Shown: piece after piece, positions 1-64,000 of the stretch
Layout: every line of letters begins with the position of its first letter
Position numbering within the stretch: position 1 is the first letter of the stretch
Assembly: GCA_021797495.1 (NCBI GenBank)
Contig: JAJZZO010000018.1
Coordinates: 1-64,000, forward strand
Direction: 5' to 3'
Length of the DNA: 64,000 nucleotides
DNA from: Microcaldota archaeon
GTDB taxonomy: Archaea; Micrarchaeota; Micrarchaeia; Micrarchaeales; Micrarchaeaceae
Notes under the pieces: model-generated
What the model saw: only the letters and a program-made list of their open reading frames with translations
Database searches by the model: none
What the model was told of the DNA's origin: nothing
Made by a program: the position numbers and the translations under genes

Positions 1-404
1 CTCGAGCCTGGTATGAGCACGTTGCGGTTGCTCTTGCTGTGGATGTAGCCCTTTAGGTTAACCATAAAGGGCACTACCTCCTCAAGCTTAAACTTCTTCT
101 CCAGTAGTGGCTGTCTCTCAGCCGCGATAAACAGCCTGCGCTCCGGAGTGGCGACGTAAGCCTCGCAGGTATGCATCGGAAAGCTCCTTGCATGGACTCT
201 AAAAATGATATAGTAGCCGAAAATAAGCAGGAATAACACTATGAGAAATAGGGCAAAGTAGCCTCCAAATGCAAAGAAAAGCATGAAGCCGAACAGGCTT
301 ATGATAAATACCGTTAAAAAGGCCCTGGCAAACGCGCCAAAGACGCTTATGCGTAGTTTGTAATGCTTAGTATCGGAATCAATCGCTGCTGTTCCCTTTG
401 CCAT
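1..404 (-). CDS. Membrane protein with two transmembrane segments, 3' end outside the window
   Basis: The frame is open from the ATG at 404 to the window edge (134 codons). About 20 N-terminal polar residues are followed by two closely spaced hydrophobic helices (roughly residues 25-50 and 52-70), then a soluble part with a basic patch and the sequence PERRLFIAAERQ. This layout, a hairpin of two helices with a cytosolic tail, suggests an inner-membrane anchor. I do not recognise the family and the C-terminus is missing. Its base composition resembles the core genes more than the AT-rich genes to its right, so it may mark the host side of the accessory island. Function unknown. Confidence 0.6.
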   Translation of the reverse strand, partial: MAKGTAAIDSDTKHYKLRISVFGAFARAFLTVFIISLFGFMLFFAFGGYFALFLIVLFLLIFGYYIIFRVHARSFPMHTCEAYVATPERRLFIAAERQPLLEKKFKLEEVVPFMVNLKGYIHSKSNRNVLIPGS

Positions 405-515
405 TGATATATATGCGGCAAGAAAGCTATTTATTCTTTTATTACCCCTACATTTTAAGATTCGACGTAAGCCCAATGAATAATACAAACTATAAAGCAA
501 ACTCCAATGATATTA

Positions 516-1892
516 TTAATCGCTACCATTTATCCTTTCGTCAAAGAATTTATATATATCAATTAGTGGTTTTATTTTATCCACGGCTAAATCCGCTTGT
601 TCTTCCAAGCTGCCTCTTTCAACTAATATATCTCTGCCTATCACACATCCGACTTTAAATCTCATATATTTACTCTCTGAATCTTCATTATACAGCTTAA
701 TGAACTTTTTGAAAGCTTCTTTCCGATCGTCCCTTACATCCTCATAAAAGTCTTTACTAGTGTTCCTTGGATATTTTAATTTTCCAAATTCATTTAATGA
801 TATTGTAATGCTAGAGATTTCATGTTCATTTTTTGATGCTGATTTTCGCACATGTTCAAATATTATATAATAGTTTGGTATATGCCTATCACCGCTGCTG
901 TCACTCTTGGCGTAGTCTGTGGTGAGCTTTAAGATACATTCTTTCCAGAACGCATCAAATTCACCTTCTTTACTCAGCAAATTAATAATCTTCATAGGTC
1001 TATCTCTCCCTTCTGTGTGGAAGAGTATAGTAAGTCCATCTTGCTCTGGAGAAATAATTGTAAAATGCAACACATTCTTTATATCTTCAACATTACTTTC
1101 TGTTATGCCTACCCACCCATTCCATTTATCTTTCTTCCAAACAGCCATCTTTTTATTAACACTGCTGGATATCTTCTCAGATAGTAATTCTGCAAAATTT
1201 CTAGTTACTTCTTTTACACTCTCATAATCTGCCGCTCCGAAGAAGTGCTCTTTTATAAATCGATCAGTCAATCCCATCATCCTCATGTATCTTAAATATT
1301 GATCTAACAAGAACTTCGTTACTTTAAACTTACTCCCGTGGCTCTCATTATATTCGTTTTCAATTATATTATATATACTTTCCCATGAAATCCACATAAA
1401 CCGCTTTCCCGCAATCCTATATAACTCTTCTAGTTTAAATCCCTTATCCTCTATTGCCCTCTTTTTAGCTATTAAGAGCAATAAGTCATTTTCTTTATCA
1501 TTCAAGTGTCTTTGCAATTGGTTTTCATCTATTTCCATCCTAAATTTTGATTCTACAGCAATTTTGGTTTTTATGTTATTTGCCGTAAGGATCACTGAAG
1601 CATCTGGCCTACTCTCATCCGAACCACTTTGCAGAACAATACTTTCAAGACCTTCTATCTTCAAACCCGAAAAATCTGGATGCTGTTCAATGAAATTATC
1701 AGAAATAGCACCGAATACGTATTTTGGCAATTTGTGTAACCATCCCTCTTTATCGCTCAATTCTAAGACATTGACAAATGCTTTTGTGAGGTTGTTCTCT
1801 AATTGCCTGTACTCTTTTTCTTCATTTTTGCCGTTAGAAGGTCCCCTATAATAATAGAAGATATTATGGTAACTGTTAGTTCTTTCTTCCAT
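516..1892 (-). CDS. PD-(D/E)XK nuclease-like protein
   Basis: A 458-residue soluble protein. The N-terminal 130 residues show the restriction-endonuclease-fold pattern: a helix with E32 in LENNLTKAF, then D97 in RPDAS, then E114-S-K116 in AVESKF, then Q125 in NQLQRH. This matches the E...D...ExK...Q core of PD-(D/E)XK nucleases, so the active site looks intact. The remaining 300 residues are alpha/beta and unrecognised; they may bind DNA or a partner. The ATG at 1892 sits about 29 bases from an AT-rich TATA-like box, suggesting a leaderless transcript. The gene is visibly AT-richer than core genes and lies in the same island as the SPARTA operon, so a defence role is plausible but inferred. 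Nuclease fold is fairly secure; exact family is not. Confidence 0.65.
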   Translation of the reverse strand: MEERTNSYHNIFYYYRGPSNGKNEEKEYRQLENNLTKAFVNVLELSDKEGWLHKLPKYVFGAISDNFIEQHPDFSGLKIEGLESIVLQSGSDESRPDASVILTANNIKTKIAVESKFRMEIDENQLQRHLNDKENDLLLLIAKKRAIEDKGFKLEELYRIAGKRFMWISWESIYNIIENEYNESHGSKFKVTKFLLDQYLRYMRMMGLTDRFIKEHFFGAADYESVKEVTRNFAELLSEKISSSVNKKMAVWKKDKWNGWVGITESNVEDIKNVLHFTIISPEQDGLTILFHTEGRDRPMKIINLLSKEGEFDAFWKECILKLTTDYAKSDSSGDRHIPNYYIIFEHVRKSASKNEHEISSITISLNEFGKLKYPRNTSKDFYEDVRDDRKEAFKKFIKLYNEDSESKYMRFKVGCVIGRDILVERGSLEEQADLAVDKIKPLIDIYKFFDERINGSD

Positions 1893-1916
1893 TACATCAG
1901 ATAATCTATAACTGAA

Positions 1917-1941
1917 ACGTTATTTAAACCCGCCTAGGCGG
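1917..1941 (-). promoter_or_regulatory. TATA-like box with adjoining 12-bp perfect palindrome
   Basis: On the minus strand the box TTTAAATAA (about 1919-1927) is preceded directly by CCGCCTAGGCGG (1930-1941), a perfect 12-bp palindrome in the BRE position. It lies 25-50 bases upstream of the nuclease-like gene's ATG at 1892 and in the divergent spacer shared with the gene starting at 2047. It could be an operator for a dimeric regulator; no regulator gene is visible beside it. Confidence 0.4.
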
Positions 1942-2046
1942 ATTCCTTTGAACTTCATCTTGCACGTTGATACATGGCCCGCTTCTGCCCGCCACTTCTG
2001 TTGTTTCCGCCAAAAATTATAATAACAAGAATGCATAATATGTCTT

Positions 2047-2997
2047 ATGGGAATTGAAGATTACGTTGCCGTTGCAAAAGACATTTCGTTAGAGTTACTA
2101 GATAGAATAGAGAAAAAACACCTTGTGGATTACAGAGATTCATCTCTGCATTCTTCAAAAATAGAAGCAGTCCAAAAAGCTTACGAAAATTGGATGAAAG
2201 CAATAATTTTAAGTGAAATAATACCTTCTTTGTGGAACTTTAACAATCTTGCAGGTAATGCCTCTAAAGCCGTTAGTGTAATCAATGACCCTAACATTCT
2301 TGGTAGTTTGGATGCTGAAACTATAACGATGATAGAGCTAGTTAAACCTCTAGTTGAGTCACAGGGCTTTTTACAACAGTTTCAAACAAGCTTTATGGAT
2401 CCTGCTCTTAACAAGCTGATTGTTAGTGCATCTAGACCAGCCATAAATGATTTCCTTATGCATAAGCTAAACCACGACCTTCATTGGTTTTTTGATTATA
2501 CTTCTAAGATGCAAGGCTTAGAGCAGCTGCTCCCTCCCGTACTAGATAATCAAGGAAATAGGATAGAGAGAGGATCTGCCTATACTGAATTAGTCAAAGA
2601 TGTTGATGCAAACAAACCGTGCTTGATGCGCATACATGAAAATCAGAAGTTCAAACAGGTTTTGTCGCTATTGAAGCAGAAACCCGATGGCCTCGAAGTT
2701 ACACTTCCTTTGCCCTCTGGTCCAGAATTGCAAAAGAAACTTAATTCGATTAATCATCATCTTCTAATATCTATATACGCAAGTTTATATGCAAGTTTGA
2801 TAGTCAAGTGCCTTAAAAAATACCAAAATGAGCCAAGATTTACTGCTAGTGAGGATGCCAATATGGATATCGAGTTAAAATACATACCTCTTGTAGTAGA
2901 GATATTAGAAAACAACTACAAGCAAGACAGACTTTTCATAGACAAGCTCATACCATATTTATCATCTTATCGAGGGCGTAATTTTTCTAGTCCTTAG
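2047..2997 (+). CDS. Hypothetical helical protein, divergent partner of the nuclease-like gene
   Basis: A 316-residue protein starting at an ATG that follows a 154-base divergent spacer. It is predicted by eye to be largely alpha-helical, without signal peptide, clear membrane segment or metal-binding cysteine pairs. A WFFDY stretch near residue 147 and a leucine/tyrosine-rich helix around residues 240-260 are the most distinctive parts. I recognise no family. It shares AT-rich composition with the neighbouring nuclease-like and SPARTA genes and lies inside the tRNA-linked island, so an accessory or defence-related role is possible. The C-terminus runs into a hairpin-rich non-coding stretch. 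Confidence 0.6.
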   Translation: MGIEDYVAVAKDISLELLDRIEKKHLVDYRDSSLHSSKIEAVQKAYENWMKAIILSEIIPSLWNFNNLAGNASKAVSVINDPNILGSLDAETITMIELVKPLVESQGFLQQFQTSFMDPALNKLIVSASRPAINDFLMHKLNHDLHWFFDYTSKMQGLEQLLPPVLDNQGNRIERGSAYTELVKDVDANKPCLMRIHENQKFKQVLSLLKQKPDGLEVTLPLPSGPELQKKLNSINHHLLISIYASLYASLIVKCLKKYQNEPRFTASEDANMDIELKYIPLVVEILENNYKQDRLFIDKLIPYLSSYRGRNFSSP

Positions 2998-3591
2998 CCC
3001 AGCTCGTTCACAGCTCAAGATGGTCGCTCGTTGCACTTACTTCCTCTTTCGAGCTCACGAGGGGCGCGCTCCAATGAGCTTTAAGCTTGCAACCAAGCAG
3101 TGAAAGGAACCTAGAAACCTCTTAAAAAGAGGTTTCATCGAGAAGTTTTGATGAAACTTTTTCTAAAAGTTTCCCGCTTTTGCCCCCACCCAAAAGCGGG
3201 CAGGTTTCTGATAAAACTCTTTTTCAAAGAGTTTTGCCCGAGCCCGCCGATCGATGCCGAAGGCATCCGCAAGGGCGGGCGAAGGGCAACTAAATCTAAA
3301 TCGGAAACGCTGCACTGAAATCTAATGGTTAGTAGCTTAGACGACAAAATTTTGCAGAGAAATACCTTCCGAGGGAAGCTTACTAAATCTGGATTTTTTG
3401 GCTCAGATTAAGCTTAAATCTGATTAAGAAAAAGCGCAGCAAAAGGACATTCTGCTGACGCAGTTGTTGGTCTTTTGTTATTGGTTAAATTTTAAAAAGA
3501 CGTGAGAGGAGAAGAGCAAGGATGAAAGAAATTAATAAGGCTTATGAAAGGGTATGTAAGGCATTTGAATCGTAGTGAGATAAAATATTTT
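2998..3591. other. 594-base convergent spacer with hairpins and a mini-ORF
   Basis: This spacer separates the 316-residue gene (plus strand) from the Argonaute gene (minus strand), whose 3' ends face each other. Its central part (3115-3280) is an array of hairpins, listed separately. Near the right end, 3522-3575 encodes a 17-residue peptide (MKEINKAYERVCKAFES) with a purine-rich stretch just upstream and an AT-rich box near 3485; it looks like the start of a truncated gene or a chance ORF. No larger coding frame is convincing. Confidence 0.5.
3115..3280. repeat. Tandem array of six perfect hairpins with shared arms
   Basis: Six inverted repeats follow one another: 3115-3123/3127-3135 (9 bp), 3132-3139/3150-3157 (8 bp), 3154-3161/3165-3172 (8 bp), 3173-3182/3191-3200 (10 bp), 3213-3222/3226-3235 (10 bp) and 3242-3248/3274-3280 (7 bp, with an inner 6-bp stem 3253-3258/3262-3267). 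The first three share arms, so they cannot all form at once. Several follow one pattern, GATRAAAC(T)n...A-rich...GTTTxGC. The position between convergent genes fits bidirectional transcription termination, but the number and sharing of arms exceed a plain terminator. Confidence 0.7.
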
Positions 3592-5082
3592 TTATATGTA
3601 AAATTTGAAACTGGGGTTGTTATCTTTAACTGTAGGGTTAGAAACAAGTATTTCACCTACTGAATCAGAGAAGCCTATAGTGACTGGTTGCGAGTCTGCA
3701 AACCTGCATGCGTTATAATTCAGTTTGGTTAAACTTAATATGTCTTTTGATACTTGTTCGATTGAAGCTTCACCATATTGGATATCAATTTTTAAAGGAA
3801 CTGGGACTTCCCATCCGTCATAAGTTTGTAATCGTGGCTTAAAGCCAGTTGCCCACAAATATGCACTTTTTTCATTAATTTCTAGGTATGTACCTCTTAT
3901 AACAGGGTATTCACCTTTTCGAAATAATTTTGTTATGCTATTTAAGCGCACTCTGACACCTACTAATTTAACTCCGTTGGGACATGCTTCGAGGTAGCCC
4001 TCAAATTGATCCTGGTTAATATAGGATCTAGAATGGATAAATATCTCGGTTAATTTTTTACCTTCTAACTCGTTATACGTTTTTAGTATTCCTTTGAGTA
4101 ATCTAGAGGCTGCGTCTTTACTTAACTGAAATTCTTTTTTATCTTCAGAATACCATGGGCCTTCATCACCGAGGAATACAACGCCTTCCCCGGTATTTAA
4201 AAACATTTGAGCGGCGCAACATGCAGTTGTACTGCCTTTTTTGATATCTGTGCGTTTAAAAGATATTCCAATATAACAGACTCCTTCACGGGCAGTCGCA
4301 AGTTTCCAAGGTTTTCCGCCTGCTTTGTAATATAAAGTTGTAGAAAGATTCCACGCTCTATCAGATAGAGGTGTCTTTCCTGTTTTTCCGCGTTCCAAAG
4401 GTAGGTTGGGATTAATAGTAGATTCCCGTATAATTTGGATTGGAATTCCGTATTCCATGGAGCGGGCTTTAATTTGACGACGAAAATCTACTGAAAATCT
4501 ATATTGGTCGATAGACCATTGATTAAATAAACTTGTTTGGTTCATTCTTATTTTACGCGTTCTGCTAGATATGTGTTCGCCCCATGAGTCAGAAACTGGG
4601 GATTTTGGTCTACAATTTTTCCATACTTCATCGGGAACTATACAAATAATAACGTGGAATGTTTCATCGCGCTTCTTGGTTAGGGCGATGCCATTTAGGT
4701 ATTCTTCTACTATTGTAGAGGTTCTTTTGTTAGGATCGGCGTTCCTTGATGCATAAAGAATTTTATCCCTGTCAATTTCGTGAATTAATGTTGGCTTTTC
4801 AGGCCAGTCCGAATCAAAAACTGTTTTAAATCCAGGAAACATTGGCCAAAGCAAAGGATTTTCGATGTCAGAATAGATAGGCTTATTTATAGCCTTAGAC
4901 CACTCTTCAAATGAGGCTATTCCATCTTTCGTTCCAACTACTCCATATATAATATTTTTTGGATGGTATGGCATGTCTGCGCTGTATGGACCGAATAAAA
5001 CTAGCCCATCGTGTGGATCATACAATTTTTGTCCGTACCTAAATTCTAATAATGGCTCATCAAATATTTTAAGATCAGACAT
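3592..5082 (-). CDS. Short prokaryotic Argonaute (MID-PIWI, catalytically inactive), SPARTA subunit
   Basis: A 496-residue protein with the length and layout of short pAgos: no N or PAZ domain, a MID domain (about 100-260) and a PIWI domain (about 260-496). The PIWI core strand reads CYIGIS at 269-274, where catalytic Argonautes have Asp at the last position; the later strand has IHSRS (349-353) instead of an HRDG-type site. The DEDX tetrad is therefore missing, as known for short pAgos, which use a guide to bind DNA targets without cutting. The basic stretch RRQIKARSMEYGIPIQ (201-216) is a likely 5'-guide pocket. Its ATG overlaps the stop of the TIR-APAZ gene (TAATG), so the two are translationally coupled. 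Known SPARTA: the pAgo/TIR-APAZ pair senses invader DNA via RNA guides and triggers NAD(P)+ depletion. Confidence 0.9.
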   Translation of the reverse strand: MSDLKIFDEPLLEFRYGQKLYDPHDGLVLFGPYSADMPYHPKNIIYGVVGTKDGIASFEEWSKAINKPIYSDIENPLLWPMFPGFKTVFDSDWPEKPTLIHEIDRDKILYASRNADPNKRTSTIVEEYLNGIALTKKRDETFHVIICIVPDEVWKNCRPKSPVSDSWGEHISSRTRKIRMNQTSLFNQWSIDQYRFSVDFRRQIKARSMEYGIPIQIIRESTINPNLPLERGKTGKTPLSDRAWNLSTTLYYKAGGKPWKLATAREGVCYIGISFKRTDIKKGSTTACCAAQMFLNTGEGVVFLGDEGPWYSEDKKEFQLSKDAASRLLKGILKTYNELEGKKLTEIFIHSRSYINQDQFEGYLEACPNGVKLVGVRVRLNSITKLFRKGEYPVIRGTYLEINEKSAYLWATGFKPRLQTYDGWEVPVPLKIDIQYGEASIEQVSKDILSLTKLNYNACRFADSQPVTIGFSDSVGEILVSNPTVKDNNPSFKFYI

Positions 5083-6386
5083 TAATCTACACCATGCTTT
5101 TTATTGTCTAGTTTATTTTCATCAATTCCGTATGGGGCTATTTTTTCAATAAATTTTGTTGATAATATTACTTGCGAATCAGGAAAGTCGCCTATAACTA
5201 TATTTTCTGCACCTTGCGACAAAAAGCTTAGGACGGCCAAATGACGATTTAACCAATGGTAATTCCACCAATTTTTACAGATGTTCTTTCTTCTTGCATT
5301 TGATTGTTTTGGGGTTAACGGTAAATCATTCAAATCGGTAATGTGGAGACCCACTCTAAGGCTAGCGTAATAGCCGCCATCTGATTCCTTATATATCTTG
5401 AATTTAGGAGAAAGATAGAAACGGTACTTTGTTAGTTCGCCATTAACGCGGCGAGACCTTTCACCGTAGATATTCACTCTGGATGTTTTGCCATCATATG
5501 TAATAAATTTTATTTTATCTCCGAGAATGATACCTTTAGAAAAATAGATTATTGTACGATCGTTTATGATAATGTCTTTTAGTCCAGAATTATAACATGC
5601 TAGTTGAATGGATTTTAAGAGTAAATTTGAAATTATATTTTTTGTTGGTATGCCATAAATATATTCAGATTCAAGGTTTTCATCTTTTACGAAATGTATA
5701 TAATAATCTCTACTTAATTTATCTGACGGAGAGGTAAAAGAAAGGACAAGCTTTTCTTTATTTCGTGACGTTTTATAGAAAGCCCAGTGGGTTTCTTCTT
5801 CTTTGTCGATGGATATTTCAGTTTTGAATACTTTTAAAGCTTGGGGGATTTTAATGAACGGTATAGAATTGATATATACATTTTCTGGGGTGGAGGTCAG
5901 GAAGTCAGTGTTAAGGTATCCTTTGGCAATTATCTCCTTTCCTCCTGAAATAGGTCTTGGTGCATTAATCGAATTAAGTTTTTTTAATAGTTGACTTAAT
6001 CCTAAAGCCCAACTTTTATAGAATGAGATAAAATTTATGTCGCTTACCATCCAATTTATTTCTGATGGGCTAATACCATCTATATTTAAAGGAATTACAA
6101 AATCATCTTCGTTTCTGGATCTCGCAAGTGTAATGGCGAGAGTGCGCTCCTTCGTTGGATTTTGTTTTGCGTTGGACGTTCGAGACATTACGGCTAAGAA
6201 CCTAAATGTTTTGGATCTTATAGCTTGATCTATATCTTTGGGATAAGATTCACCTCCCAGTTCCTTAAATTTATCACACCAAACCGCGTATCCTTCACAA
6301 GTAAGTTTTTGTGTAAGCCAGATTGCGAATTCTGAATCTTCACTCGCATAACTTATGAAAATATGGTCTCTGACCTCAGCTAACAT
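5082..6386 (-). CDS. TIR-APAZ protein, NADase effector of a SPARTA system
   Basis: A 434-residue protein. Residues 7-145 form a TIR domain: HIFISYASED opens the first strand, WCD follows at 36-38, and E80 in NPTKERTLA is the likely catalytic glutamate of the NAD(P)ase site. Residues about 150-434 match the APAZ region that replaces the Argonaute N domain, with the YYASLRVGLHITDL strand and the NWWNYHWLNRHLAVL helix near the C-terminus. TIR-APAZ proteins pair with short pAgos; on target recognition the complex oligomerises and hydrolyses NAD(P)+, killing or stalling the infected cell. The gene is first in the pair and its stop shares one base with the pAgo start. It is AT-richer than core genes. 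Family call is strong; NADase activity and the catalytic residue are inferred. Confidence 0.88.
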   Translation of the reverse strand: MLAEVRDHIFISYASEDSEFAIWLTQKLTCEGYAVWCDKFKELGGESYPKDIDQAIRSKTFRFLAVMSRTSNAKQNPTKERTLAITLARSRNEDDFVIPLNIDGISPSEINWMVSDINFISFYKSWALGLSQLLKKLNSINAPRPISGGKEIIAKGYLNTDFLTSTPENVYINSIPFIKIPQALKVFKTEISIDKEEETHWAFYKTSRNKEKLVLSFTSPSDKLSRDYYIHFVKDENLESEYIYGIPTKNIISNLLLKSIQLACYNSGLKDIIINDRTIIYFSKGIILGDKIKFITYDGKTSRVNIYGERSRRVNGELTKYRFYLSPKFKIYKESDGGYYASLRVGLHITDLNDLPLTPKQSNARRKNICKNWWNYHWLNRHLAVLSFLSQGAENIVIGDFPDSQVILSTKFIEKIAPYGIDENKLDNKKHGVD

Positions 6387-6394
6387 TGCGTCAC

Positions 6395-6415
6395 GTTTAT
6401 ATATTATTTTACTAT
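6395..6415 (-). promoter_or_regulatory. AT-rich putative promoter of the SPARTA operon
   Basis: Just upstream of the TIR-APAZ ATG (6386) the minus strand carries overlapping TATA-like elements (TATATAAAC and TAAAATAATA). No GGTG Shine-Dalgarno core lies near the start. A leaderless transcript beginning close to 6386 is the simplest reading. The 135-base gap to the upstream recombinase gene argues for independent transcription of the operon. Confidence 0.4.
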
Positions 6416-6521
6416 CTAGGTATTTAATCTTAGCTGCTTAAAGGCAGTTTTACCGTTTATATAACATAAATCTGACTTTCATGCTCAAAGCTGTTCTGCT
6501 TCTCAGTTGTTGGCTTCTCAA

Positions 6522-7286
6522 TTAGGTTCTGGAAAGCTTGGCTTTCAGGGCCGCTGCTTGGCTGACGCCAAACGCTCCGTCTATGCCGTCATACAACTGC
6601 TTCTTGTTCGTGTTTATGTATGTCATAGTCATGGCAGGCTGCCTGTGGCGCGCAAACTTGCTAGTCAGGAAAACGTTGCCGTTGTTCTGCTCTGCGAAGT
6701 GCGTTATGGCATAGTGCCTCAGGCTATGCGTGGTCAACCTGTGCAACTTTCTTGAACCCTTGGTTGGTATTGATTCGTCGCTCATGTCATACACCTCATC
6801 TAAGCCTGCCTTGTTTATGAAATCGGTGAACTGATTACGCACGTAACCCTCATCCAAGTAAGGCTCTAAAGTGCGACCTTTGCCCTGTTCCTTGAAGAAC
6901 AGGTATCCAGCCGCGTTCTCTATCGCCTTTGTATTCGCTTTAATGTAATCTAGCGTCTCTTTGAAGAGCGGGGCAGGAATTAGCAGCGTATCCAGAGTCA
7001 TAGCTTTCTCTGTCTTGACGACTAATTCCCTGCTCTCGAACTTTATGTCTTTGATGTTTACCTTTCTAGCTTCGCCCAGGCGCAGGCCAAGCTGCGCCTG
7101 ATACGAGAAAAGAAGGTGGAACTTCGGATTCTTTACGACTCTGAAGAAGGCGCTGATCTCTTGTTCGTCGAAACCCTTGTTTAGAGAGCCGTACTTCGGT
7201 ACACGGCTTCTCTGGAAGCGTTTCTTGAACTGCGCGATTATTATCTTTCGAATTTCTACCAAATCGTGTTTTGGAAGGTAAGGCAA
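6522..7286 (-). CDS. Tyrosine recombinase (phage-type integrase), short N-terminus
   Basis: A 254-residue tyrosine recombinase. The catalytic residues are visible: R69 in LGLRLGEA, K92 or K94, H187-x-x-R190 in THSLRHY, H214 in FARHR and Y223 in MTYINT. Only about 40 residues precede the catalytic domain, so most of the usual core-binding domain is missing. The reading frame opens with TTG at 7286 and a stop lies a few codons upstream, so no longer product is possible without a frameshift. It sits 168 bases from the 3' end of tRNA-Ala, pointing towards it, the classic arrangement for an element integrated at a tRNA 3' end. It probably mobilised, or once mobilised, the island carrying SPARTA. 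Confidence 0.85.
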   Translation of the reverse strand: MPYLPKHDLVEIRKIIIAQFKKRFQRSRVPKYGSLNKGFDEQEISAFFRVVKNPKFHLLFSYQAQLGLRLGEARKVNIKDIKFESRELVVKTEKAMTLDTLLIPAPLFKETLDYIKANTKAIENAAGYLFFKEQGKGRTLEPYLDEGYVRNQFTDFINKAGLDEVYDMSDESIPTKGSRKLHRLTTHSLRHYAITHFAEQNNGNVFLTSKFARHRQPAMTMTYINTNKKQLYDGIDGAFGVSQAAALKAKLSRT

Positions 7287-7333
7287 CGATCTCTCGAGTT
7301 AGCCCTTTATGTGTGCGAACTGCTGTTTAGAAC

Positions 7334-7385
7334 CGCACCCAGAGGCTTGATAAGAATCGGCTTCCAACCGGTAATCGCACCCAGA
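7334..7385. repeat. Two 10-bp direct repeats between integrase and tRNA-Ala
   Basis: CGCACCCAGA occurs at 7334-7343 and again at 7376-7385, 42 bases apart. The 7-mer CGCACCC recurs inside the tRNA-Ala T-arm region. Repeats beside an integrase and its tRNA target could be arm-type recombinase binding sites, or degenerate copies of the tRNA end. This is an inference from position only. Confidence 0.35.
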
Positions 7386-7429
7386 CCCGCTTACTGGTTT
7401 ACAGCCAAAGCTTGCGTCGGGTTCTTGAT

Positions 7430-7452
7430 AAAACTTCTTTCCAAGAAGTTTT
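7430..7452. repeat. Perfect 10-bp hairpin abutting the tRNA-Ala 3' end
   Basis: AAAACTTCTT (7430-7439) pairs with AAGAAGTTTT (7443-7452) across a three-base loop. It ends one base before the tRNA 3' end (7454), so on the minus strand it would fold immediately after the tRNA and may end its transcript. It resembles the 3213-3235 hairpin, including the preceding TGAT, with paired changes in both arms. Confidence 0.6.
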
Positions 7453-7453
7453 G

Positions 7454-7525
7454 TGGACTCTGCGGGATTCGCACCCGCGACCCCCCGCTTGCAAAGCGGG
7501 TGCTCTACTACTGAGCCAAGAGCCC
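7454..7525 (-). tRNA. tRNA-Ala(TGC)
   Basis: The minus strand folds into a 72-base cloverleaf: acceptor GGGCTCT/AGAGTCC, D-arm GCTC/GAGC, anticodon stem CCCGC/GCGGG around TTTGCAA, T-arm GCGGG/CCCGC. The anticodon is TGC, reading GCA. The acceptor carries the G3-U70 wobble pair, the alanine identity element, and A73. No intron and no encoded CCA. An integrase gene lies just beyond its 3' end, marking it as the probable integration target of the SPARTA island. Confidence 0.97.
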
Positions 7526-7612
7526 TTAAAAGCAAATAGCATTATGCAAAATTAATTTATAAGCCTTGCGAAAGCTATCGTTTGGAAATAAGTGGAATCT
7601 CTCCCTATCCGT

Positions 7613-8041
7613 TCAGCGCCTTTTGACAGGTTTGGAGTGCTTGCCCTTTTTCTTGGATGCAGTTGCCTTGGGCTTTGCCCTCGCTATTTTTCTGTTCTGC
7701 ATCTTTTTCTGCGGGGCCTTGAGTGTTTTTCTGACAGGTTTCGTCGCTGCCTTTTTGCCTTTTGCTTTTCTTGGCATTGCCTTTTTCTGTTGCCTTTTGA
7801 CTACCACGCCGCTTTTATTCGTTGTCAGCGATATTATCCTGTCGATGTCTTTCGTATTCACGTTCTCTGAATCAAGCCTGTTCAGTATTTCGTCAGCTGC
7901 TGCCTCGCTCACGGTCTCGGAATCCTTCGTTGCGTTTGAAACAAAAGCGTTCTCTATGTCTCCTCTTTTTATCATCGCTTCTATCTCGCGCAGTTTCTTT
8001 AGGTCTTCCACTTCCCTCTTCAAATCCTTCTTCTGCTTCAT
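7613..8041 (-). CDS. Small basic protein with lysine-rich tail
   Basis: A 142-residue soluble protein. The first 85 residues are charged and helical (a probable coiled coil in the first 40). Residues 85-142 are almost entirely Lys, Arg, Ala and Pro, recalling histone H1-like or ribosome-associated tails. This suggests nucleic-acid binding, perhaps chromatin or RNA; no specific family is recognised. It is monocistronic, between tRNA-Ala and the aCPSF2-type RNase. Confidence 0.6.
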   Translation of the reverse strand: MKQKKDLKREVEDLKKLREIEAMIKRGDIENAFVSNATKDSETVSEAAADEILNRLDSENVNTKDIDRIISLTTNKSGVVVKRQQKKAMPRKAKGKKAATKPVRKTLKAPQKKMQNRKIARAKPKATASKKKGKHSKPVKRR

Positions 8042-8146
8042 AACCCCTTCACTGGACGGTTTCCGTCAAACGCCGGAATCCGCACATATTTAAATAGGAG
8101 GTTATTTAAAAGCTTGTGCATCCTGCGTTACTGAGGCTGCCGATTA

Positions 8147-9466
8147 TCAAGCCTCAAAAGCTTCCCCGATGTTCGGTATCGTGACATCGTATTTCTTCTG
8201 CATCTGCTCGAACCTGGATTTCAGGTATTCGGATTTGCTTCGCTCCCCGTGGACTATGAATATGCGTTGTAATCCCGCTATCTTCCCAGGTATGGTTTCG
8301 AGCTGCTTCCTGTCAGCGTGCGCGGAAAGGTGGTAGGTTTCCACGGCCATCTCGACTTTCAATTTGGAGTCGTTTATCGTTATCTCGCGTGCGCCCTCCT
8401 GCAGCGCCCTTCCGAGCGTGCCCTCTGCCTGGTATCCTACGAGTATCATCTTGTTGAGCGGATTCCCGGACATCTTCGTGAGGTAGAACATTATCGGACC
8501 GCCGCTTATCATGCCGCTCGTGGTCACTATGACGGAGCTTTCGTCGTTCGTAGCTATTTTCGTCCTTGTGCCTTTCTTCTCAACCACGATGAAGTTCTCG
8601 CTTTTGAACGGGTCGGAATCGCTCATGAGTATCCTGCTCTGCAGTTCCTTCCTGCAGTATATCACGTTGTGCCTGTGTATCCTCATGGCCTTGTTTATCA
8701 TCCCGTCCTCGTATATAGGCACCTTGGGTATGACTCCGGAGTTCATGTAATCGTCAAGCAAGAAAAGCACCTCCTGCGCCCTTCCGACTGCGAAGCTAGG
8801 CACCACGACCTTGCCTCCTGCCTTTATGGTTTCCACCGTACTGTTTATCATCTGCTTAACGTTCTCCTTCTCGTCCTTGAATATGTCCTTCTCGCCTCCG
8901 TAAGTGCTCTCTGTTATGAGTATGTCGGCCTTAATGCCGCGCAGGTCAGCTCCGTCGAGCAGCCTTGTTTTCGAAAGGTTTATGTCCCCTGTATAAAGCA
9001 GCGTCTTTTTCCCGTCGCTGACTTTTATGAGCGCGCTTCCGAGTATGTGGCCCGCAGGTATGAACGATACTGTAAAGTCCTTTATCCTGAACTCTTTCTT
9101 GTATTCGTGCAACGAATAATTCTTTCCAAGCTGTATGAGCCCCTCCTTTGTCACGTCGCTGGGGTTCGATATGTGCATGTAGTCGTTTATCAAAACGTTC
9201 GCCAGTTCCGACGTGGGTTTTGTCACATAGGTCTTGTTCCTGTAGCCTGCACTGTATATGTGCGGCAGGTAGCCGCAATGGTCCAGGTGCGCGTGCGAGA
9301 TAACTATCCCGTCTATTTCCTTAAGCTGTTCGTCGCTTATCTTTGGGTATTGGTCTTCTGATCCGAGCTTGACGCCTGCATCCAAAAGTATGTTGGTGCT
9401 TCCGCTCGAAACCATTATGCAGCTGCGGCCTACTTCGCCTGCAGCTCCAAAAAAAGTAATTTTCAA
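8147..9466 (-). CDS. Beta-CASP metallo-beta-lactamase ribonuclease, aCPSF2 type
   Basis: About 439 residues. The metallo-beta-lactamase motif is present as HAHLDH (58-63 from the chosen start), followed by GHILGSA, TGDIN and the beta-CASP signature region with ESTYGG, then TSGMISGGP, GYQAEGTLGR and the distal SAHAD histidine. There are no N-terminal KH domains, so it is the shorter archaeal aCPSF2-like form rather than aCPSF1; these are endo/5'-exo-ribonucleases in RNA processing and decay. I chose the TTG at 9466 because GGTGA (9472-9476) precedes it by five bases and the family normally starts right at the KITFFGAAGE strand; a GTG at 9505 lies too close to the TATA-like box (9508-9518). aRNase J is the alternative name. 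Confidence 0.88.
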   Translation of the reverse strand: MKITFFGAAGEVGRSCIMVSSGSTNILLDAGVKLGSEDQYPKISDEQLKEIDGIVISHAHLDHCGYLPHIYSAGYRNKTYVTKPTSELANVLINDYMHISNPSDVTKEGLIQLGKNYSLHEYKKEFRIKDFTVSFIPAGHILGSALIKVSDGKKTLLYTGDINLSKTRLLDGADLRGIKADILITESTYGGEKDIFKDEKENVKQMINSTVETIKAGGKVVVPSFAVGRAQEVLFLLDDYMNSGVIPKVPIYEDGMINKAMRIHRHNVIYCRKELQSRILMSDSDPFKSENFIVVEKKGTRTKIATNDESSVIVTTSGMISGGPIMFYLTKMSGNPLNKMILVGYQAEGTLGRALQEGAREITINDSKLKVEMAVETYHLSAHADRKQLETIPGKIAGLQRIFIVHGERSKSEYLKSRFEQMQKKYDVTIPNIGEAFEA

Positions 9467-9619
9467 TTCTTTCACCTTTTTTTCTGATTTTTTCTTTGTT
9501 TTCACTGTTTTATATTTTGTTTGTTTTTTTATTTGTTTTTTGTTTCATTTATTTGCGCCAGCTACCCGTTAAAAGGCATGCTTGCGATATTTTGCAGAAA
9601 GAATAAGCTCCAAGAGCGT

Positions 9620-10351
9620 TCATTCGCTCTTGGTTTTCTTCTTTATTACTGCTATGTCTTCCATGTTTATCTCGGGCTGTGACGCTTGCTGGATCTGCTT
9701 TTTCCTTGCAGGTCTCTGCTGCTCGCCTCCGCGCCCTCCTCTTATGCCTAATGCCCTCCTTACAGACACGTAGAGATCGTCCAGTTTCGTGTCCAGTTCG
9801 CGTATCTTCCTGTCTGTCTCGTTGAGCTTTTCAGTATAATTCTTTATGTCATCCTGTATGTAACCTATCTTCCTCTGCAATCTTACAAACTTCAATAATC
9901 CTTCGAGCTGGGAGTCTATTTCTGCTATCTTCCTTATTATGCCCTTCTCGTCATCCAGGGACATCCTCGCCTCTGTGGAAAGCTTGAACTCGAGCCTGTT
10001 CTTCTGCCTCTTGAGGTAGCCTATCTTTTTTACCTCAACGTTGTCCTTCTCGCTCTCCACGAATTTTGATATCGCTATATTCTCGGCTTCCTTGTACTCC
10101 AGCTTTCTCCTGTAATCCTTTATCTCAGTTATAAGTATATCTCTCTGCTTTCTGCATTCGTCTATCTGGCTCTTTATGGTCGCCACTTCGGGGTTGCTCG
10201 ATTCCTTTATCAGCACGCTCAAAGACTTTCTCCCGTTTGTTTGCGCTTCCGGAGCCTTTGCATGTGGTTGCTCATTATGCACTGCAATGTTTTGCTGTGG
10301 CTGTGTAGCTATTTCTTCTTTTGCTGCTATTTTTTCACCGCTTTCCTTCAA
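9620..10351 (-). CDS. Coiled-coil protein
   Basis: A 243-residue protein: a low-complexity N-terminus, a long charged coiled coil (about residues 50-200) and a basic Gly/Arg/Gln-rich tail. It resembles the uncharacterised coiled-coil proteins widespread in archaea (COG1340-like), for which a ribosome or translation link has been suggested; that assignment is tentative. The start appears to be TTG at 10351, overlapping the stop of the upstream glycosyltransferase gene as TTGA, so the two are coupled. Confidence 0.6.
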   Translation of the reverse strand: MKESGEKIAAKEEIATQPQQNIAVHNEQPHAKAPEAQTNGRKSLSVLIKESSNPEVATIKSQIDECRKQRDILITEIKDYRRKLEYKEAENIAISKFVESEKDNVEVKKIGYLKRQKNRLEFKLSTEARMSLDDEKGIIRKIAEIDSQLEGLLKFVRLQRKIGYIQDDIKNYTEKLNETDRKIRELDTKLDDLYVSVRRALGIRGGRGGEQQRPARKKQIQQASQPEINMEDIAVIKKKTKSE

Positions 10352-11553
10352 AAAACCGCCTTTAAACTTTTGTTATTATTCCGGGCTGATGCCTCAAGTG
10401 CTGCAGAGTATGTTTTCAAGAGTTTGTCAGTAACCTTGGCTATCGAATACTCTCTGGCAGTTTTCGTACACTCTTTATAATGGGGTAAATTATTTATAAC
10501 CTTTTCTATCTTCATTGCGCAACCTTTGTAATCAAGCGGCTTGAATTTCTCGCCGTTTTTGCCGTCTTTTATAAGCTCGCTGAGAGCCAGGTAGTCTGCT
10601 CCTACCACCGGCTTTCCTGTCGCCATCGCCTCCAACGAAACGATGCCCTGCGTTTCGAACGTTGATGGCATGCACAGCAGGTCTGCCGCAGCGTAATACT
10701 TCGGCAGTTCCTTCTCGCTTACGAAGCCTGCGAACTTGACTATCTTCTCAAGCCTGTTCTTGTGTACAAGCTTTATGTAATAATCCATCGCCGGCCCTGT
10801 GCCTGCGATAATAAACTTTATCCTCTTTTTCTTCTGGCTAAGCACTTTAGCTGCTCTTATCATGGTGCCTATGTTCTTCTCCTTGCTTACCCTTCCCATG
10901 TACAGCACGAGCTTAGAACTGTCGTCGCCGGTAATTATGTGCTTGAGCTTCGCGCCTTTTACCTGCGGGGTGAAACGCTTCGTGTCGACGCCGTTTGGGA
11001 CCACGTCTATATTCCCTATGCCCTTCCTTTCCAGAAGCGATTTTATGCTGTTGCTCGGGGCTACCACTCTGGTGCAGCTTCCGTAGAAGAATTTCGCATA
11101 GGGCCATGCATACTTTATGAAAAGCCTTCTTGTTATCGGATTGGACACGCCGTACTCCTTTATCACGGTGCTCTTAGTGAAAAGCGTGTGGAACGAGCCT
11201 ACTGAAGGTATTTTTCCCATCTTGGACACGAGCAATCCGTACGTGCCTACGGTGAAGGGAGTTTGCACGTGCACTACGTCGGCGTCGTAAACTCCTATCT
11301 TGCTTGCAGCCATGAACGGCATCAACGCGAAATTGTATTGAGGATACCTCTTGAACTTGACGCTTGGCACGACTATTATGTCGTCCCTGCCCTTTACCAT
11401 CTCCTTGGTCTTCTTGTTGCCTGAGGCTACAATGACTACTTTATGGCCCCTGGACTCAAGCTCTTCCTTGAATCCGAGCATAGAAGTCACTGCGCCGTCT
11501 ACTGCGGGCAGGAATGTATCTGTATAAAAGAAAATGTTTAAATGTGATTTCAT
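10348..11553 (-). CDS. GT4-family glycosyltransferase
   Basis: About 401 residues with the GT-B fold of family 4 enzymes. The N-terminal domain opens with FFYTDTFLPAVDG (acceptor-binding loop). The C-terminal domain has VLYMGRVSKEKN and the nucleotide-sugar site FETQGIVSLEAMATGKPVVG with the E-x7-E pair. Such enzymes transfer a sugar from an NDP-sugar to lipid (diacylglycerol or archaeol-type), or to a growing glycan, at the inner membrane face. The ATG at 11553 puts the homologous strand at the N-terminus; a GTG at 11589 is also possible. It follows L15 in the same direction and overlaps the coiled-coil gene. Confidence 0.88.
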   Translation of the reverse strand: MKSHLNIFFYTDTFLPAVDGAVTSMLGFKEELESRGHKVVIVASGNKKTKEMVKGRDDIIVVPSVKFKRYPQYNFALMPFMAASKIGVYDADVVHVQTPFTVGTYGLLVSKMGKIPSVGSFHTLFTKSTVIKEYGVSNPITRRLFIKYAWPYAKFFYGSCTRVVAPSNSIKSLLERKGIGNIDVVPNGVDTKRFTPQVKGAKLKHIITGDDSSKLVLYMGRVSKEKNIGTMIRAAKVLSQKKKRIKFIIAGTGPAMDYYIKLVHKNRLEKIVKFAGFVSEKELPKYYAAADLLCMPSTFETQGIVSLEAMATGKPVVGADYLALSELIKDGKNGEKFKPLDYKGCAMKIEKVINNLPHYKECTKTAREYSIAKVTDKLLKTYSAALEASARNNNKSLKAVF

Positions 11554-11597
11554 GTTTTTGCCGCTGTTGCTTTGATGGGCGTGTTCCACGCGCCTTT

Positions 11598-12008
11598 TTA
11601 TTGCTTGTTTTTAGGCGTTATCGCTTCGCCGTTTGCCTTCTTTATCTTTTCCAAGGCCTTTGCCGAAAACGCGTCAGCCTTTATCTTCGCAGGCATTTCG
11701 AGAGTTCCGTTGCTCAGCACCTTGTAGCCTGTCAAGTCTATCTCGGATGTCTTTGACTTCTTCAGCATCGCGTTTATCGACTGCAGGCTCACGCTTTTGA
11801 GCTTTACCTGCATCCATTTCGTGAATCCGTGCTTCCTTATCTCTTCCGGGTGCTTTGCGGTTAAATATGTGAAATTGTGCTTCTTGTGGGCGTTGCGCCT
11901 TCCAACGCCTCCACGGTCTCCTGCACCTCTCGCGTTCTTTATGTTGCCAACTCCCCATCTTCTGTTGCCCAGGTATTTCCTGCTTTTCTTCTGATGCCTT
12001 ACTACCAT
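11598..12008 (-). CDS. rpl15: 50S ribosomal protein L15 (uL15)
   Basis: 136 residues. The N-terminus VVRHQKKSRKYLGNRRWG and the glycine/arginine stretch GAGDRGGVGRR are typical of archaeal uL15, which binds 23S rRNA near the peptidyl-transferase side. Its ATG overlaps the stop of the L30 gene as TAATG. In many archaea L30-L15 end the spc operon before secY; here they are detached and followed by a glycosyltransferase. Confidence 0.95.
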   Translation of the reverse strand: MVVRHQKKSRKYLGNRRWGVGNIKNARGAGDRGGVGRRNAHKKHNFTYLTAKHPEEIRKHGFTKWMQVKLKSVSLQSINAMLKKSKTSEIDLTGYKVLSNGTLEMPAKIKADAFSAKALEKIKKANGEAITPKNKQ

Positions 12009-12427
12009 TAAATCATCCTTTTTATGAGCTTGTTTATGTCGCTGCCCATATAACCAAGGTCTCCACCCTGCTTGTACCCGAGCTTCGTGCTCCTGTATCC
12101 GTGCCTCGGCGGGTGCAGCCTTACAGGCATAAGCTCCTTGAGCTTCTTCATGTCGTATTCCCCTGCAGCTACCTTCTTAGGGTCTGCGTCAGAGCCTGCT
12201 TTCTTCAGGAGCTTTTCAAGCACCTCTTCGTCGAGCTCACCGTAAGCCACGTAATTGTTGCATGTCTTTAGCATGCCCGCGTAATCGGCGGTTACCTTAA
12301 GTATCGTGCAGTTGCTTACCCTTTTGAGCCTGAGCCTTTCGAGGGTCTCTGCCGTATCGTATCTTACGTTGACCGTGCCCCTTATTCGGACTACGCCAAC
12401 TAACTTGTTGAGAACGGATTTTGACAT
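12008..12427 (-). CDS. rpl30: 50S ribosomal protein L30 (uL30)
   Basis: 139 residues, in the archaeal/eukaryotic long uL30 form. VVRIRGTVNV near the N-terminus and the C-terminal PPRHGYRSTKLGYKQGGDLGYMG are family hallmarks. It is the first gene of the L30-L15 pair and is translationally coupled to L15 by a one-base overlap. The 143-base spacer upstream holds AT-rich promoter-like sequence and the hairpins that follow the peroxiredoxin gene. Confidence 0.95.
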   Translation of the reverse strand: MSKSVLNKLVGVVRIRGTVNVRYDTAETLERLRLKRVSNCTILKVTADYAGMLKTCNNYVAYGELDEEVLEKLLKKAGSDADPKKVAAGEYDMKKLKELMPVRLHPPRHGYRSTKLGYKQGGDLGYMGSDINKLIKRMI

Positions 12428-12544
12428 AGAAATTCGCCTTTAAGCGTTAGATTTGCTAATTTAATTGCAAGAAAGAATATTAAAGCTTGCCTGAAACTAC
12501 AATAAGCTTAGCAGCGTTAAAATATAAAAAGCTGCGTGTCATCG

Positions 12545-12582
12545 CCTTTTGGAGAAAAGGAATGGAAAGCTCAGAGCTTTCC
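12545..12582 (-). terminator. Two hairpins at the end of the peroxiredoxin gene
   Basis: GGAAAGCT (12564-12571) pairs with AGCTTTCC (12575-12582) around a loop holding part of the peroxiredoxin TGA stop, and a second stem, CCTTTT/AAAAGG (12545-12560), follows directly. Their place at the gene end suggests transcript termination or 3'-end protection. Confidence 0.5.
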
Positions 12583-13161
12583 TATGTCCTTGACCACGTC
12601 TATGTCAAGGGCGTCATTTCCTTTCTTCCAGTTTGCAGGTATGGCGCACATGTGCCCCTCCTTGGCCGGATGGTCCCTGAGGTACTTGAGGCCAAGGAAC
12701 GCGTTAAGAATGTGATCCGCATCCTTGCCTAAGTTGTTGTTGAATGCAGCCATGTATTGTATATTACCGTCAGGGTCTATTATCACAACAGATCTTCTGG
12801 CTTGACCTGACTGTGCATTAAGCAATCCGAACCTTTTCGTTATCTCCTTGTTGAAATCTTCCACCATCGGTATTGTGCTCTTCTGCACTCTAGGGCTTGT
12901 CTGCGCCCAACCCTTATGTGAAAAGACGCTGTCAGTGCTTATGGCGAATACCTCCGCATCGTTTTTCTTGAACTCATCATACTTGCCCATGAATGCCTCT
13001 ATGTCTGTGGCGCAAACGAAAGTGAAATCCCCCGGGTAGAACGTAAGTATGTTCCACTTGCCCTTCTCTGGTACCTTTATCTTTTCTATCTTGTCCTCTT
13101 TCGGAAAATAAGCGTTTGCCTCCATCTGTTCGAATCTTTCCTCTATGGGTATGCCTTCCAT
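12571..13161 (-). CDS. AhpC-type 2-Cys peroxiredoxin
   Basis: 196 residues. The peroxidatic cysteine is C50 in DFTFVCATD (the usual Pro after Cys is Ala here), with the thioredoxin-fold elements around it. The C-terminal CAIPANWKKG supplies the resolving cysteine C172, as in AhpC. It reduces H2O2 and organic peroxides; the electron donor is not visible nearby. It is divergent from an Lrp-type regulator, with a 16-bp palindrome in the 72-base spacer, so the regulator may control it. Confidence 0.93.
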   Translation of the reverse strand: MEGIPIEERFEQMEANAYFPKEDKIEKIKVPEKGKWNILTFYPGDFTFVCATDIEAFMGKYDEFKKNDAEVFAISTDSVFSHKGWAQTSPRVQKSTIPMVEDFNKEITKRFGLLNAQSGQARRSVVIIDPDGNIQYMAAFNNNLGKDADHILNAFLGLKYLRDHPAKEGHMCAIPANWKKGNDALDIDVVKDIGKL

Positions 13162-13188
13162 ATTATCACATCCATATATTGTTTATCC

Positions 13189-13204
13189 AAATATTTAAAT
13201 ATTT
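13189..13204. promoter_or_regulatory. 16-bp palindrome between peroxiredoxin and Lrp-type regulator
   Basis: AAATATTTAAATATTT is a perfect palindrome in the 72-base divergent spacer. It can serve as a TATA element for either direction and matches the AT-rich dyads bound by Lrp/AsnC dimers. Autoregulation and control of the peroxiredoxin are therefore plausible. Confidence 0.5.
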
Positions 13205-13233
13205 TGTTATTTTTATTATATAAATTGATACAA

Positions 13234-13662
13234 ATGACAAAAGATTTGCCTAAAAGTTTAGATAAACGCATAGTTGAGAAGCTTGTTTCCGATTCTGAAG
13301 TGCCTGTTGAAAGGCTGGCATCCGAGTATGGCGTATCTCCCGGAACCATAAGGAACCGCATCGCTCAGCTGTCGGAATCAAAGATAATAATAGGCTACAA
13401 AGCCCGAGCCAGGCTGAACAGGCTTGGGATGTCTGAGGTGATAGTTGGCCTTGACATAGAGCCCGAGCACTACATGAAGGCTATGGATTCCATAAAGGCA
13501 TTGGATTTCGTGAAGGAGCTTTACAGGGCCAGCGGCGACCACGCGGCAATAGCCATAGTGGCCGCGGACTCAGATGAGGTGGAACGCATGATGAATGACA
13601 TAATGTCCATAGCAGGAGTAAGGAAAGTGTATCCCTCATTCATACAGGAGATAATAAAATAA
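13234..13662 (+). CDS. Lrp/AsnC-family transcriptional regulator
   Basis: 142 residues from the ATG at 13234. The N-terminal winged helix-turn-helix (about 5-60) contains SVSDS..VPVERLASEYGVSPGTIRNRI-like spacing with the recognition helix SPGTIRNRIAQL; the C-terminal RAM domain (about 65-142) has the beta-alpha-beta-beta pattern. These proteins form dimers or octamers and sense amino acids or act without ligand. An in-frame ATG 30 bases earlier would add hydrophobic residues not found in the family and overlaps the promoter. It ends exactly where the convergent ExoIII gene ends. Confidence 0.88.
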   Translation: MTKDLPKSLDKRIVEKLVSDSEVPVERLASEYGVSPGTIRNRIAQLSESKIIIGYKARARLNRLGMSEVIVGLDIEPEHYMKAMDSIKALDFVKELYRASGDHAAIAIVAADSDEVERMMNDIMSIAGVRKVYPSFIQEIIK

Positions 13663-14418
13663 TCATATGCGTGCGTCCAGGACGAGCTTTACCGGCACAT
13701 GGTCAGAGCCTTTGACCTCTTTCAATATCTCTGCGCTGACAACCTTTTTCTCAAGCCTCTTTGAGACTAAGAAGTAGTCAATGCGCCATCCTATGTTTTT
13801 CGCCCTCGCGCCGAACATGTAAGACCACCACGTATAGTTTCCCGGTTCCTTGTTGAATATCCTGAAAGTGTCTACAAAGCCCTCTTCTATGAATCTGTCC
13901 ATATCATATCTCTCCTCTTTCGTGAACCCTGCGTTGTGCATGTTCTCTTTGGGCCTGGCTATGTCTATCTCTTCGTGCGCCACGTTAAAATCTCCGCAAA
14001 TAACTACTGGCTTCTTCTCTTCAAGGCCGTGCATGTAATCCAATATCTTTGAATTAAAATCCCTCTTCATGCTTAGCCTGGAAAGGTCCCTTCTCGAATT
14101 CGGGAAGTATGCGTTTATGAAATAAAAATCCCTGAATTCAAGAGTTTGAACCCTGCCCTCATCCAAATCAAAATCCGCAGAGTATGAGAGCGCCTCGGCT
14201 TTTGCAAGAGCCATCGTGCCACTGTACCCTTTCTTCTTTGCAGGGTTGATGTAAGCCTCATAGCCCATGTCTGCGAGATGTTTCGGTACCTTATCGTGGT
14301 CCGCCTTTATCTCCTGCAACGCCACCACGTCGGGAGCCTCGCTGCTTATCAACCCTGTGACTCCTTTTATTGAAGCCCTTATCCCGTTAACGTTCCACGA
14401 TATCAAGCTTGTACGCAT
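13663..14418 (-). CDS. xthA: Exodeoxyribonuclease III / AP endonuclease
   Basis: 251 residues of the EEP fold. Motifs: SWNVNGIRA at the start, LQEIK with the metal-binding Glu, GDFNVAH, and GSDHVPV with the catalytic His near the C-terminus. It cleaves at abasic sites and trims 3' ends in base-excision repair. The ATG at 14418 has GGTG five bases upstream, favouring it over a GTG two codons earlier. It follows a GNAT gene and the endonuclease Q gene on the same strand, forming a repair cluster. Confidence 0.93.
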   Translation of the reverse strand: MRTSLISWNVNGIRASIKGVTGLISSEAPDVVALQEIKADHDKVPKHLADMGYEAYINPAKKKGYSGTMALAKAEALSYSADFDLDEGRVQTLEFRDFYFINAYFPNSRRDLSRLSMKRDFNSKILDYMHGLEEKKPVVICGDFNVAHEEIDIARPKENMHNAGFTKEERYDMDRFIEEGFVDTFRIFNKEPGNYTWWSYMFGARAKNIGWRIDYFLVSKRLEKKVVSAEILKEVKGSDHVPVKLVLDARI

Positions 14419-14430
14419 ATACACACCGGC

Positions 14431-14913
14431 TCATAACTCAAGCTCCATCTTTACGATTTCATAACCGTCTTCTACAGCACGTCCGGATATCTTGAATCCC
14501 GCCCTGGTGTAAAGCTTCAAGCTTCTTGCGTTGTATTCGTTTATTCTGCTTACTTTAAGTTTTTCGAGCTTAAGCTGTCTTGCTCTTTCTATCAAAAGCC
14601 CAAGCACCCGCGTTCCTATGCCCTTGCCCCAGTATTCTTCAGCGCCTATCGTTATAGGGGTTTTATCCTTGGTTATGCTGGCGTCGCCTATGGCTTTCAT
14701 CCCGTTCTCCTCTACTTCTATGATATAAGCTTCGCCAAGCTCCGAAAGCTTGGCGTACATCCTATGTATTACATCGGAGTCGTATGGCATGGCCTTCGGC
14801 CCTTCGGAATAAAACAGCACATCGGGATTCGTGTACCATTCAAGAAAGCTGCCCATATCCTTTTCAAGCTCTATGGGTCTGAGCCTTACGTTTCCGTCTT
14901 CCAATATTGCCAT
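14431..14913 (-). CDS. GNAT-family N-acetyltransferase
   Basis: 160 residues. The acetyl-CoA site is visible as EYWGKGIGTRVLGLLI, followed by the NEYNARSLKLYTRAGF pattern of RimJ-like GNATs. N-terminal VRLRPIE and WYTNPDV also fit that group. The substrate is unknown. The ATG at 14913 overlaps slightly with the stop of the upstream endonuclease Q gene (14918-14920 lies just before it), so it is cotranscribed. A longer frame to 14994 would overlap endonuclease Q and adds unrelated residues. Confidence 0.88.
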   Translation of the reverse strand: MAILEDGNVRLRPIELEKDMGSFLEWYTNPDVLFYSEGPKAMPYDSDVIHRMYAKLSELGEAYIIEVEENGMKAIGDASITKDKTPITIGAEEYWGKGIGTRVLGLLIERARQLKLEKLKVSRINEYNARSLKLYTRAGFKISGRAVEDGYEIVKMELEL

Positions 14914-14917
14914 AAAA

Positions 14918-16183
14918 TCACGAAAAGAAATCAGACATGCTCTTCTGCTGCGTAGCAGGGGTTTTTTCTGGCTTTCCCCTAGAAAGAAGGTCAAGCTCCC
15001 CGAATACGCCTGAATATCCTGGCTTTATCGTTATCCTATCGTTCCTTACGTTGTCTATGCATTCCGCTATCTCGCTTCCAGCGGTTTCTTCAATATCGCT
15101 TATCTTTGCCTTTGTAAGGACATCGAGTTCGTCCCCAAAGCGTTCTATCATCTTTGCGTACGCTTCCCTTACTAGAGCGGTATATCTCGTCTTCCCCTTT
15201 GCGTAAGATATCACCTCCAAGAGCGGCACGGCATGGATGTACGGTATGTGGTTTTTAGGAACATATCCCACAGGCCTGTCGGCAAGGTCGTTAATCCTAT
15301 GCAATACCCCTATGACGAGCTTTTTGCCGCAGACCTTGCATACGCTATTTTCTGATTCTTCCGGGTTTACGGAATACCTGCATTCTCTGTGTCCGTCGTA
15401 ATGGTATTTTCCCTCTTCAGGATAGTATTCTACCGTCTGCGTAAACCTCTTGGCGTCTTTTTCGACTATGGCCTTGATTATAGAATCATACGTTAATTTC
15501 TCGAGCTCAAACATGTTGGATTCCCTTCCCATGTTCTGGAGCGAATGCATGTCGCTATTCGATATGAGCGTATACTTGTCAAGCTCCGATATCCTCCAAT
15601 TCATTTTCGGGTCAGAGCTCAGGCCGCTTTCGTAGGCGTGTATGTCCTTTTCCCTGTCTTCATACGCCTCCTTTATCGAGTTGAAACCTGACATCGCGCC
15701 GAGCGCGCCGAAATACGGGGTCCACAAATGCGCCGGAAATACGAAAGCCTTTTTGCTTACTCCAAGGGCCTTGTCTACAAGTTCCGCGGCGCTCATCTGC
15801 AGTTGCGGCCTGCCGTCGGAGCTCATGATTCCGTATGCCTTAAGCTCTTCCGAAAGCGCCTTCGCATCCTCGAAGCTCGGCAACAATATGCAGTTGTGCA
15901 CCTTTTTGGTGGATTTGTCTCTCCCTTCGAATATGGTCGATACTTCGGCACTCGCTACAAACCTCACCTCGTGTTTGCTTCCCTTCAATTTGTAAAGCCC
16001 GTTGCCTTCAGCTTCGAGCTTGGATACGAGCTCTTTCATCCATTCAGGGTGCAAAACGTCTCCTGTGCCGACAACGTTTATGCCTTTTTCAAGCGCCGCG
16101 GCTTCCATAGATTCGGGATTTATGGCGCTGCTGCACGCCATTGCGAATCTGGAATGAACATGCAAATCAGCAATCACTCTCAT
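14918..16183 (-). CDS. Endonuclease Q (PHP domain) with C-terminal PIP box
   Basis: 421 residues. The PHP domain begins with ADLHVHSRFAMA, continues with TGDVLHPEW and ends near NSDMHSLQN, supplying the metal-binding His/Asp residues. A zinc-binding module follows (HREC...CKVCGKK). The last residues, QKSMSDFF (413-420), are a perfect PCNA-interacting motif. EndoQ is known to nick DNA 5' of deoxyuridine, deoxyinosine and abasic sites and to bind PCNA in archaea. It lies with ExoIII, NUDIX and Nth genes, fitting a base-repair cluster. The ATG at 16183 is preferred to a GTG two codons upstream. This is one of the firmer archaeal markers. Confidence 0.92.
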   Translation of the reverse strand: MRVIADLHVHSRFAMACSSAINPESMEAAALEKGINVVGTGDVLHPEWMKELVSKLEAEGNGLYKLKGSKHEVRFVASAEVSTIFEGRDKSTKKVHNCILLPSFEDAKALSEELKAYGIMSSDGRPQLQMSAAELVDKALGVSKKAFVFPAHLWTPYFGALGAMSGFNSIKEAYEDREKDIHAYESGLSSDPKMNWRISELDKYTLISNSDMHSLQNMGRESNMFELEKLTYDSIIKAIVEKDAKRFTQTVEYYPEEGKYHYDGHRECRYSVNPEESENSVCKVCGKKLVIGVLHRINDLADRPVGYVPKNHIPYIHAVPLLEVISYAKGKTRYTALVREAYAKMIERFGDELDVLTKAKISDIEETAGSEIAECIDNVRNDRITIKPGYSGVFGELDLLSRGKPEKTPATQQKSMSDFFS

Positions 16184-16193
16184 AATCACACTT

Positions 16194-16649
16194 TTATAAT
16201 TCAGGATAGCTTTCCATGGCTTTTATCGCTATGTCCTTTACGTTGGGCAACGTGTCAAGCTTTTCCATTTCCTCCCTGCTGAACCAGTTCGAACCAGTGC
16301 TCTCACTGTTCGTAGAGATACTGCCACCTATGACTTTTGCCACATATACCATGTCGAAATGTATGTGCATAGGCTGCGTTTTGTACGGCACATTTTCATA
16401 TACTATGGCAAACGGTGTTATGAGCGTATGCGCCCCTTCATCGATGTGCTTTATGTTGTCGTTTCCGAGCAATTCCACGTCGAGTCCTGTTTCCTCTTTG
16501 GTTTCCCTTATAGCAGCCTCATAAGGAAATTCATTCTCCTCAATATGCCCTCCAGGATAGAGCCAGGCCCCTAGCTTATTGTGTTCAAGCATGAGGATCT
16601 TGCCATCGTTTATTACAAGGCATCCTGCTACTATGCATTTCTTTGTCAT
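16194..16649 (-). CDS. NUDIX hydrolase
   Basis: 151 residues. The Nudix box reads GGHIEENEFPYEAAIRET followed by KEETG, matching GX5EX7REUXEEXGU. The enzyme should hydrolyse a nucleoside diphosphate linked to another moiety; a MutT-like role cleaning oxidised nucleotides would fit the repair neighbourhood but substrate cannot be read from sequence. It lies 11 bases upstream of endonuclease Q and 7 bases downstream of an Nth gene, on the same strand. Confidence 0.9.
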   Translation of the reverse strand: MTKKCIVAGCLVINDGKILMLEHNKLGAWLYPGGHIEENEFPYEAAIRETKEETGLDVELLGNDNIKHIDEGAHTLITPFAIVYENVPYKTQPMHIHFDMVYVAKVIGGSISTNSESTGSNWFSREEMEKLDTLPNVKDIAIKAMESYPEL

Positions 16650-16656
16650 CTTCCCA

Positions 16657-17310
16657 CTACTCGCTTTTTGTTACCCCGTTTTTCGGGCATATGTCCTTAA
16701 GAAAACATGCGCTGCATTTGGGCACGTTCCCGCATACCTGTTTCCCGTGCTCTTTTAATACATAAGAAATATTCTTCCAATACTTTTTTTCAATTTTCCG
16801 TTCGAGCTCTTTTTCTATTATGTCGGGGTTTTTGCTTTCGCTTAACCCTATCCTGTAAGCAAGCTTTATAACCCACGTATCAACAGGTATTCCGTTAACG
16901 ATGCCGTACGCGTTTAGCAATATTGTGTTGGCGGTCTTTCTTCCGATTCCAGGGAGTTCAATGAGCGCCTCCATCTTGTCCGGCACCTTGCCGTTATATT
17001 TTTCATCGATTATCCTGCAGGCTTTTATTATGTTTGCGGCCTTGTTTTTTGCGTAAAAGACTCCTTTTACATATGCAAGCAACTCCTCGGGTTTCGCGTT
17101 CGCGTAGTCTTTTGCCGTTTTGTACCTGGCAAAAAGCTTAGGCGTCAAAGCATTAACTGTGGTGTCTCTTGTCTGTGCCGACAATATGGCGGCTGCAAGA
17201 AGTTCCACCGGAGTAGTAAAATTTAGGTAGTAATGCACATCCTTGTAATGCGATTCGAGCATGCCGATTGCCTTTTTTACTTCAGTCTCGGTAAGTTCTT
17301 TGTACGCCAT
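16657..17310 (-). CDS. nth: Endonuclease III (HhH-GPD DNA glycosylase), copy 1
   Basis: 217 residues. The helix-hairpin-helix LPGIGRKTAN carries the catalytic Lys; VDTWVIKLAYR carries the catalytic Asp. The C-terminal iron-sulfur loop is C-x5-C-x2-C-x5-C (CGNVPKCSACFLKDIC), one residue shorter in the first gap than the usual C-x6-C, and W replaces the usual H after DT. It removes oxidised pyrimidines and cuts the strand. A second Nth at 18580-19227 has the classic form, so this copy may have a different preference. Confidence 0.9.
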   Translation of the reverse strand: MAYKELTETEVKKAIGMLESHYKDVHYYLNFTTPVELLAAAILSAQTRDTTVNALTPKLFARYKTAKDYANAKPEELLAYVKGVFYAKNKAANIIKACRIIDEKYNGKVPDKMEALIELPGIGRKTANTILLNAYGIVNGIPVDTWVIKLAYRIGLSESKNPDIIEKELERKIEKKYWKNISYVLKEHGKQVCGNVPKCSACFLKDICPKNGVTKSE

Positions 17311-17364
17311 CTCATGTCCCTATTCTATATTCTGCCTGTGGTATGGTGCAATAAATCCAAGCGT

Positions 17365-18483
17365 TCATACGTTCTTATCTGCGTATTCCTTCCATTGGGC
17401 AAGCTCCCCGACAAAGAAATGTGGCACCCTCTTCAGCTCGTCAATGTTTTTGGCACCGAGGAGGAACATAACGCTTTTTAATTCTCGTATTATCTTTTCT
17501 ATGAAAGATTTAACATCCTCTGGCGATTTCGTGGCAGGCCTTAGTACAGGTAACGCCATCGCTGTCATAGATGACCCCATAGCTATAGCTTTCGCCACAT
17601 CGAGTCCCGTCCTAAGCCCCCCTGAAGCAACAACCGGTATTTTGCTATGCAGATTTATCATGTATAATGAAGCTGCCGTAGGAATTCCCCAATCCCAAAG
17701 AAGATTGCCCAAGTCTACCTTGTCTTCCATTTTCATCGCTTTGGCCCTATACCATTCCACAGCGGCATAGCTTGTGCCTCCCATCCCTGCAGTTTCCACG
17801 GCTTTTACTCCCGCGTGCTCCAGCTGCTTGACAACGCCAGGAGACAAGCCGAAGCCCACCTCTTTCGCAACTACCGGCGTGTCTACTGATTTTACTATGG
17901 CCCTTATCCCTTCAAGTACGTTTTTGTACTTCGGTTCTCCTTCGGGCTGCACTATCTCCTGCGCCGGGTTCAGGTGCACGTAAAGCGCATCAGCCTTTAC
18001 CATATCTACGAGCCTTCTTATGTCCTCTATTTTCATGCCTTTCGATATCTGCGCGCCGCCGATGTTGGCGCCTATAAAAGCGCCGGGGGCGTTCTTCCTG
18101 GCAATGGTGTAAGTATCTTCCAGCACAGGGTCGTAAAGCGCTGCCCTCTGGCTTCCGAGAGCCATTCCAAGCCCAAGCTCCTCCACAGCCGTAGCTATGT
18201 TGGCGTTTATCTTCTTTGCGGTTTCCGCTCCGCCGGTCATTGCCCCAACCATAAAAGGCGCACTGAACTTTTTGCCCAAAAACGTTGTGCTTGTGTCTAT
18301 GTCTTCGAAATCTATCTCTGGCAAAGAGTTGTTTATCAGTTTAACATCCCCGAAAAGGGTCTTCGCATTCTTCGCCTGAACCGGGTCGTCAAGGCATATC
18401 TGTATGTGCTCCTCCTTCCTCTTCATTATCAGGTCTATCTTCGCTTCCTTCGAACTCTGTTCTCCGATGTCTCCGCCTTCCAA
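17365..18483 (-). CDS. fni: Isopentenyl-diphosphate delta-isomerase, type 2 (FMN)
   Basis: 372 residues. KRKEEHIQIC near the N-terminus, VGAMTGG, GSQRAAL, GANIGG and the C-terminal ASGGLRTGLDVAKAIAMG match the FMN/NADPH-dependent type 2 enzyme. It converts IPP to DMAPP for isoprenoid membrane lipids in archaea. The frame opens with TTG at 18483, followed by AT-rich twin TATA-like boxes at 18490-18512; an ATG at 18426 directly before KRKEEH is the other candidate start. It lies divergently from the second Nth gene. Confidence 0.93.
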   Translation of the reverse strand: MEGGDIGEQSSKEAKIDLIMKRKEEHIQICLDDPVQAKNAKTLFGDVKLINNSLPEIDFEDIDTSTTFLGKKFSAPFMVGAMTGGAETAKKINANIATAVEELGLGMALGSQRAALYDPVLEDTYTIARKNAPGAFIGANIGGAQISKGMKIEDIRRLVDMVKADALYVHLNPAQEIVQPEGEPKYKNVLEGIRAIVKSVDTPVVAKEVGFGLSPGVVKQLEHAGVKAVETAGMGGTSYAAVEWYRAKAMKMEDKVDLGNLLWDWGIPTAASLYMINLHSKIPVVASGGLRTGLDVAKAIAMGSSMTAMALPVLRPATKSPEDVKSFIEKIIRELKSVMFLLGAKNIDELKRVPHFFVGELAQWKEYADKNV

Positions 18484-18489
18484 GAAATT

Positions 18490-18537
18490 ACCTATATAAA
18501 TGTTTATATAAAAGTCTAAAAAACTACCAATATAAAC
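18490..18537. promoter_or_regulatory. Bidirectional TATA-rich promoter between fni and the second nth
   Basis: Between the two divergent genes are TATATAAA and TTTATATAAAA (18492-18512) and AATATAAAC (18529-18537). The first pair read on the minus strand would serve fni; the last on the plus strand would start transcription about 25 bases later, shortly before the GGTG at 18571 that precedes nth. Confidence 0.45.
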
Positions 18538-18579
18538 CCTATTTGTAAGCTACAAGTTATAAACAATTCCGGTGTTGCT

Positions 18580-19227
18580 CTGGCCGAAAGTAAAAAGCTT
18601 TTTGTAAAAAAGGTCATATCCCTGCTCAAGAAGAGGTACAAGGACCAGATGGCGAGCAGCTTAAACTATTCAAGCGCATGGCAATTGCTTGTTGCGACTA
18701 TGCTATCCGCGCAATCGCAGGACAGGCAGGTCAATGTCGTAACGAAGAAGCTTTTCAGGGATCATGGCGATATACCTGATTACGCCTCGATGAAGCCTTC
18801 GGAACTTTACAATTACACAAAGTCGATAGGCCTTTACAGGGGCAAATCAAAAAACATAATATTATCCGCAAAGAGGATAATGTCGGATTTCAACGGCAAG
18901 GTGCCCTCCACAATCAAGGAACTGGAATCCCTTCCGGGTGTCGGCAGGAAAACGGCCAACGTGGTGCAGTACAACTGGTTCGGGAAAAGCGAGGGCATAG
19001 CGATAGACACGCACTGCATAACGGTATGCAACAGGCTCGGTCTTGCCAAAAGTACAAATCCTGCAAAGATAGAAAAAATAATGATGCAAATAACAGAAAG
19101 GAAAGATTGGGGCAATGTTACGCACCTGTTCATTGCATTGGGCAGGGACGTATGCACGGCACGCGCAAAGCATTGCGAAAGATGCGTGCTTAAAAGCATG
19201 TGCCCGTCAAGTACGGTGAAAATATGA
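18580..19227 (+). CDS. nth: Endonuclease III (HhH-GPD DNA glycosylase), copy 2, probable CTG start
   Basis: 215 residues if begun at CTG 18580. LPGVGRKTAN (catalytic Lys), IDTHCITVCNR (catalytic Asp) and the iron-sulfur loop C-x6-C-x2-C-x5-C (CTARAKHCERCVLKSMC) are all classic. The first in-frame ATG is at 18649, but that would drop the first helix (KKVISLLKKRYKD), which aligns with the conserved Nth N-terminus. No ATG, GTG or TTG lies in frame before it; CTG at 18580 has GGTG (18571-18574) exactly five bases upstream, the same spacing as neighbouring genes, and gives a length close to copy 1. The stop overlaps the next gene as ATGA. Confidence 0.88.
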   Translation: MAESKKLFVKKVISLLKKRYKDQMASSLNYSSAWQLLVATMLSAQSQDRQVNVVTKKLFRDHGDIPDYASMKPSELYNYTKSIGLYRGKSKNIILSAKRIMSDFNGKVPSTIKELESLPGVGRKTANVVQYNWFGKSEGIAIDTHCITVCNRLGLAKSTNPAKIEKIMMQITERKDWGNVTHLFIALGRDVCTARAKHCERCVLKSMCPSSTVKI

Positions 19228-19889
19228 TAGCGGCACTTTTTAGCGGCGGAAAAGATTCAACATTGGCCATACACAAAGCAAGCGAAAACGGGATGAAGCC
19301 GGAGGTATTGATAACGATGAAATCGTATAATCCCGACAGTTTCATGTTCCACAAGCCAAATGTAAGGTATACATCATTGCAGGCCAAAGCTATGGGCATA
19401 AAACATGTGATATGGGATACAGAGGGCCAGAAAGAGCTCGAGCTGGAAGACCTGCGGAATGCGCTGAAGTCCAACAAGGTCACAAAGCTTATAACTGGGG
19501 CGATAGCGAGCAGGTACCAGAAAGACAGGATAGACAATATATGCTCGGAGCTAGGGATAGAGTCAATTGCGCCTTTATGGGGCATGGATCAGGAGGCCGA
19601 ACTGACTGAGGTATCAGATAACTTCGAAGCAATCATAACAAAAGTATCAGCATACGGTTTGGACGAGTCTTTATTGGGCGCAAGGATTGATCGCGGTGTT
19701 GTGGATAAGCTCATCGCATTGAAGAAGAAATACAGGATAAATGTGGCATTCGAGGGAGGAGAAGCTGAATCTTTCGTTCTGGACGCACCGATGTTCAAGA
19801 AAAAAATTAACATTACCTCATACCATATCACATGGGATGGTACTGTGGGGGAATACATAATAGATGGCGCTGTACTTTCTACAAAGTGA
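19224..19889 (+). CDS. dph6: Dph6-type ATP-pyrophosphatase (diphthine-ammonia ligase family)
   Basis: 221 residues from the ATG at 19224, which overlaps the nth stop as ATGA. The PP-loop SGGKDSTLA is at the N-terminus; LITGAIASRYQKDRID and the C-terminal NVAFEGGEAESFVLDAPMF are hallmarks of the Dph6 family. The enzyme amidates diphthine on EF2 using ATP and ammonia, the last step of diphthamide formation. A longer start at 19200 is less likely because SGGKDS should lie near the N-terminus. Next gene: a carbamoyltransferase with a Shine-Dalgarno inside this gene's end. Confidence 0.92.
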   Translation: MIAALFSGGKDSTLAIHKASENGMKPEVLITMKSYNPDSFMFHKPNVRYTSLQAKAMGIKHVIWDTEGQKELELEDLRNALKSNKVTKLITGAIASRYQKDRIDNICSELGIESIAPLWGMDQEAELTEVSDNFEAIITKVSAYGLDESLLGARIDRGVVDKLIALKKKYRINVAFEGGEAESFVLDAPMFKKKINITSYHITWDGTVGEYIIDGAVLSTK

Positions 19890-19893
19890 TTGC

Positions 19894-21678
19894 TTGCTGG
19901 TGATCGGTTTTAACTGGCCAAATTTCCACGACAACGCTGTGGCCGCAATACTGGACGGCAAGCTTGTCTACGCATCGGAAGAAGAGCGCTATACGCGCCA
20001 TAAGCACGCCCCGTACGAGCTGCCATCGAATTCGCTGGAGCACTGCTTCAGGTTCTTAAAGCGCAATTACGGGATAAATCCAGGAGATGCCGATGCGTAC
20101 GCCATCAATTTCGATCCCAAGGCATACGGCATCAAATCCAGAGCTTGGCATTCGTTCTCGCAAGCCTCCTTGGTAAAGGATTACGCATTAAGGAACGATA
20201 TGGCGAATTTCGCTTATTCGGCAACCATGCGCATGCTCACTAAATCCATAACCTCCAAGCTGGACTTTGTATGGTCTGCAAGGCTTTTCGTAAAAGCGGT
20301 ATTGCAGCATATGGGCCGTGGCATAAAGGAAGAAGACATCAAAGTAATACCTGTGAGGCACCATCTGGCCCATGCGGCATCGGCATACTATTTTTCAGGG
20401 CATAACTCCTCTCTTGCATTGGTGATAGACGGGCAGGGGGAAGTGGATTCCACAACTGCGTGGTCAGTCAAGAACGGGGAATTCGAGAACGTTTTCCAAC
20501 AAAGTTGGGATTCGCTTTCGCTTGGATACCTGTATGAATATATTTCGAAGTATCTCGGATTCACAAGGCTGGAAGGCCCTGGGAAGGTCATGGGTCTTGC
20601 ACCATACGGTACTAAGGACAAAAAGATGCAGTGCAGGATCGAAAGCATAATGACAAAAAGTGGGTCTTCATACGGTATCGATAGGCGTATGGCAAAAACA
20701 TCGCAAGATTCAATGTACGACTGCATAGCAGAGCACATCATCGATTCAAAAGTTCCTATCCCGTATAATTCAGTGAAGAACGGGCTGAATAAAACCGCAT
20801 GCAATTATGCACATACCCTCCAATCGTTCTTTGAGATGGTTGTTTTGGATTTTTCCAGCGAAATGAAAGGCAATACAGGCAAGAAGGACGTAGTGCTCGC
20901 CGGTGGCTCTGCGCTAAATGCAAAATCCAACATGGAGCTTTATTATTCAAATCTATTCAATAGCATCTTCATATTTCCAGCACCTACAGATTCCGGAGGT
21001 CCCATAGGCGCTGCAGCTTATGTATATTCCAGGATGTCAGGCCAGATGAAAAGCAAACATATTGAAAATGCATATATGGGCGATTCCTACTCTGAAGACG
21101 AAATAAAACTTCAGGTTATGAAATCGAAGCTAAAAGCTGAATATATAGAGAATCGGGTCAACGAGGTTGCAACGCTAATCGCTGATGGTGCGATTCTGGG
21201 ATTCTATAATGGGCGTTCGGAATTGGGCCCGCGGGCCCTAGGCAATAGAAGCATAGTCGCAGATCCGAGAAAAAGGGAGAATTGGGCTACGGTAAATGCC
21301 ATAAAGGGCAGGGAGTGGTGGAGGCCATTGGCGCCATCGTTGCTGGAAAACTCTATGGATAAATATTTCATAAACCCCATAAAACATGAATTTATGGTGA
21401 TGATGTTCCACACAACCGAAACCGCAAGGGAAAACGCCCCTGCGATAAGCCATGTTGACTCTACTGCGAGACCCCAATCGGTATCGCTCAAAGAGAACAA
21501 GTTGTGGTACAACCTAATCAAAAGCTTCTATGAGGAAACAGGCGAGAGCATAGTGATAAACACGAGCTTCAATAATGCCGGGGAACCATTGGTCGAAACA
21601 CCTGAACAGGCCATACGCAGTTTTTCCGTCAGCGGTTTAGATGCGCTTTACCTGCAAGGGTGGCTCATAAAGAAGTAA
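19894..21678 (+). CDS. NodU/CmcH-family carbamoyltransferase
   Basis: 594 residues. The N-terminal ASKHA-like domain begins VIGFNWPNFHDNAVAAI and contains RHHLAHAASAYYFSG and VIDGQGEVDS; the C-terminal domain has GRSELGPRALGNRSIVADPR and NTSFN, the ATP/carbamoyl-phosphate transfer region. The family moves a carbamoyl group onto hydroxyls of sugars, antibiotics or other small molecules; the acceptor here is unknown. I chose TTG at 19894 because AGTG lies five bases upstream and the protein should begin at the VIGFN strand; an ATG at 19864 inside dph6 is also open. Dph6, this gene and the following aminotransferase run in one direction with short gaps. Confidence 0.9.
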   Translation: MLVIGFNWPNFHDNAVAAILDGKLVYASEEERYTRHKHAPYELPSNSLEHCFRFLKRNYGINPGDADAYAINFDPKAYGIKSRAWHSFSQASLVKDYALRNDMANFAYSATMRMLTKSITSKLDFVWSARLFVKAVLQHMGRGIKEEDIKVIPVRHHLAHAASAYYFSGHNSSLALVIDGQGEVDSTTAWSVKNGEFENVFQQSWDSLSLGYLYEYISKYLGFTRLEGPGKVMGLAPYGTKDKKMQCRIESIMTKSGSSYGIDRRMAKTSQDSMYDCIAEHIIDSKVPIPYNSVKNGLNKTACNYAHTLQSFFEMVVLDFSSEMKGNTGKKDVVLAGGSALNAKSNMELYYSNLFNSIFIFPAPTDSGGPIGAAAYVYSRMSGQMKSKHIENAYMGDSYSEDEIKLQVMKSKLKAEYIENRVNEVATLIADGAILGFYNGRSELGPRALGNRSIVADPRKRENWATVNAIKGREWWRPLAPSLLENSMDKYFINPIKHEFMVMMFHTTETARENAPAISHVDSTARPQSVSLKENKLWYNLIKSFYEETGESIVINTSFNNAGEPLVETPEQAIRSFSVSGLDALYLQGWLIKK

Positions 21679-21727
21679 AAAACGTTAAACGTAAATCACT
21701 GTGTCTGCTATTATTACTGGTGTAATC

Positions 21728-22960
21728 ATGTACGAATCCCTGCTTTCTAAAAGAAGCATTTTTGCTCATAACTCAATACTAGAAGAAGAGAAAGTTGCAG
21801 ATTCTATAATAAAGAAGGGCGGCAAGGTGATAGAAATAAACAGGGGCGACCCGGCAGCGTATTTCCCGACGCCTAAATATACTATAGATGCATATGTGAA
21901 AGCCCTTAGGACTGGAAGAACCAACTATTCAAGGGACTCAGGTGTAATTCCATTGGTAGAAGCAATAACAAAGCGCTACAAGAAAAAATACAACGTAAAA
22001 GCTTCTATAGACGATGTCATAGTTACCGCAGGCGTTTCAGAAGCGCTACTGTTCATAAACATGGCAACGATAAACCCTGGCGATAACGCAATAATATTCA
22101 AGCCTTTTTACAACCAGTACCTAACGCAATTGAGGCTTTCCGGTGGTATCCCGGAATATGAAAATTATGACGAGAAAAACAATTGGGATCTGAATCCTGA
22201 AAGCATCAAAAAAACCCTCACACGCTTAAAAAGCTCCGGCAAACTGAAAAGGACAAAATACATGCTCATAACAAATCCCAATAACCCCACTGGGACAGTC
22301 CTAAGCAGAAAAGTGCTTAAGGAAATCGTGGATCTGTCAAACGAATACGGAGTTTTTCTGATAAGCGATGAGATATACGACGAGATATATTACAATAAAG
22401 CAAGTTTCACGAGCCTTAGCCAGTTGGCAAAAGGAATACCCCATATGGTTCTTAACGGCGCGTCAAAAGATTTTGACGCTACTGGCTTCAGGGTGGGCTA
22501 CATGCTTTTACCAGAAAATGACAAAACCTCACTGGAACTCAAATTGAAGTTTGCTGAGATGGCGAGCGTGAGGCTATGTGTAAATACCCCTGCGCAATAC
22601 GCCTTTGCGGAAGCGATATCAAACGGCAAGATGCACGAAAAGGAGATAAAGCACATGGTTTCCGAAATAGCAAAGCGCGTCAACGCCGCTGTCGACGTAT
22701 TGAAAGAAAACGAAAAGATGGCAGTGGTAAGGCCCAACGGCGCATTCTACATACTTCCAAAGGTGGATTTCAAGAGCCTAAGAATAAAGGACGACCACGA
22801 GTTTGTGGATAAATTCCTTAAGGAAGAGCACGTCATGCTGAGCAGGGGTTCCGGATTTGGTGCGGAATCGCACGTCCGCGTAGTGGCGCTGCCTCCGAAA
22901 GACATATTAGAATATGCGATGGATAAACTTAATCGTTTCTGCAAGAAATATTCGAAGTAA
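21728..22960 (+). CDS. PLP-dependent aminotransferase, class I/II
   Basis: 410 residues. Fold-type I features: NRGDPAAYFPTP at the N-terminus, TAGVSEALLF, NPNNPTG, SDEIYDEIYY, and the PLP-binding lysine in NGASKDFDATGFRVGY. It resembles archaeal aspartate/alanine aminotransferases; substrate cannot be fixed from sequence. The ATG at 21728 has GGTG exactly five bases upstream and is preferred to a GTG at 21701. It ends 14 bases before tRNA-Val. Confidence 0.92.
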   Translation: MYESLLSKRSIFAHNSILEEEKVADSIIKKGGKVIEINRGDPAAYFPTPKYTIDAYVKALRTGRTNYSRDSGVIPLVEAITKRYKKKYNVKASIDDVIVTAGVSEALLFINMATINPGDNAIIFKPFYNQYLTQLRLSGGIPEYENYDEKNNWDLNPESIKKTLTRLKSSGKLKRTKYMLITNPNNPTGTVLSRKVLKEIVDLSNEYGVFLISDEIYDEIYYNKASFTSLSQLAKGIPHMVLNGASKDFDATGFRVGYMLLPENDKTSLELKLKFAEMASVRLCVNTPAQYAFAEAISNGKMHEKEIKHMVSEIAKRVNAAVDVLKENEKMAVVRPNGAFYILPKVDFKSLRIKDDHEFVDKFLKEEHVMLSRGSGFGAESHVRVVALPPKDILEYAMDKLNRFCKKYSK

Positions 22961-22974
22961 GCAGGCTCTTCATT

Positions 22975-23046
22975 GGGCCCGTAGTCCAGCGGTTAAGATG
23001 CGAGCCTTACACGCTTGAGACCGGAGTTCGACTCTCCGCGGGCCCA
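22975..23046 (+). tRNA. tRNA-Val(TAC)
   Basis: 72 bases. Acceptor GGGCCCG/CGGGCCC with A73, anticodon stem CGAGC/GCTTG around CTTACAC, so anticodon TAC reading GTA; T-arm CGGAG/CTCCG around TTCGACT. The D-arm is short with a GU pair. No intron; CCA not encoded. The stretch directly downstream carries an accessory AbiE-like pair. Confidence 0.94.
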
Positions 23047-23073
23047 CTACAAGATAATCGCAACAAACGAACG

Positions 23074-23125
23074 GCCGAATGCATAAGATCGAGGCGAAAA
23101 CTGCAAGCACTTTTCTGCATTCGGC
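23074..23125. repeat. 10-bp inverted repeat downstream of tRNA-Val
   Basis: GCCGAATGCA (23074-23083) pairs perfectly with TGCATTCGGC (23116-23125) around a 32-base loop. No ORF covers it. It could be a structured RNA, a tRNA-trailer element or the edge of an inserted unit; I see no box C/D or H/ACA motif that would identify it. Confidence 0.35.
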
Positions 23126-23192
23126 AAAATCTAAAATGGAGAGTATACACACAATAGTTCTCTTGCCTTACTAAGTTACTAGCGTGAGTCCT

Positions 23193-23211
23193 TATTTTGC
23201 TCCGCAAAATA
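23193..23211 (-). terminator. Hairpin downstream of the nucleotidyltransferase gene
   Basis: TATTTTGC (23193-23200) and GCAAAATA (23204-23211) form a perfect 8-bp stem with a three-base loop, 38 bases past the stop of the gene at 23249. It likely ends the AbiE-like operon's transcript. Confidence 0.45.
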
Positions 23212-23248
23212 CGGCTGAGCGCCCCGAGGGTTGAAATACATGAAAAAG

Positions 23249-23764
23249 TTAGAACATGTTTTCTAGTATGTACTTGAGATTCTGTTTAAATACATCATCG
23301 CTTCCTACACGAGAATACTGATTTGCCCTTTTGGCCAAATGTCCTTTAGTAATACTGGCATACTTTATGCAATCTCGTATGTCCTCCATATCTGCCTCAT
23401 TGAATCTTGAAATCTTTGAGCATATAATATCTATGGGGCTTAATATCCTGACATCAATCTTCTTAAGTCCAGTTCTATACTCTGTTGTTAATTTTACATA
23501 GCCCTCCGGTAAAATTTCGCTAAATATTATGTTAGAAGGCCATGAATCAATTTTAACCCCTGGTTTTATTCTGTCATTGACACGGTTAAATTCCTTAAAA
23601 TCGCTATTCGATGGTATGTTAAAATCTATGTCTTTGGTGGAAGCCTTTAGGCCTAACAAAGTCATCGCAGTACCGCCAACTGCTATAAGTACAATATTCC
23701 TATCTAATTCCTGATCGAAGAGATCTAGGAAATCTAAAAGTTCCTTTTTTGAGACTCCTGCCAT
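23249..23764 (-). CDS. Nucleotidyltransferase-fold protein (AbiEii/DUF6036-like)
   Basis: 171 residues. VGGTAMTLLGL (G30-G31) followed by KDIDFNI (D45-I-D47) is the minimal nucleotidyltransferase signature: GG turn plus paired metal-binding aspartates. SPIDIICSKISRFNEADMEDI fits the helical part of AbiEii/DUF6036 proteins. Such proteins are toxins or antitoxin-linked nucleotidyltransferases that modify tRNA or other targets. It directly follows a winged-helix gene with no gap, in the AbiEi-AbiEii order, and the pair sits beside tRNA-Val. Toxin activity is inference. Confidence 0.7.
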   Translation of the reverse strand: MAGVSKKELLDFLDLFDQELDRNIVLIAVGGTAMTLLGLKASTKDIDFNIPSNSDFKEFNRVNDRIKPGVKIDSWPSNIIFSEILPEGYVKLTTEYRTGLKKIDVRILSPIDIICSKISRFNEADMEDIRDCIKYASITKGHLAKRANQYSRVGSDDVFKQNLKYILENMF

Positions 23765-24790
23765 CTAATCATACAACTCTATATACTTTTTAACCAATTT
23801 GCTATCGTAAATATTCAGCTTATCTGGAATAAGATTAATGTAATATTCTATTTCGTTATTATGCTGTACATTGGGCAAACGGGCTAACGATAACAAAATT
23901 CCCTTCAATTTACCTAAATTGTCGTACCTTTTATAAATATAATACAGGTAAGCCCAATTTATCTTCTCAATATTTTTATAGAAGAGAATAATGGTGCCAT
24001 ATTTTATTCTAATTTCCTCGCTAATACTCATTGAAAATATTATCGGTTCTATGGCTATTTTGTTATTGGGTTTAATATTCTCATTCAGCCGATAGCCAAA
24101 TCTACTGTAATTATACGCCAATTCATCCCTTGTCAGATCTTGCGGGAATTTATTGAATTTTTCATATCTGGCATTTATCCCATGCTGTTTTATCAACTCC
24201 CAAAAACCATCGCTGTTGTATAAGACATTCTTATCTAAGATCAGATCCTTTATCAGATCTAATTCACTCGCTTTCATTATTTTTATGAATTCGTCTAAAG
24301 TAAGTATAATTGGGTCTACCTTAATATTATAATCGGATTCCATTTTGAGCAATGATTTTATCAAACCCTTATTTTCACCATGGTTCCTAGTGAGAACTAA
24401 TAGTTCCAGCCTATTAATTTTCTTGTATCTCTCTGCGTCTAATGCGCAAATAGAGAATATATCAAATTCTTGGATTAAATCCAATATTCCGCTAAGCACC
24501 TCTTTAGACATGCTTATTCTCTGGTTTTTGTAATTTTCTACCTCGGATATGTAGTAAACAGAAAGAGGATTTTCCATATTTAACCTTATTAACCTGCTGT
24601 TTCCTTCCGGTTCTATATGTATGATACCTCTCTTTTCAAGTCCCTTTACTGTATTGTATATATTCGGATAGTATGCAGGTCCATATTTTCTATCTATGCC
24701 TTTTGACATTTCTAATATGCTGCCACCGTCACCTAGATTATCTGATAAATAGCTCATTACCTTCATCTCTTCTCTGTTCATTTTAGCCAC
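23765..24790 (-). CDS. Winged-helix protein paired with the nucleotidyltransferase, probable antitoxin/regulator
   Basis: 341 residues. The first 80 residues form a winged helix (EEMKVMSYLSDN..., IYNTVKGLEKRGIIHIE). The remainder is alpha/beta and helical, with LELLVLTRN near residue 130 recalling a degenerate nucleotidyltransferase strand lacking the aspartate pair. The gene ends immediately before the nucleotidyltransferase start, so they are coupled. A perfect inverted repeat lies 10-29 bases upstream of its ATG over the promoter, suggesting autoregulation as in AbiE systems. AT-rich composition suggests transfer. Exact family not recognised. Confidence 0.6.
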   Translation of the reverse strand: MAKMNREEMKVMSYLSDNLGDGGSILEMSKGIDRKYGPAYYPNIYNTVKGLEKRGIIHIEPEGNSRLIRLNMENPLSVYYISEVENYKNQRISMSKEVLSGILDLIQEFDIFSICALDAERYKKINRLELLVLTRNHGENKGLIKSLLKMESDYNIKVDPIILTLDEFIKIMKASELDLIKDLILDKNVLYNSDGFWELIKQHGINARYEKFNKFPQDLTRDELAYNYSRFGYRLNENIKPNNKIAIEPIIFSMSISEEIRIKYGTIILFYKNIEKINWAYLYYIYKRYDNLGKLKGILLSLARLPNVQHNNEIEYYINLIPDKLNIYDSKLVKKYIELYD

Positions 24791-24799
24791 TTATACTTT

Positions 24800-24819
24800 T
24801 TACTATACTACTATAGTAA
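24800..24819 (-). promoter_or_regulatory. Inverted-repeat operator over the promoter of the winged-helix gene
   Basis: TTACTATA (24800-24807) and TATAGTAA (24812-24819) form a perfect 8+8 dyad with a four-base spacer, 10 bases upstream of the ATG at 24790. It overlaps the TATA region, so binding by the winged-helix product would repress its own operon. Confidence 0.55.
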
Positions 24820-24904
24820 TTCTAATATTTAAAGGCTTTCATTAGTCGGGTCTTATGAGCAAGCAGTAGCGTAGGAGGTCTAAGAAATAGAAAACTGCAA
24901 AAAG

Positions 24905-24959
24905 GGCTTGAGATGCCACATTATCGACGCGAAGACTATAAATTCCACTCTCTCAAGCC
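24905..24959. repeat. 9-bp inverted repeat in an intergenic stretch
   Basis: GGCTTGAGA (24905-24913) pairs with TCTCAAGCC (24951-24959), leaving a 37-base loop. It lies in the 227-base gap between the winged-helix gene and a rhodanese-like gene. Could be part of a small RNA; otherwise the gap shows nothing recognisable. Confidence 0.3.
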
Positions 24960-25017
24960 AGTGTTCCACTGTAATTATAAGGAATAATCCGAGATACAAA
25001 AAAGAATAGGGAACAGA

Positions 25018-25395
25018 TTACAAAATGTCCCCTATGATGCCGTTTATGCCGCCCTTTAGCGATGTGGCCTCCACGCTGCACTTGTTCTTCATATATCTTA
25101 TGACAAACTTGGAGGTGCTGTCGTTGTATCCGGCAAAAACATGATTATTGAGCTTTTTCATCTGCTTCTCGTTGTAGTATATTATTTCCTCGGGAGTTAT
25201 TCGTATTATCTTCTCCTTCGGGACGTCTATAGCCCTGCTTATGACATCCTCTGGTTCCGTTCCAAGCCATACAAGCTTGGTGTTCTTCTTGCCCACGTAG
25301 TCCATAGCCTCATTAAGGCTAAGCTCCGCTATTTCATTCTCGAGCGCTTTAATCGTTTTGCGCCTACTGTTTTTAATCTCCTTTTCCCTACCCAT
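25018..25395 (-). CDS. Rhodanese-fold protein lacking the catalytic cysteine
   Basis: 125 residues from the ATG at 25395, which has GGTGA five bases upstream. A charged N-terminal helix is followed by a pattern typical of rhodaneses: LVWLGTEPEDVISRAIDVPKEK, then VFAGYNDSTSKFVIRYM and SLKGGINGI at the end. The loop where rhodaneses carry Cys reads GYNDSTS, so sulfur transfer is unlikely; a binding or regulatory role is possible. Fold assignment is by eye. Confidence 0.5.
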   Translation of the reverse strand: MGREKEIKNSRRKTIKALENEIAELSLNEAMDYVGKKNTKLVWLGTEPEDVISRAIDVPKEKIIRITPEEIIYYNEKQMKKLNNHVFAGYNDSTSKFVIRYMKNKCSVEATSLKGGINGIIGDIL

Positions 25396-25508
25396 TTGAA
25401 TCACCGACTGGTCGAATTATCTTTGCATTGCCAGATTTTTAAACCTATGCACAAAGGGTTATAAACGCCCGGCTAAAAACAGTGTAGTGAAGTAATACTG
25501 GCGTTGAA

Positions 25509-26048
25509 ATGCAATTGGAATATATCTATGCAATATTGTTTATCGCAATAATAATGCTATTGAGGCTGCGCAGGCAGAACAAAGGCTACAAAGCAAGCGC
25601 AATGCGCATATTTAGGTATCCTGCAGTATACATAGTGCTTTCGTTGTTGCTGGTGCTTTATACTCCGAGCGTGATGCTATTTTTGCTCACTGCAATATCG
25701 ATAATATTGGGCTATGCGATTGGAATAACTTTCGGCTCCAAATCCAGCGTCTTCTCGTCACAAGGGAAAATGATGTACAAACGTTCAAAGGAGATATTCA
25801 CCATATGGATGGCGGCTTTTGTGATAAGGGTATTAATTGAGTTCTTGTTTCCGATAAATACGCCGAGTGCTGTTGGGATGCAATCGTTATATCTAACGTA
25901 TGCAATCCCGTCTGGGGTCTATTTTTGGTATATGGTTGCTGACATGCTGCTTGCGTTTAGTGCAGGCATGCTTTTAGGAGAAGCACTTCACATATACAAA
26001 AAATATAAAAGCGCGGTCTCTGCACAAACTAAAAATAACGCAGCATAA
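25509..26048 (+). CDS. Multi-spanning membrane protein, CcdC/DUF1453-like
   Basis: 179 residues with about five hydrophobic helices: residues 5-20, 36-55, 56-75, 97-115 and 135-160. A charged loop RLRRQNKGYKAS follows the first helix and a basic tail ends the protein. The arrangement, with RIFRYPAVYIVLSLL and a short GYAIG loop, recalls DUF1453/CcdC-like membrane proteins, which have no settled function. Assignment is tentative. It is monocistronic. Confidence 0.55.
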   Translation: MQLEYIYAILFIAIIMLLRLRRQNKGYKASAMRIFRYPAVYIVLSLLLVLYTPSVMLFLLTAISIILGYAIGITFGSKSSVFSSQGKMMYKRSKEIFTIWMAAFVIRVLIEFLFPINTPSAVGMQSLYLTYAIPSGVYFWYMVADMLLAFSAGMLLGEALHIYKKYKSAVSAQTKNNAA

Positions 26049-26137
26049 AAATTGCCAGAAGCATACAAAACGCTTAAAATAACTATCTATTGTGCTCGCT
26101 ATGCCTCAAGAAAACGGAAAATTACTATGTGTATACG

Positions 26138-26590
26138 CTAGCTTTCCAACAGAAGCGCATTAAGCTTTGATCCTCTGTCATATTTTATTGCAAGCATTCC
26201 AACTACTATGAGATATATCCATGATACCAAGGATATGGCCCTTCCATAACCATATTGGGCAAACTGTACATGGCCAATGAGCAGGGCTGTGGTAATTCCA
26301 GGCAATATTACAAATGCGGAGGCGAAGTAGATCGCAAGATTAAGCACAGAGTATAGCATAGCAGGTACATACCACATTCTGAATCCTAAGAGGTAAATAA
26401 TGCCTATTATGATATAGAATGTGACTTCAGTCTCAAGCCAAAATGTTACCTGTGCAGTTGCCCCCGGGCTTGCGAAGAGATGCGAAGCCGCATTAAGCAA
26501 CGCAAAGAAAACAAGACTCAACCTTAGCCAGTGTGACTTTACCTGTGAAGACCTTAACAACTGATAAGTAATGCTGTTTTTCCCATCCAA
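26138..26590 (-). CDS. Small membrane protein with about four transmembrane helices
   Basis: 150 residues. Hydrophobic segments lie at about 20-40, 50-75, 80-105 and 118-138, the rest being short loops; the C-terminus is KYDRGSKLNALLLES. I do not recognise it. It is divergent from the gene at 26799, with a 208-base AT-rich spacer holding TATA-like sequences. Confidence 0.55.
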   Translation of the reverse strand: MDGKNSITYQLLRSSQVKSHWLRLSLVFFALLNAASHLFASPGATAQVTFWLETEVTFYIIIGIIYLLGFRMWYVPAMLYSVLNLAIYFASAFVILPGITTALLIGHVQFAQYGYGRAISLVSWIYLIVVGMLAIKYDRGSKLNALLLES

Positions 26591-26798
26591 TTTCCTACAC
26601 CAACTTATAAAATATCCTTAATCTGATATTACATCGCTATACTATTTATTGTTAGGTCGTAATACAATCGGTGTGAATATTTTAAATATCTTTTCAGAAA
26701 CGAACCGCTCTGGCGAACTACAGCAATCGAATCGCGACCAGAAATCTTGCCTGCAAAAGCATAAATATTTGGACAATGTAGCATATTTTGATGATAAC

Positions 26799-27101
26799 AT
26801 GGTAACAAGGCCAGGCATTCAGAAAAAAGATGCAATGCAACAGATATCAAACCCCCATGGTTCTTCACAGCAGGTTGTAACAACAGCGAGAGAGCTGGAA
26901 AAAGCACTTGAAAATAACATCGAGGTTATATCAGTTGAACTGCACGAAGTAGAACTGACTTCAAGCCTCACTATGGAGCAGGTCGAAAAGCGCATGAAGG
27001 AGAAGGGTTATGAGATTAGAGAGCCTGCAAAAAGCCTTGACCCTATGGGAATTGGTCTTCGTGGAGAATACGGGCTGTGGTATAAACGCAAACAGCAGTA
27101 A
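26799..27101 (+). CDS. Hypothetical small protein
   Basis: 100 residues from the ATG at 26799. The TATA-like ATAAATATTT (26761-26770) lies about 30 bases upstream, supporting this start and a leaderless mRNA rather than the longer frame from 26649. The sequence is mixed and hydrophilic, with a TARELEKALENN helix, a VELHEVELTSSL strand and an aromatic C-terminus (GLWYKRKQQ). No family recognised. It precedes the 424-residue orphan gene by about 60 bases. Confidence 0.5.
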   Translation: MVTRPGIQKKDAMQQISNPHGSSQQVVTTARELEKALENNIEVISVELHEVELTSSLTMEQVEKRMKEKGYEIREPAKSLDPMGIGLRGEYGLWYKRKQQ

Positions 27102-27158
27102 TGAAGTGCTTCTTTACAAAATGTCATCTGTAGCCAGGCGTTGTTCATGCAAAACAAA

Positions 27159-28415
27159 ATGTCCATAAACGACCTCCTCGGGGAGTACCAGAAGCTGCTA
27201 GACGAAATGCTTACTGCGGCGCAATACGTCGGGAAGCAGAAAGGCATCCGGATTCACGGAAGCGTCGAAAGGCAGGTCGACGAGCTAGCTGACAGCATTG
27301 CGCTGCTGAAGACCCTTAAAAATAAAGGTTGGGACATAATTAATTATAATCATGGAAACTGTAAAACAGCTTACGATTCAATGTCCGTACCTATACGTAC
27401 CGAGTATATAAGTGCAGGGGTAGTCACGGACCTCATTCTTCTTGCAGACATCACTACAAAAAGAGGGATACAATTATCTGTCTCGACAACCGACGCCTTA
27501 AAATTTATTGTACCTCTTAGAACCGGCATAGAATTGGCCCTGGAAAAGAGGAGGCTGGATACGGAATATATCGACGCGCAACCGACAACTGAAAAGGAGG
27601 AATTACTTCGTAACAAGATTTCTGATTATGCATCTGATGGATTACTACATAAGCTGGTTGATGTCATCGGCAAGTATTATAAAATCGAGGATTACGTAAA
27701 CTGGCAAGCGACAATAAGGAAAGATAATCCAGAAGGCAAAGGAGTTGCAAAATTTGATCTTAGCCCGGTTTCTTCTGTACTAGCTCAAATGGAAAGTGTA
27801 TTTGACAGCTTATTGGAACTGAAAAAGCAAGGGTGGAGCGTCTTCGAATCAAGCGACAAGGCTTTTCGCCGCAACGAAAACGGGTCGTTTTCAATGGAGA
27901 GCAGCTTCGAGAGAAAAATAAACGCCTACATAAACTTCGACCGCAATGACGATGGATCGATTATTCTAGGCAGTGACGATATACACAAAGGCACGTATGT
28001 GGATATTACAGAGATTGAAAAGCTGACAACAAAGTCTTCTATGTGGCTTACTAGTTACGTACAACCGAAAAATCCAAAGAAGGAGGCCCGCCTCGCTTAC
28101 GCGATTCTACTCCCAAAGTGGCTTTGTCAGTACCTTGGCACTGACTTTTTATACGTGGCACCGCGCTTCCTCAAGGCTGAAGATACCGAGAAACTCCAGC
28201 AGGTAAAACTTGGAGACGGAACTTACATATACGCCAACGATAAGTTCATCGATGACATCTTTGGCGAAGACCTGACACGCAAGACAGGCGAACGCGTAGA
28301 TGAGTCAACGCCTGTTGCGATTTCGCAGAAAACGAGTGGCTTGCAGGGTACCGAAGAGGCAAAAAAGTTCAGTAATATCTTCAGGAGGGGCGAGAAGGGA
28401 AGGAACAAGGGATAA
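27159..28415 (+). CDS. Orphan protein with two similar modules
   Basis: 418 residues from the second in-frame ATG (27159). Two parts look alike: ELADSIALLKTLKNKGWDI in the N-terminal third and QMESVFDSLLELKKQGWSV in the middle, each preceded by a helix and followed by charged strands ending in a TDLILLADIT or THVDITEIEKL-type segment. This suggests an internal duplication. The C-terminal 60 residues are low complexity and basic. No signal peptide or membrane helix. No family recognised. It lies in the accessory stretch between tRNA-Val and tRNA-Asn. Confidence 0.6.
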   Translation: MSINDLLGEYQKLLDEMLTAAQYVGKQKGIRIHGSVERQVDELADSIALLKTLKNKGWDIINYNHGNCKTAYDSMSVPIRTEYISAGVVTDLILLADITTKRGIQLSVSTTDALKFIVPLRTGIELALEKRRLDTEYIDAQPTTEKEELLRNKISDYASDGLLHKLVDVIGKYYKIEDYVNWQATIRKDNPEGKGVAKFDLSPVSSVLAQMESVFDSLLELKKQGWSVFESSDKAFRRNENGSFSMESSFERKINAYINFDRNDDGSIILGSDDIHKGTYVDITEIEKLTTKSSMWLTSYVQPKNPKKEARLAYAILLPKWLCQYLGTDFLYVAPRFLKAEDTEKLQQVKLGDGTYIYANDKFIDDIFGEDLTRKTGERVDESTPVAISQKTSGLQGTEEAKKFSNIFRRGEKGRNKG

Positions 28416-28491
28416 ACGCAATACCTTCATGTGCGCCGCTCTTTATTCTGTATATGTAAACGAATTTAAACTATTAAACTCAAATCTAGCC

Positions 28492-29328
28492 ATGCGCATC
28501 ATCTCTTGGAACATAAATTATGTGCGGGCACGCCTCATTAGGCTCTTGGATGTCCTAAGGAGGCATCAGCCAGATATTGTGTGCTTGCAAGAGACAAAGG
28601 TGGATAACAGCCACGTGTCCATCATGGAACTGAGAGCTGCAGGCTACGGGTCGATAACATACGGTAAAAAGGGCTACAACAGGGTTGCAATACCCTATCG
28701 CGATCCGACAAAGAAACTAGGGCTTTTCACACAGGATGAAACAGGGCTGAATATAATCCACGGAATTATTCCTATCAATGTTCAGAAAGATTTTACTGGT
28801 AACCCGCTGCCGAATGAGGCAAGAATAATATCAGCGTGCTTCGGAAACTTCAGACTAGTAAACCTATACGTTGTCAACGGGGTTGATATCCAGAGCGAGC
28901 AGTTTAAGATAAAGCAAACATTGATGTAAGCGCTCAGCAGTTGGCTTAATGACTTACCAAAATCACCGCCTCTCCTTGTCGTAGGAGATTTTAATGTAGC
29001 ACCGGACGATTTGGACGTATGGGACCTAGTCAATCTTAAAAATAGGATTCATTGCACGACAGAAGAACGGGACTGGTTAAAGAAATTACAGGGAGAGCGT
29101 TTCGAAGACATAATGCGCGCGGTAAACGGGAAATCCCATATATATACCTGGTGGCCATACAAACAGGGGTGTTTTGAGAATGATGAGGGACTTCGCTTTG
29201 ACGGGGTTATCTGCGATAAGGAACTATCCAAGTCAATCGACAGGATTTATGTGAATAAAGATGAACGCAAGTCAATAAACGGGGCAGAAAAACCCAGCGA
29301 CCACGCTCCCATAATAATTGATTTTTAG
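28492..29328 (+). pseudogene. Exonuclease III-like (EEP) gene interrupted by an in-frame TAA
   Basis: From the ATG at 28492 the frame reads RIISWNINYVRARL and LQETK, then meets TAA at 28927-28929 and continues in the same frame to 29328 through VVGDFNVAP, YTWWPYK and SDHAPIIIDF. Both halves carry the EEP catalytic motifs (N/E site before the stop, D-N and D-H after), so the only visible lesion is one nonsense codon; no frameshift is needed. A TATA-like box (28463-28471) sits about 25 bases upstream. It is a second, divergent copy beside the intact ExoIII at 13663-14418. Either a recent pseudogene or a sequence error. Confidence 0.82.
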
Positions 29329-29353
29329 GCCAGGGTTAGTACGCGAAGCGTAT

Positions 29354-29425
29354 CGCCCGAAGCAGGAATCGAACCTGCAACCTAGCGGTTAACAGCCGCT
29401 CGCTCTACCATTGAGCTACTCGGGC
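29354..29425 (-). tRNA. tRNA-Asn(GTT)
   Basis: The minus strand gives a 72-base cloverleaf: acceptor GCCCGAG/TTCGGGC with G73, D-arm GCTC/GAGC, anticodon stem AGCGG/CCGCT around CTGTTAA (anticodon GTT, reading AAC), T-arm GCAGG/CCTGC around TTCGATT. No intron; CCA not encoded. Confidence 0.96.
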
Positions 29426-29432
29426 ATCAATA

Positions 29433-30119
29433 TTAATTTTTGAAATATGGCATAGGAGCCGCAAGGTTAATTATGCGCACATAAATATAAGAACTCTCCG
29501 AAAAACTTTTCACTTTCCTTGTGGTGTTATTTGAGTAATCATACATATAAAAAGCGTTGTTTGCACTCTCATCACTGTCCTCTGCGTATACAAATACCTT
29601 CTTGTCATCCGTTATAATTTCGAATGAGCCTATGTATGCCTTGTTCAAATATTTGAACCTGTAAACCATTCCAATGCCTTCGCCGTTGATGCTGCCGTTT
29701 ATTATCGCATTTATGATATCCTGCTGACCTTTTGCCCTGACGTAAAGGATGCCGTCCTGCTTCAGTCCTTTCTCCTTGAACACGCTTCCTTCAAGCGCTA
29801 TCATGGGCATCTTTGCAACGCCTATGTTCGCATACTGGTTCAACTTGTCCGTGACCTCAAAGCTTTCCTTGCCGTGTTCATCCTTCGGGCTGTATACTGC
29901 ATAACTCCCGCGTTTGTCAAACGGTACGTAATAAAGCATGCGGGTATCTCCCACGAATTCACCAAAAACGCATAGGGATCGTCCTTCCTTAAGCTCAAGC
30001 AGAAAAAGGTTTCTGGAATCCTGCGAGGAGCTGTATACAAGCCTACCAAGATCTTGCGCGCTTTCTAATTTAATGGGTTGAAAATATACTCCTTTCGGCT
30101 CTTTTTTCTTTTTGTCCAA
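29433..30119 (-). CDS. Hypothetical protein, beta-rich
   Basis: 228 residues, beginning MDKKKKEPKG. The pattern of short alternating strands and Gly/Asp turns suggests a mostly beta protein; no signal peptide, membrane helix or metal motif. Family not recognised. It follows the secreted-protein gene at 30129 with a 9-base gap, and so belongs to the envelope-linked operon with the pilin-like protein and response regulator. Confidence 0.55.
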   Translation of the reverse strand: MDKKKKEPKGVYFQPIKLESAQDLGRLVYSSSQDSRNLFLLELKEGRSLCVFGEFVGDTRMLYYVPFDKRGSYAVYSPKDEHGKESFEVTDKLNQYANIGVAKMPMIALEGSVFKEKGLKQDGILYVRAKGQQDIINAIINGSINGEGIGMVYRFKYLNKAYIGSFEIITDDKKVFVYAEDSDESANNAFYMYDYSNNTTRKVKSFSESSYIYVRIINLAAPMPYFKN

Positions 30120-30128
30120 GCAAACACC

Positions 30129-30971
30129 TCAAAGCTTCGAAATGAGTCCTATTATATACATGAGTACGTAAGAGGGTTCATATATTATCGGGAATATGGG
30201 AGAACCCTGGCCTATGGCGTAGTAATCCGCAAGAAGGCTGGGTTTGACATCGAACCTTATCCGTACTGACTTGTTTACCAACGGGCTTTCAAGCGAATCT
30301 ACAGAGACTACTGGTCCGTATTCTCCAGGGGTTTTTGCGAATATCGCATATTTGAAAATCTCGCTGGTGTGGTGCAAAGCTATAACAGTCTCAGGTTGCA
30401 ACGAAACACCCTGGATCCCTGATACGTTTATTACAAACGGGCTGTCAGATACGCCTGTGTTGTTTATCCTTATACTGATGCTCTTGGGCTCTCCTGGGCT
30501 CCCATAAACATTTTCAGGAGAAACATTGAGCCTGAACACGTTTGGAGTTATATTCACATACGCTATGAAATTCAGCGAGCCTATCTTTGAATAGTTTCCA
30601 GTGTTTATGGCGCTCAATCCAAGCTTGTACGTGCCATTCTGCGCGTTAGGCGAAGGTGTTATGTCTACAGTTAACGTCGACCTGTACAGGGCCGAATTTT
30701 TCACTATCCATCCGCTGGGGTAGTTGACAACTTTGAACTCGTTCCATCCTCTAGTAAAGACCGTTCCTGTGGAATTGGTGGTAAGCGACGATATGGTTAT
30801 GGAGAAGGTCTGCCCAGGTCCGGATTTCCCAAGATATATGCTTCCGTTGTGCAGTATCGTTGCGTTATACGGTTCTGTTATATTCACGTATGTGCCTGCA
30901 CCATGGCTAAGCCCAAGCACCGCCGTTAGGAACATAAGCGAAAGGATAACCAATACACTAAACTTCGGCAT
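30129..30971 (-). CDS. Secreted or membrane-anchored Ig-like protein
   Basis: 280 residues. A signal peptide covers about residues 1-25 (VLVILSLMFLTAVLGLSHGA). The body shows two beta-sandwich-like repeats with LNFIAYVNITPNVFRLNVSPENVYGSPGEPKSISIRINNTG typical strands broken by NxT/NxS sequons, suitable for archaeal N-glycosylation. The last 25 residues are hydrophobic (FPIIYEPSYVLMYIIGLISKL) and may anchor it. It probably acts outside the cell as a surface protein. Operon neighbour: a pilin-like gene directly upstream. Confidence 0.65.
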   Translation of the reverse strand: MPKFSVLVILSLMFLTAVLGLSHGAGTYVNITEPYNATILHNGSIYLGKSGPGQTFSITISSLTTNSTGTVFTRGWNEFKVVNYPSGWIVKNSALYRSTLTVDITPSPNAQNGTYKLGLSAINTGNYSKIGSLNFIAYVNITPNVFRLNVSPENVYGSPGEPKSISIRINNTGVSDSPFVINVSGIQGVSLQPETVIALHHTSEIFKYAIFAKTPGEYGPVVSVDSLESPLVNKSVRIRFDVKPSLLADYYAIGQGSPIFPIIYEPSYVLMYIIGLISKL

Positions 30972-30986
30972 AGTACCACAAAACCT

Positions 30987-31565
30987 TCAGGTATATTTCA
31001 TTGTTACTGATGCAACCTTTATTAAAGTGTGTTGCGACGGGAGCCCGGTTGTCGTATAATTTATGAAAATATAGCCCGTAAAGCTGTTGCCCAGCGGTTG
31101 CGCGTCAATTCCTCCGTTAGTATCGTAGCAATAAGCATTGAGCACCCCGTAGCCATCGCTGTATATGAGTACGCCATTGGAAGTGAATGTGTTTGAGGGA
31201 TAGCTTCCGGGATCGCCAGAATATCCGAGTATGTTTATGTTGCCTGTTTCAGGGAGATTTTCGTCAGTGGCGTTGGAGTTTACTGCGCAAGCCACTCCAG
31301 TGACGTTTATGGTGCCGCCAGTGGCCTGCGAAAGCTTTATAATCATCGCCCCTGTGCTGTTTATCCCGTAAGAATCGCAGACGAAAGACGGCGACGGAAC
31401 GCAGTTGGACGGTACTATCGTAGGGTTGAATATCCCGCTCGACATTATTATGTAGACTGCCGCGGCTATTATTATGAACGCTACCCCATAAGATATGAGG
31501 AAGTCTAGAGACATCTGTGCCTTTTCGTCGGAACGAGCGCTATTTGCCATCTTGCCCAGAAGCAT
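30987..31565 (-). CDS. Type IV pilin-like protein (class III signal peptide)
   Basis: 192 residues. A short charged leader ends in DEKAQMSLDFL, followed by a 20-residue hydrophobic helix (ISYGVAFIIIAAAVYIIM); this KAQ/xS-x-D/E-F pattern is the archaeal class III signal cleaved by a prepilin peptidase. The rest is extracellular, with a Cys pair and several NxT sequons. AGGTGG lies seven bases before the ATG at 31565, and the gene overlaps the end of the response-regulator gene by 26 bases. No peptidase, ATPase or other pilus assembly gene is in the window. Confidence 0.72.
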   Translation of the reverse strand: MLLGKMANSARSDEKAQMSLDFLISYGVAFIIIAAAVYIIMSSGIFNPTIVPSNCVPSPSFVCDSYGINSTGAMIIKLSQATGGTINVTGVACAVNSNATDENLPETGNINILGYSGDPGSYPSNTFTSNGVLIYSDGYGVLNAYCYDTNGGIDAQPLGNSFTGYIFINYTTTGLPSQHTLIKVASVTMKYT

Positions 31566-32745
31566 TCTTTCCCACCTGCAGCCTTACACCGTTAGAATCT
31601 CTTGTTATGATTATGTCAAGATCTGATCTTCCGAAGAGTTTTTGCAATTCCTCATACGTGTAAGTGCCAACGTCTGTCTGGTTTTCTGACTTGCTCTCAA
31701 GTATTTCGTTGCGCCTTTTCTTGAGCTCATTTTTCCTTATTTCATTGTATGCCAGCGACAGTTTCGGCACCTCCTTGGATTCGAAAAGGCTTTCAATGTC
31801 GAGGTCTATTTTCCTGTACCCCTCATCTTGGAGTATGAACGGCAGCACGGCGCCGAATTCCGCTTGTATACTAGATATGACTTCGTTGACATTCTGCTGC
31901 ATTCCTGCGATGACGAATTCATCGCTGTTGAGGAATCCAACGAAAACGCTGTTGTTGGAATTCTTTATTATGTCCTGGAGCAATTGGGATATGAGCCTGA
32001 GTATCACTATGCCGGAATTCTCGCTGAATCTTTTTGCGTAGGTCCCGAGGTTTTCTATCCTTATGGTGCCTATGACATACTGCTCGCCCTCCTTGAGCGA
32101 ATGCTCTATCTCCTGCGATATCCTGTCCTCGTCAGGCAGGTCTATCAACGGGTCGAACCTCTTGCCCTTCTTTTTCAAGAAAAGGGTCACGAGGCTCCTG
32201 AGCTCTACAGGGTCGAACGGTTTCTTTATGTAATAATCCGCACCATACTTGAACGCGCTGAACCTGTTGTTAGTGGGGTCCATTGCGCTTACTAGTATTA
32301 TCAGCGTGTCTTTTATCTCAGGGTCGCTTTTTACCGTATTACATATATCCAGGCCGTCCTTGTGCGGCAGCATCAGATCCAATATGACGAGATCCGGTCT
32401 CTTCTCCCTTACTACTTCTATTGCTTCTCCTCCGTCGTATACCTGGCTTATGTCGAAGCCCTTTCCCAACGAAAGCGACATGAGCTTGTTTATGTTCTTG
32501 TCGTCTTCCACTATCAGTACTTTCCTCAGCTGCTTGTCCTCCTCGAGCACGTAGTATGTCATTATGCCCCCGTTGTTTCTCGAGGCTATCGCTTTGCCAT
32601 CCTCCAATTCCTTCAGCGATTTCTCCAATTGTCCCAAAGATATGCCCCTGCTGAAAGCGGTATCCTTCAGTTCGCTGTAGGCTATCTGCTGCTTGTCATT
32701 AATAACCGATAGAATCTCTCCTGAAAAGCCGGAAAATTCACCCAT
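31540..32745 (-). CDS. Response regulator: winged helix, REC, degenerate GGDEF-like domain
   Basis: 401 residues from the ATG at 32745, which has GGTGA five bases upstream. Residues 1-68 are a winged-helix-like domain; 75-195 are a receiver domain with the DD pair, the phospho-acceptor D123 (LVILDLMLP) and K175 before Pro. From about 197 comes a GGDEF-type domain outline (FDPLIDLPDEDRI) but the active loop reads NSDEF (273-277) rather than GGDEF, so cyclase activity is doubtful. The C-terminal 100 residues are charged and helical. It likely pairs with the histidine kinase at 33896-36121 and may regulate the pilin-like and secreted genes in its operon. Confidence 0.82.
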   Translation of the reverse strand: MGEFSGFSGEILSVINDKQQIAYSELKDTAFSRGISLGQLEKSLKELEDGKAIASRNNGGIMTYYVLEEDKQLRKVLIVEDDKNINKLMSLSLGKGFDISQVYDGGEAIEVVREKRPDLVILDLMLPHKDGLDICNTVKSDPEIKDTLIILVSAMDPTNNRFSAFKYGADYYIKKPFDPVELRSLVTLFLKKKGKRFDPLIDLPDEDRISQEIEHSLKEGEQYVIGTIRIENLGTYAKRFSENSGIVILRLISQLLQDIIKNSNNSVFVGFLNSDEFVIAGMQQNVNEVISSIQAEFGAVLPFILQDEGYRKIDLDIESLFESKEVPKLSLAYNEIRKNELKKRRNEILESKSENQTDVGTYTYEELQKLFGRSDLDIIITRDSNGVRLQVGKNASGQDGK

Positions 32746-32870
32746 AATAGTCACCTGTTAATAAATCAACAAAAAGTATATTATACCTTGCCAGCCCCCC
32801 TCTTTTGGCTATACCAATGGCTATTCGCACATAAGTAAGCATTAAAAGATTTGCCTGGCAATCCTTAAAC

Positions 32871-33863
32871 ATGGCTTCTAGAAACCCCAAGCCGCGCAAC
32901 CGCAAAAAGATTGACCAGAAAAAGGTTGCCAGCTATATAATAATTGCTGTAATCATAATAGCGGTAGCGTTTTACTTGATAACCTACAAGGGCATACAGG
33001 ATATAGGATCTGCAGGCAACGTGACCATAAGCTCCAACGGTGCTGTTTTCATTATGGGCGGTTCTGAATACTCTGCGTATATAGGTTCCGGCAATATACT
33101 GTACGTAACAAAGCAGCCCACTTTCGTAAACCCGACGCTTGCGGTTTCACTGAGCAAGGGCGTAATCATTCATGTAAACTATATGTCCAAATACTCCGAC
33201 ATGGGCATTGATCTCCTATCAGAAAATGGCAGTGTGTATAATGTGCATTTCAGCATTATAAGCCAGTCATTGGCTGTCCCGCCGGATTCCGGACAGATAA
33301 AAACAGTGAGTTCTAACGCAATCCATAATACTACTGCTAACGTCCAGTCCGAACCTTCAAATGCATCATTAGGCTCCACGACATCTACAATCACCTCAAC
33401 AACCGTAACAACCACTACGGCACAGCCAAACGGCTACGACATGGCGCTCGCAGCATTGAAGAAGAGTGCATATTATTCGCTAATGCAAAACTACTCGGAG
33501 CTTTACCAAAATACATCCAAGTGCACCCCCGCGCTATACAACAAGACATACGAGGAAAACAACTACGGCTCAACGCCATCCGGTCGGACCACTTATCAAA
33601 ACATAAGCACATTCGTTCCGTTCAATATGACGTATTCAATAAATGACGTTGCAGGACCGCTTTACAGGGTAAATTATACCACCCTGAGCAAGACCACAAT
33701 ATCAACAGGCACTGCGCTTTCGATGTACATAAACGCGTCGTCAGGCAAAATAAGCAACGTTACTTTCTCAGGCATATTTAGAACATTGAACCAAAGCATG
33801 GTCTATCAGGGATACCTAACTGCAGTGAGGGTGGGAGGAGCATGCGGCATATACATATCCTGA
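32871..33863 (+). CDS. Membrane-anchored extracellular protein
   Basis: 330 residues. A basic N-terminus (ASRNPKPRNRKKIDQKK) precedes one transmembrane helix (about 22-40), so the bulk faces outward. A Ser/Thr-rich linker (about 165-190, STTSTITSTTVTTTTAQ) joins two domains; NxT/NxS sequons are frequent. A C-terminal cysteine pair may form a disulfide. The layout recalls signal-peptide-anchored surface proteins of small archaea. Function unknown. It faces away from the response regulator and towards the kinase. Confidence 0.62.
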   Translation: MASRNPKPRNRKKIDQKKVASYIIIAVIIIAVAFYLITYKGIQDIGSAGNVTISSNGAVFIMGGSEYSAYIGSGNILYVTKQPTFVNPTLAVSLSKGVIIHVNYMSKYSDMGIDLLSENGSVYNVHFSIISQSLAVPPDSGQIKTVSSNAIHNTTANVQSEPSNASLGSTTSTITSTTVTTTTAQPNGYDMALAALKKSAYYSLMQNYSELYQNTSKCTPALYNKTYEENNYGSTPSGRTTYQNISTFVPFNMTYSINDVAGPLYRVNYTTLSKTTISTGTALSMYINASSGKISNVTFSGIFRTLNQSMVYQGYLTAVRVGGACGIYIS

Positions 33864-33895
33864 TGCGGACTATCACTTTAATCTAAACTGCGCCG

Positions 33896-36121
33896 TTATT
33901 CCCTGCGCCTTTGCCTTGCAGTGGAACTCTGGCTTATGGGCATCGTGAAATAAAACCTGCTCCCTTTCCCAAGCGTGGAATCGAATTTTATCCTTCCCCT
34001 GTGCAAGTCGACTATCTCCTTTGTTATGGCCAAGCCAAGACCGGTTCCGGTGCCATCGGGTTTTACCAGCCCCTTCTTCGACGCCTGGTAAAATTTCTTG
34101 AATATCTTTTTCTTGTCGTCATCGCTTATACCTATGCCTGTGTCTATCACTTCGCACATCACGCTGCGCTTGCTGAACTTCGATATATGCACCGTTATCT
34201 TGCCCGATTCAGTGAACTTCAATGAATTGCCTATAAGGTTTACGAATACCTGTATGAGCCTGTTTGGGTCTGCTGTTATGGCTGGCACGTCGTAATCCAC
34301 GTTCCAGGCGAAGGCAAGCCCCTTGTTCTTTGCATTCTCTTCAAGGGCCTTTATGCTCGGGTTGTTCGCAAGCTCTGAAAGGTTGACCTCTTTCAGGTCA
34401 AGCTTCACTTTGTTGGCCTCGAGTTTCGCGGCATCGAGCACTTGGGTGATTATCAGCATCAGCCTGTCTGATTCGTCAAGTATCGTATCCATGTACTCTT
34501 TCTGGTCGGCGTTGAGCTGCCCGAACTCGCCTTCGTGAAGCAGTTTTGCAAAGCCCTTGATGTTGGTCAGCGGCGTCTTGAGCTCGTGCGATATGTTGTA
34601 TATGAATTGGGATTTGAGTTCGCTCGCCATCCTGAAATTCTTCGCCTGCCCCTCGAGCTTCCTGTTCAGCATTTCCATGTCGTTTATGGTGCGCTTGGTC
34701 TGGAGCTCCTTTATCATTATCGCATAAAAATACGATTCGCCGTCGAAAAACAACCTCAGAGAATGGGTGCCGGGCAACATCTCCGAATTGCTTTTCTTGA
34801 GCTCCACATAGCTCCCGTCGACCTTGCCGCCGCTCTTCACGTAGGCAATATCCCTGTCAAGCGTATCTTCCTCGGAATAAATGGTCCGTATGTCCTTCCC
34901 CAGCAGCTGTTCCTTTTTGTACCCGAGGAGCTGCTCAGCCGGAAGGTTCGCATCGGTTATGGTTCCGTTCTGGTCCACTATGAGCGTTATGTCGGAAGTG
35001 ACATCTATGAAATCTTTCAGGTTGCTTGAAAGCATTTTTACCGATTCCTCGAGTTCGGCGCTAAGCATAAGACACAGGTAGCCGAAAGCGGTTTTCGACA
35101 GCGACATGTAAACCTTTTCCTTGTAGCCCCCGATAGATACCTCCGTGCTGACCAACACTTTTCCCCTGCTTTTCAGGGCTGACTGCAATGCGGAGTAATC
35201 GGATGTCGGCATCAGATCGCCAAGCTTGAAGTTCCTTATGTCCAAGCTTTCTATGTTGTCCCATTTGCCAAGCCTTCCAAAGCCCCCGATTACCCTGAAT
35301 TCTCCATCTAAGCTCAGTGCCACTATCTTGCCGGTGTTGTTTATGCCGTCGCTTACGCCCTCTATCAGCTCCCTGTCGCTCGTATCAACAAGCGACACGT
35401 ACACCGTACTGCTGTTTATGCTGGAGGCGTGTATCTCGAAAGAACGCAATTCTCCTGATACCTTAATGAGCTTTTTTACCGGCACGTCGGGTTGCATGCC
35501 GCGCAATTCCTTGAAATCGATGCCTATGATCTGTTTCGCTTCAGGGCTGTTTGACTGGCTTATCCTGAAAAGCGCCATCGCTTTCTTGTTTGCCTTTATC
35601 ACCTTTCCCGACTGCGATATGAGCATGTTCGGGGTGGCGTTACCGAATGCTGAATCGAAATAGGCCGCGAGGTTCCTGCTTCTCATGGCCTCGCTGGCGT
35701 AGCTTATGGTCAGGCCGATGAAGGCAGCGCCTATGGACAGGCTGTTCAGCATCTCCTTGCTGAACCTGTTCTCCATCTTCGAAAGAAGTTCAAGCACGCC
35801 GATTATGCGCCCGCCAACCATGAGCGGCAGTATGGCGCAGCTGGAATAGCCTAGGTTCCTGTAATTTATCAACTGCGGAAATTCCGAATACTCGCTCAGC
35901 TGGTTGTCTATATAAACCTTTTTCGTATTTGCAACATAACCGTAAATGCCGCCGTTTTCTTCTCCCAGCGCTTCGGTTTTCTTCAGGTTCGCGGCATCGA
36001 TGCCGAAAACCTCCTTAACGCTCTTCGCAAATCCCTCTACGGTTTCCTTTTCGCCGTACTGCGACATCGCAAGCGGCAGCAGGTCGTACATAAACTTCTC
36101 AAGCACTATGTTTTCAGCCAT
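33896..36121 (-). CDS. Soluble sensor histidine kinase (GAF-PAS-PAS-HisKA-HATPase)
   Basis: 741 residues with no transmembrane segment, so cytosolic. Domains in order: GAF (about 20-145), PAS (155-260), a PAS-like stretch (265-365), PAS (370-475), HisKA with H512 in SHELKTPLTN, and HATPase (600-735) with NLIGNSLKF (N box), DTGIGI (G1) and GTGLGLAI (G2). It should autophosphorylate H512 and pass the phosphate to a receiver Asp; the response regulator 1.1 kb downstream is the obvious candidate. The input signal is unknown. Confidence 0.92.
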   Translation of the reverse strand: MAENIVLEKFMYDLLPLAMSQYGEKETVEGFAKSVKEVFGIDAANLKKTEALGEENGGIYGYVANTKKVYIDNQLSEYSEFPQLINYRNLGYSSCAILPLMVGGRIIGVLELLSKMENRFSKEMLNSLSIGAAFIGLTISYASEAMRSRNLAAYFDSAFGNATPNMLISQSGKVIKANKKAMALFRISQSNSPEAKQIIGIDFKELRGMQPDVPVKKLIKVSGELRSFEIHASSINSSTVYVSLVDTSDRELIEGVSDGINNTGKIVALSLDGEFRVIGGFGRLGKWDNIESLDIRNFKLGDLMPTSDYSALQSALKSRGKVLVSTEVSIGGYKEKVYMSLSKTAFGYLCLMLSAELEESVKMLSSNLKDFIDVTSDITLIVDQNGTITDANLPAEQLLGYKKEQLLGKDIRTIYSEEDTLDRDIAYVKSGGKVDGSYVELKKSNSEMLPGTHSLRLFFDGESYFYAIMIKELQTKRTINDMEMLNRKLEGQAKNFRMASELKSQFIYNISHELKTPLTNIKGFAKLLHEGEFGQLNADQKEYMDTILDESDRLMLIITQVLDAAKLEANKVKLDLKEVNLSELANNPSIKALEENAKNKGLAFAWNVDYDVPAITADPNRLIQVFVNLIGNSLKFTESGKITVHISKFSKRSVMCEVIDTGIGISDDDKKKIFKKFYQASKKGLVKPDGTGTGLGLAITKEIVDLHRGRIKFDSTLGKGSRFYFTMPISQSSTARQRRRE

Positions 36122-36185
36122 GCTTCAAATCGCCCGGTTTATAATTGAATTAAGAAGTTATTTAATGGTGTTTTGAGATGTCATA

Positions 36186-36497
36186 TTGGTGTGTGGTTTG
36201 CGCAGGTTTTCACATGCGCATGCCTCAGCCGCGCGGTCGGGAATTTCGGCTGCATCAAGGCTCGAGAGAGCCTCGATGTATTTCGAGAAGGCCAAGAGTC
36301 TGGTCAGGGCAAAGAGGCGCAGAGAGGCAGGGGTCTTCTACGCGAAGGCGCAGAAGTCGCTGCTTTCGATATTGCGCAGGAACGGGATCAAGGAAAGGAA
36401 CATAAAGACCGAGGTTCTCGACGAGGAAGTACAGGAAATAAGCGATGAACGCATAACACAGTTAATGGAAAGGGCGTGGCAAAGCATGGACGCATGA
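36186..36497 (+). CDS. Small basic helical protein, start uncertain
   Basis: Up to 103 residues. The C-terminal 75 residues (from MYFEKAKSLVRAKRRREAG) form two amphipathic helices with a TPR/MIT-like look and a basic patch. The N-terminal part is of low quality; a GGTG at 36188 precedes a TTG at 36198, and an ATG at 36276 is the first strong alternative. It lies upstream of fibrillarin in the same direction with 60 bases between them. Existence likely, boundaries not. Confidence 0.4.
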   Translation: MVCGLRRFSHAHASAARSGISAASRLERASMYFEKAKSLVRAKRRREAGVFYAKAQKSLLSILRRNGIKERNIKTEVLDEEVQEISDERITQLMERAWQSMDA

Positions 36498-36559
36498 ACA
36501 ATCGGATCAAATGCTGATATTCTTGCTAGTTAAAACAGTCTATAAATTTGGGTGAGCTA

Positions 36560-37219
36560 TTGGAGGCAAAAGAGCTTTTTCCTGGTGTTTTTTCCATAAA
36601 CGGAAAGCTAGCCACGGAAAATTTAGTCAAGGGGGCGAAGGCGTACAGCGAGGAGCTTGTCGATGCAGGCTCAAAGGAGTACAGGCTCTGGAACCCATAC
36701 CGGAGCAAGCTTTCCGCGGCGATAATGAACGGGCTTAAGGAGATGCACATAAGGAGGGATTCGAAAGTGCTTTACCTTGGTGCAGCAACAGGCACAACAT
36801 CGAGCCATATAAGCGATATAGTAGGTCCAAACGGGATAGTATACTGCATAGAGCTTTCCGACAGGAACATGCGCCAATTGATAAAGGTGTGCGAAAAGCG
36901 CAAGAACATACTTCCGATACTGGCAGATGCCGGCGATTCGGGGAAGTACGAGGAGTACATAAGCGGCTGCGATATAATATACCAAGATGTTTCATCCAGG
37001 GACCAATCCGGCATACTCCTTGAAAACTCACGGTTCCTGAAAAGCGGCGGGTACGCCTACTTCATAATAAAATCGCAAAGCATAGACGTGGGAAGGAAGC
37101 CGTCCGAGATATTCGAACAGGAGCTATCCAAGGTGTCGAATGTCTATGAATTGGTGGAAAAGGTCACGATAGAGCCGTATGACGAGCTTCACATGTTCGC
37201 CGTGCTGCGCAAAAGATAA
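36560..37219 (+). CDS. flpA: Fibrillarin-like rRNA 2'-O-methyltransferase
   Basis: 219 residues from TTG 36560. LFPGVFSINGKLAT at the N-terminus, RLWNPYRSKLSAAI, VLYLGAATGTTSSHI (AdoMet motif I), IIYQDVSS and FIIKSQSIDV (catalytic Lys) are those of fibrillarin. It methylates rRNA and tRNA riboses as part of C/D-box sRNPs; its partner Nop5 and L7Ae are not in the window. TTG at 36560 has GGTGA five bases before it; a TTG four codons earlier is also in frame. Family certain, start less so. Confidence 0.95.
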   Translation: MEAKELFPGVFSINGKLATENLVKGAKAYSEELVDAGSKEYRLWNPYRSKLSAAIMNGLKEMHIRRDSKVLYLGAATGTTSSHISDIVGPNGIVYCIELSDRNMRQLIKVCEKRKNILPILADAGDSGKYEEYISGCDIIYQDVSSRDQSGILLENSRFLKSGGYAYFIIKSQSIDVGRKPSEIFEQELSKVSNVYELVEKVTIEPYDELHMFAVLRKR

Positions 37220-37244
37220 ATAACCTCATTCATAACTTCTAATA

Positions 37245-38075
37245 TTGCGTGATTGCGTGAATGTCAAAAACGCCATATCTGCGGCTTCGTATGCTGCTTC
37301 GTCAGGCATGCTGATAAAGTGCCCGTACTGCGGCATGAAGACAATAAGCCTGTTGGACTACTGCGTATGCTCGTGGTGCGAGGCCCTGATACACAAGAAA
37401 ACATCGGACTCCCAGAGCTCGGAGCTGTCGCAAGCTGTCACCGGCATAAACTCAAATTATTTATCCAAACAGTACGAAGCATCAATGGCCGCGTGCGATA
37501 CCGCGTTTTCGATTTCCAAAAGCGCATGGTTCATATATCTCAAGGGGATAATCCAGCTCAGCGCGTCGAACAATGAGACATCGATGATAAGCTACGACAA
37601 GCCGGGTTTCATGGAGGAGAATGCGGTTCACAGGGAACGCTCTTCAAAATTATACGCGGATGCGAGGCTCTCCCTATACAAAGCGATAAGCGCTGCCGGC
37701 AAAAATTCAGCTGATTCCAAAGCTCTCGACACCACATACCTGCAGTTCATAGCGAGCATAAAGCTCAAGGACAAACCTGCCTCAAAGCATTACCTCGACG
37801 AACTTTCGGATATAGGCAACAAGTTCGTTGTAAATTATTCGAAGATGCTCTTGTTCAACATCAACGCGCTCTATGCCGAATCGCTATCGCATGCCGAATT
37901 GCTCCTGTCAAAATCGAGCTTTTCCACAGGTGCGCTTTACTACGCCGCATTCAGCCTTTTCAAGATGCATAAGCTCAAGGACGCGGAATCTCTAGTATCG
38001 GAAGCGATAAAATACATATCAACACCGTCGATTCTCGCGCTTCGCGAGGAGAGCGAAAACTACGGCAAGGTATGA
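37245..38075 (+). CDS. Zinc-ribbon protein with helical repeats
   Basis: 276 residues, opening with TTG (37245) or GTG (37257). A zinc ribbon lies at about residues 24-45: CPYCG and CSWC, two CxxC knuckles. The rest is alpha-helical, with repeating helix pairs (YASMAACDTAFSI-like, ALYYAAFSLFKMHKLKDAESLV) suggesting TPR-type repeats. It could be a scaffold or adaptor. Similar architectures are common in DPANN archaea. It follows fibrillarin by 26 bases. Confidence 0.6.
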   Translation: MRDCVNVKNAISAASYAASSGMLIKCPYCGMKTISLLDYCVCSWCEALIHKKTSDSQSSELSQAVTGINSNYLSKQYEASMAACDTAFSISKSAWFIYLKGIIQLSASNNETSMISYDKPGFMEENAVHRERSSKLYADARLSLYKAISAAGKNSADSKALDTTYLQFIASIKLKDKPASKHYLDELSDIGNKFVVNYSKMLLFNINALYAESLSHAELLLSKSSFSTGALYYAAFSLFKMHKLKDAESLVSEAIKYISTPSILALREESENYGKV

Positions 38076-38078
38076 GCC

Positions 38079-39803
38079 CTATTTTGTCATGAAGATAAGT
38101 TCTATTGGCTCCTTCTTGTCCATTGTTGCAAAACCGAACCTTTCCAGCTGCACGCTCTCGTTTACTGCTATATTTTTTGCGTAAGGCTCTATAATACCCT
38201 CTACTATATTCATGCTGTTCTCGTTGTAATCGCCGTTATCGTCAACAGGATTTTCTGGAACTATCACAACGGCGCGGGGCGAGTCCTCCGTTACCCACTG
38301 TATGGTATTTACATAGCCATCCTGGCCATCAACCCTTTCGGCATGGTATGTGCCGTCACTATGGCTTATTTTTATTGTTCCTATGCCCTTGAGCCTCACG
38401 TTTTTGCCAGAGTATGCTTCGGCATCCTCCCTGTTTATCATAACGTGGCTGTTTTTAATGTAATAGCTCCTCGATCCGAGCTCTATGTTGCTCGGGTGCA
38501 GCGGTATTTCCACATTGCCTATGCTGCCGTCTCCGAAGAAAAGTTCAGTCGGTTCCGTTATGAAGAACAGGCGTTTTGCTTTTGCATCTATTATCTTCTT
38601 GTTTTCGTCAAGGAGCATGGAAAGCCTCATGGTGCTGTCGACTTTGCTCATGCCCTGCCGAAGAACGAATCCCCTTATCGCTTCAGGCACCACGCCGCGC
38701 CTTCTAAGTGCGGATATGGTTACGAGCCTGGGATCGTCGAAACCGCTAAGCAGTCCCTTGTTTATAAATTCAACCAACTTCCTCTTGGAAGTCACATTGC
38801 CCATGATGTTTAGCCTTGATTCGAGGTGCAGGCGCGGTATCCTGAGCCCGAGCGCTTCCAGTATGCGCCTATACAGTTCGTCGCCAAGTTCATACTCCTT
38901 GCTCCTTATCACGTCAGTGACTCCGTTAAGCGAGTCGTTTATCGGGGTGTTGAAGGAATAGGTGGGCCAAAGGCAATACTTATCGTCTTGTCTATAATGC
39001 CTGTCCCTGACTATCCTGAAAATGTTTGGATCCCTGAGTGTGGTGTTGTCTGCACCCATGTCACCCCTGAACCTTATGACCGTGTCGTCCTTTCCGTAGC
39101 TTCCGGATATTATCCTTTCGAATATATCGAGGCTTTCCTCTACCGGACGGTCCCTGTGGACGCACGCCTTGCCTTCGAATCTTAACCTTTTTATCTCTTC
39201 AGCGCTGCAAGAGCATGCATAAGCTCTCTTTTCTTTTATGAGCTTTTTGCCCAGCTCGTAAGTTTTAGGGATATTGTCGCTGGCGTAGTACTCCTTGTCG
39301 AACGCCACCCCAAGCCATTCCAAATCCCCCTTTATCGCGTCAACATATTCCTGCTTTTCCTTTTTTGGGTTCGTGTCGTCGAAATACAGGAAAAGCTTAC
39401 CCTTGTAAATGTCTCTGAACGCCGCTTCCAGGAACAGGGGCTTCGCGTGCCCTATGTGCAAATATCCGTTGGGCTCGGGCGGGAACCTTGTTGCAAAATC
39501 CCCTTCCACAGCGCCCTCCAATACCATCCTCGGCTTTGCGCTCTTCTCCCTCTTGTCCTTCATAGCGATTTCGAATTCCTCCGAGAATAAGCCATAAGCT
39601 TTTTCCAAGGAGTTTTTGTCCATTGCGTTTATCTCATTAACTATCGCTTCGACCTCATTGCGCAGCTCAGGTATTGGAACCCTCTGCTGTTTTGCCGCAG
39701 TTATGACCTTGTTCATGACGCTGGAAATGTCAGCCTTGCCGTAGTCCATCGCGTTCTTCAACGCATGTTTTCTCACAAGTCCGGCCAATCCCTCGTCGAT
39801 CAC
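38079..39803 (-). CDS. gltX: Glutamyl-tRNA synthetase, archaeal type
   Basis: 574 residues. FPPEPNGYLHIGHAKP gives the class I HIGH signature; the KMSKS region reads MGNVTSKRKL, a weakened form. An N-terminal extension of about 100 residues and the beta-barrel C-terminal domain are typical of the archaeal GluRS/GlnRS family. It may be non-discriminating, charging both tRNA-Glu and tRNA-Gln, with an amidotransferase completing the latter. Start is GTG at 39803 with GGTG six bases upstream. It ends 3 bases from the convergent zinc-ribbon gene. Confidence 0.93.
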   Translation of the reverse strand: MIDEGLAGLVRKHALKNAMDYGKADISSVMNKVITAAKQQRVPIPELRNEVEAIVNEINAMDKNSLEKAYGLFSEEFEIAMKDKREKSAKPRMVLEGAVEGDFATRFPPEPNGYLHIGHAKPLFLEAAFRDIYKGKLFLYFDDTNPKKEKQEYVDAIKGDLEWLGVAFDKEYYASDNIPKTYELGKKLIKEKRAYACSCSAEEIKRLRFEGKACVHRDRPVEESLDIFERIISGSYGKDDTVIRFRGDMGADNTTLRDPNIFRIVRDRHYRQDDKYCLWPTYSFNTPINDSLNGVTDVIRSKEYELGDELYRRILEALGLRIPRLHLESRLNIMGNVTSKRKLVEFINKGLLSGFDDPRLVTISALRRRGVVPEAIRGFVLRQGMSKVDSTMRLSMLLDENKKIIDAKAKRLFFITEPTELFFGDGSIGNVEIPLHPSNIELGSRSYYIKNSHVMINREDAEAYSGKNVRLKGIGTIKISHSDGTYHAERVDGQDGYVNTIQWVTEDSPRAVVIVPENPVDDNGDYNENSMNIVEGIIEPYAKNIAVNESVQLERFGFATMDKKEPIELIFMTK

Positions 39804-39826
39804 TTTCTACACCTAAGTGCGATAAA

Positions 39827-40441
39827 TCAGTTTGCTAGCGTTACCCTTGTCTGGTTCGGCACGAACTGCCCCTTCTGGCTTATGAGTGCCAGCACCTTTA
39901 CGCTAACGTTGCTTCCTATGGTGGGCATGGGGCTTATGCTGACCGGATATTCGCCAGCCGGAGCCACGAGCGTATATCCCGTAGAGCCTGAATACAATTT
40001 CACCTTGCTAGGCAACCTTATATAAACTGTGCCGCTCACTGAGGTATTGTTCCCGAATATGCCTCCGAGAACGTCCTGCAATTCATACGCGCTGAAACTC
40101 CCGTTGAGCAACACCGCGAACTGGTTGCCGTTAGGCGTGTATGTTATAATGTTGCCGCTTCCAACCAGCTTATTCAAATATTTTGTCAAGCCTAAGGATG
40201 TGTTATTGTAGGAACCCTCTATATTTATGGTGGGGGAATTGGTATAATTGACCACTATCGCGTTGACTGTGCCTATCATCGGGACAGAGCCGCTGTAGTT
40301 ATATGCCACAGTAGTGGTGCTGCTGTTGTTGGTGTTGTTTCCGGATGCCGCATACGACGTTATGAACATTATCGCAACTACCACAGAACCAAGGAACAGC
40401 AATGTGTTTTTAAGTTCCCGCTTCGTTTTCTGTTCTCCCAT
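39827..40441 (-). CDS. Membrane-anchored extracellular protein
   Basis: 204 residues. A charged N-terminus (GEQKTKRELKN) is followed by one hydrophobic helix (about 15-32) and an extracellular domain rich in Ser/Thr/Asn with NNTS/NNSS sequons. Strand-turn repeats (VKLYSGSTGYTLVAPAGEYPV) suggest a beta domain. No family recognised. It lies 24 bases upstream of GluRS on the same strand. Confidence 0.55.
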   Translation of the reverse strand: MGEQKTKRELKNTLLFLGSVVVAIMFITSYAASGNNTNNSSTTTVAYNYSGSVPMIGTVNAIVVNYTNSPTINIEGSYNNTSLGLTKYLNKLVGSGNIITYTPNGNQFAVLLNGSFSAYELQDVLGGIFGNNTSVSGTVYIRLPSKVKLYSGSTGYTLVAPAGEYPVSISPMPTIGSNVSVKVLALISQKGQFVPNQTRVTLAN

Positions 40442-40555
40442 TCCAATTCCTCATTGTTTAAGCCTATAGCTAAGCTTGCGCTATTATAATATTAAGTATT
40501 ATCCTTGAAAGCTTTTTATAGTTATTCGGTATAATTATTCTGCTAGGTGTTATAT

Positions 40556-41269
40556 ATGGTATTCAAAGATGGCGATTTCCTAGAGATAGAGTATACCGCA
40601 TGGAACGATTCGGACAACAGCGTGCTTGCCACTACGGAAGAGAGCGTAGCAAAGGATTCTGGGGTGTACAACAAGGACATAAAGTACGGCCCTACGTTGG
40701 TCGTGCTGGGTTCAAACGCCGTTGTGAAGGGCCTGGAAAGGGAGCTTACGGGCATGGACGTAAACCAGAAGAAATCCTTCGTCCTGGAGCCGCAGGAGGC
40801 TTTCGGGGAAAGGATCGCAGACCTTGTGAAGGTTATGCCACTCTCGCAGTTCAAGTCGCAGAATATAAACCCGTATCCGGGCATGCGCCTAAATGTGGAT
40901 AACATTTCAGTCACCGTAATGAGCGTAGGCTCAGGGCGTGTGGTAGTAGACGCAAACCATCCAGATGCCGGGAAGAAAATAAAATACGAGGTAAAGGTAA
41001 TAAAAAGGATAGATGCCGAAGACGAAAAGGCAAAAGCTTTGGCAAGGACCTACGACGTCGAGCCAACAAGGGTGGAAGTGAAGCAGAACGAGATAGAGCT
41101 TTTCTATTCGGACGAGGTCAAGAAGAATGCGGACTATTTTGTGAACAGGGCAAGCCTTGTCGCGTCAATACTGACGTACATAAAAAACCTCCAGAAAGTC
41201 TACATAAAGGAGGAGTATTTAAGGCATGAGGAAGCGGAGCATAGCACAGAGGAGCCTAAAAAGGAGTAA
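40556..41269 (+). CDS. FKBP-type peptidyl-prolyl isomerase, long archaeal form
   Basis: 237 residues. The FKBP core runs through FLEIEYTAW, YGPTLVVLGSNAVVKGLEREL, GMDVNQKKSF and EAFGERIADLV, with the inserted flap (residues about 90-150) seen in the 26-28 kDa archaeal FKBPs; about 90 C-terminal residues form an extra domain. The enzyme isomerises prolyl bonds and acts as a chaperone. AGGTG lies six bases before the ATG at 40556, which is preferred to a start three codons earlier. It converges on Spt4. Confidence 0.9.
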   Translation: MVFKDGDFLEIEYTAWNDSDNSVLATTEESVAKDSGVYNKDIKYGPTLVVLGSNAVVKGLERELTGMDVNQKKSFVLEPQEAFGERIADLVKVMPLSQFKSQNINPYPGMRLNVDNISVTVMSVGSGRVVVDANHPDAGKKIKYEVKVIKRIDAEDEKAKALARTYDVEPTRVEVKQNEIELFYSDEVKKNADYFVNRASLVASILTYIKNLQKVYIKEEYLRHEEAEHSTEEPKKE

Positions 41270-41309
41270 TAAATCTCACTTTCACCGGTTTCTCAACGCT
41301 TTTTGTGTG

Positions 41310-41331
41310 GGGGCAAAATACTTTTTGCCCC
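41310..41331. terminator. GC-rich hairpin between convergent FKBP and Spt4 genes
   Basis: GGGGCAAAA (41310-41318) pairs with TTTTGCCCC (41323-41331). It lies between the FKBP stop and the Spt4 stop, and can end transcription from either side. Confidence 0.6.
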
Positions 41332-41333
41332 TA

Positions 41334-41525
41334 TCAATCCTTTATGTTCAGGGCGAAGACGCTGTTGACCTTTATATCGAGCTTCTTCGCTATTTCCGAC
41401 ATATCCGCATTGAGCACTATAAGGTAGCCGCTCCATCTGTGCGTTAGGTTCGCAGAACCGCAGAGAGGGCATTTGTCCCCGTGGCTTATTATGAGCCTGC
41501 AATTGCTGCATACAAGTTCTTCCAT
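41334..41525 (-). CDS. spt4: Transcription elongation factor Spt4 (RpoE'')
   Basis: 63 residues. CSNC and CPLCG form the four-cysteine zinc site, followed by THRWSGYLIVL and SEIAKKLDI, which are standard for archaeal Spt4. It binds Spt5 and clamps RNA polymerase for processive elongation; Spt5 is elsewhere. It follows Rpo7 by 9 bases, the usual archaeal order. Confidence 0.95.
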   Translation of the reverse strand: MEELVCSNCRLIISHGDKCPLCGSANLTHRWSGYLIVLNADMSEIAKKLDIKVNSVFALNIKD

Positions 41526-41534
41526 AATATCACT

Positions 41535-42116
41535 TCAATTCTTTGCCTTTGGCCTCTTCTGGCCTTTATCTTTAACCTGCATGGATGCGTTGGCCCATTC
41601 AGGTTTTCCCAATCCATCTGCTTTCATGGTTAGCGCTATCTTCGAATCCTTTACGGAGTTCTTCATGCTTACTGTCGAAATCTTTGCGTATACGACGTCG
41701 CCCTTCTTCAGGCTTTTTCCGCTCCTTTTTGACACGAAAGCGGGTATCTTCTTGTCTAATGATATGAACTCGTCGGTTATCTGCGAGACGTGAACCAAGC
41801 CCTCCATGGGTCCAATCCTGACGAATGCACCGAAGTCTATTAATTCGGTGACCTCTCCTACTACCACTTCATCGACTTTCGGCATGTATGTGAGTATGTC
41901 GAACGTGACTTCGTGATGGGTAGCTGGGTCGCCAGGGAATATAATCCCGTCGCTTATGTCCCTTACGTCGTAAACCGCTATTATTACTCCAAGGTCTTTG
42001 TCTATGGTGCCTTCGTATTTGTTCCTGAGAACCTCTACGGCTACCTCTTCTATGTCGCTGTCAAAATACTCGGGAGCCATTTTGAATGTGTCCTTTATTG
42101 AATAGTTATAGTACAT
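41535..42116 (-). CDS. rpo7: DNA-directed RNA polymerase subunit Rpo7 (RpoE')
   Basis: 193 residues. The N-terminal RNP-like domain (YYNYSIKDTFKMAPEYFDSDIEE) is followed by an S1/OB domain (VVVGEVTELIDFGAFVRIGPMEGLVHVSQI). Rpo7 forms the stalk with Rpo4 and helps open promoters and bind the transcript. The basic C-terminal tail is slightly longer than usual. It precedes Spt4 and follows a PIN-domain gene in a conserved archaeal cluster. Confidence 0.96.
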   Translation of the reverse strand: MYYNYSIKDTFKMAPEYFDSDIEEVAVEVLRNKYEGTIDKDLGVIIAVYDVRDISDGIIFPGDPATHHEVTFDILTYMPKVDEVVVGEVTELIDFGAFVRIGPMEGLVHVSQITDEFISLDKKIPAFVSKRSGKSLKKGDVVYAKISTVSMKNSVKDSKIALTMKADGLGKPEWANASMQVKDKGQKRPKAKN

Positions 42117-42127
42117 CTGTTCACCGT

Positions 42128-42496
42128 CTATTTGGGTATGCCGTTCCTTGAAAGCTTAAAGACCGCTATATGTTTGGAGCGCAGCTTATTAAAAAGCTCC
42201 GTGTCATTGGTAATTACGCAGTAAACGTCCTTTTCCACGGACCTTGAGAGTATCCAGCGGTCGACATTGCCCTTATTCTTATCAACTTCAACATTTTTAA
42301 GTTTTAGTATGCCGAGGCACGCCCTTGCAGTAGCGGCCCTTTTGCCGTTTCCGCTTCCTATGCCGGTAAGCTCCCTCACAACCCCCTCGGATATCAATAT
42401 CCTCTTTCCAGGGTGCTTCAAAGCAACCGAATCAAGCGCGCTCTTTCTTCCTCCCATGGCGAAGAGCATGGAACTGGTATCTACTATAACGTACAC
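42128..42496 (-). CDS. PIN-domain protein of the Fcf1/Utp24-like archaeal type
   Basis: 122 residues. VIVDTSSML supplies the first metal-binding Asp, ISEGVVREL an acidic residue, and VITNDTELFNKL the later Asp of a PIN nuclease. Archaeal PIN proteins encoded next to rpo7 and spt4 have been linked to rRNA processing. Activity is inferred from the retained acidic residues. Confidence 0.85.
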   Translation of the reverse strand: MYVIVDTSSMLFAMGGRKSALDSVALKHPGKRILISEGVVRELTGIGSGNGKRAATARACLGILKLKNVEVDKNKGNVDRWILSRSVEKDVYCVITNDTELFNKLRSKHIAVFKLSRNGIPK

Positions 42497-42593
42497 TGCG
42501 CATTACCTCCGATTCGACACACTGATTATAATATGCAAAACCGCTCGTTTTTAAATGTTATCGTATAACGTATATAATAATAATGGTGTTAAA

Positions 42594-43814
42594 ATGGGAA
42601 ATTGGTCTAAACTGGCTCCGTATTGGTTTTTGTTGTTCACCATAGGTTTTGGTTGGTTCATACTTTCGCCGCTCGTCCCTATATTGATCAAGTTTTTGGG
42701 CGTTGGCCTGAGCAGCATAATACTGTTTATTTCTATATACGGCTACACAATGGTGGTGTTGGGCCTGTTGGCTGGCTACATATCCGCTAAGTTTACCGTT
42801 AAAGCTGCGCTGTACTCCGCTGCGATAATATCTGTCATAGGGTTGATAGGCAGGGCGATAGCACCAAATTATGTCGCATTCCTCATAACTGGGATAATCG
42901 CAGCTATAGCGTACCCGCTTGCCATGGCGCCTGTGGGAACGGTTGCGGATTCGCTGTTCAAGGATAAAGCGCATACTGTTATCGGAATAAGCGTGGGCAT
43001 GCTGTTTTTGGGCATGGCCTTCGGTGCATTTCTGGGCCCGGGTATATTCGGCGCGCTCGGCTTGTCGGGAGCGCTATGGACTACGGTGCTGCTGGCAATA
43101 ATAGCTGCCATATGGATAGGCTTTGGCATAAGGGGCTACCCGACATTCTACAAGGGCAGGTCGCTCAAGGGCTCGTTCAAGCCAGGGATGATAAAGAACT
43201 GGTATGTCGGCTTGTCTATATCAGCAATAGCCGTACTGTTTGGCGGAATAGCCTCAACGGTGCTTGGCCTGCACCACTTTTCCATAACCTCTGCGCTTTC
43301 GTACGGCGGGCTTATGGGCGGTCTCGCATTCCTTGGTTCAGCGCTTGGCGCAATAATATTGCCCCCGCTGTTCGAGCAGTACAAGCAATTCAGGCTCGGC
43401 TTGGTTTCTACTGGGGTATTGATGTTCCTAATGGCTATGCTTATGGCGCTCGGCTTGGCGTACACGAATATTATATTGGCAATAGCTGCTGGCTTCTTCC
43501 TTTTCGGATTCTTCGGGAACGCCTATTGGTCAATGGCAATGACTTCCACTACGAATTATGTGTCAGATCCGGCACAGGCCGGGTTCGCCACATCAATGTA
43601 TAGCGTCTTTACCAACCTCGGCGTGGCATTCATACCTGTGATTCTCGGAGGATTTTTCGGCAGCATGTCTACCATAGCCATAGGCGTTACTGTGGTGCTG
43701 GTATTGGAATTCGTCGCGATGCTGCTATCACCTACGCTTCTTGTGCGCAAGGTGTCAAGCCCGCACAAGCGCACTGCGCGCCGCAGGAGGACGAGAACAA
43801 GAACAAAGAGATAA
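42594..43814 (+). CDS. Major facilitator superfamily transporter
   Basis: 406 residues from the ATG at 42594, which has GGTG five bases upstream; an ATG at 42555 is also open. Around twelve hydrophobic helices, the first beginning WSKLAPYWFLLFTIGFGWFIL. The cytoplasmic loop between halves is basic, and the C-terminus is an arginine-rich tail (RRRRTRTRTKR). Substrate cannot be assigned. The gene ends with a strong hairpin terminator. Confidence 0.88.
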   Translation: MGNWSKLAPYWFLLFTIGFGWFILSPLVPILIKFLGVGLSSIILFISIYGYTMVVLGLLAGYISAKFTVKAALYSAAIISVIGLIGRAIAPNYVAFLITGIIAAIAYPLAMAPVGTVADSLFKDKAHTVIGISVGMLFLGMAFGAFLGPGIFGALGLSGALWTTVLLAIIAAIWIGFGIRGYPTFYKGRSLKGSFKPGMIKNWYVGLSISAIAVLFGGIASTVLGLHHFSITSALSYGGLMGGLAFLGSALGAIILPPLFEQYKQFRLGLVSTGVLMFLMAMLMALGLAYTNIILAIAAGFFLFGFFGNAYWSMAMTSTTNYVSDPAQAGFATSMYSVFTNLGVAFIPVILGGFFGSMSTIAIGVTVVLVLEFVAMLLSPTLLVRKVSSPHKRTARRRRTRTRTKR

Positions 43815-43820
43815 AGCCGC

Positions 43821-43857
43821 AAGGTGCAGCGTTGCTGCACCTTTTTATTATTTTTTG
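43821..43857 (+). terminator. Perfect hairpin with T-tract after the MFS gene
   Basis: AAGGTGCAGC (43821-43830) pairs with GCTGCACCTT (43834-43843), followed by TTTATTATTTTTTG. A 10-bp GC-rich stem with T-tract; since it is a dyad it may also help end the convergent oxidoreductase gene. Confidence 0.7.
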
Positions 43858-43874
43858 TTAGCGTTTATATGATA

Positions 43875-45191
43875 TCAAATAATCGCTCCGTTCTTTTTAA
43901 GCAAGCTCTGCAGGTCTTTTATCGGAACATCTTTTGCCTTCAGTTCTCTGTCTATCGCTATTTTCGCTGCACTTGCTGCTGCCTGTCCCATCGCCATGGC
44001 TGTGCCAGTGACTCTCGCGCTCGCCTGTGCGTAGAACTCTGCGCTCAAGCATCTGCCTATTGCGAAAAGGTTGTCGACATCCTTCACGACTATGGAGCGA
44101 TAAGGTATGTTGTACCACGAACTGTCGCCTCCCTTGAGGTGCGTGTAAAGGACTCCTTTTTGAGGGTCGTGCACTTCTATGGGATGCCCGCACCTCGCTA
44201 TGGCGTCGTCAAAAATTGCGTTTCCCAAAACATCGCTTTGTTTTAGCATGTATTCGCCCACCGCCCTTCTGGTTTCCCTCAGGCCTATCGAAGGGGCAGA
44301 ATCGATAAGGTATGAGTCCCTGAATCCGTGTATCTCCGTGGACAAAAACTCTATCGACGATAACACCTGCTTCCTCGCGTCTCCTATCGCGTTGGCAATC
44401 TCCTTTGCGTCTGTAAAGTCCTTTATGTCAACATGGGTGGCATTGCATACAAATTCTCCTTTCCTGCCTGTACTAAACATGAACTCGGCGTTGGCATGCG
44501 GCAGATACAGCCCGTACTTGGTCTTTCCGATATCTGCGAGTTTCGGAAGAATCCTGAAGCGCTCAAGGTCTCCCTTTTCGTTGACCTTTACCGAGACAAA
44601 ATCGGGGTGTTCTATCGAAAAGAGTATCACGTCCTCTTCGTTCACGTCGCCGATCCTGAAAGGCACGGTAGCTTCCTGGTGCCATCCTGAATTCTCCATT
44701 CCCTGCATTGTTTTTGCTCCCGAATTGAAGGCGATATCTGCATCTCCTGTGGAATCGACAAAGAACTTTCCTTTGATTTCCACATTGCTTTTGCCGGATA
44801 CATAAATTGATTTTATGCGTGCACTGTCTTTCTTGGCGCCTTTTACAAGGCTCCCATAATAGACATCCACGCCCTTCTTTTTTGCAAGCAAATCCAACGT
44901 TATCTTCATCTCGTCCGGCCTGAAAGGCACGAAATTTCCTGCCTGTCCGTGAGTGCCCCCGTTGTTCTTCAGCTCCGTTACAACCTCATCCGCGATGCCG
45001 CCCACTATCTTTTCATTGCCGTCATAAGTATACATCCCGAGTATTGATAGCACATAACCGTTGGTCCAATTCCCTCCAAGCATGAAATGCCTTTCCACTA
45101 TCGCGGTCTTAAGCCCCAAATTGGCAGCGGCAAAAGCGGCACCTATCCCTGCCGGACCGCCGCCGCAAACTATAAAATCATATTCATCCAT
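43875..45191 (-). CDS. FAD-dependent oxidoreductase
   Basis: 438 residues from the ATG at 45191. The Rossmann motif FIVCGGGPAGIGAAFAAANLG opens the protein; ERHFMLGGNWTNG and VDSTGDADIAF are typical of the FAD-dependent oxidoreductase family that includes geranylgeranyl-reductase-like and xanthan-lyase-linked enzymes. FAIGRCLSAEFYAQASARVTGTAMAMGQAA closes the FAD site. Substrate unknown. It converges on the MFS gene. Confidence 0.88.
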   Translation of the reverse strand: MDEYDFIVCGGGPAGIGAAFAAANLGLKTAIVERHFMLGGNWTNGYVLSILGMYTYDGNEKIVGGIADEVVTELKNNGGTHGQAGNFVPFRPDEMKITLDLLAKKKGVDVYYGSLVKGAKKDSARIKSIYVSGKSNVEIKGKFFVDSTGDADIAFNSGAKTMQGMENSGWHQEATVPFRIGDVNEEDVILFSIEHPDFVSVKVNEKGDLERFRILPKLADIGKTKYGLYLPHANAEFMFSTGRKGEFVCNATHVDIKDFTDAKEIANAIGDARKQVLSSIEFLSTEIHGFRDSYLIDSAPSIGLRETRRAVGEYMLKQSDVLGNAIFDDAIARCGHPIEVHDPQKGVLYTHLKGGDSSWYNIPYRSIVVKDVDNLFAIGRCLSAEFYAQASARVTGTAMAMGQAAASAAKIAIDRELKAKDVPIKDLQSLLKKNGAII

Positions 45192-45271
45192 AAAACCACA
45201 TACTACATCGGAAAGCAAAAACTAAATTACATCTACAAAAACAATTCTGGTGCGAGCCAATCCGTGATTGC

Positions 45272-45688
45272 ATGCCTGAAGTTTTTGACGAATACAAAGA
45301 TACTGCTTATTCCATACTGTCAAAGTACCACGTGATAGCTGTAGTGGGATGTTCGCGGAACGTGGGCAAGCCAAGCCACGATGTACCTGAATACATGCAG
45401 AAAGCGGGGTACAAGATAATACCGGTTAACCCGAGCGCGGATATGATACTTGGGGAAAAAGCCTACAAGACCCTGCTTGACATACCGGAGCCCGTGGATG
45501 TTGTGGACGTATTCAGGCCGGCGCAGGAGACTGTAGAAATAGCAAAACAGGCGGTAAAGATAAAAGCAAAAGCGCTATGGTTGCAAGAGGGAATATTTAA
45601 CGATGAAGCCAAAAAAATAGCAGAGGACAACGGATTGCTGTTCATAATGAACAGGTGCATGATGAAGGAGCATTACAAGCTTTTCTAA
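45272..45688 (+). CDS. CoA-binding domain protein (YccU-like)
   Basis: 138 residues. The Rossmann fold begins VIAVVGCSRNVGKPSHDVPEYM with the glycine loop, then IIPVNPSADMILGEKAYKTL and a C-terminal MNRCMMKEHYKLF. These short CoA-binding proteins are widespread; their role is unclear. The ATG at 45272 follows the divergent FAD gene's promoter region. It ends 3 bases before the convergent DUF488 gene. Confidence 0.88.
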   Translation: MPEVFDEYKDTAYSILSKYHVIAVVGCSRNVGKPSHDVPEYMQKAGYKIIPVNPSADMILGEKAYKTLLDIPEPVDVVDVFRPAQETVEIAKQAVKIKAKALWLQEGIFNDEAKKIAEDNGLLFIMNRCMMKEHYKLF

Positions 45689-45690
45689 CG

Positions 45691-46062
45691 CTACTGCGCC
45701 TTTTTTATGCGCTCGATCCTTTTTACAAGCATCTTGTACAAAACCACTCCGTTGTTATGGTCCTTGTCGCTGGCGGCGTAAAGCAGCGTTATCGGATCGG
45801 TGCTCAAGGCTATGTCTACCAGTTTCTCGAACACTGGATTCTTCCTGAGCTCCTCCTCATATTTTCTCCTGAATTCAGGCCACTTGTCCCTTTCGTGCGC
45901 AAACCATTTCCTTAACTCGTCGCTCGGCCCGACGTCCTTGAGCCACAGATCTATGTTGGATGTGCTCCTTCTGACCCCCCTTGGCCAAAGCCTGTCTATC
46001 AATATGCGCGTTCCGTCCCTGATATCGACTTTATCATACACGCGTTTTAAGTATATCATCAT
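45691..46062 (-). CDS. DUF488-family protein (YeaO-like)
   Basis: 123 residues. LKRVYD, RILIDRLWPRGV, LWLKDVGPS, FRRKYEEEL and TLLYAASDKDHNNGVVL are all DUF488 hallmarks. The family's biochemical function is unknown. Start could be either of two adjacent ATGs at 46062 or 46059. The upstream 205-base gap to sepF carries TATA-like sequences for both divergent genes and a short hairpin (GCTG/CAGC near 46160). Confidence 0.88.
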   Translation of the reverse strand: MMIYLKRVYDKVDIRDGTRILIDRLWPRGVRRSTSNIDLWLKDVGPSDELRKWFAHERDKWPEFRRKYEEELRKNPVFEKLVDIALSTDPITLLYAASDKDHNNGVVLYKMLVKRIERIKKAQ

Positions 46063-46267
46063 AATAAGAATACAAATACATATTTTTAAATGTTATTCTA
46101 AAGCTGATATAAATACTTAACTAATAAATAACATCAAAATCCTGATATGCTGGCTTTCAGCAGCTTAATCTCCGAGAGATATTACGGTGCACAATACAGA
46201 AAGATTTAAAAGAACTAACATTGAATAGCTATAAAAGGCGATTATAGACGACTTGATAGGTGACTAA

Positions 46268-46642
46268 ATGGGTTTGTTTGATAAGTTGGGCAAGAATCTC
46301 GGCACTTCAAAGGAACTGGATATAGAAGAGTACATGAACTCTGAAGAGATGGCCGATGTAGACGTTATGAATGAGCCTGCGGACTTTTATGTAAAGCCCG
46401 TAATACTCAGGGAGGATGCTGATATCTCTCTTATAGAGGCTGAACTCGACAAGAGGAACATAATAATAGCCGATATATCCGAGCTTATGAAAAGAGAGAA
46501 CACAAGAAAGGAGCTTATAGCCAAGCTGAAGGAGTACATAACAAAGATAAACGGCGATATAGGCCAACTCGGTATCGACAAGGTAATGCTTACTCCTGCA
46601 AAGGTAAAAATAATAAAGACAAAGAAGCAGCCGCCGAAGTGA
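46268..46642 (+). CDS. sepF: SepF-like cell-division protein (membrane anchor of FtsZ)
   Basis: 124 residues. The N-terminal MGLFDKLGKNLG is the amphipathic membrane-targeting helix; after a linker the SepF core (about 40-115) begins FYVKPVILREDADISLIEAEL. Archaeal SepF anchors FtsZ to the membrane. Two ftsZ genes lie about 3 kb downstream in the window. AGGTGA precedes the ATG, with four bases between. Confidence 0.85.
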   Translation: MGLFDKLGKNLGTSKELDIEEYMNSEEMADVDVMNEPADFYVKPVILREDADISLIEAELDKRNIIIADISELMKRENTRKELIAKLKEYITKINGDIGQLGIDKVMLTPAKVKIIKTKKQPPK

Positions 46643-46651
46643 GCTGTTTCT

Positions 46652-47356
46652 CTATTTATTCCTTTTTCTTTTGATTCCAAAAGCTATCATGAGCGTAGCC
46701 AGTTCGTTTTTCGTGGGCCACGACCTTTCCAATATGTGCCTGAACGCGTTTTTCACCATATCTTTCTTCCTTATCGAAGGATTAGCATCTACGAACTTGT
46801 CGAAAAGCCCAAGCAGCATATCTATCTCCGTGCTTGTGGCGTATATACTTCCGAAATCCTCGGATGCATCTTTGCTAACGTTGCCCTTCAGCGCATAAAG
46901 CAGCACCGCAAGCGCATGCGATATGTTAAGCGTGGGGTAGGAATCGCTCGCCCCTATGTACACTACGGCATCGCATTCTGACATCTCGTCGCTGGTAAGC
47001 CCGGTGGTGTCCCTGCCTATTATAAGCGCAGCGTTGCGCATGCCCTTTAGGTTGAATTTATCTGTAAAATTGGAGAGTTCGTATACGTTGTTCATTCCTG
47101 AATAAGCCTTCTGCCAAATAGCCGTGGTGCCTATCTTCGTGCGCCCCCTGCACGCCTCGCCAATGCTTTTGCATATCCTCGCATTCTCTACCAGCGAGTG
47201 TGCGTGCTTCGAATATTTTATCGCATTCTTGCCGTTATACCTGCACTTGGGGTTAACTATCCATAACCTGTTTATGCCGAAGTTCTTTGCTACCCTGGCC
47301 ATATAACCTATGTTTATCTGGTAATGTGGTTCTACTATCACAAGCCTTAACTGCAT
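46652..47356 (-). CDS. SPOUT RNA methyltransferase, TrmJ-like
   Basis: 234 residues from ATG 47356, which has GGTG five bases upstream. LRLVIVEPHYQINIGYMARVAKNFG, ALIIGRDTTGLTSDEM and LNISHALAVLLYAL are the SpoU/TrmJ knot motifs that bind AdoMet. TrmJ methylates ribose 32 of tRNAs; that substrate is inferred. It overlaps nothing and lies 15 bases from the CPBP protease gene. Confidence 0.88.
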   Translation of the reverse strand: MQLRLVIVEPHYQINIGYMARVAKNFGINRLWIVNPKCRYNGKNAIKYSKHAHSLVENARICKSIGEACRGRTKIGTTAIWQKAYSGMNNVYELSNFTDKFNLKGMRNAALIIGRDTTGLTSDEMSECDAVVYIGASDSYPTLNISHALAVLLYALKGNVSKDASEDFGSIYATSTEIDMLLGLFDKFVDANPSIRKKDMVKNAFRHILERSWPTKNELATLMIAFGIKRKRNK

Positions 47357-47370
47357 AACTACACCGATTA

Positions 47371-48123
47371 TCAAAGCAGCAGAGCCAGTATGCCGAGGAC
47401 GTTGACCAATACGTGAGGTATTATGGTTGCGTATAAAGATTTCGTCCTCTTAAAAACGTATCCTGCGATAAGTCCGAAAACAAAGGCCGCAATGAATTCA
47501 GATACCGAGGCATAGCTGAGGAAATGCAGTATGCCGAATATGAGTGCGCTCAGTATTATGCCTATCCTCGGGACCAAAAAGCCCCTGAAAAGTATCTCTT
47601 CGTCTATCGGAGCCACTATGACCGCAAAGGCAAAGAAATAGGCAGGAAGCCCGCCAAGGAGCGCCTTGACATTTGTAGGCAGCGGTATGTGCGTGACTGT
47701 TTCGAAAGCGCCTATCCCGAATTCAAGCAGCACTATTGCTAAAAATACAATTATCCCGTATCCTAGGGCCCTCCAATTCATCGCGCTGCGTGAAAGCCCA
47801 AGATCGACTATTATCTGCTTTAAGTTCTTCCCCTTAGCCATGAGATACGAGAAAACCACCAGCGGGAAAAATAACGAAAGCCCAATGCTCGAGTCGGCAT
47901 TGGCTGTGTTTAAGCTTATAATTCCCATGGTGTAAAGATACGGTGCAAAAAATATCGATACTATCGAAGCCAGGAAAAGCAGATAAAAAGTGTACCTTAT
48001 CCATCCCTTTTCCTGAATTTGCGTTATGCGTTTCGCTTTCTGGCGCAACGCCTTTTTGTTGGTGCTCCTTCTGCTTGCCTTAGTTTTGCTTGACGCCCGC
48101 TTCTTTGGGACCTTTGAAGCCAT
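47371..48123 (-). CDS. CPBP-family intramembrane metalloprotease
   Basis: 250 residues from the ATG at 48123, which shares one base with the S27ae stop (TAATG). A basic N-terminal stretch (ASKVPKKRASSKTKASRR) precedes about seven membrane helices. The glutamate motif EEILFRG and the later FGILHF are the two active-site elements of the CPBP/Abi family, homologous to Rce1, which cut prenylated or other membrane proteins. A longer frame to 48177 overlaps the ribosomal gene and is rejected. Confidence 0.85.
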   Translation of the reverse strand: MASKVPKKRASSKTKASRRSTNKKALRQKAKRITQIQEKGWIRYTFYLLFLASIVSIFFAPYLYTMGIISLNTANADSSIGLSLFFPLVVFSYLMAKGKNLKQIIVDLGLSRSAMNWRALGYGIIVFLAIVLLEFGIGAFETVTHIPLPTNVKALLGGLPAYFFAFAVIVAPIDEEILFRGFLVPRIGIILSALIFGILHFLSYASVSEFIAAFVFGLIAGYVFKRTKSLYATIIPHVLVNVLGILALLL

Positions 48124-48290
48124 TACGCACCGCTCTTTTTCTGGCTCTTGAATTCTGTATAACTGCACTTGCCGCACGAATACCTGTCAGAATGCTCGGC
48201 CATCCTTGAGCCGCACTTAGGGCACATCTTGCCTGGCTTATATGCCTTTTTTGCCTTGCTCTTTTTCTCCGCTCCTTTCTTTTCAGCCAT
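48123..48290 (-). CDS. rps27ae: 30S ribosomal protein S27ae (eS31)
   Basis: 55 residues, found by direct translation. The basic N-terminus ([20 protein letters not shown]) leads to [25 protein letters not shown], whose four cysteines form the zinc ribbon of S27ae. There is no ubiquitin fusion, as in archaea generally. GGTG lies five bases before the ATG. It stands between S24e and the CPBP gene, overlapping the latter by one base. Confidence 0.95.
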
Positions 48291-48300
48291 TTTAACACCA

Positions 48301-48621
48301 TCACTCTTTCTTCTCTTCTTCAGCCGGTTTCTGCGCTTTTGCTTCTGCCTTGCTCCTCCTGGCTATCTTGTGCTTCTGCTCGTTCTTTGCCATGGATTCC
48401 GCATTCTCATACGACACGGCTGTGCCGTTGCAGAGCCTCTCTCCGAACGCCTGGTACAATTCCTTCACCAGGGTCGCGTCAGGGCTTATGTTCAGCTTTT
48501 TGCAAAGCTCCCTTTTTACGTCCATTGCGGACGGCGTTTTCTCCTCTCCAAGAACCAAGAAGCTTATCTCGCGCCTCTTGAACAGTTTGTTTTCCTTATC
48601 GCTTGATATTTTTATTTCCAT
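48301..48621 (-). CDS. rps24e: 30S ribosomal protein S24e (eS24)
   Basis: 106 residues. [28 protein letters not shown] and [19 protein letters not shown] match eS24. The last 15 residues are a Lys/Glu-rich tail. It follows aIF5A by a short overlap with a longer frame and precedes S27ae, the standard archaeal S24e-S27ae pair. Confidence 0.95.
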
Positions 48622-48626
48622 AAAAA

Positions 48627-49037
48627 TCACTCGTTACTCCCTAATATCCTGGAAATGGCCCTTTTGCCCATTGCTTCCAGAACCTCGACCATCGTGCCAG
48701 ATTCGAGCTTGCCCTTAAGCTCTTCCGGCACCGGAAGGTCGAACACCTCGTATGTTTCCGGGTCCATAAGCTGTGCGCTTACGTCTGTGGCAGATACCAC
48801 CTGTATCTTCTTCTTCTTTATCACCGGCACTTCCGTATCTCCGTCGCTCGGCTTGAGCAGCGTTTTCTTCTGCCCGTCAAATATGCCTATCGCAGTCACT
48901 CTCATTTTTGCTGATCCGTGCTTGCCAGGCGAACTTGTTTCTATGTCAACGACCTTGCACGGTATTCCGTCAATCACTATGAACCTTCCTACTTTTACCT
49001 CCTTCATCGAAGCTCTGAGTATCTCTCCTTCTGTCAT
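48627..49037 (-). CDS. eif5a: Translation initiation factor aIF5A
   Basis: 136 residues. The hypusination loop SSPGKHGSAK has the lysine at 39; VKVGRFIVIDGIPCKVVDI and the C-terminal OB domain are typical. aIF5A relieves ribosome stalling and needs deoxyhypusine or hypusine at the loop lysine. ATG at 49037. The TATA-like ATATAAC (about 49080) lies upstream. Confidence 0.95.
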   Translation of the reverse strand: MTEGEILRASMKEVKVGRFIVIDGIPCKVVDIETSSPGKHGSAKMRVTAIGIFDGQKKTLLKPSDGDTEVPVIKKKKIQVVSATDVSAQLMDPETYEVFDLPVPEELKGKLESGTMVEVLEAMGKRAISRILGSNE

Positions 49038-49119
49038 CAAAATTACCAATAGCAGTTGTACATAGGATTAGTATACAAAAGTTATATAAACATAAGTCAA
49101 TGGCAAAATAAAAAATCGA

Positions 49120-49143
49120 ATAAGGGCGCAATTGCGCCCTTAT
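49120..49143 (-). terminator. 24-bp perfect palindrome after the ftsZ operon
   Basis: ATAAGGGCGCAATTGCGCCCTTAT is a perfect 24-base dyad 8 bases after the ftsZ stop, followed on the minus strand by a T-rich run. It most likely ends the ftsZ-ftsZ transcript and insulates aIF5A. Confidence 0.65.
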
Positions 49144-49150
49144 ACATGCA

Positions 49151-50182
49151 TCAGTAAATCCTGTCTACTCCTGAAAGGAATTCGTTGTTGTACTCTGTGC
49201 TAACGCTTCTAGGTACGCTTCCGTTGAGCCTTGGCGTAACCCCGGTCACTATCGACATTACCCTTATCTGGTCGTTCATTTCCGGGCTCAGCCTCGAGCC
49301 GAATATCACGTTGGCTTTAGCGTCCATGCCTTCCGTAACTCCGCGGCCTATCTTTGTCGCTTCGTCTATTGTCATGGATGTCCCGCCAGTCACGTGTATC
49401 ATGGCGTTCTTGCCGTTCGTGATATCTACATCGAGAAGAGGATGCGTCAGTGTGGACTTTATCGCTTTTTGCACGCGATCCGTGCCGTTTCCGAATCCCA
49501 GGTTTATCACTGCAGTGCCTCCGTCCCTGAGTACTGCCCTCAGGTCCGCAAAGTCTATGTTTATCAGGCTAGGCAGTGTTATCACGTCGGTTATCCCCTT
49601 GACTGCATTGTAAGCTATGTTGTCGACCAATTCGAACGATTTTTCAACCGGCAGATTCGGTGCGTAGCTTAACAGCCTGTCGTTTTCGACTATTATCGTG
49701 GTGTCCGCATTTTTCCTTAGCTGCTCCAGCGACCAGTCTGCCTTTGTTTTCCTGCTCCTTTCAAGGGAGAACGGATATGTTACGAAGCCTATTACCAATG
49801 CTCCTTCCTCTTTTGCAAGCTTTGCAATGACTGGGGCCGATCCGCCTCCGGTTCCTCCTCCCATTCCTGCAGAAACGAAAACCATGTCGTAGCCTTTTAT
49901 CGCCTCAAGTATCTCTCCCTGGCTTGCCTCTGCTGATTTCATGCCTATTTCCGGGAATCCTCCAGCGCCCAATCCTCTGGTTATCTCCTTACCTATCAAA
50001 AGCTTTTTGTCAGCTTTTATCATGTTAAGGTGCTTCGCATCGGTGTTAACTGCTATCGTTGTTGCGCTCTTAAGCCCGTTGTTGTAAAGCCTGTTCACCA
50101 GGTTGCTTCCCTGCCCTCCTGCGCCTACGACGGCAATCTTGGCCTTGAAAAGATCCTCATCGTCCATGTCGAAGTTGTTCAT
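49151..50182 (-). CDS. ftsZ: Cell-division protein FtsZ, second gene, variant GTP loop
   Basis: 343 residues. AVVGAGGQGSNLVNRL opens the GTPase domain, the tubulin signature is at 108-115 but reads GGGTGGGS instead of GGGTGTGS, and the T7 loop NIDFADL carries the catalytic Asp. Tail lacks a clear conserved FtsZ C-terminal peptide. It follows the first ftsZ by 14 bases, with AGGTGG before the ATG. The pair suggests FtsZ1/FtsZ2 division of labour as in other archaea; a T-to-G change in the signature may alter GTPase rate. Confidence 0.93.
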   Translation of the reverse strand: MNNFDMDDEDLFKAKIAVVGAGGQGSNLVNRLYNNGLKSATTIAVNTDAKHLNMIKADKKLLIGKEITRGLGAGGFPEIGMKSAEASQGEILEAIKGYDMVFVSAGMGGGTGGGSAPVIAKLAKEEGALVIGFVTYPFSLERSRKTKADWSLEQLRKNADTTIIVENDRLLSYAPNLPVEKSFELVDNIAYNAVKGITDVITLPSLINIDFADLRAVLRDGGTAVINLGFGNGTDRVQKAIKSTLTHPLLDVDITNGKNAMIHVTGGTSMTIDEATKIGRGVTEGMDAKANVIFGSRLSPEMNDQIRVMSIVTGVTPRLNGSVPRSVSTEYNNEFLSGVDRIY

Positions 50183-50196
50183 TTTTCCACCTATTA

Positions 50197-51255
50197 TCAG
50201 CCTATCATTTCAAGGTCAGAGTATGAACTCTGCTTCTTCTCTTCAAGCTTGCCTACTATGCTTGAGCCCCTGACTCCTGTGACTATTGCCACTATCTCTA
50301 TCTGGTCGTCGTAACCCGGTATCAACCTTGCGCCCCACTTTATGTTGGCTTTCGGGTCCATCCTGTCGGTTATTATCTCTCCGGCCTTTATCGCATCTCC
50401 AATCGTCAGCGATGCGCCTCCTGATATGTGTATCAGCGCTCCTTTGGCGTTTTCGAAATCCACATCCAAAAGCTTGTTCTTAAGCACAGATTCCGCAGCG
50501 ATGTTTACTTTGTCGGTACCCTTTCCGTTCCCTACTGCTATGAAACCTACCTGGCCGTTTCCCATTATTGACCTCACGTCCGCAAAGTCTATGTTTATCA
50601 GGCTCGGCTGCGTTATTGTCCAAACAAGGCCGCCTATCGCCTTTGCAAGAACCTCGTCTGCCAAGGCGAACGCCTCATTCATCGGGAGGTTTGGCACAAG
50701 CTTCACCAGCCTGTTGTTGTCTATTATTATCACGCTGTCGCAGTATTTTCTTAGCTCCTGTATACCCTCCTCTGCTTTTACTTTCCTTATTCCTTCAAGG
50801 TCGAACGGGTATGTAACCATTGATACGACTATGGCGCCCTGCTCCTTGGCAATCTGTGCTGCAACCCTTATCGATCCAGTTCCTGTTCCTCCGCCCATTC
50901 CCGCACACAGGAATGTGAGCTGTGCACCTTCGAAAGCCTTTTCTATCAATGGTCTGTCTACTTCTGCCGCTTTTGCTCCGAGAAGAGGGTCGCCGCCTGC
51001 GCCCAACCCTCTTGTCAAGCTTTTTCCTATTAAAATCTTGTTGATTCTGTCGTCTATTATCTTGAAATGTTGGTAGTCAGTGTTGAATGCTATGAATTCA
51101 GTGCCTTTTACACCTGCTTTCACCAGCCTGTTCACTATGTTGTTGCCTCCACCGCCGAATCCTGCCGTTATTATTTTTATTTGGGAAGATCCCATGTCCT
51201 GTGTTTCGCTCGTCGAAGCGTTTCCACCCAGTATGTTGTTAACGAAGTCGCTCAT
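50197..51255 (-). CDS. ftsZ: Cell-division protein FtsZ, first gene
   Basis: 352 residues. The N-terminal extension (about 25 residues) is followed by KIITAGFGGGGNNIVNRL, the standard signature GGGTGTGS at 121-128, TYPFDLEG and NIDFADV in the T7 loop. It polymerises with GTP into the division ring. The C-terminal tail (KKQSSYSDLEMIG) may bind SepF. First gene of a two-ftsZ operon. Confidence 0.95.
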   Translation of the reverse strand: MSDFVNNILGGNASTSETQDMGSSQIKIITAGFGGGGNNIVNRLVKAGVKGTEFIAFNTDYQHFKIIDDRINKILIGKSLTRGLGAGGDPLLGAKAAEVDRPLIEKAFEGAQLTFLCAGMGGGTGTGSIRVAAQIAKEQGAIVVSMVTYPFDLEGIRKVKAEEGIQELRKYCDSVIIIDNNRLVKLVPNLPMNEAFALADEVLAKAIGGLVWTITQPSLINIDFADVRSIMGNGQVGFIAVGNGKGTDKVNIAAESVLKNKLLDVDFENAKGALIHISGGASLTIGDAIKAGEIITDRMDPKANIKWGARLIPGYDDQIEIVAIVTGVRGSSIVGKLEEKKQSSYSDLEMIG

Positions 51256-51456
51256 TCAGATCGCCTTTTTTGGTCGAAAAAATTTCTCTGACAAGCTTTA
51301 AAAGCCTTTTGTTGCACAAAATATTTATTGTAGTCCAGCATTATGCATAATTTACGCACCATATACGAAACTAAAATGCTTAAAATAAGGTATATGTTTA
51401 TGTACTATTGGTAACTAATGTTACACTTGATAAAAATAATTTACTTATATAAATAA

Positions 51457-52122
51457 CTATTCCACCAAATCTGTTGCGTTGGTCGCGTTGATTACGACAG
51501 TCGACACAACGACTCCGGTCCCGCTCATTGCGGCGTATAAAACGCTTTTTGTATCTGTGGCATTGTACTTTATTATCCACATCCTTGTAGAGTTTATTCC
51601 CAAAGAGAGAAGGAACGGATTCGCCGTTCTGTAAAAACTCGCATAAGCGTTCGTGTTGTTGTAGCCATGGCTCGATATATAATTTATTATTGAGCTGTTG
51701 CCGCTTTCAAACGCCCTATCCATTGCGATGTACGGCTGCGATATGACATAATCTGGGGCGTACCCATAGCCATAGACCTTGCAAGCGGACGCATAAAGTA
51801 CTTCGTCGCTGGGAACCAAGGTAACTGCGGGGTAATCGAAACCTTCTGTCATAACTTCGGGACACGGTTTCGTGGAATTGTATACGACATCGAGAACTAC
51901 GTTCCAGCTGTCTTTTGTGAGGTTGGAACGTGATATGCTTATAACGTTGAAAACCGCATTCGGGTATTCCTGCTGTACGTCTTTTAGCACTAAGGCTTCG
52001 GCCTGTGCCGACGTTAGGGGTGTTGTGCTAGGGTGGTACAGAACAAGCACCGCTCCGAAAACAATGCCTAAAACGAATATTACTGCTATCGTCGCTATTG
52101 CTATTTTTACTAAAAGATTCAT
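51457..52122 (-). CDS. Membrane-anchored extracellular protein
   Basis: 221 residues from the ATG at 52122. One transmembrane helix (about 5-30, VKIAIATIAVIFVLGIVFGAVLVLY) is followed by an extracellular domain with a Cys pair, YGYGYAPDY and several NxT sequons. TATATAAT (about 52147) lies 25 bases upstream of the ATG, so the mRNA is probably leaderless; the longer frame to 52266 spans the promoter and is rejected. Function unknown. Confidence 0.65.
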   Translation of the reverse strand: MNLLVKIAIATIAVIFVLGIVFGAVLVLYHPSTTPLTSAQAEALVLKDVQQEYPNAVFNVISISRSNLTKDSWNVVLDVVYNSTKPCPEVMTEGFDYPAVTLVPSDEVLYASACKVYGYGYAPDYVISQPYIAMDRAFESGNSSIINYISSHGYNNTNAYASFYRTANPFLLSLGINSTRMWIIKYNATDTKSVLYAAMSGTGVVVSTVVINATNATDLVE

Positions 52123-52308
52123 GGTAGATATTCTAGGACAAATTTTATATAATGGATGGCTTTCCTGAATAATCCCTGCCTGTTGATTTATTTTTGAGGC
52201 AGGAATATCCCGGCTAAAAAACCATAAAAAGGTAGAAAACAATGTTGGTATAAAATTCGACTTCAACTAACGTATTTAAAGATTTGATTATTAATCTGGT
52301 ATGAGAAG

Positions 52309-53322
52309 ATGCACAGGTTAAAGCATACATATTCAACAAAGCATGCTGATTTTCTGGTAGTTCATGCCATTTCTGATAAAACTTCCGAAGGAGTTCGCCT
52401 GCAGTCGGCTATGGAGTATCTTATGACTTACGGCTGGGCAATACTCGTTATCGCGATAGTCCTTGCTGCATTGTTCCAGCTGGGAGTATTCAACTCGGCA
52501 AACTTCGCTCCAAAAGCTCCGCCGGGCTCATGCCAGGTTTTCAGGCCTAACGGCCCTGGCACAACCACATCTATCGACCTTGAGGGCATGTGCAACGGCA
52601 TGCTGCCGCGGTATGTTGCATTGTTTAATGGAGGCAGTTCTGCAGTAACCACACAGTTGTATAGGAACGTAACTGGCGGCGGCTGGACTGAAGGAGGTTG
52701 GGTCGACGTTTCTGGTGACAGTACCGGTTATTGCGGTGCCCACTCCAACGTATTGCTCAACGATAGGGGTTCAGGCGCAGGGAACTCGCTTACACTGGGA
52801 ACCGGACCCTCGAGTTCCGGCGGCTTCTCTTTTTTCTTTGGTTGGGATTCAAACGGCATCGGTAGTTTTGCCACCTCCAACTCAATATACCAATATAACC
52901 ACTGGTACTTTATTGTAGGCACATACAATTCGAGTTATGGGTTCAGCCTTTACGTAAACGGAAAGCCTGTAGCATATTACACTAACTCTGGTTCCCATTC
53001 AGGAACAACATGTACAGACGGTGCATTGCCAACACACTTTGATTCTTCATTTCCATGGGTTATAGGTTATGAGAATTCGTGGAATTCTTATTTTGATGGC
53101 TCTATTGCCAATGTGCAGGTATACAACACCGCCATCCCTGCAAACAATATCGAAATCCTCTATAGAGAGGGCATAGGCGGTGCGCCGATGAATATACAAA
53201 ATCTTGTGGCTTGGTGGCCGTTAAACGGCAACGCCAATGATTACAGCGGCAACGACAAAAATGGCGTGCCTAATGGAGTTAGTTATAGCACATCGTGGAC
53301 TTTAGGATACACGCCGCCGTAA
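52309..53322 (+). CDS. LamG-domain surface protein with prepilin-like signal
   Basis: 337 residues. After about 33 residues comes LQSAMEYLMTYGWAILVIAIVLAALFQLGVF, a pattern seen in many small archaea, like a class III signal plus helix. The outer part is a LamG/concanavalin-like beta sandwich with FSLYVNGKPVAYY, FDGSIANVQVYNTAI and LVAWWPLNGNANDYSG. Such domains bind sugars; possible adhesin. A TATA-like box (52271-52281) lies about 30 bases upstream. Confidence 0.75.
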   Translation: MHRLKHTYSTKHADFLVVHAISDKTSEGVRLQSAMEYLMTYGWAILVIAIVLAALFQLGVFNSANFAPKAPPGSCQVFRPNGPGTTTSIDLEGMCNGMLPRYVALFNGGSSAVTTQLYRNVTGGGWTEGGWVDVSGDSTGYCGAHSNVLLNDRGSGAGNSLTLGTGPSSSGGFSFFFGWDSNGIGSFATSNSIYQYNHWYFIVGTYNSSYGFSLYVNGKPVAYYTNSGSHSGTTCTDGALPTHFDSSFPWVIGYENSWNSYFDGSIANVQVYNTAIPANNIEILYREGIGGAPMNIQNLVAWWPLNGNANDYSGNDKNGVPNGVSYSTSWTLGYTPP

Positions 53323-53482
53323 TAACAGAAGTTACAACGTTATGCCGCATTTCCATGCAGTATGTTCTAGAGGTCCAATAACCTTCGTCCAGTCTAACCC
53401 ACTGCTATCTGCCATGCCATAATCAGCGCTTTGCTCTGCCTATTATTTTGAATTAGTCACAAAGCCATAGCAAATGCAAAAT

Positions 53483-54385
53483 TTAGTTCTGCTGGAGCGA
53501 AAGGAAAAGAAGCAACGCTTTTGCTATGAGCAGCTTGTTTTTCGCCTGTTCCCAAACTATGCTCTTTGGTCCGTCAATCACTTCGGAAGTTATCTCCTCG
53601 CCCCTGTGCGCCGGGAGGCAGTGCATTACCAGGGCGCTAGGGTCTGCGTATTCCAAGAGTTTTGAATTGACCTGGAAATCCTTGAATAGCTCTTTCCTTT
53701 TTTCCGCTTCAACTTCCTGTCCCATACTTACGAACGTATCCGTATAGACTATGTTTGCCCCTTCCAGGCCCTCTTTTACGTTGTCGTACACGTACACAAG
53801 CCCGTGCTCCCTAGCTTTGTTGAAATACGTGCTGTTGGGGTTGTAATCCTTTGGCCCGACAAGAGTCATGCGCGCCCCAAGCTTCGTGGCTGCAAGCATG
53901 AGAGAATTTGCAGTGTTGGTAGCTATATCGCCAACAAAAGCTATCTTCACGTCCTTGAAATTCTTTATGTGCGAATTAATCGTATACATGTCCACGAGCG
54001 CCTGCGTCGGATGTTCGAGATCCGTAAGCGCATTTATCACGGGCACAGAAGAATTTTCTGCCATTTCAACTATGTCGTCATGCCTGTACAATCTTGCTGC
54101 TATGAAGTCGCAATAGCTGCTCAGCATACGCCCTATATCGGCAAAGCTCTCCCCTCTGCTTTTCTGGGTTGTGTTTGAATCTATGTATATTCCCTTTCCT
54201 CCGAGCTGCGATATCCCTGCTTCGAAGGAGGTCCTTGTCCGCGTAGAGGGTTTCTCGAAAAAAAGCGCTAGTGTTGAATTTTCCCTGAGTGAGGTCTGTT
54301 CCTTGTTGTCCTTCAAATTTTCTGCAATGTCGAATATCTTAAGCATGTCGTCCTTTGAGAGGTCGTTTATGCTAAGAATGTTCAT
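53483..54385 (-). CDS. argF: Ornithine carbamoyltransferase
   Basis: 300 residues. The carbamoyl-phosphate site STRTRTSFE is complete, HPTQALVD and the ornithine-site MHCLPAHRGEEIT identify OTC rather than aspartate transcarbamoylase. It makes citrulline for arginine synthesis. The ATG at 54385 is chosen over a GTG at 54391 that touches the upstream gene's stop. No other arg gene is in the window. Confidence 0.93.
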   Translation of the reverse strand: MNILSINDLSKDDMLKIFDIAENLKDNKEQTSLRENSTLALFFEKPSTRTRTSFEAGISQLGGKGIYIDSNTTQKSRGESFADIGRMLSSYCDFIAARLYRHDDIVEMAENSSVPVINALTDLEHPTQALVDMYTINSHIKNFKDVKIAFVGDIATNTANSLMLAATKLGARMTLVGPKDYNPNSTYFNKAREHGLVYVYDNVKEGLEGANIVYTDTFVSMGQEVEAEKRKELFKDFQVNSKLLEYADPSALVMHCLPAHRGEEITSEVIDGPKSIVWEQAKNKLLIAKALLLFLSLQQN

Positions 54386-54390
54386 GGGCA

Positions 54391-54855
54391 CTACCCGAAA
54401 ATGGATCCGAACCCGGCATTCGCGCGCTCTTCCTCATCGTGTATTGCCGCTATCACTTTCTGCGAGGCTTCTGCGTCGGCAAGCGCAAAGCTCTTGTACT
54501 CATCCTTAAGCCTGTCCTCTGCGTTTTTCAGGAATTCGTCATTTGCCTTGAGGTATAAATAGCACTTTTCGGAGTTCAGGCCAAGCGATGCCCCCTCCCT
54601 TAAGCTGTACTCCTGCCTTGCAAATATTACGTTGAGGTTCTTGTCGTTTTTCAACCTGTCCTTCGCATCGTCTATGCGCTTCTGGAGATCTTCCATCTGC
54701 TGCTTGAGCTCCGGATGCTGTTCCATGTATTTTTTGTCCTCGAATTCCTTCGGCATGTCTGGGAGCAGGTTCTTGTCAAGGTACGGGTCGTAGGAAAGAA
54801 CCTTTGACAATTTTTCCATCTCTGACTTGTCGAAAGAGTAAACCCTCTCTGACAT
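54391..54855 (-). CDS. Hypothetical helical protein
   Basis: 154 residues, highly charged and helical (a probable coiled coil at 60-110), no family recognised. It sits between S8e (4 bases upstream) and OTC (adjacent), so it is probably cotranscribed with S8e. The start is ATG at 54855; a TTG one codon earlier is also open. Confidence 0.6.
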   Translation of the reverse strand: MSERVYSFDKSEMEKLSKVLSYDPYLDKNLLPDMPKEFEDKKYMEQHPELKQQMEDLQKRIDDAKDRLKNDKNLNVIFARQEYSLREGASLGLNSEKCYLYLKANDEFLKNAEDRLKDEYKSFALADAEASQKVIAAIHDEEERANAGFGSIFG

Positions 54856-54859
54856 CAAA

Positions 54860-55255
54860 TCACGATATAAGCTTGGCTATAACAGTCCCTTCCCTTCCGG
54901 GCCTGTTTACCACAACCGCTTTGCCCATGTCGGTGTTTATTATAGTGCCCTTGGTTATTATGTTCTGCCTTGCGAAGTTCCTGTTGTCCTTGGACTCGAG
55001 CACTCCTTTTATTTCGAGCTTTTTGTAGCCCTCTTTGGTAAGCACGCTCACGCTCTTCGCAGCCTTGAGTTTTGCGGTACTTCTTCCTCCGCGCCTCCTT
55101 ACGGTATCGGTTATATCCTTACCGGAAAGCTTTGTGGCGCTGAAGTAATTGCCCATATTGCTTCTTCTTTTGTCCTTGAACTTTATCTTTCTCTTGCCGT
55201 TTCCGGAGCCTTTGGTCTCCGAAGGGCCGTGCATCTGTTTGCTAAACTGACTCAT
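54860..55255 (-). CDS. rps8e: 30S ribosomal protein S8e (eS8)
   Basis: 131 residues. KRKIKFKDKRRSNMGNYFSATKL, RRRGGRSTAKLKAAKSVSV, NRNFARQNIITKGTIINT and NRPGREGTVIAKLI match archaeal S8e, which lies near the decoding domain. The N-terminal tail (SQFSKQMHGPSETKGSG) is longer than usual. AT-rich promoter sequence precedes it in a 429-base spacer. Confidence 0.94.
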   Translation of the reverse strand: MSQFSKQMHGPSETKGSGNGKRKIKFKDKRRSNMGNYFSATKLSGKDITDTVRRRGGRSTAKLKAAKSVSVLTKEGYKKLEIKGVLESKDNRNFARQNIITKGTIINTDMGKAVVVNRPGREGTVIAKLIS

Positions 55256-55684
55256 AAACTCACTACGTTTTTATCTTAAAGCGAATAGAAAATGGTGCTT
55301 TAACGGATTAATATGCATCTATAAGCTTGTGACATCCTCCACTGCTAAAGCATATGGTCTTCCCAAGTGCAAACTGGATAATGGAATATGGATAAAAAAG
55401 TATATATATGTTTCGAGGCAATTTTCCATTATAGGGCGGGACACGCCCGAATCAACGCCTTCGGATGATTTTGTAAGACCACAATTCCATGTGGCAAATT
55501 TCGATGAACTAGGAACATACCAAGTGCAAACTGGTCTGATGCCACTTTCTCCCGAATGGAAAAAGGGAGTTTTTCCCAGATGAAGATGCGTCTGATGATT
55601 CTGGGCTATTTATGCGGTTCGCTTTCATCCCACCCATAAATGGTGTGGATTTCCTGCCCACTTAGTTAAAATTTTGTATATGGT
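55256..55684. other. 429-base spacer with a 15-bp direct repeat and a weak ORF
   Basis: CCAAGTGCAAACTGG occurs at 55363-55377 and 55520-55534. The plus-strand frame 55329-55583 (GTG start, 84 residues) has no recognisable domain and reads the two copies in different frames, so it is not convincing as a gene. A short IR (CGGGACACGCCCG, near 55438) is present. The stretch may be a decayed gene or a duplication scar. Confidence 0.4.
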
Positions 55685-56350
55685 CTAGAAATTGTCTATC
55701 CGCAGCTGCTTTTCAACAACCTTGGTGTCTGTTGTGTTCCGCGCCTTTTCTATTGCCCAATGCACTTCATGTGCGTCTATTTCCATACTGCTGAGCACTA
55801 TATTTGTCGTTATCCGTTCTCTATGTGTGCCATTGCTTGACATCGTTTTACTGTAAAAAAATGGGCTCGGGTAGTATATTTTGAGCGTCGTCGCATTCCT
55901 TTCTTCGCTAGAGATAAAGTCAAAATACTTAATCTCCGAAATTTTGAAATGCGCAGTAGTATCGCCGCCTGTTGAATCAAGCACTGCGTAAAGCGTGGGT
56001 GTGTCATATGGGTGCTTAAACTCGTTCTTGACCTTGGTAGCATACAAGTCTATGTTCGTGCTTCCAAACCTAGAGTTCAATGCTATGACGTTCTTTATCG
56101 CTTCCAAGACCACCATTGCCTGCATATTGCCAGATACGCACAAATCAGTGTAGCTCCCTTTTTCCATGCCGGTTTTTATGTCCATGTGCAGCCTTCCATT
56201 TACCGATTCCTGAACTGTAGTTGTAAACTCTGCTTTAAAAGAGGTAAAATGTGCTATGCGTTCGCTTCTGAGAAGTTCTCTTGGAGACCCTGAGTTAACC
56301 TTCAAACTCTGTGTCCTTAATTCAGATTCCTTGTACACCTCTATGTACAT
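55685..56350 (-). CDS. Hypothetical protein, mixed alpha/beta
   Basis: 221 residues beginning MYIEVYKESELR. The pattern of strands and helices (YTDLCVSGNMQAMVVLEAIKNVIALNSRFGSTNIDLYATKV) suggests an alpha/beta domain with ASKHA- or RNase-H-like spacing, but nothing is diagnostic. No signal peptide. It is oriented with MetRS downstream of the spacer. Family unknown. Confidence 0.5.
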   Translation of the reverse strand: MYIEVYKESELRTQSLKVNSGSPRELLRSERIAHFTSFKAEFTTTVQESVNGRLHMDIKTGMEKGSYTDLCVSGNMQAMVVLEAIKNVIALNSRFGSTNIDLYATKVKNEFKHPYDTPTLYAVLDSTGGDTTAHFKISEIKYFDFISSEERNATTLKIYYPSPFFYSKTMSSNGTHRERITTNIVLSSMEIDAHEVHWAIEKARNTTDTKVVEKQLRIDNF

Positions 56351-56391
56351 AATATATGCTGGGCATTTCCTAATATTTATACTTTGCAGAA

Positions 56392-58047
56392 TCAGCTTTC
56401 TTCGAACTTTTCCAGTTTCTTGAGCTGCTTTTCACTGAACTTTGTGAATATCGGCTCAAGCCCTTCCAGGTCAAGCGCCTCAATCTCGTTATCGAGCAAG
56501 GAAATGCCCGGTTTTTCTACTCCGAATCTCCGCAAGATTTTTTTCGATGCTTCTGGGGCGAAAGGCCACATCAGCATGCCTATGTGGTACACAAGCCTTA
56601 CCAAACTACCGAGCATGCTTCTCGCGTTTTCCTCATTTCCGGGCAAAACGCCGTCCTTGCCAACGATCTCCCACGGCTTTTTGTTGCTTATCATTTCGTT
56701 GCCTAAGTCCGCAATGGCGACCAGATCTCTGAGCGCCTCCCTAATCCTGAATCCCTCAAAGTTATTCACGTAGCTTTCACGCAGTTTTATGGCCTTGGGC
56801 ATTTGTCCTATGTCTGTTTTTAAGTCTTCCACGCGCAATTTTGAATTCTTCAAAAGGGTCAAAACCCTGTGCACGTAGTTGCCTATCTTGTCGTTCATTA
56901 CCTTGTTAATTATGTCCACAAAAAGGGCTATCGTGAAATCAGTGTCTGAATTTTCAGGAGACAGATACATAAGTGCGAACCTCCAATAATCCGCATCTGC
57001 TATCTCAAGGGCGTTTTCCATGTTCAATCCTACACCTCTGCTCTTGGAGAACTTCAAGCCCTTTGCCGTAAGGTATTCGTAAGCGTATATGGTATGGGGC
57101 AGCACATAGCCGAGGTTTGCCCCTATGAGCAATCCTGGCCACATCATTGTGTGGAATTCTATGTTGTCCTTTCCCATGAACTGTATGAGCCTTGTCTCAG
57201 GGTTTTTCCAATAATCCTTCCATTTATCCGACCATTCCATGCTTATGCCTATGTATCCTATGACTGCATCGAACCACACGTAGAAGACTTTGTCCTCGAA
57301 GCCCTCCTTCGGCACAGGAAAGCCCCATTTCATCTCCCTGGTTATTTCGCGCGCCTCCAAGCCCTGCCCGAGGTAACTGATGGTTTTGTTAGCCGCGTTC
57401 TTGCTCCATGAACCCATGCGTCCTTTCACAAATTCCAGTATGTCTGGCTGGAGCTTGTCAAGCTCTATCGCAAGGTTCATCGTTTTCTTGAATTCTATAT
57501 CCTTGTTGTGGCACAAGCCGCAATAAGGGTCTACAAGCTCCCCTGGTGTTAAAAGCCTGCCGCAGTTGTCGCACTGGTCCCCCCTTGCACCCTCAAAGCC
57601 GCAGTACGGGCATTTGCCTTCTATATACCTGTCAGTAAGGAACCTTTTGTCTATGTTGCAATAAGGCATTACCGATTCAACGCTTTTTATGTATCCGTTC
57701 CTTTCAAGGGCGCCAAAGATTTCGTAGACCGCTTTCTTGTTGCTTTCAGAATGGGTCTTGCCGTAATAAGTGAATCTGCATTCGAATTTTCCGAAAATCT
57801 CCTTCATGCGTTCATGTACGCTGTCTGCCAAACGCTCAGGCGCAACACCCTCCTTGAGCGCCCTTATCTCTATTGGAGTGCCATGCTGGTCTGAGCCGCA
57901 TATGAATATAGAGTCATATCCTGCAAGTTCGGTATACCTGTAGAAAACATCCGCTGGCAGTATCGAGCCTACGAAGTTCCCTATGTGAGGTATTGCTTCT
58001 GAATAAGGCAGCGCGGATGTTATTATCATTTTTTTGTTGTCTGGCAT
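56392..58047 (-). CDS. metG: Methionyl-tRNA synthetase
   Basis: 551 residues from ATG 58047. Class I catalytic motif reads HIGN (in SEAIPHIGNFVG), the KMSKS equivalent is FSKSRG, and the zinc knuckle insert has three CxxC pairs (CPYC, CDNC, CGLC). The C-terminal anticodon-binding helical bundle is present; there is no tRBD extension. It charges initiator and elongator tRNA-Met. A longer frame to 58089 starts inside the promoter shared with MCM and is less likely. Confidence 0.94.
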   Translation of the reverse strand: MPDNKKMIITSALPYSEAIPHIGNFVGSILPADVFYRYTELAGYDSIFICGSDQHGTPIEIRALKEGVAPERLADSVHERMKEIFGKFECRFTYYGKTHSESNKKAVYEIFGALERNGYIKSVESVMPYCNIDKRFLTDRYIEGKCPYCGFEGARGDQCDNCGRLLTPGELVDPYCGLCHNKDIEFKKTMNLAIELDKLQPDILEFVKGRMGSWSKNAANKTISYLGQGLEAREITREMKWGFPVPKEGFEDKVFYVWFDAVIGYIGISMEWSDKWKDYWKNPETRLIQFMGKDNIEFHTMMWPGLLIGANLGYVLPHTIYAYEYLTAKGLKFSKSRGVGLNMENALEIADADYWRFALMYLSPENSDTDFTIALFVDIINKVMNDKIGNYVHRVLTLLKNSKLRVEDLKTDIGQMPKAIKLRESYVNNFEGFRIREALRDLVAIADLGNEMISNKKPWEIVGKDGVLPGNEENARSMLGSLVRLVYHIGMLMWPFAPEASKKILRRFGVEKPGISLLDNEIEALDLEGLEPIFTKFSEKQLKKLEKFEES

Positions 58048-58161
58048 TTTATTACACTTCGACGTGGATTTAATGCTATAACTATACAATAGAAGCTTAT
58101 AAATAATTTAAAGCATAATCAATTTCGGGCTGTTTCTGACAATGGCTTAAGGTGCTTTACA

Positions 58162-60225
58162 TTGGAAGATGCTGTAATATCTGCAATAAAATCCCGCTTT
58201 GACGAATTCTTGGAGCTATATTACAGGGAAGGCATCGATGACATAATAGTATCGTTCCCGGAGAAGCGCAGCCTTTCAGTGGGCATAAGCGATCTTGCGA
58301 AATTCGACCCAAACATGGCCAGCGAACTCGTTAACAATCCTGACGTTGTCGTACGCGCAGCGAACGAATCCCTCAAATACAAGCTTTCCGACGTTCAGCT
58401 GGGAATGCACGAGCCGCACGTGAGGTTCTACGGTCTTAAAATAAACAACCCGCTGGTGCAGGACGTGGGCTCATCGTACATATCAAAGCTCATAAGCCTG
58501 GACGGGCTCATAGTCAAAAGGTCCGAGATAAGCCCAAGAGTAAGGATAGGCGTTTACGAGTGCACGTTTTGTGGTGCAAGGCAGACTGTACAAACAGACA
58601 AGGACCCTGTCCCGGAGATATGCCGCGAGTGCAAGAGAAAATCCCTGAAGCAGGTTCCTGAGGAATCGCAGTTCATAAACCTGCAAAAGATAGCGGTCCA
58701 AGACCCTCTTGAGAAGCTCAGGGGCAATACGCCGACCTGGCAGCTCGAGGTTTGGCTCGAGGACGACATGGTGAACACCGTAATACCTGGAGACAGGATA
58801 GAGTTGACAGGCGTATTGCGCATAAGACCCAGGAAGAACCAGCGCGGCAAAACCGAGCAGAACCTCTATACAATGTTCGTCGAAGCTGTCTCGATAGTTC
58901 CCAAACAGAAGGAGTTCGCAGAGCTTTCGATAACCGAAGAGGAGATGAGGGAGATAAAGGAGCTTTCAAGGGACCCGCAGATATTCGAAAAGATAGGAAA
59001 ATCCATTGCCACGTCTATATATGGCCACGATGAGATAAAGAAAGCTGTGGCGTTGCAGCTCTTCGGCGGCACAATGGGCAAGACGCTTGTTGACGGTGGG
59101 ATCATAAGGAGCGACATGCACATAATGCTAATAGGTGATCCCGGAAGCGCAAAAACCAGGATACTTCAAGCGGTATCGCAGCTGGTGCCGAAAGGCATAT
59201 ACGTCAGCGGCAAATCCGTTACTGGAGGAGGGCTAACAGCTGTTGCCGAGAGGGACGATTTCTCAGAGGGGGGCTGGACGCTAAAAGCTGGTGCGCTGGT
59301 GCTCGGCTCAGGCGGCATAGTCTGCATAGACGAATTCGACAAGATAGGCTCCGAGGACAAGGCCGCGCTGCACGAAGCGCTCGAATCGCAGACTATAAGC
59401 GTGGCAAAGGCTGGCATCATAGCCACATTCAGCGCAAGGGCTGCTGTCCTAGCCGCGGCAAACCCGAAATTCGGCCGTTTCGATCCTCACCAATATCCTG
59501 CGGAGCAGTTCGACATACCTCCCACATTGCTTTCAAGGTTTGACCTGATATTTCCCATAACAGACGTAATGGATGAAGACATAGACAGGAACATAGCCAA
59601 GCATATACTAGTGCAGCACGAGGCCGCAGGCGCAAGGCTCGCTGAAATGAAGGAGTTCGAGCAGGTCGAGGCGCCGCCAATAAGCCACGACCTACTGAGG
59701 AAATATATAGCGTACGCGAGGAAGTACGTTTCACCGAGGCTCAGCCAGGAAGCGAGCGAGCACATACAAAAATACTATGTAGACTTGAGGAAGACGGGAA
59801 TGAAGCAGGGTGCAGTGCCGATAACCCCGCGTCAGATTGAAGGCTTGGTAAGGATGAGTGAGGCCAGCGCCAAAAGCAGGCTCGCAGACGTCGTGGAGGT
59901 GTCCGACGCGGAACTGGCGATAAACCTAAGCAGGTTCATGCTCAAGTCACTAGCTCTCGATACAGGAGGGCGCATAGACATAGACACGATACTCACTGGC
60001 ATGCCGCGCGAGAAAGTGGACCGCATGAATTCCATACTCAATATAATAAAGAAGCTGGAGCAGGACGACAGCAACATAAAGATGCAGCGCGTGATAGAAG
60101 AGGCTGAGGCTGCAGGCATAGATTCCGCGACTGCAAGCAAATACCTGTCGGAGCTCGAGCGTTCCGGAGACATATACAGGCCAAGGCAGGGAGTCATAAA
60201 ACTTGTCCACCACGAGGCAGACTAA
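58162..60225 (+). CDS. mcm: MCM replicative helicase
   Basis: 687 residues. Start is TTG at 58162 with AAGGTG (58149-58154) upstream. N-terminal zinc ribbon C134/C137...C154/C157, the OB hairpin region, Walker A GDPGSAKT (325-332), Walker B IVCIDEFDKI, the arginine-finger region LLSRFDLIF and a C-terminal winged helix. Hexameric 3'-5' helicase at the replication fork; Cdc6 and GINS are not in the window. It is divergent from MetRS and upstream of a presenilin-like gene. Confidence 0.97.
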   Translation: MEDAVISAIKSRFDEFLELYYREGIDDIIVSFPEKRSLSVGISDLAKFDPNMASELVNNPDVVVRAANESLKYKLSDVQLGMHEPHVRFYGLKINNPLVQDVGSSYISKLISLDGLIVKRSEISPRVRIGVYECTFCGARQTVQTDKDPVPEICRECKRKSLKQVPEESQFINLQKIAVQDPLEKLRGNTPTWQLEVWLEDDMVNTVIPGDRIELTGVLRIRPRKNQRGKTEQNLYTMFVEAVSIVPKQKEFAELSITEEEMREIKELSRDPQIFEKIGKSIATSIYGHDEIKKAVALQLFGGTMGKTLVDGGIIRSDMHIMLIGDPGSAKTRILQAVSQLVPKGIYVSGKSVTGGGLTAVAERDDFSEGGWTLKAGALVLGSGGIVCIDEFDKIGSEDKAALHEALESQTISVAKAGIIATFSARAAVLAAANPKFGRFDPHQYPAEQFDIPPTLLSRFDLIFPITDVMDEDIDRNIAKHILVQHEAAGARLAEMKEFEQVEAPPISHDLLRKYIAYARKYVSPRLSQEASEHIQKYYVDLRKTGMKQGAVPITPRQIEGLVRMSEASAKSRLADVVEVSDAELAINLSRFMLKSLALDTGGRIDIDTILTGMPREKVDRMNSILNIIKKLEQDDSNIKMQRVIEEAEAAGIDSATASKYLSELERSGDIYRPRQGVIKLVHHEAD

Positions 60226-60235
60226 AGGTGTATTG

Positions 60236-61207
60236 TTGGAAAAAAGGTTGATAGAGAATAGGCAGCTTGTCGGAATCCTGACTATGTTCATGATCGTGCA
60301 GTTCGCGGGGATAGCGCTGGCCACGCTGTGGTTCAACGGCGCAACGTACCAGCAGATTACCAGCTCGCAGGTGGCAACGGGACCGACAAACGCCATTTTT
60401 CTCATAGGGTACATAATAATCCTTGCTGCTGTGATGATACTTATATTCAGGTTTTATCACGGTGCGAAACTATTCAGGGTGATAGAGGGAGTCGTGATAT
60501 TCATAGCCTCGTTCTACGTGTTCCTGATTCTGCTCGCTTATGCCACGCAGAACACTAACATAGCAACGGCAGGTGCAGTAATAATGGCGATACTGCTTGT
60601 TGCTGCAAAGAACAAGTGGGTAAAGCTGAAGAACGTTGCAGCCATAATAGCAAGCATAGGGGTAGGCGCAGTGCTTGGCGTGGGCTTCAGCTTCCTTGCG
60701 GCGATAATATTCATGGGACTGCTCGCTATATACGATTTCGTAGCAGTGTTTATAACAAAGCACATGATAACTTTGGCAAACGTGGTCACGGAAAACAACC
60801 TCGCATTCATGGTCGACATGAGCGAAGTCGAAGGGGTGCCGAAGTCTAACTTCAGCAAGAAGGAATTTGCAGAATACAACAAAGAGCTCAAGGCATCAGG
60901 CTCGCGCGGCAGGAGGATAATGTCGGTGATGAAAAAATCAAGCGGCATGGGTCTCGTTCCGATATCAGCCAATGTCGCGCTTGGCACAGGCGATTTGGCG
61001 ATACCGCTCATGGTCGCGGTATCTGCATACAAGCTTACGCTGAGCTTTGTCCCGAGTTTCTTCATAGCATTCGGCGCAGTCCTCGGGCTTCTGTTGACCA
61101 TGTTCATATTAAGAAAATACAAGCGCGCCCTTCCGGCAATACCTCCGCTATTCCTCGGCGTCCTTATAGGATTTGCCCTTTACTACCTCATCTACTACGT
61201 TGTTTAG
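60236..61207 (+). CDS. Presenilin/SPP-like intramembrane aspartyl protease
   Basis: 323 residues, about nine hydrophobic helices. The two catalytic motifs are visible: YDFVAV (YD) on one helix and GTGDLAIPL (GxGD) on a later one, followed by an ALPAIPPL stretch that matches the PAL region. Presenilin-type proteases cut membrane proteins or signal peptides within the bilayer; archaeal homologues exist in several lineages. TTG at 60236 with AGGTG five bases upstream is the likely start, 10 bases after the MCM stop. Its last 60 bases overlap the convergent XPD gene's end. Confidence 0.85.
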   Translation: MEKRLIENRQLVGILTMFMIVQFAGIALATLWFNGATYQQITSSQVATGPTNAIFLIGYIIILAAVMILIFRFYHGAKLFRVIEGVVIFIASFYVFLILLAYATQNTNIATAGAVIMAILLVAAKNKWVKLKNVAAIIASIGVGAVLGVGFSFLAAIIFMGLLAIYDFVAVFITKHMITLANVVTENNLAFMVDMSEVEGVPKSNFSKKEFAEYNKELKASGSRGRRIMSVMKKSSGMGLVPISANVALGTGDLAIPLMVAVSAYKLTLSFVPSFFIAFGAVLGLLLTMFILRKYKRALPAIPPLFLGVLIGFALYYLIYYVV

Positions 61208-63010
61208 ATCCCAGAAAAATCTTATCGATTTTATGTAATCCTTGGAATCAGCTATCTCTATGCTGTTGGATATCGCAGCCCTGTACATGCGCCACGAATA
61301 CCTTTTGTCCATGAATACAAGCACGGCCCTGTCGTTTTCGTTGCGTACAGCTCTTCCTGCTGCTTGTACTGCCCTTACCACTGCTGGTATTATGTAGGCG
61401 TAGTCCATTCCCTTCCCATCGAACCTTTTGTCAAGGTAGGCAATCCTTGCCTTGAGCTCGAGGTCCGGTGCCGTGAGTGGAATCCCGACTATGACTATGC
61501 CCTTTATGGAATTGTTCTTGTAGTCGACACCCTCGCTGAGGCTCCCCCCCATGACGGCCATCAGCGTCGAGCCGTCGTCCTCCATGAAGCGTTTGAGCAA
61601 TGATTCTGTGGCAACGCTGGCCATATCGCGCCTCTGCACGTACTTCTTGCTTACGTCGACATGCCTTGATATACCGTCCAGCACAGTAAAACTAGGGAAG
61701 AACACTGCCAGACTTCCAGGTACGCTTTCCTTTATCTCCATTATGCGTTTCGCTATGTTTGCATATTGTTCGTTTGACCTCTGCGTAAACTTCGTTGTGA
61801 AGTTCTCGTCTATGAACGCAATTTTGTTGGGTTTCGGGAAGGGCGAGGCATAGCTCATCATCTTCGAATTAGCAAGCCCGAACATATCAGCGTACATATT
61901 CATGGGCTCCATCGTGGCGCTCATGAACACATTGGCATATGCTTCCTGCAGCGTAGGCAAAGCCCTGTCGGGGTATAAACAGCTCACGTTAAGCCTTATG
62001 CGCCCGTTCCTGTTTGTTATGATCCTTGCAGTGGATTCATCTGCGTCAAGGAAGCCCCTGAGGAAGCGAGCAACGTGCAATATTGCGGAACGCTTCGCAG
62101 CCTTCGCCTGTATATATTCAAGCCCTGCTTTTTCAAGCGTGTCTATAAGCTTCTCGTATTCACCTTCCATCAATTCCGCCATGTCGCTTTTCTCCACGAA
62201 AGATTCCGGCATACCTAAAGCGAGTTTCCTTGATGCAAGCTTTTTTATCGCAAACTTGAGATAGTCCAGGTCTATTTTACTGTTTATGGCCTTTAGCTCC
62301 CTCTCTGCCGCGTCTATGCCTAGCTCCGATATGGCGGTGCTGAAGTAGGCGTTGGCTATGTTTATAAGGTTGTGCGCCTCGTCCCATATTACTATGGCGT
62401 TGTCTATGCTGTGGCCTATTTTCTTGAGGAACGTACTTTTATTGTAGGGGTTCAGCAGATGAGAATATCCTGCGATTATGACTCTGCAATTCCTTGCGTA
62501 CTTGGCCGCCACCTCATAAGCGCATACCCCTTTCCCGTAAGAGTAGTCAAGCATGGAATTATGCCCGTTCTCCATGGCTTCCGCAAGCCCTTTGCTGTCC
62601 GCATCAAAGCTCTTGGCGTTGGAGAAATACGCGCACTTGCCAGCTTTGACAACACTCTCGCAGGCGCTGTAGAACCCGTCGCTCTCTATGGAATTGACCT
62701 TGTCGTTTATGCACATGTTGCGCTTGCCAACTATATCGGCAAACCCGAAATCAAGGTTGAACTTCCTTTTTATCCCGGCAACCGCCTCCATTGCTATTTT
62801 ATGCTGCGATATCTTCGGCGTAAGGAAGAATACGTCCAAGCCTCTCTTTAACGCAAATGTCAACGCAGCTCCTAAAGAGGCGTCGGTTTTTCCTATCCCT
62901 GTCGGGGCGTTTATGAATATGTCGCGCCTCTCCTCAAGAGCGCCATATATGTCGCTGATCATGGCCTCTTGGTTGAGCCTTGGCTTTGCGAACCTGAACA
63001 AATAGTCCAT
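61148..63010 (-). CDS. XPD/Rad3-family DNA helicase
   Basis: 620 residues. Walker A APTGIGKT (35-42), the DEAH box IWDEAHNL, the C-terminal QAAGRAVRNENDRAVLVF (motif VI) and four iron-sulfur cysteines C100, C117, C126 and C163 mark an XPD-type 5'-3' helicase. In archaea it works in nucleotide excision repair and other unwinding. The 3' end overlaps the convergent presenilin-like gene by 60 bases, so both coding ends share the same DNA. ATG at 63010; a TATA box lies in the upstream gap. Confidence 0.94.
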   Translation of the reverse strand: MDYLFRFAKPRLNQEAMISDIYGALEERRDIFINAPTGIGKTDASLGAALTFALKRGLDVFFLTPKISQHKIAMEAVAGIKRKFNLDFGFADIVGKRNMCINDKVNSIESDGFYSACESVVKAGKCAYFSNAKSFDADSKGLAEAMENGHNSMLDYSYGKGVCAYEVAAKYARNCRVIIAGYSHLLNPYNKSTFLKKIGHSIDNAIVIWDEAHNLINIANAYFSTAISELGIDAAERELKAINSKIDLDYLKFAIKKLASRKLALGMPESFVEKSDMAELMEGEYEKLIDTLEKAGLEYIQAKAAKRSAILHVARFLRGFLDADESTARIITNRNGRIRLNVSCLYPDRALPTLQEAYANVFMSATMEPMNMYADMFGLANSKMMSYASPFPKPNKIAFIDENFTTKFTQRSNEQYANIAKRIMEIKESVPGSLAVFFPSFTVLDGISRHVDVSKKYVQRRDMASVATESLLKRFMEDDGSTLMAVMGGSLSEGVDYKNNSIKGIVIVGIPLTAPDLELKARIAYLDKRFDGKGMDYAYIIPAVVRAVQAAGRAVRNENDRAVLVFMDKRYSWRMYRAAISNSIEIADSKDYIKSIRFFWDLNNVVDEVVKGKSYKDAEE

Positions 63011-63213
63011 AAATAAATATTCTCATGGAAGGGATATAAACTTGAGCACTATATGTTGCTTTTTTCTTTCTTTAGCCATTATTGCTCGTCATGACTTTTA
63101 GTGTTATTCGCATATTTTGCTTGCAACAGTACAGGTGAACTACCCCTCCCTCACAGAAGGGGACTTCCCGCTCGCAGAGTTAAATCTTAATTGCTTAACG
63201 CTAAATTATACTT
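63011..63213. other. Spacer between XPD and the last gene
   Basis: 203 bases, AT-rich, with TATA-like boxes for both divergent genes (XPD and the membrane protein at 63214). No ORF or structure is convincing in it. Confidence 0.4.
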
Positions 63214-64000
63214 ATGGCGAATGGTTCATCAGAAAGCGCAAGGCACGCAAGACTAGCTTATATGGCCCTGATTTCGGGTTTCATAGCCATGCTCTCGGAT
63301 TTCTATTACATGCAGGTGCTCTCTTATTCCGTGGGTGTGGTGCGTGGCGTTACGTCGATTATAAACGCGTACAATATAACACCGTCGAACACCCTGTTGG
63401 CATCCCTTTCAGGTGCGTCTTCACTTGACGTTGCGGTGCACCTGACTTATATAATGCTCCCTTTCGCGTTGATAATGTTTGCCGTAGGCGCGATATGGCT
63501 TATAGGAAGGTCTGCATATAGGGTATTAAGCATAGGTATGCTGTTTTCCTCGATAATATTCGCGCTTTTGCTAGCGGTTCTCGACGCGGATTTTTACTTG
63601 GGCCTGATGATAGGGTTAGGACCTTTTCTTGGTGTTGCTCTTGGGGTGATATCTAGTATCAAGGAGCTCCAAATCTCAAACGCAAAGCAGGGCTCGCGGG
63701 TACCGCGCCCCATAAGCATAAACCCTGAAACGCCATATTCCAACATACTGGTGCTTTCAAAGAGGTTCTTCGGAAAATTAAAGGGCGACATAAGCATACT
63801 GGACATGCATTTTGACAGCAAGGCTATCGAAAACCTGCTGGCGTTAATATCTGGCAACGAACATAACCACGGCTCATTAAGGATACTCACTACGGCAAAT
63901 AGGCTCGGCAGCCATTTCGAAAGGGGGTATTTCGATTTCAGGGACGAACTCGCAAACAAGGGAATAAGCCTTGAGCTGAGGGTAATGTCCGATAACGATG
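63214..64000 (+). CDS. Membrane protein with cytosolic PLD/MIT_C-like domain, 3' end outside the window
   Basis: 262 codons from the ATG at 63214 to the right edge, open throughout. Four hydrophobic helices (about 15-35, 75-95, 105-125 and 130-145) are followed by a cytosolic alpha/beta domain beginning near residue 155: VLSKRFFGKLKGDISILDMHFD, LRILTTANRLGSHFERGYF and GISLELRVMSDN. That pattern recalls the PLD-like C-terminal domain of MIT proteins (MIT_C), but the catalytic part would lie beyond the window. TTAAAT (63180-63185) about 30 bases upstream of the ATG suggests a leaderless start. Confidence 0.6.
   Translation, partial: MANGSSESARHARLAYMALISGFIAMLSDFYYMQVLSYSVGVVRGVTSIINAYNITPSNTLLASLSGASSLDVAVHLTYIMLPFALIMFAVGAIWLIGRSAYRVLSIGMLFSSIIFALLLAVLDADFYLGLMIGLGPFLGVALGVISSIKELQISNAKQGSRVPRPISINPETPYSNILVLSKRFFGKLKGDISILDMHFDSKAIENLLALISGNEHNHGSLRILTTANRLGSHFERGYFDFRDELANKGISLELRVMSDND

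What the first reader, a model, noticed from the sequence alone, without database searches (positions are those of the whole stretch)
3115..3280. Six chained hairpins with overlapping, mutually exclusive arms
Within 166 bases there are six perfect inverted repeats. Neighbouring ones share arms (GTTT at 3132-3135, AAAC at 3154-3157), so alternative folds compete, and several share a GATRAAAC...GTTT pattern. This is more elaborate than a terminator between convergent genes and may be a structured RNA, a MITE-like array or a recombination target.
Basis: seen in the sequence. Interest (0 to 1): 0.55.

Follow-up and report, generated by a model that had tools for sequence, protein, structure and literature searches.

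The report
Hairpin hub of an archaeal island
The chained hairpins are part of a folded, conserved DNA region carried by mobile gene islands in tiny archaea (Micrarchaeota), into which three copies of a roaming 28-letter palindrome have inserted, the same palindrome that forms many tRNA introns in these organisms.

Summary
In detail: five perfect hairpins with arms of 8 or more lie in 3114-3235, against a mean of 0.1 in 1000 shuffles, plus a GC-rich sixth. They are not one thing. Three (3114-3136, 3153-3173, 3213-3235) are copies of a 28-nt unit: a 9-10 bp palindrome with a one-sided tag, ATCAAAA. The hairpin at 3132-3157 is only the tail-to-tail junction of two units. The other two (3173-3200 and 3236-3287) belong to a conserved ~450-nt hairpin region (about 2990-3430) that recurs in the window's order (56 of 164 genomes). 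That region sits inside islands integrated next to tRNA genes, with a tyrosine recombinase; the window's island carries a short-Argonaute/TIR (SPARTA-type) pair. The helices covary strongly but show no RNA-strand preference, unlike control tRNAs, so folding is probably selected in DNA. The unit is found in 103 of 301 genomes of the phylum sample. It occurs inside tRNA introns, always in sense orientation, and 18 of 25 such introns can form the splicing motif. I found no earlier report in my searches. Function is inferred: recombination or replication control for the region, REP-like spread for the unit, with no mobilising enzyme identified.

The parts
2992..3102 (+). Module A of the conserved hairpin region (three hairpins; H2 and H3 with CAAT/CAAC loops)
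   Evidence: R2 covariance model 39.4 bits, E 2e-9; covariation in the family
3104..3112 (+). AAGGAACCT word that follows module A and also precedes it in tandem copies
   Evidence: direct reading; compare L098, L112, L117
3112..3146 (+). Unit U1: 10-bp palindrome 3114-3136 plus tail ATCGAGAAG
   Evidence: R1 20.2 bits; homologous one-unit insertion in L050 and L037
3132..3157 (.).
3144..3175 (-). Unit U2: palindrome 3153-3173 plus tail ATCAAAA (3146-3152)
   Evidence: R1 50.8 bits, E 4e-9; identical palindrome at G000:C1:25514
3173..3200 (.). H4: CCCGCTTTTG-CCCCCACC-CAAAAGCGGG, belongs to the region; loop is G-rich in some relatives and C-rich in others
3204..3237 (-). Unit U3: palindrome 3213-3235 plus tail ATCAGAAACC
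   Evidence: R1 25.5 bits; unit in the same place and orientation in L037 and L050
3236..3287 (.). GC-rich hairpin of the region (AGCCCGCC ... GGCGGGCG), conserved with L037 and L050
3288..3430 (+). Module B, degenerate in the window: ACTAAATCT at 3289 and 3382 and imperfect inverted copies
   Evidence: D5; homology of 3071-3430 to L050, E 1.1e-17; layout in relatives
7421..7454 (-). Unit U4, directly 3' of tRNA-Ala
   Evidence: R1 24.1 bits; absent at the same place in L086
7453..7525 (-). tRNA-Ala(TGC), presumed integration site
   Evidence: same tRNA and recombinase type in L086, where the tRNA 3' part is duplicated
6522..7286 (-). Tyrosine recombinase of the island
   Evidence: PF00589 41.4 bits; homologues in 89 of 164 order genomes
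5082..6386 (-). TIR protein of the short-Argonaute pair (cargo)
   Evidence: PADLOC Aga_TIR 226 bits
3592..5082 (-). Short prokaryotic Argonaute (cargo)
   Evidence: PADLOC pAgo_I 594 bits

Best explanation
The chain is a composite in a tRNA-Ala-linked mobile island of a Micrarchaeota archaeon. Its backbone is a conserved ~450-nt hairpin region (about 2990-3430) that such islands carry between recombinase and cargo. I infer that it acts as folded or cruciform DNA: a cis-acting site for recombination and cargo exchange, and perhaps replication, of the island. Three copies of a tagged 28-nt palindrome (REP-like) have inserted into it and make the chained, mutually exclusive hairpins. The same unit, landing in sense orientation in tRNA genes, becomes a spliceable intron. 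Shown: homology, copy contexts, covariation, recombinase and tRNA linkage, att duplications in relatives, cargo sharing, horizontal transfer. Inferred: DNA-level folding, binding by the recombinase, and the unit's mobility.
For: Region: module A in 56 of 164 genomes of the order, up to 10 copies in one; at a stricter cut-off 50 of 301 in the phylum sample, all within the order. Covariation on 24 copies: 90.9% of cells paired, 58 double-changed cells against 17.4 shuffled, 0 of 500. 46 of 93 listed sites lie 0.37-3.5 kb from a recombinase hit. A tRNA lies just upstream of it on the same strand in 16 of 19 loci. Duplicated tRNA 3' parts 3.4-7.2 kb away in 7 of 16 loci. CGACGACAA (1 mismatch or fewer) lies 10-13 nt after the tRNA in 15 of 22 rows and recurs inverted in some module B centres. 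Shared cargo blocks end at the region although the other side differs: L081/L208 2863 bp at 91.8%, L086/L212 548 bp at 88.5%. L194 and L199, from two families, share 3868 bp at 99.95% with different flanks on one side. DNA rather than RNA: 4 G-T and 2 A-C mismatches beside 523 Watson-Crick pairs; no strand preference, 18 of 30, p 0.43, while tRNAs give 32 of 39, p 5e-5, and 11 G-T against 0 A-C. Units: 73 of 100 relatives at E 1, 103 of 301 at E 0.001. In the palindrome-only search every copy whose flanks could be read carried the ATCA tag, which was not in the pattern. Contexts of 84 copies: 23 inside tRNA genes, all sense; 4 at 16S and 3 at 23S 3' ends. 18 of 25 unit introns form a 4-bp central splicing helix against 13.6% when introns are swapped.
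Against: 47 of 93 sites have no recombinase hit within 4 kb, partly because contigs end. The 9-nt words of module B do not follow the recombinase type: the window and L086 enzymes are about 84% identical but their words differ. The window has no second att copy (the contig starts at base 1), and its Argonaute pair lies on the recombinase side of the region. On alignment A4 the G-T and A-C counts (13 and 16) are blurred by misaligned columns. Perfect arms could also come from recent template switching without any function. Lone look-alike hairpins occur in two phage contigs, so single copies can arise by convergence. No transposase tracks the unit.
Confidence: 0.55

Rival explanations
1. The region is a large structured non-coding RNA of the island, for example a regulatory or guide-like RNA, and the units are decorations of its stems.
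For: Strong covariation; low folding energy on both strands; conserved CAAC-type loops in module A.
Against: No Rfam match at gathering score; hardly any G-U; no strand preference although control tRNAs show one; TATA-like hexamers upstream at no fixed distance and absent in 12 of 30 copies; units occur in both orientations within the region.
Confidence: 0.2
2. An integron-like cassette hub built on a non-IntI recombinase: module A works as a folded single-strand recombination site and cargo genes are swapped there.
For: Hairpins kept as DNA-like folds; tandem or paired module A copies about 1 kb apart around one gene (L083; G025 C12); the same cargo beside different recombinases and tRNAs, with shared stretches ending at the region.
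Against: The recombinase scores 23 bits against the integron model cut-off of 265. Only pairs, no long arrays, were seen. Cassette circles not observed. Homologous recombination between regions could give the same pattern.
Confidence: 0.15
3. The units spread at the RNA level, by reverse splicing of the tRNA intron and copying back into DNA, and not as DNA palindromes.
For: Sense orientation in all 23 tRNA copies and in the 7 copies at rRNA 3' ends; intron length close to unit length and splicing motif in 18 of 25.
Against: Copies inside the island region lie in both orientations. Tandem intergenic copies in one genus and copies in pilin coding sequence in two reading frames do not look like spliced RNAs. 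No reverse transcriptase link was tested.
Confidence: 0.2
4. An ordinary terminator cluster between the convergent genes 2047-2997 (+) and 3592-5082 (-).
For: It lies between convergent genes; several stems are followed by short T runs.
Against: The same units lie inside tRNA genes and at 16S 3' ends, where transcription must continue. In relatives the region usually lies beside the start, not the end, of the left gene. Its length and conservation far exceed a terminator.
Confidence: 0.05

Closest known systems
REP elements (repetitive extragenic palindromes, e.g. GTAG-tagged REPs; PMC3733652, passages read)
   Same: 20-40 bp palindrome with a conserved tag on one side, dispersed, single copies and tail-to-tail dimers, some inside genes
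   Different: Archaeal; tag ATCAAAA; often inside tRNA introns; no consistent tyrosine-transposase partner
Transposing tRNA introns of Thermoproteales (Fujishima 2010, as described in PMC4090602, passages read)
   Same: Similar introns in different tRNAs at canonical and other positions, explained there by intron transposition of unknown mechanism
   Different: Here the intron core is also found outside RNA genes: in islands, coding sequence, at rRNA ends and in intergenic repeats
Rickettsia palindromic elements (recalled; only listing lines seen)
   Same: Palindromes inserted in frame in coding genes and in RNA genes (recalled)
   Different: Rickettsial ones are longer (recalled); no sequence comparison was made
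Integrons, including archaeal ones (PMC9668308, passages read)
   Same: Tyrosine recombinase, folded site, exchange of cargo beside the site
   Different: Recombinase is not IntI; the islands sit at tRNA genes; no long arrays; Micrarchaeota not mentioned in the main text of that paper
tRNA-integrated elements of archaea (review PMC8371274, passages read)
   Same: Tyrosine recombinase next to a tRNA, duplicated tRNA 3' part
   Different: Carries the hairpin region; no replication or virion gene seen among the few cargo genes examined
lambda attP arm-site architecture (recalled)
   Same: Five short repeated words around a central site
   Different: The word varies between copies and does not follow the recombinase type

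Membership tests
Integron | Integron integrase IntI | tested here: not met
   TIGR02249 at 23 bits, cut-off 265; the other two tested score lower
Integron | Array of two or more attC sites less than 4 kb apart | tested here: inconclusive
   Module A pairs about 0.8-1 kb apart in G070 and G025; no longer arrays; attC models not available
REP / RAYT system | Short palindrome with one-sided tag, dispersed in the genome | tested here: met
REP / RAYT system | Associated HUH tyrosine transposase | tested here: not met
   Y1_Tnp in 6 of 10 unit genomes and absent in G065, which has 57 unit matches; no strong unit next to 4 such loci
Bulge-helix-bulge tRNA intron (units inside tRNAs) | 4-bp central helix between exon and intron 3' part | tested here: met
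   18 of 25 rows (24 loci) against 13.6% in swapped controls
Bulge-helix-bulge tRNA intron (units inside tRNAs) | Excision in the cell | not testable with these tools
   needs RNA data
tRNA-integrated mobile element (family of islands) | Recombinase beside a tRNA, with duplicated tRNA 3' end | tested here: met
   16 of 19 and 7 of 16 loci
tRNA-integrated mobile element (the window's own copy) | Second att copy | tested here: inconclusive
   none in the window; the contig begins at base 1
Known RNA family | Rfam match at gathering score | tested here: not met
SPARTA-type defence pair (cargo) | Adjacent short Argonaute and TIR-APAZ-like protein | tested here: met
   activity and catalytic residues not tested

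The most novel reading that the evidence does not exclude
The 28-nt tagged palindrome is a mobile DNA element that turns into a spliceable intron when it lands in a tRNA gene. It would be the physical vehicle of archaeal tRNA-intron transposition, whose mechanism a 2014 review calls unknown, and its copies in the island's hairpin region would be insertions of the same element caught outside RNA genes.
Probability: 0.4. Interest if true: 0.78.

Novelty: new variant of a known kind. Interest (0 to 1): 0.62.

Why it matters
If the unit really moves as DNA and becomes a tRNA intron on landing, the origin of new archaeal tRNA introns becomes directly testable by comparing filled and empty sites and by mobility assays. 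The hairpin region marks a family of small Micrarchaeota islands that carry defence genes (short Argonaute/TIR, restriction-modification, Abi) and metal or redox genes between families. This gives a search tag for mobile DNA in a group with few described mobile elements in the papers I found.

Tried and rejected
Terminator cluster: rejected, because units also lie inside tRNAs and at 16S 3' ends. Large RNA: tested by Rfam, mismatch types and strand energy with a tRNA control; disfavoured. Integron proper: rejected by the recombinase model. RAYT mobilisation: not supported. Recombinase arm sites as the meaning of the 9-nt words: considered, but the words do not follow the recombinase type. Viral carriers: no recombinase relative in IMG/VR; the single element-pattern hit (L191) is chance; two unit-pattern hits are lone intergenic hairpins in phage contigs. 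Weak module A hit at window 35626-35709 lies within what reads as coding sequence and is taken as chance. Two bacterial hits (L114, L119) taken as chance. L211 tRNA-Pro with a 79-nt intron looks spurious. Structure prediction was not used.

Rows dropped: from 92 unit hits, 8 opposite-strand or self-overlap hits were dropped, leaving 84. The distances use only the hits printed (93 and about 155). One search has one duplicate contig among 22 rows (L112 = L213). One search counts one tRNA twice. An earlier count gave 16 of 22 for the CGACGACAA count; the recount is 15 of 22, and 15 is used here.

Full report
What was checked. The six hairpins are there and exceed chance: five perfect arms of 8 or more in 176 bp against a mean of 0.105 and a maximum of 4 in 1000 dinucleotide shuffles, and no other 176-bp stretch of the 64-kb window holds more than one. 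Both strands fold far better than shuffles, z -7.25 and -5.57.

Where it lies. The window is the first 64 kb of a contig of a 0.96-Mb genome. Seventeen of the 20 named matches to a conserved piece of the region are Micrarchaeota contigs; one is labelled Marsarchaeota (L111) and two are chance bacterial hits. The hairpins lie between two convergent genes, 2047-2997 (+, unknown) and a short Argonaute at 3592-5082 (-). A TIR partner, a tyrosine recombinase and tRNA-Ala(TGC) follow on the same strand.

Taking the chain apart: the units. The hairpin 3153-3173, searched as a palindrome only, occurs in 6 of 60 genomes, with 0 matches for the reversed control. Every copy whose flanks could be read carries the same tag on one side, ATCA, mostly ATCAAAA, which was not part of the pattern. 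A covariance model of the 28-nt unit (R1) finds it in 73 of 100 relatives at E 1 and in 103 of 301 genomes of the phylum sample at E 0.001. In the window it finds 3112-3146 (+), 3144-3175 (-), 3204-3237 (-) and 7421-7454 (-). So three of the six hairpins are units, and the 3132-3157 hairpin is the tail-to-tail junction of two of them.

What the units do elsewhere. Of 84 unit copies in 73 loci, 23 lie inside tRNA genes by ARAGORN, all in sense orientation. Four lie at the 16S 3' end and three at the 23S 3' end, again sense (rRNAs confirmed). Others lie in the start of pilin genes, read in two different frames (L038 and L046), and in tandem intergenic copies in one genus. In other families of the class the same unit and tag recur; of 20 loci looked at, ARAGORN places three inside tRNAs, and two more (L229, L232) look by eye like T-loop and D-loop insertions. 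In the window's own genome one copy is the intron of tRNA-Thr(TGT). Of 25 unit introns, 18 form a perfect 4-bp central helix of the bulge-helix-bulge motif, against 13.6% when introns are swapped between different tRNAs. The endonuclease of a Micrarchaeota is reported to have broad substrate specificity (PMC12397907, passages). A 2014 review says tRNA introns of Thermoproteales transposed by a mechanism still unknown (PMC4090602, passages). The unit matches the description of tagged REP palindromes (PMC3733652, passages), but the expected transposase family is absent from 4 of 10 unit genomes, including one with 57 matches.

Taking the chain apart: the host region. Window 3071-3430 is homologous to non-coding stretches in other genomes of the family. 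In most relatives the region has no units at all (L081-L096). The hairpin 3173-3200 (H4) and the GC-rich hairpin 3236-3287 belong to it. Its 5' module (A) has three hairpins; on 24 copies 90.9% of pair cells are standard pairs, with 58 double-changed cells against 17.4 (sd 3.2) in shuffles, 0 of 500. Module A is found in 56 of 164 genomes of the order and, at E 1e-4, in 50 of 301 of the phylum sample, all in the order. The 3' module (B) holds four or more copies of one 8-mer on either strand in 17 of 27 records examined. The layout is typically two forward, one forward, two reverse, and the word differs between copies. In the window module B is degenerate.

The region is part of mobile islands. 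A homologue of the window's recombinase is in 14 of the 20 loci L081-L100; it is split by an inserted IS110-like gene in L082 and L095 (the IS110 name is my own recognition of the sequence). Over the order, 46 of 93 listed module A sites lie 0.37-3.5 kb from a recombinase hit. A tRNA gene lies just upstream of the recombinase on the same strand in 16 of 19 loci: Leu, Glu, Pro, Ala, Val. The tRNA 3' part is repeated 3.4-7.2 kb away in 7 of 16 loci, so the region lies inside the island and not at its ends. Cargo includes a short Argonaute with a TIR partner (window), restriction-modification (L082, L085, L090), AbiU-like and AbiE-like genes, a flavin disulphide reductase and a cupredoxin. L194 (same genus as the window) and L199 (another family) share 3868 bp at 99.95%; one end is a junction beside a tRNA end with different flanks, and the other is the end of a contig. 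Cargo blocks that end at the region are shared between islands with different right sides.

DNA or RNA. In hairpins of 26 copies there are 523 Watson-Crick pairs with 4 G-T and 2 A-C mismatches. The two strands are equally stable, 18 of 30 copies, p 0.43. The same energy test on 39 tRNAs from these genomes gives 32 of 39, p 5e-5, and their acceptor stems show 11 G-T and no A-C. The H4 loop is G-rich in some copies and C-rich in others, as if the hairpin flips. I therefore favour folding at the DNA level. The word CGACGACAA (1 mismatch or fewer) stands 10-13 nt after the tRNA in 15 of 22 rows and recurs as an inverted pair about 28 nt apart in several module B centres. This is a candidate recombinase site shared by island ends and region.

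What is uncertain. The window copy has no second att repeat in view, and its Argonaute pair lies on the recombinase side. Half of the module A sites have no recombinase nearby. The 9-nt words do not follow the recombinase type. The genomes are mostly metagenome assemblies by their titles, and many contigs are short. No transcription, binding or recombination data exist here. My literature searches cover only the held open-access library; within it I found no report of this region or of this unit.

Conclusion. The finding is real and is two nested things: a conserved DNA-hairpin region of Micrarchaeota islands, and copies of a REP-like unit that also forms tRNA introns.

Noticed in passing
window 3592-6386: Short Argonaute and TIR protein pair (SPARTA-type) as island cargo in a Micrarchaeota genome.
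   Followed up: partly
L194:5363-9230 and L199:4459-8326: 3868 bp at 99.95% identity between genomes of two families, with cupredoxin cargo: recent transfer of an island.
   Followed up: partly
L082, L095: Recombinase gene interrupted by an IS110-like transposase gene with a short overlap of the two halves.
   Followed up: no
L028, L038, L046, L051, L151, L166, L172: Unit inserted in frame at the start of pilin-like genes, next to repeated QSAMEY signal-peptide codons, in more than one reading frame.
   Followed up: partly
L002:1500-2942 (own genome C1): Unit, PIN/antitoxin-like genes, a partial tRNA-Glu copy and a full tRNA-Glu: probably a remnant of another tRNA island.
   Followed up: no
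L195:4950-5130: A second set of hairpins nested inside a unit hairpin in a decayed region of the window's genus.
   Followed up: no
L201:4959-5164: Module A directly joined to a unit and a tRNA-Ala, as if the part between two units had been deleted.
   Followed up: no
L111: Region and recombinase (43% identity) on a contig labelled Marsarchaeota; mis-binning or transfer to another archaeon.
   Followed up: no
L014, L025, L033: Units next to repeated tRNA-Asp 3'-half-like sequences; a split or trans-spliced tRNA was considered but not tested.
   Followed up: no
L192:4383-4410, L193:4355-4382: Exact unit-like hairpins with tag between genes of phage contigs, probably convergent.
   Followed up: partly

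Follow-up and report, generated by a model that had tools for sequence, protein, structure and literature searches.

SPARTA has been described as a bacterial system (PMC11156904); CrtSPARTA of Crenotalea (Thermoflavifilum) thermophilum and MapSPARTA of Maribacter polysiphoniae each combine a clade S2A short prokaryotic Argonaute (pAgo) with a TIR-APAZ protein. All three clades of pAgo have been reported in both prokaryotic domains, TIR-APAZ constituting APAZ group IIa (PMC6299218), and a study covering 7,747 archaeal genomes handles argonautes as a class, SPARTA being absent from its text (PMC12988326). In the literature searched, no paper was found that joins "DPANN" with "TIR-APAZ" (an absence there is not proof), and "Micrarchaeota" and "Argonaute" were found together only in a CRISPR review. 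The operon considered here lies in a Micrarchaeota MAG of 959,486 bases (0.96 Mb; 89% complete), within the first 64 kb of its contig C19; "the window" designates that entire analyzed stretch. The operon is a real and intact SPARTA system, of the ordinary kind, in an unusual host.

Table 1. Features of the operon and its surroundings in the window.
Feature	Position	Strand	Remarks
458-aa protein, island passenger	516..1892	(-)	ORF; GC 34%
316-aa protein, island passenger	2047..2997	(+)	ORF; GC 37%
Short prokaryotic Argonaute (MID-PIWI), 496 aa	3592..5082	(-)	PIWI catalytically inactive by sequence
TAATG stop/start overlap linking TIR-APAZ and short Argonaute genes	5080..5084	(-)	Sequence
TIR-APAZ effector subunit, 434 aa	5082..6386	(-)	TIR ~6-139, APAZ ~150-424
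Candidate catalytic E80 codon of TIR-APAZ	6147-6149	(-)	
Tyrosine recombinase/integrase, 254 aa from TTG start	6522..7286	(-)	GC 48%, host-like
tRNA-Ala(TGC), presumed integration target	7453..7525	(-)	ARAGORN and Rfam

The initial annotation had read the two genes as a complete SPARTA operon, and that reading is borne out: both open reading frames have the lengths and the TAATG coupling ascribed to them (the junction reads ...GATTAATGTCTG...), and searches by profile, by sequence and by structure each return SPARTA chains as top matches. Pfam TIR_2 covers residues 9-134 of the TIR-APAZ protein (E=1.1e-19), and PADLOC Aga_TIR-PNTD1-PNTD2 covers residues 5-424 (E=1.9e-67); the APAZ portion, which had been placed at residues 150-434, has its profile match at ~160-424 and by itself still finds the same PADLOC models (E=3.2e-22). 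The short Argonaute matches PADLOC pAgo_I over residues 3-496 (E=5.6e-179) and is made of MID and PIWI only, N and PAZ being absent. When the two proteins are compared with all PDB sequences, SPARTA complexes come out on top for each (for the Argonaute, SPARTA chains with E near 1e-112), with SPARDA and SPARSA chains scoring far below. AlphaFold2 models, built as single chains from 28-row alignments, lead to the same complexes. That of the Argonaute (mean pLDDT 85; top Foldseek matches SPARTA subunits, E=2e-52) matches 8isy_A of Crt-SPARTA over the full length at TM 0.89, so that the PIWI fold required of this protein is present in a SPARTA-type MID-PIWI arrangement. The TIR-APAZ model (mean pLDDT 89, with low confidence at residues 42-48 in the BB-loop region) finds SPARTA TIR-APAZ in all its top PDB matches (E=3e-27), and SPARTA APAZ and AfAgo-N chains besides; its whole-chain TM of about 0.45 (rmsd 17) probably reflects the uncertain arrangement of TIR and APAZ in an isolated model chain, and against the shorter target 8jr8_B (252 residues) TM by target length is 0.73 (rmsd 4.2). 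These E-values, and the recurrence of the pair in another Micrarchaeota genome, exclude a chance origin.

How would such a system work in this host? It is very probably a device of suicide immunity, RNA-guided and triggered by single-stranded DNA, that depletes NAD(P) and reached this genome aboard a mobile, AT-rich island. The TIR-APAZ/Argonaute heterodimer would load a small 5'-phosphorylated guide RNA; pairing of that guide with the single-stranded DNA of an invading plasmid or virus would be the trigger for assembly of heterodimers into a higher-order complex, in which TIR domains would pair to form a composite active site; E80-dependent hydrolysis of NAD(P)+ would then kill or arrest the cell before the invader could spread. 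Complex formation, RNA guides, DNA targets, NAD(P)ase activity and an abortive outcome are here attributed to the window system by analogy with characterized SPARTA. The gene pair itself would have come with the island, inserted next to tRNA-Ala.

The residues that bind the guide 5'-phosphate and Mg2+ in CrtSPARTA, K211, N468 and the C-terminal I507 (PMC11156904), are kept in the window's Argonaute as K205, N457 and I496; Crt H207 corresponds to R201, and Arg is found there in 20 of 20 members of the window's branch. As for the PIWI catalytic tetrad, Crt V284/Y328/R362/N484 align with S274/F318/R352/D473. The claim that the DEDX residues had been lost, with IGIS at 271-274, thus holds for its motif, S274 being the first tetrad position, and overreaches in its extent: D473 is retained and only three of the four are gone. 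S274, F318 and R352 nevertheless make the PIWI domain inactive by sequence.

How widely is this operon distributed? PADLOC pAgo_I matches occur in 3 of 301 Micrarchaeota genomes (the window's, G128 and G010), and SPARTA in 2 of the 301: G128 has a complete system (64% identity to the window in the Argonaute, 47-48% in TIR-APAZ), while the G010 Argonaute is partnered by AlbA_2/Schlafen-APAZ, with TIR absent. The initial annotation was right about the archaeal location (gene content, and synteny with genomes of the same genus, mark the contig as archaeal) but overstated the novelty of an archaeal copy. A pattern-based scan of GTDB genomes (the 80 best loci, not an exhaustive set) yields at least nine further archaeal SPARTA loci, in the second micrarchaeon and in six other archaeal groups: Thermoplasmatales, Archaeoglobales, Methanomassiliicoccales (three), ANME-1, Pacearchaeota and Bathyarchaeota (all of them MAGs, with binning taken as given). 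The archaeal loci, like most bacterial ones, preserve the tight TIR-APAZ/Argonaute operon; this, and the 64% and 48% identities in the other micrarchaeon, imply that both subunits are under selection. Related Argonautes are found on 101 plasmid records. A viral relative does not emerge with TIR-APAZ as query, and a single one (L107) emerges by Argonaute alignment: contig IMGVR_UViG_3300038975_000236 carries a complete SPARTA operon (3694-6485) between DNA methylases and terminase/head-like genes, and is apparently a case of virus- or provirus-borne SPARTA. (A side observation: the bacterial loci L025 4174-5973, L027 4209-5993 and L033 387-2192, on the same Argonaute branch as the window, encode APAZ-type partners of 595-602 aa with an extra N-terminal domain; the PADLOC REase-TIR-APAZ model is similar in size.)

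The Argonaute phylogeny that had been suggested as a check puts the window protein with SPARTA. In the large tree it lies inside a 60-row clade that also holds Map and Crt (support 100/100), apart from the pAgos of AlbA_2-APAZ systems. The Argonautes fall into two parts: the side of Map and Crt, whose members in this sample are bacterial, and a mixed archaeal and bacterial branch that includes the window (100/99 in the large and 100/100 in the smaller tree). On the mixed branch G128 is the sister of the window (100/94 and 99/97, respectively), and the archaeal SPARTA Argonautes, Bathyarchaeota excepted, group together with moderate support (85/78 and 92/85). The TIR-APAZ tree has the same sister pair (97/97) and a seven-row archaeal group (86/89) that leaves two Methanomassiliicoccales outside; the AU test does not reject one clade of all the archaea (p=0.35). 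Both genes have archaeal nearest relatives, and the trees therefore favor exchange between archaea over an isolated gift from a bacterium; with moderate branch support they stop short of proof, and a single recent bacterial transfer is the less likely course.

The island starts just 3' of tRNA-Ala(TGC). Its integrase matches Pfam Phage_integrase (E=1.7e-10) and the PHROG integrase (E=5.5e-20), with NCBIfam XerA_Arch (E=6.5e-12) below cut-off, and its cargo has a GC content of 34-37%, as against 46% for the rest. The 316-aa passenger has no family match above cut-off in Pfam, PADLOC, NCBIfam or PHROG and no homologue in the fetched loci; the 458-aa passenger matches no family in the same four profile sets, and a PD...ESK motif, read by eye, suggests that it might be a PD-(D/E)XK nuclease. 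Gene order through tRNA-Ala is conserved in three same-genus genomes, in which other genes lie beyond the tRNA and the island is absent at that site. An orthologue of one of these other genes is found on contig C16 of the window's genome, and C16 ends beside it, which makes it probable that the island spans the gap from C16 to C19. Because the contig ends, neither a distal boundary nor a duplicated att could be located: within the 64 kb the 3' end of tRNA-Ala is present once, and its only other copy in the genome is the 3' end of a second tRNA gene, tRNA-Ala(CGC), so that no distal att emerged. A 34-nt direct repeat (3203-3236/7420-7453, 79% identity) looks like two similar hairpins and was not counted as att. 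(The copy at 7420-7453 abuts the tRNA-Ala 3' end; the two could be a terminator pair or a decayed att remnant.) G004, of the same genus, has a small two-gene toxin-antitoxin-like cassette just after tRNA-Ala (L099 3110-3880); behind the cassette, at about 3857-3878, part of the tRNA 3' end is repeated (CGAATCCCGCAGAGTCCAT), which suggests that elements integrate at this tRNA time and again, as at a "hotspot".

Whom, then, does the operon serve, the cell or the island? SPARTA might chiefly be a device of competition between elements, cargo that excludes plasmids and viruses for the benefit of its carrier. An adjoining integrase at tRNA-Ala, AT-rich cargo, the absence of the operon from this site in same-genus genomes, the related operon beside terminase-like genes in L107 and the plasmid-borne relatives all speak for this notion, which is quite possible if somewhat short of probable; there is, on the other hand, no sign that the island is still mobile, and the notion is compatible with defense of the cell rather than a true alternative to it.

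Suicide immunity through NAD(P)+ hydrolysis, the reading that we prefer, depends on the TIR active site. The candidate catalytic residue put forward in the initial annotation, E80, aligns with the catalytic E77 of CrtSPARTA and is invariant in 28 of 28 aligned TIR-APAZ proteins. (The roles of CrtSPARTA residues are taken from PMC11156904 and PMC10474274.) Its surroundings are less familiar. In CrtSPARTA, NADase activity is largely lost in the W46A and Y105A mutants and R114E is inactive (PMC11156904, PMC10474274); in the window W46 is replaced by P49, Y105 by P107, R114 by D116 and R72 by W79, and the Argonaute dimer-interface pair Q35/Y37 by H40/K42. Crt F45 remains aromatic, as Y48, and W112 lies near the position of the lost Y105; these stacking residues form no formal part of the family definition. 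These traits belong to the branch: its 20 aligned members all have Glu80, Pro49 and Y, W or F at 48, 18 have Trp112 (Phe in the other two), and the Tyr105 aromatic is lost throughout; on the Map/Crt side W46 prevails, as does Y or F at 105. We infer that the residues stacking on nicotinamide and adenine have been rearranged, Y48-P49 and W112 standing in for F45-W46 and Y105. We found no solved structure for this branch of SPARTA. With W46, Y105, R114 and Q35/Y37 replaced, the branch might use another substrate or another mode of assembly, or be only weakly active. A larger proposal, tentative and rather doubtful, is that the window belongs to an archaeal-circulating SPARTA lineage within this branch, and that the rebuilt TIR site (Y/W48-P49 and W112 for F45-W46 and Y105) makes substrate choice, product or TIR assembly differ from those of the Map/Crt systems.

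A narrower alternative keeps recognition and assembly SPARTA-like and has the TIR domain act on some other nucleotide or release some other product, such as an isomer of cyclic ADP-ribose that would serve as second messenger. It arises because the substrate-stacking residues differ throughout the branch, and it draws on the universal P49 and the missing aromatic at 105, for which the aromatic at 48 and W112 possibly compensate, and on AbTir, whose Trp equivalent to Crt W46 steers cyclization (PMC11156904). It is nevertheless unlikely: the catalytic Glu is kept, no messenger-reading partner gene was identified within the island with Pfam, PADLOC and NCBIfam profiles, and Y48 and W112 could simply fill the same roles. 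That a bacterial operon was misjoined to an archaeal contig in assembly or binning is scarcely credible: the genome is a MAG, the GC of the island is unlike that of the chromosome and the contig ends 3.6 kb from the operon, but the contig continues unbroken to tRNA-Ala and to genes that are in synteny with those of three same-genus genomes, the phylogenetic neighbors are archaeal rather than bacterial, and the closest relative of both genes is in an independent Micrarchaeota MAG from another study, so that synteny and this relative rule out contamination and misassembly.

The SPARTA systems described and tested come from bacteria; here a complete copy resides in a DPANN archaeon of about 1 Mb. 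With relatives in six other archaeal groups, the genes of RNA-guided, NAD(P)-depleting immunity are common to both prokaryotic domains and present even in very small genomes, and the branch-specific TIR site provides natural variants for asking which residues SPARTA needs for recognizing NAD(P)+. The surprise, a moderate one, lies in the archaeal spread and in the branch-wide alteration of that site.

Among known systems, CrtSPARTA and MapSPARTA share with the window the order of the genes (TIR-APAZ, then short pAgo) and their overlap, domain order, folds, the catalytic TIR Glu, an inactive PIWI and the pocket residues for the guide 5'-phosphate; the alignments are near full-length, at 41% identity in pAgo and 22-23% in TIR-APAZ. 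The window differs from both in its separate branch (100/100) and archaeal host, and from CrtSPARTA in having P49, P107 (with W112 nearby), D116, W79, R201 and H40/K42. The system of Micrarchaeota archaeon Modern_marine.mb.254 (L006/L008; different family, same class), sister in both trees, has overlapping genes and the same residue signature, at 64% (pAgo) and 48% (TIR-APAZ) identity; in place of the integrase/tRNA context, a metallo-beta-lactamase-fold gene overlaps its TIR-APAZ start. (That gene, L006 4360-5727, 455 aa, possibly belongs to the operon; it has no PADLOC match.) The window's operon and TIR signature recur, at 54-61% pAgo identity, in L009 (Thermoplasmatales), L010 (Archaeoglobales), L011, L013 and L014 (Methanomassiliicoccales), L012 (ANME-1), L019 (Pacearchaeota) and L023 (Bathyarchaeota). 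The AlbA_2(Schlafen)-APAZ systems with short pAgo (Micrarchaeota L073/L007, Methanoperedens L067) are likewise archaeal and have an APAZ partner, but differ in their distinct pAgo clade and their effector: an N-terminal SLFN_AlbA_2 domain (E 1e-6 to 1e-11), possibly an RNase-type effector, replaces the TIR, SIR2 or nuclease domain. That clade (L067, L069, L070, L072, L073, which is L007 8040-9479, L075, L077, L079, L080 and L083) is nearly all archaeal (Methanoperedens, Micrarchaeota, Woesearchaeota, Nanoarchaeota, Bathyarchaeota and others), with L076 as a bacterial member.
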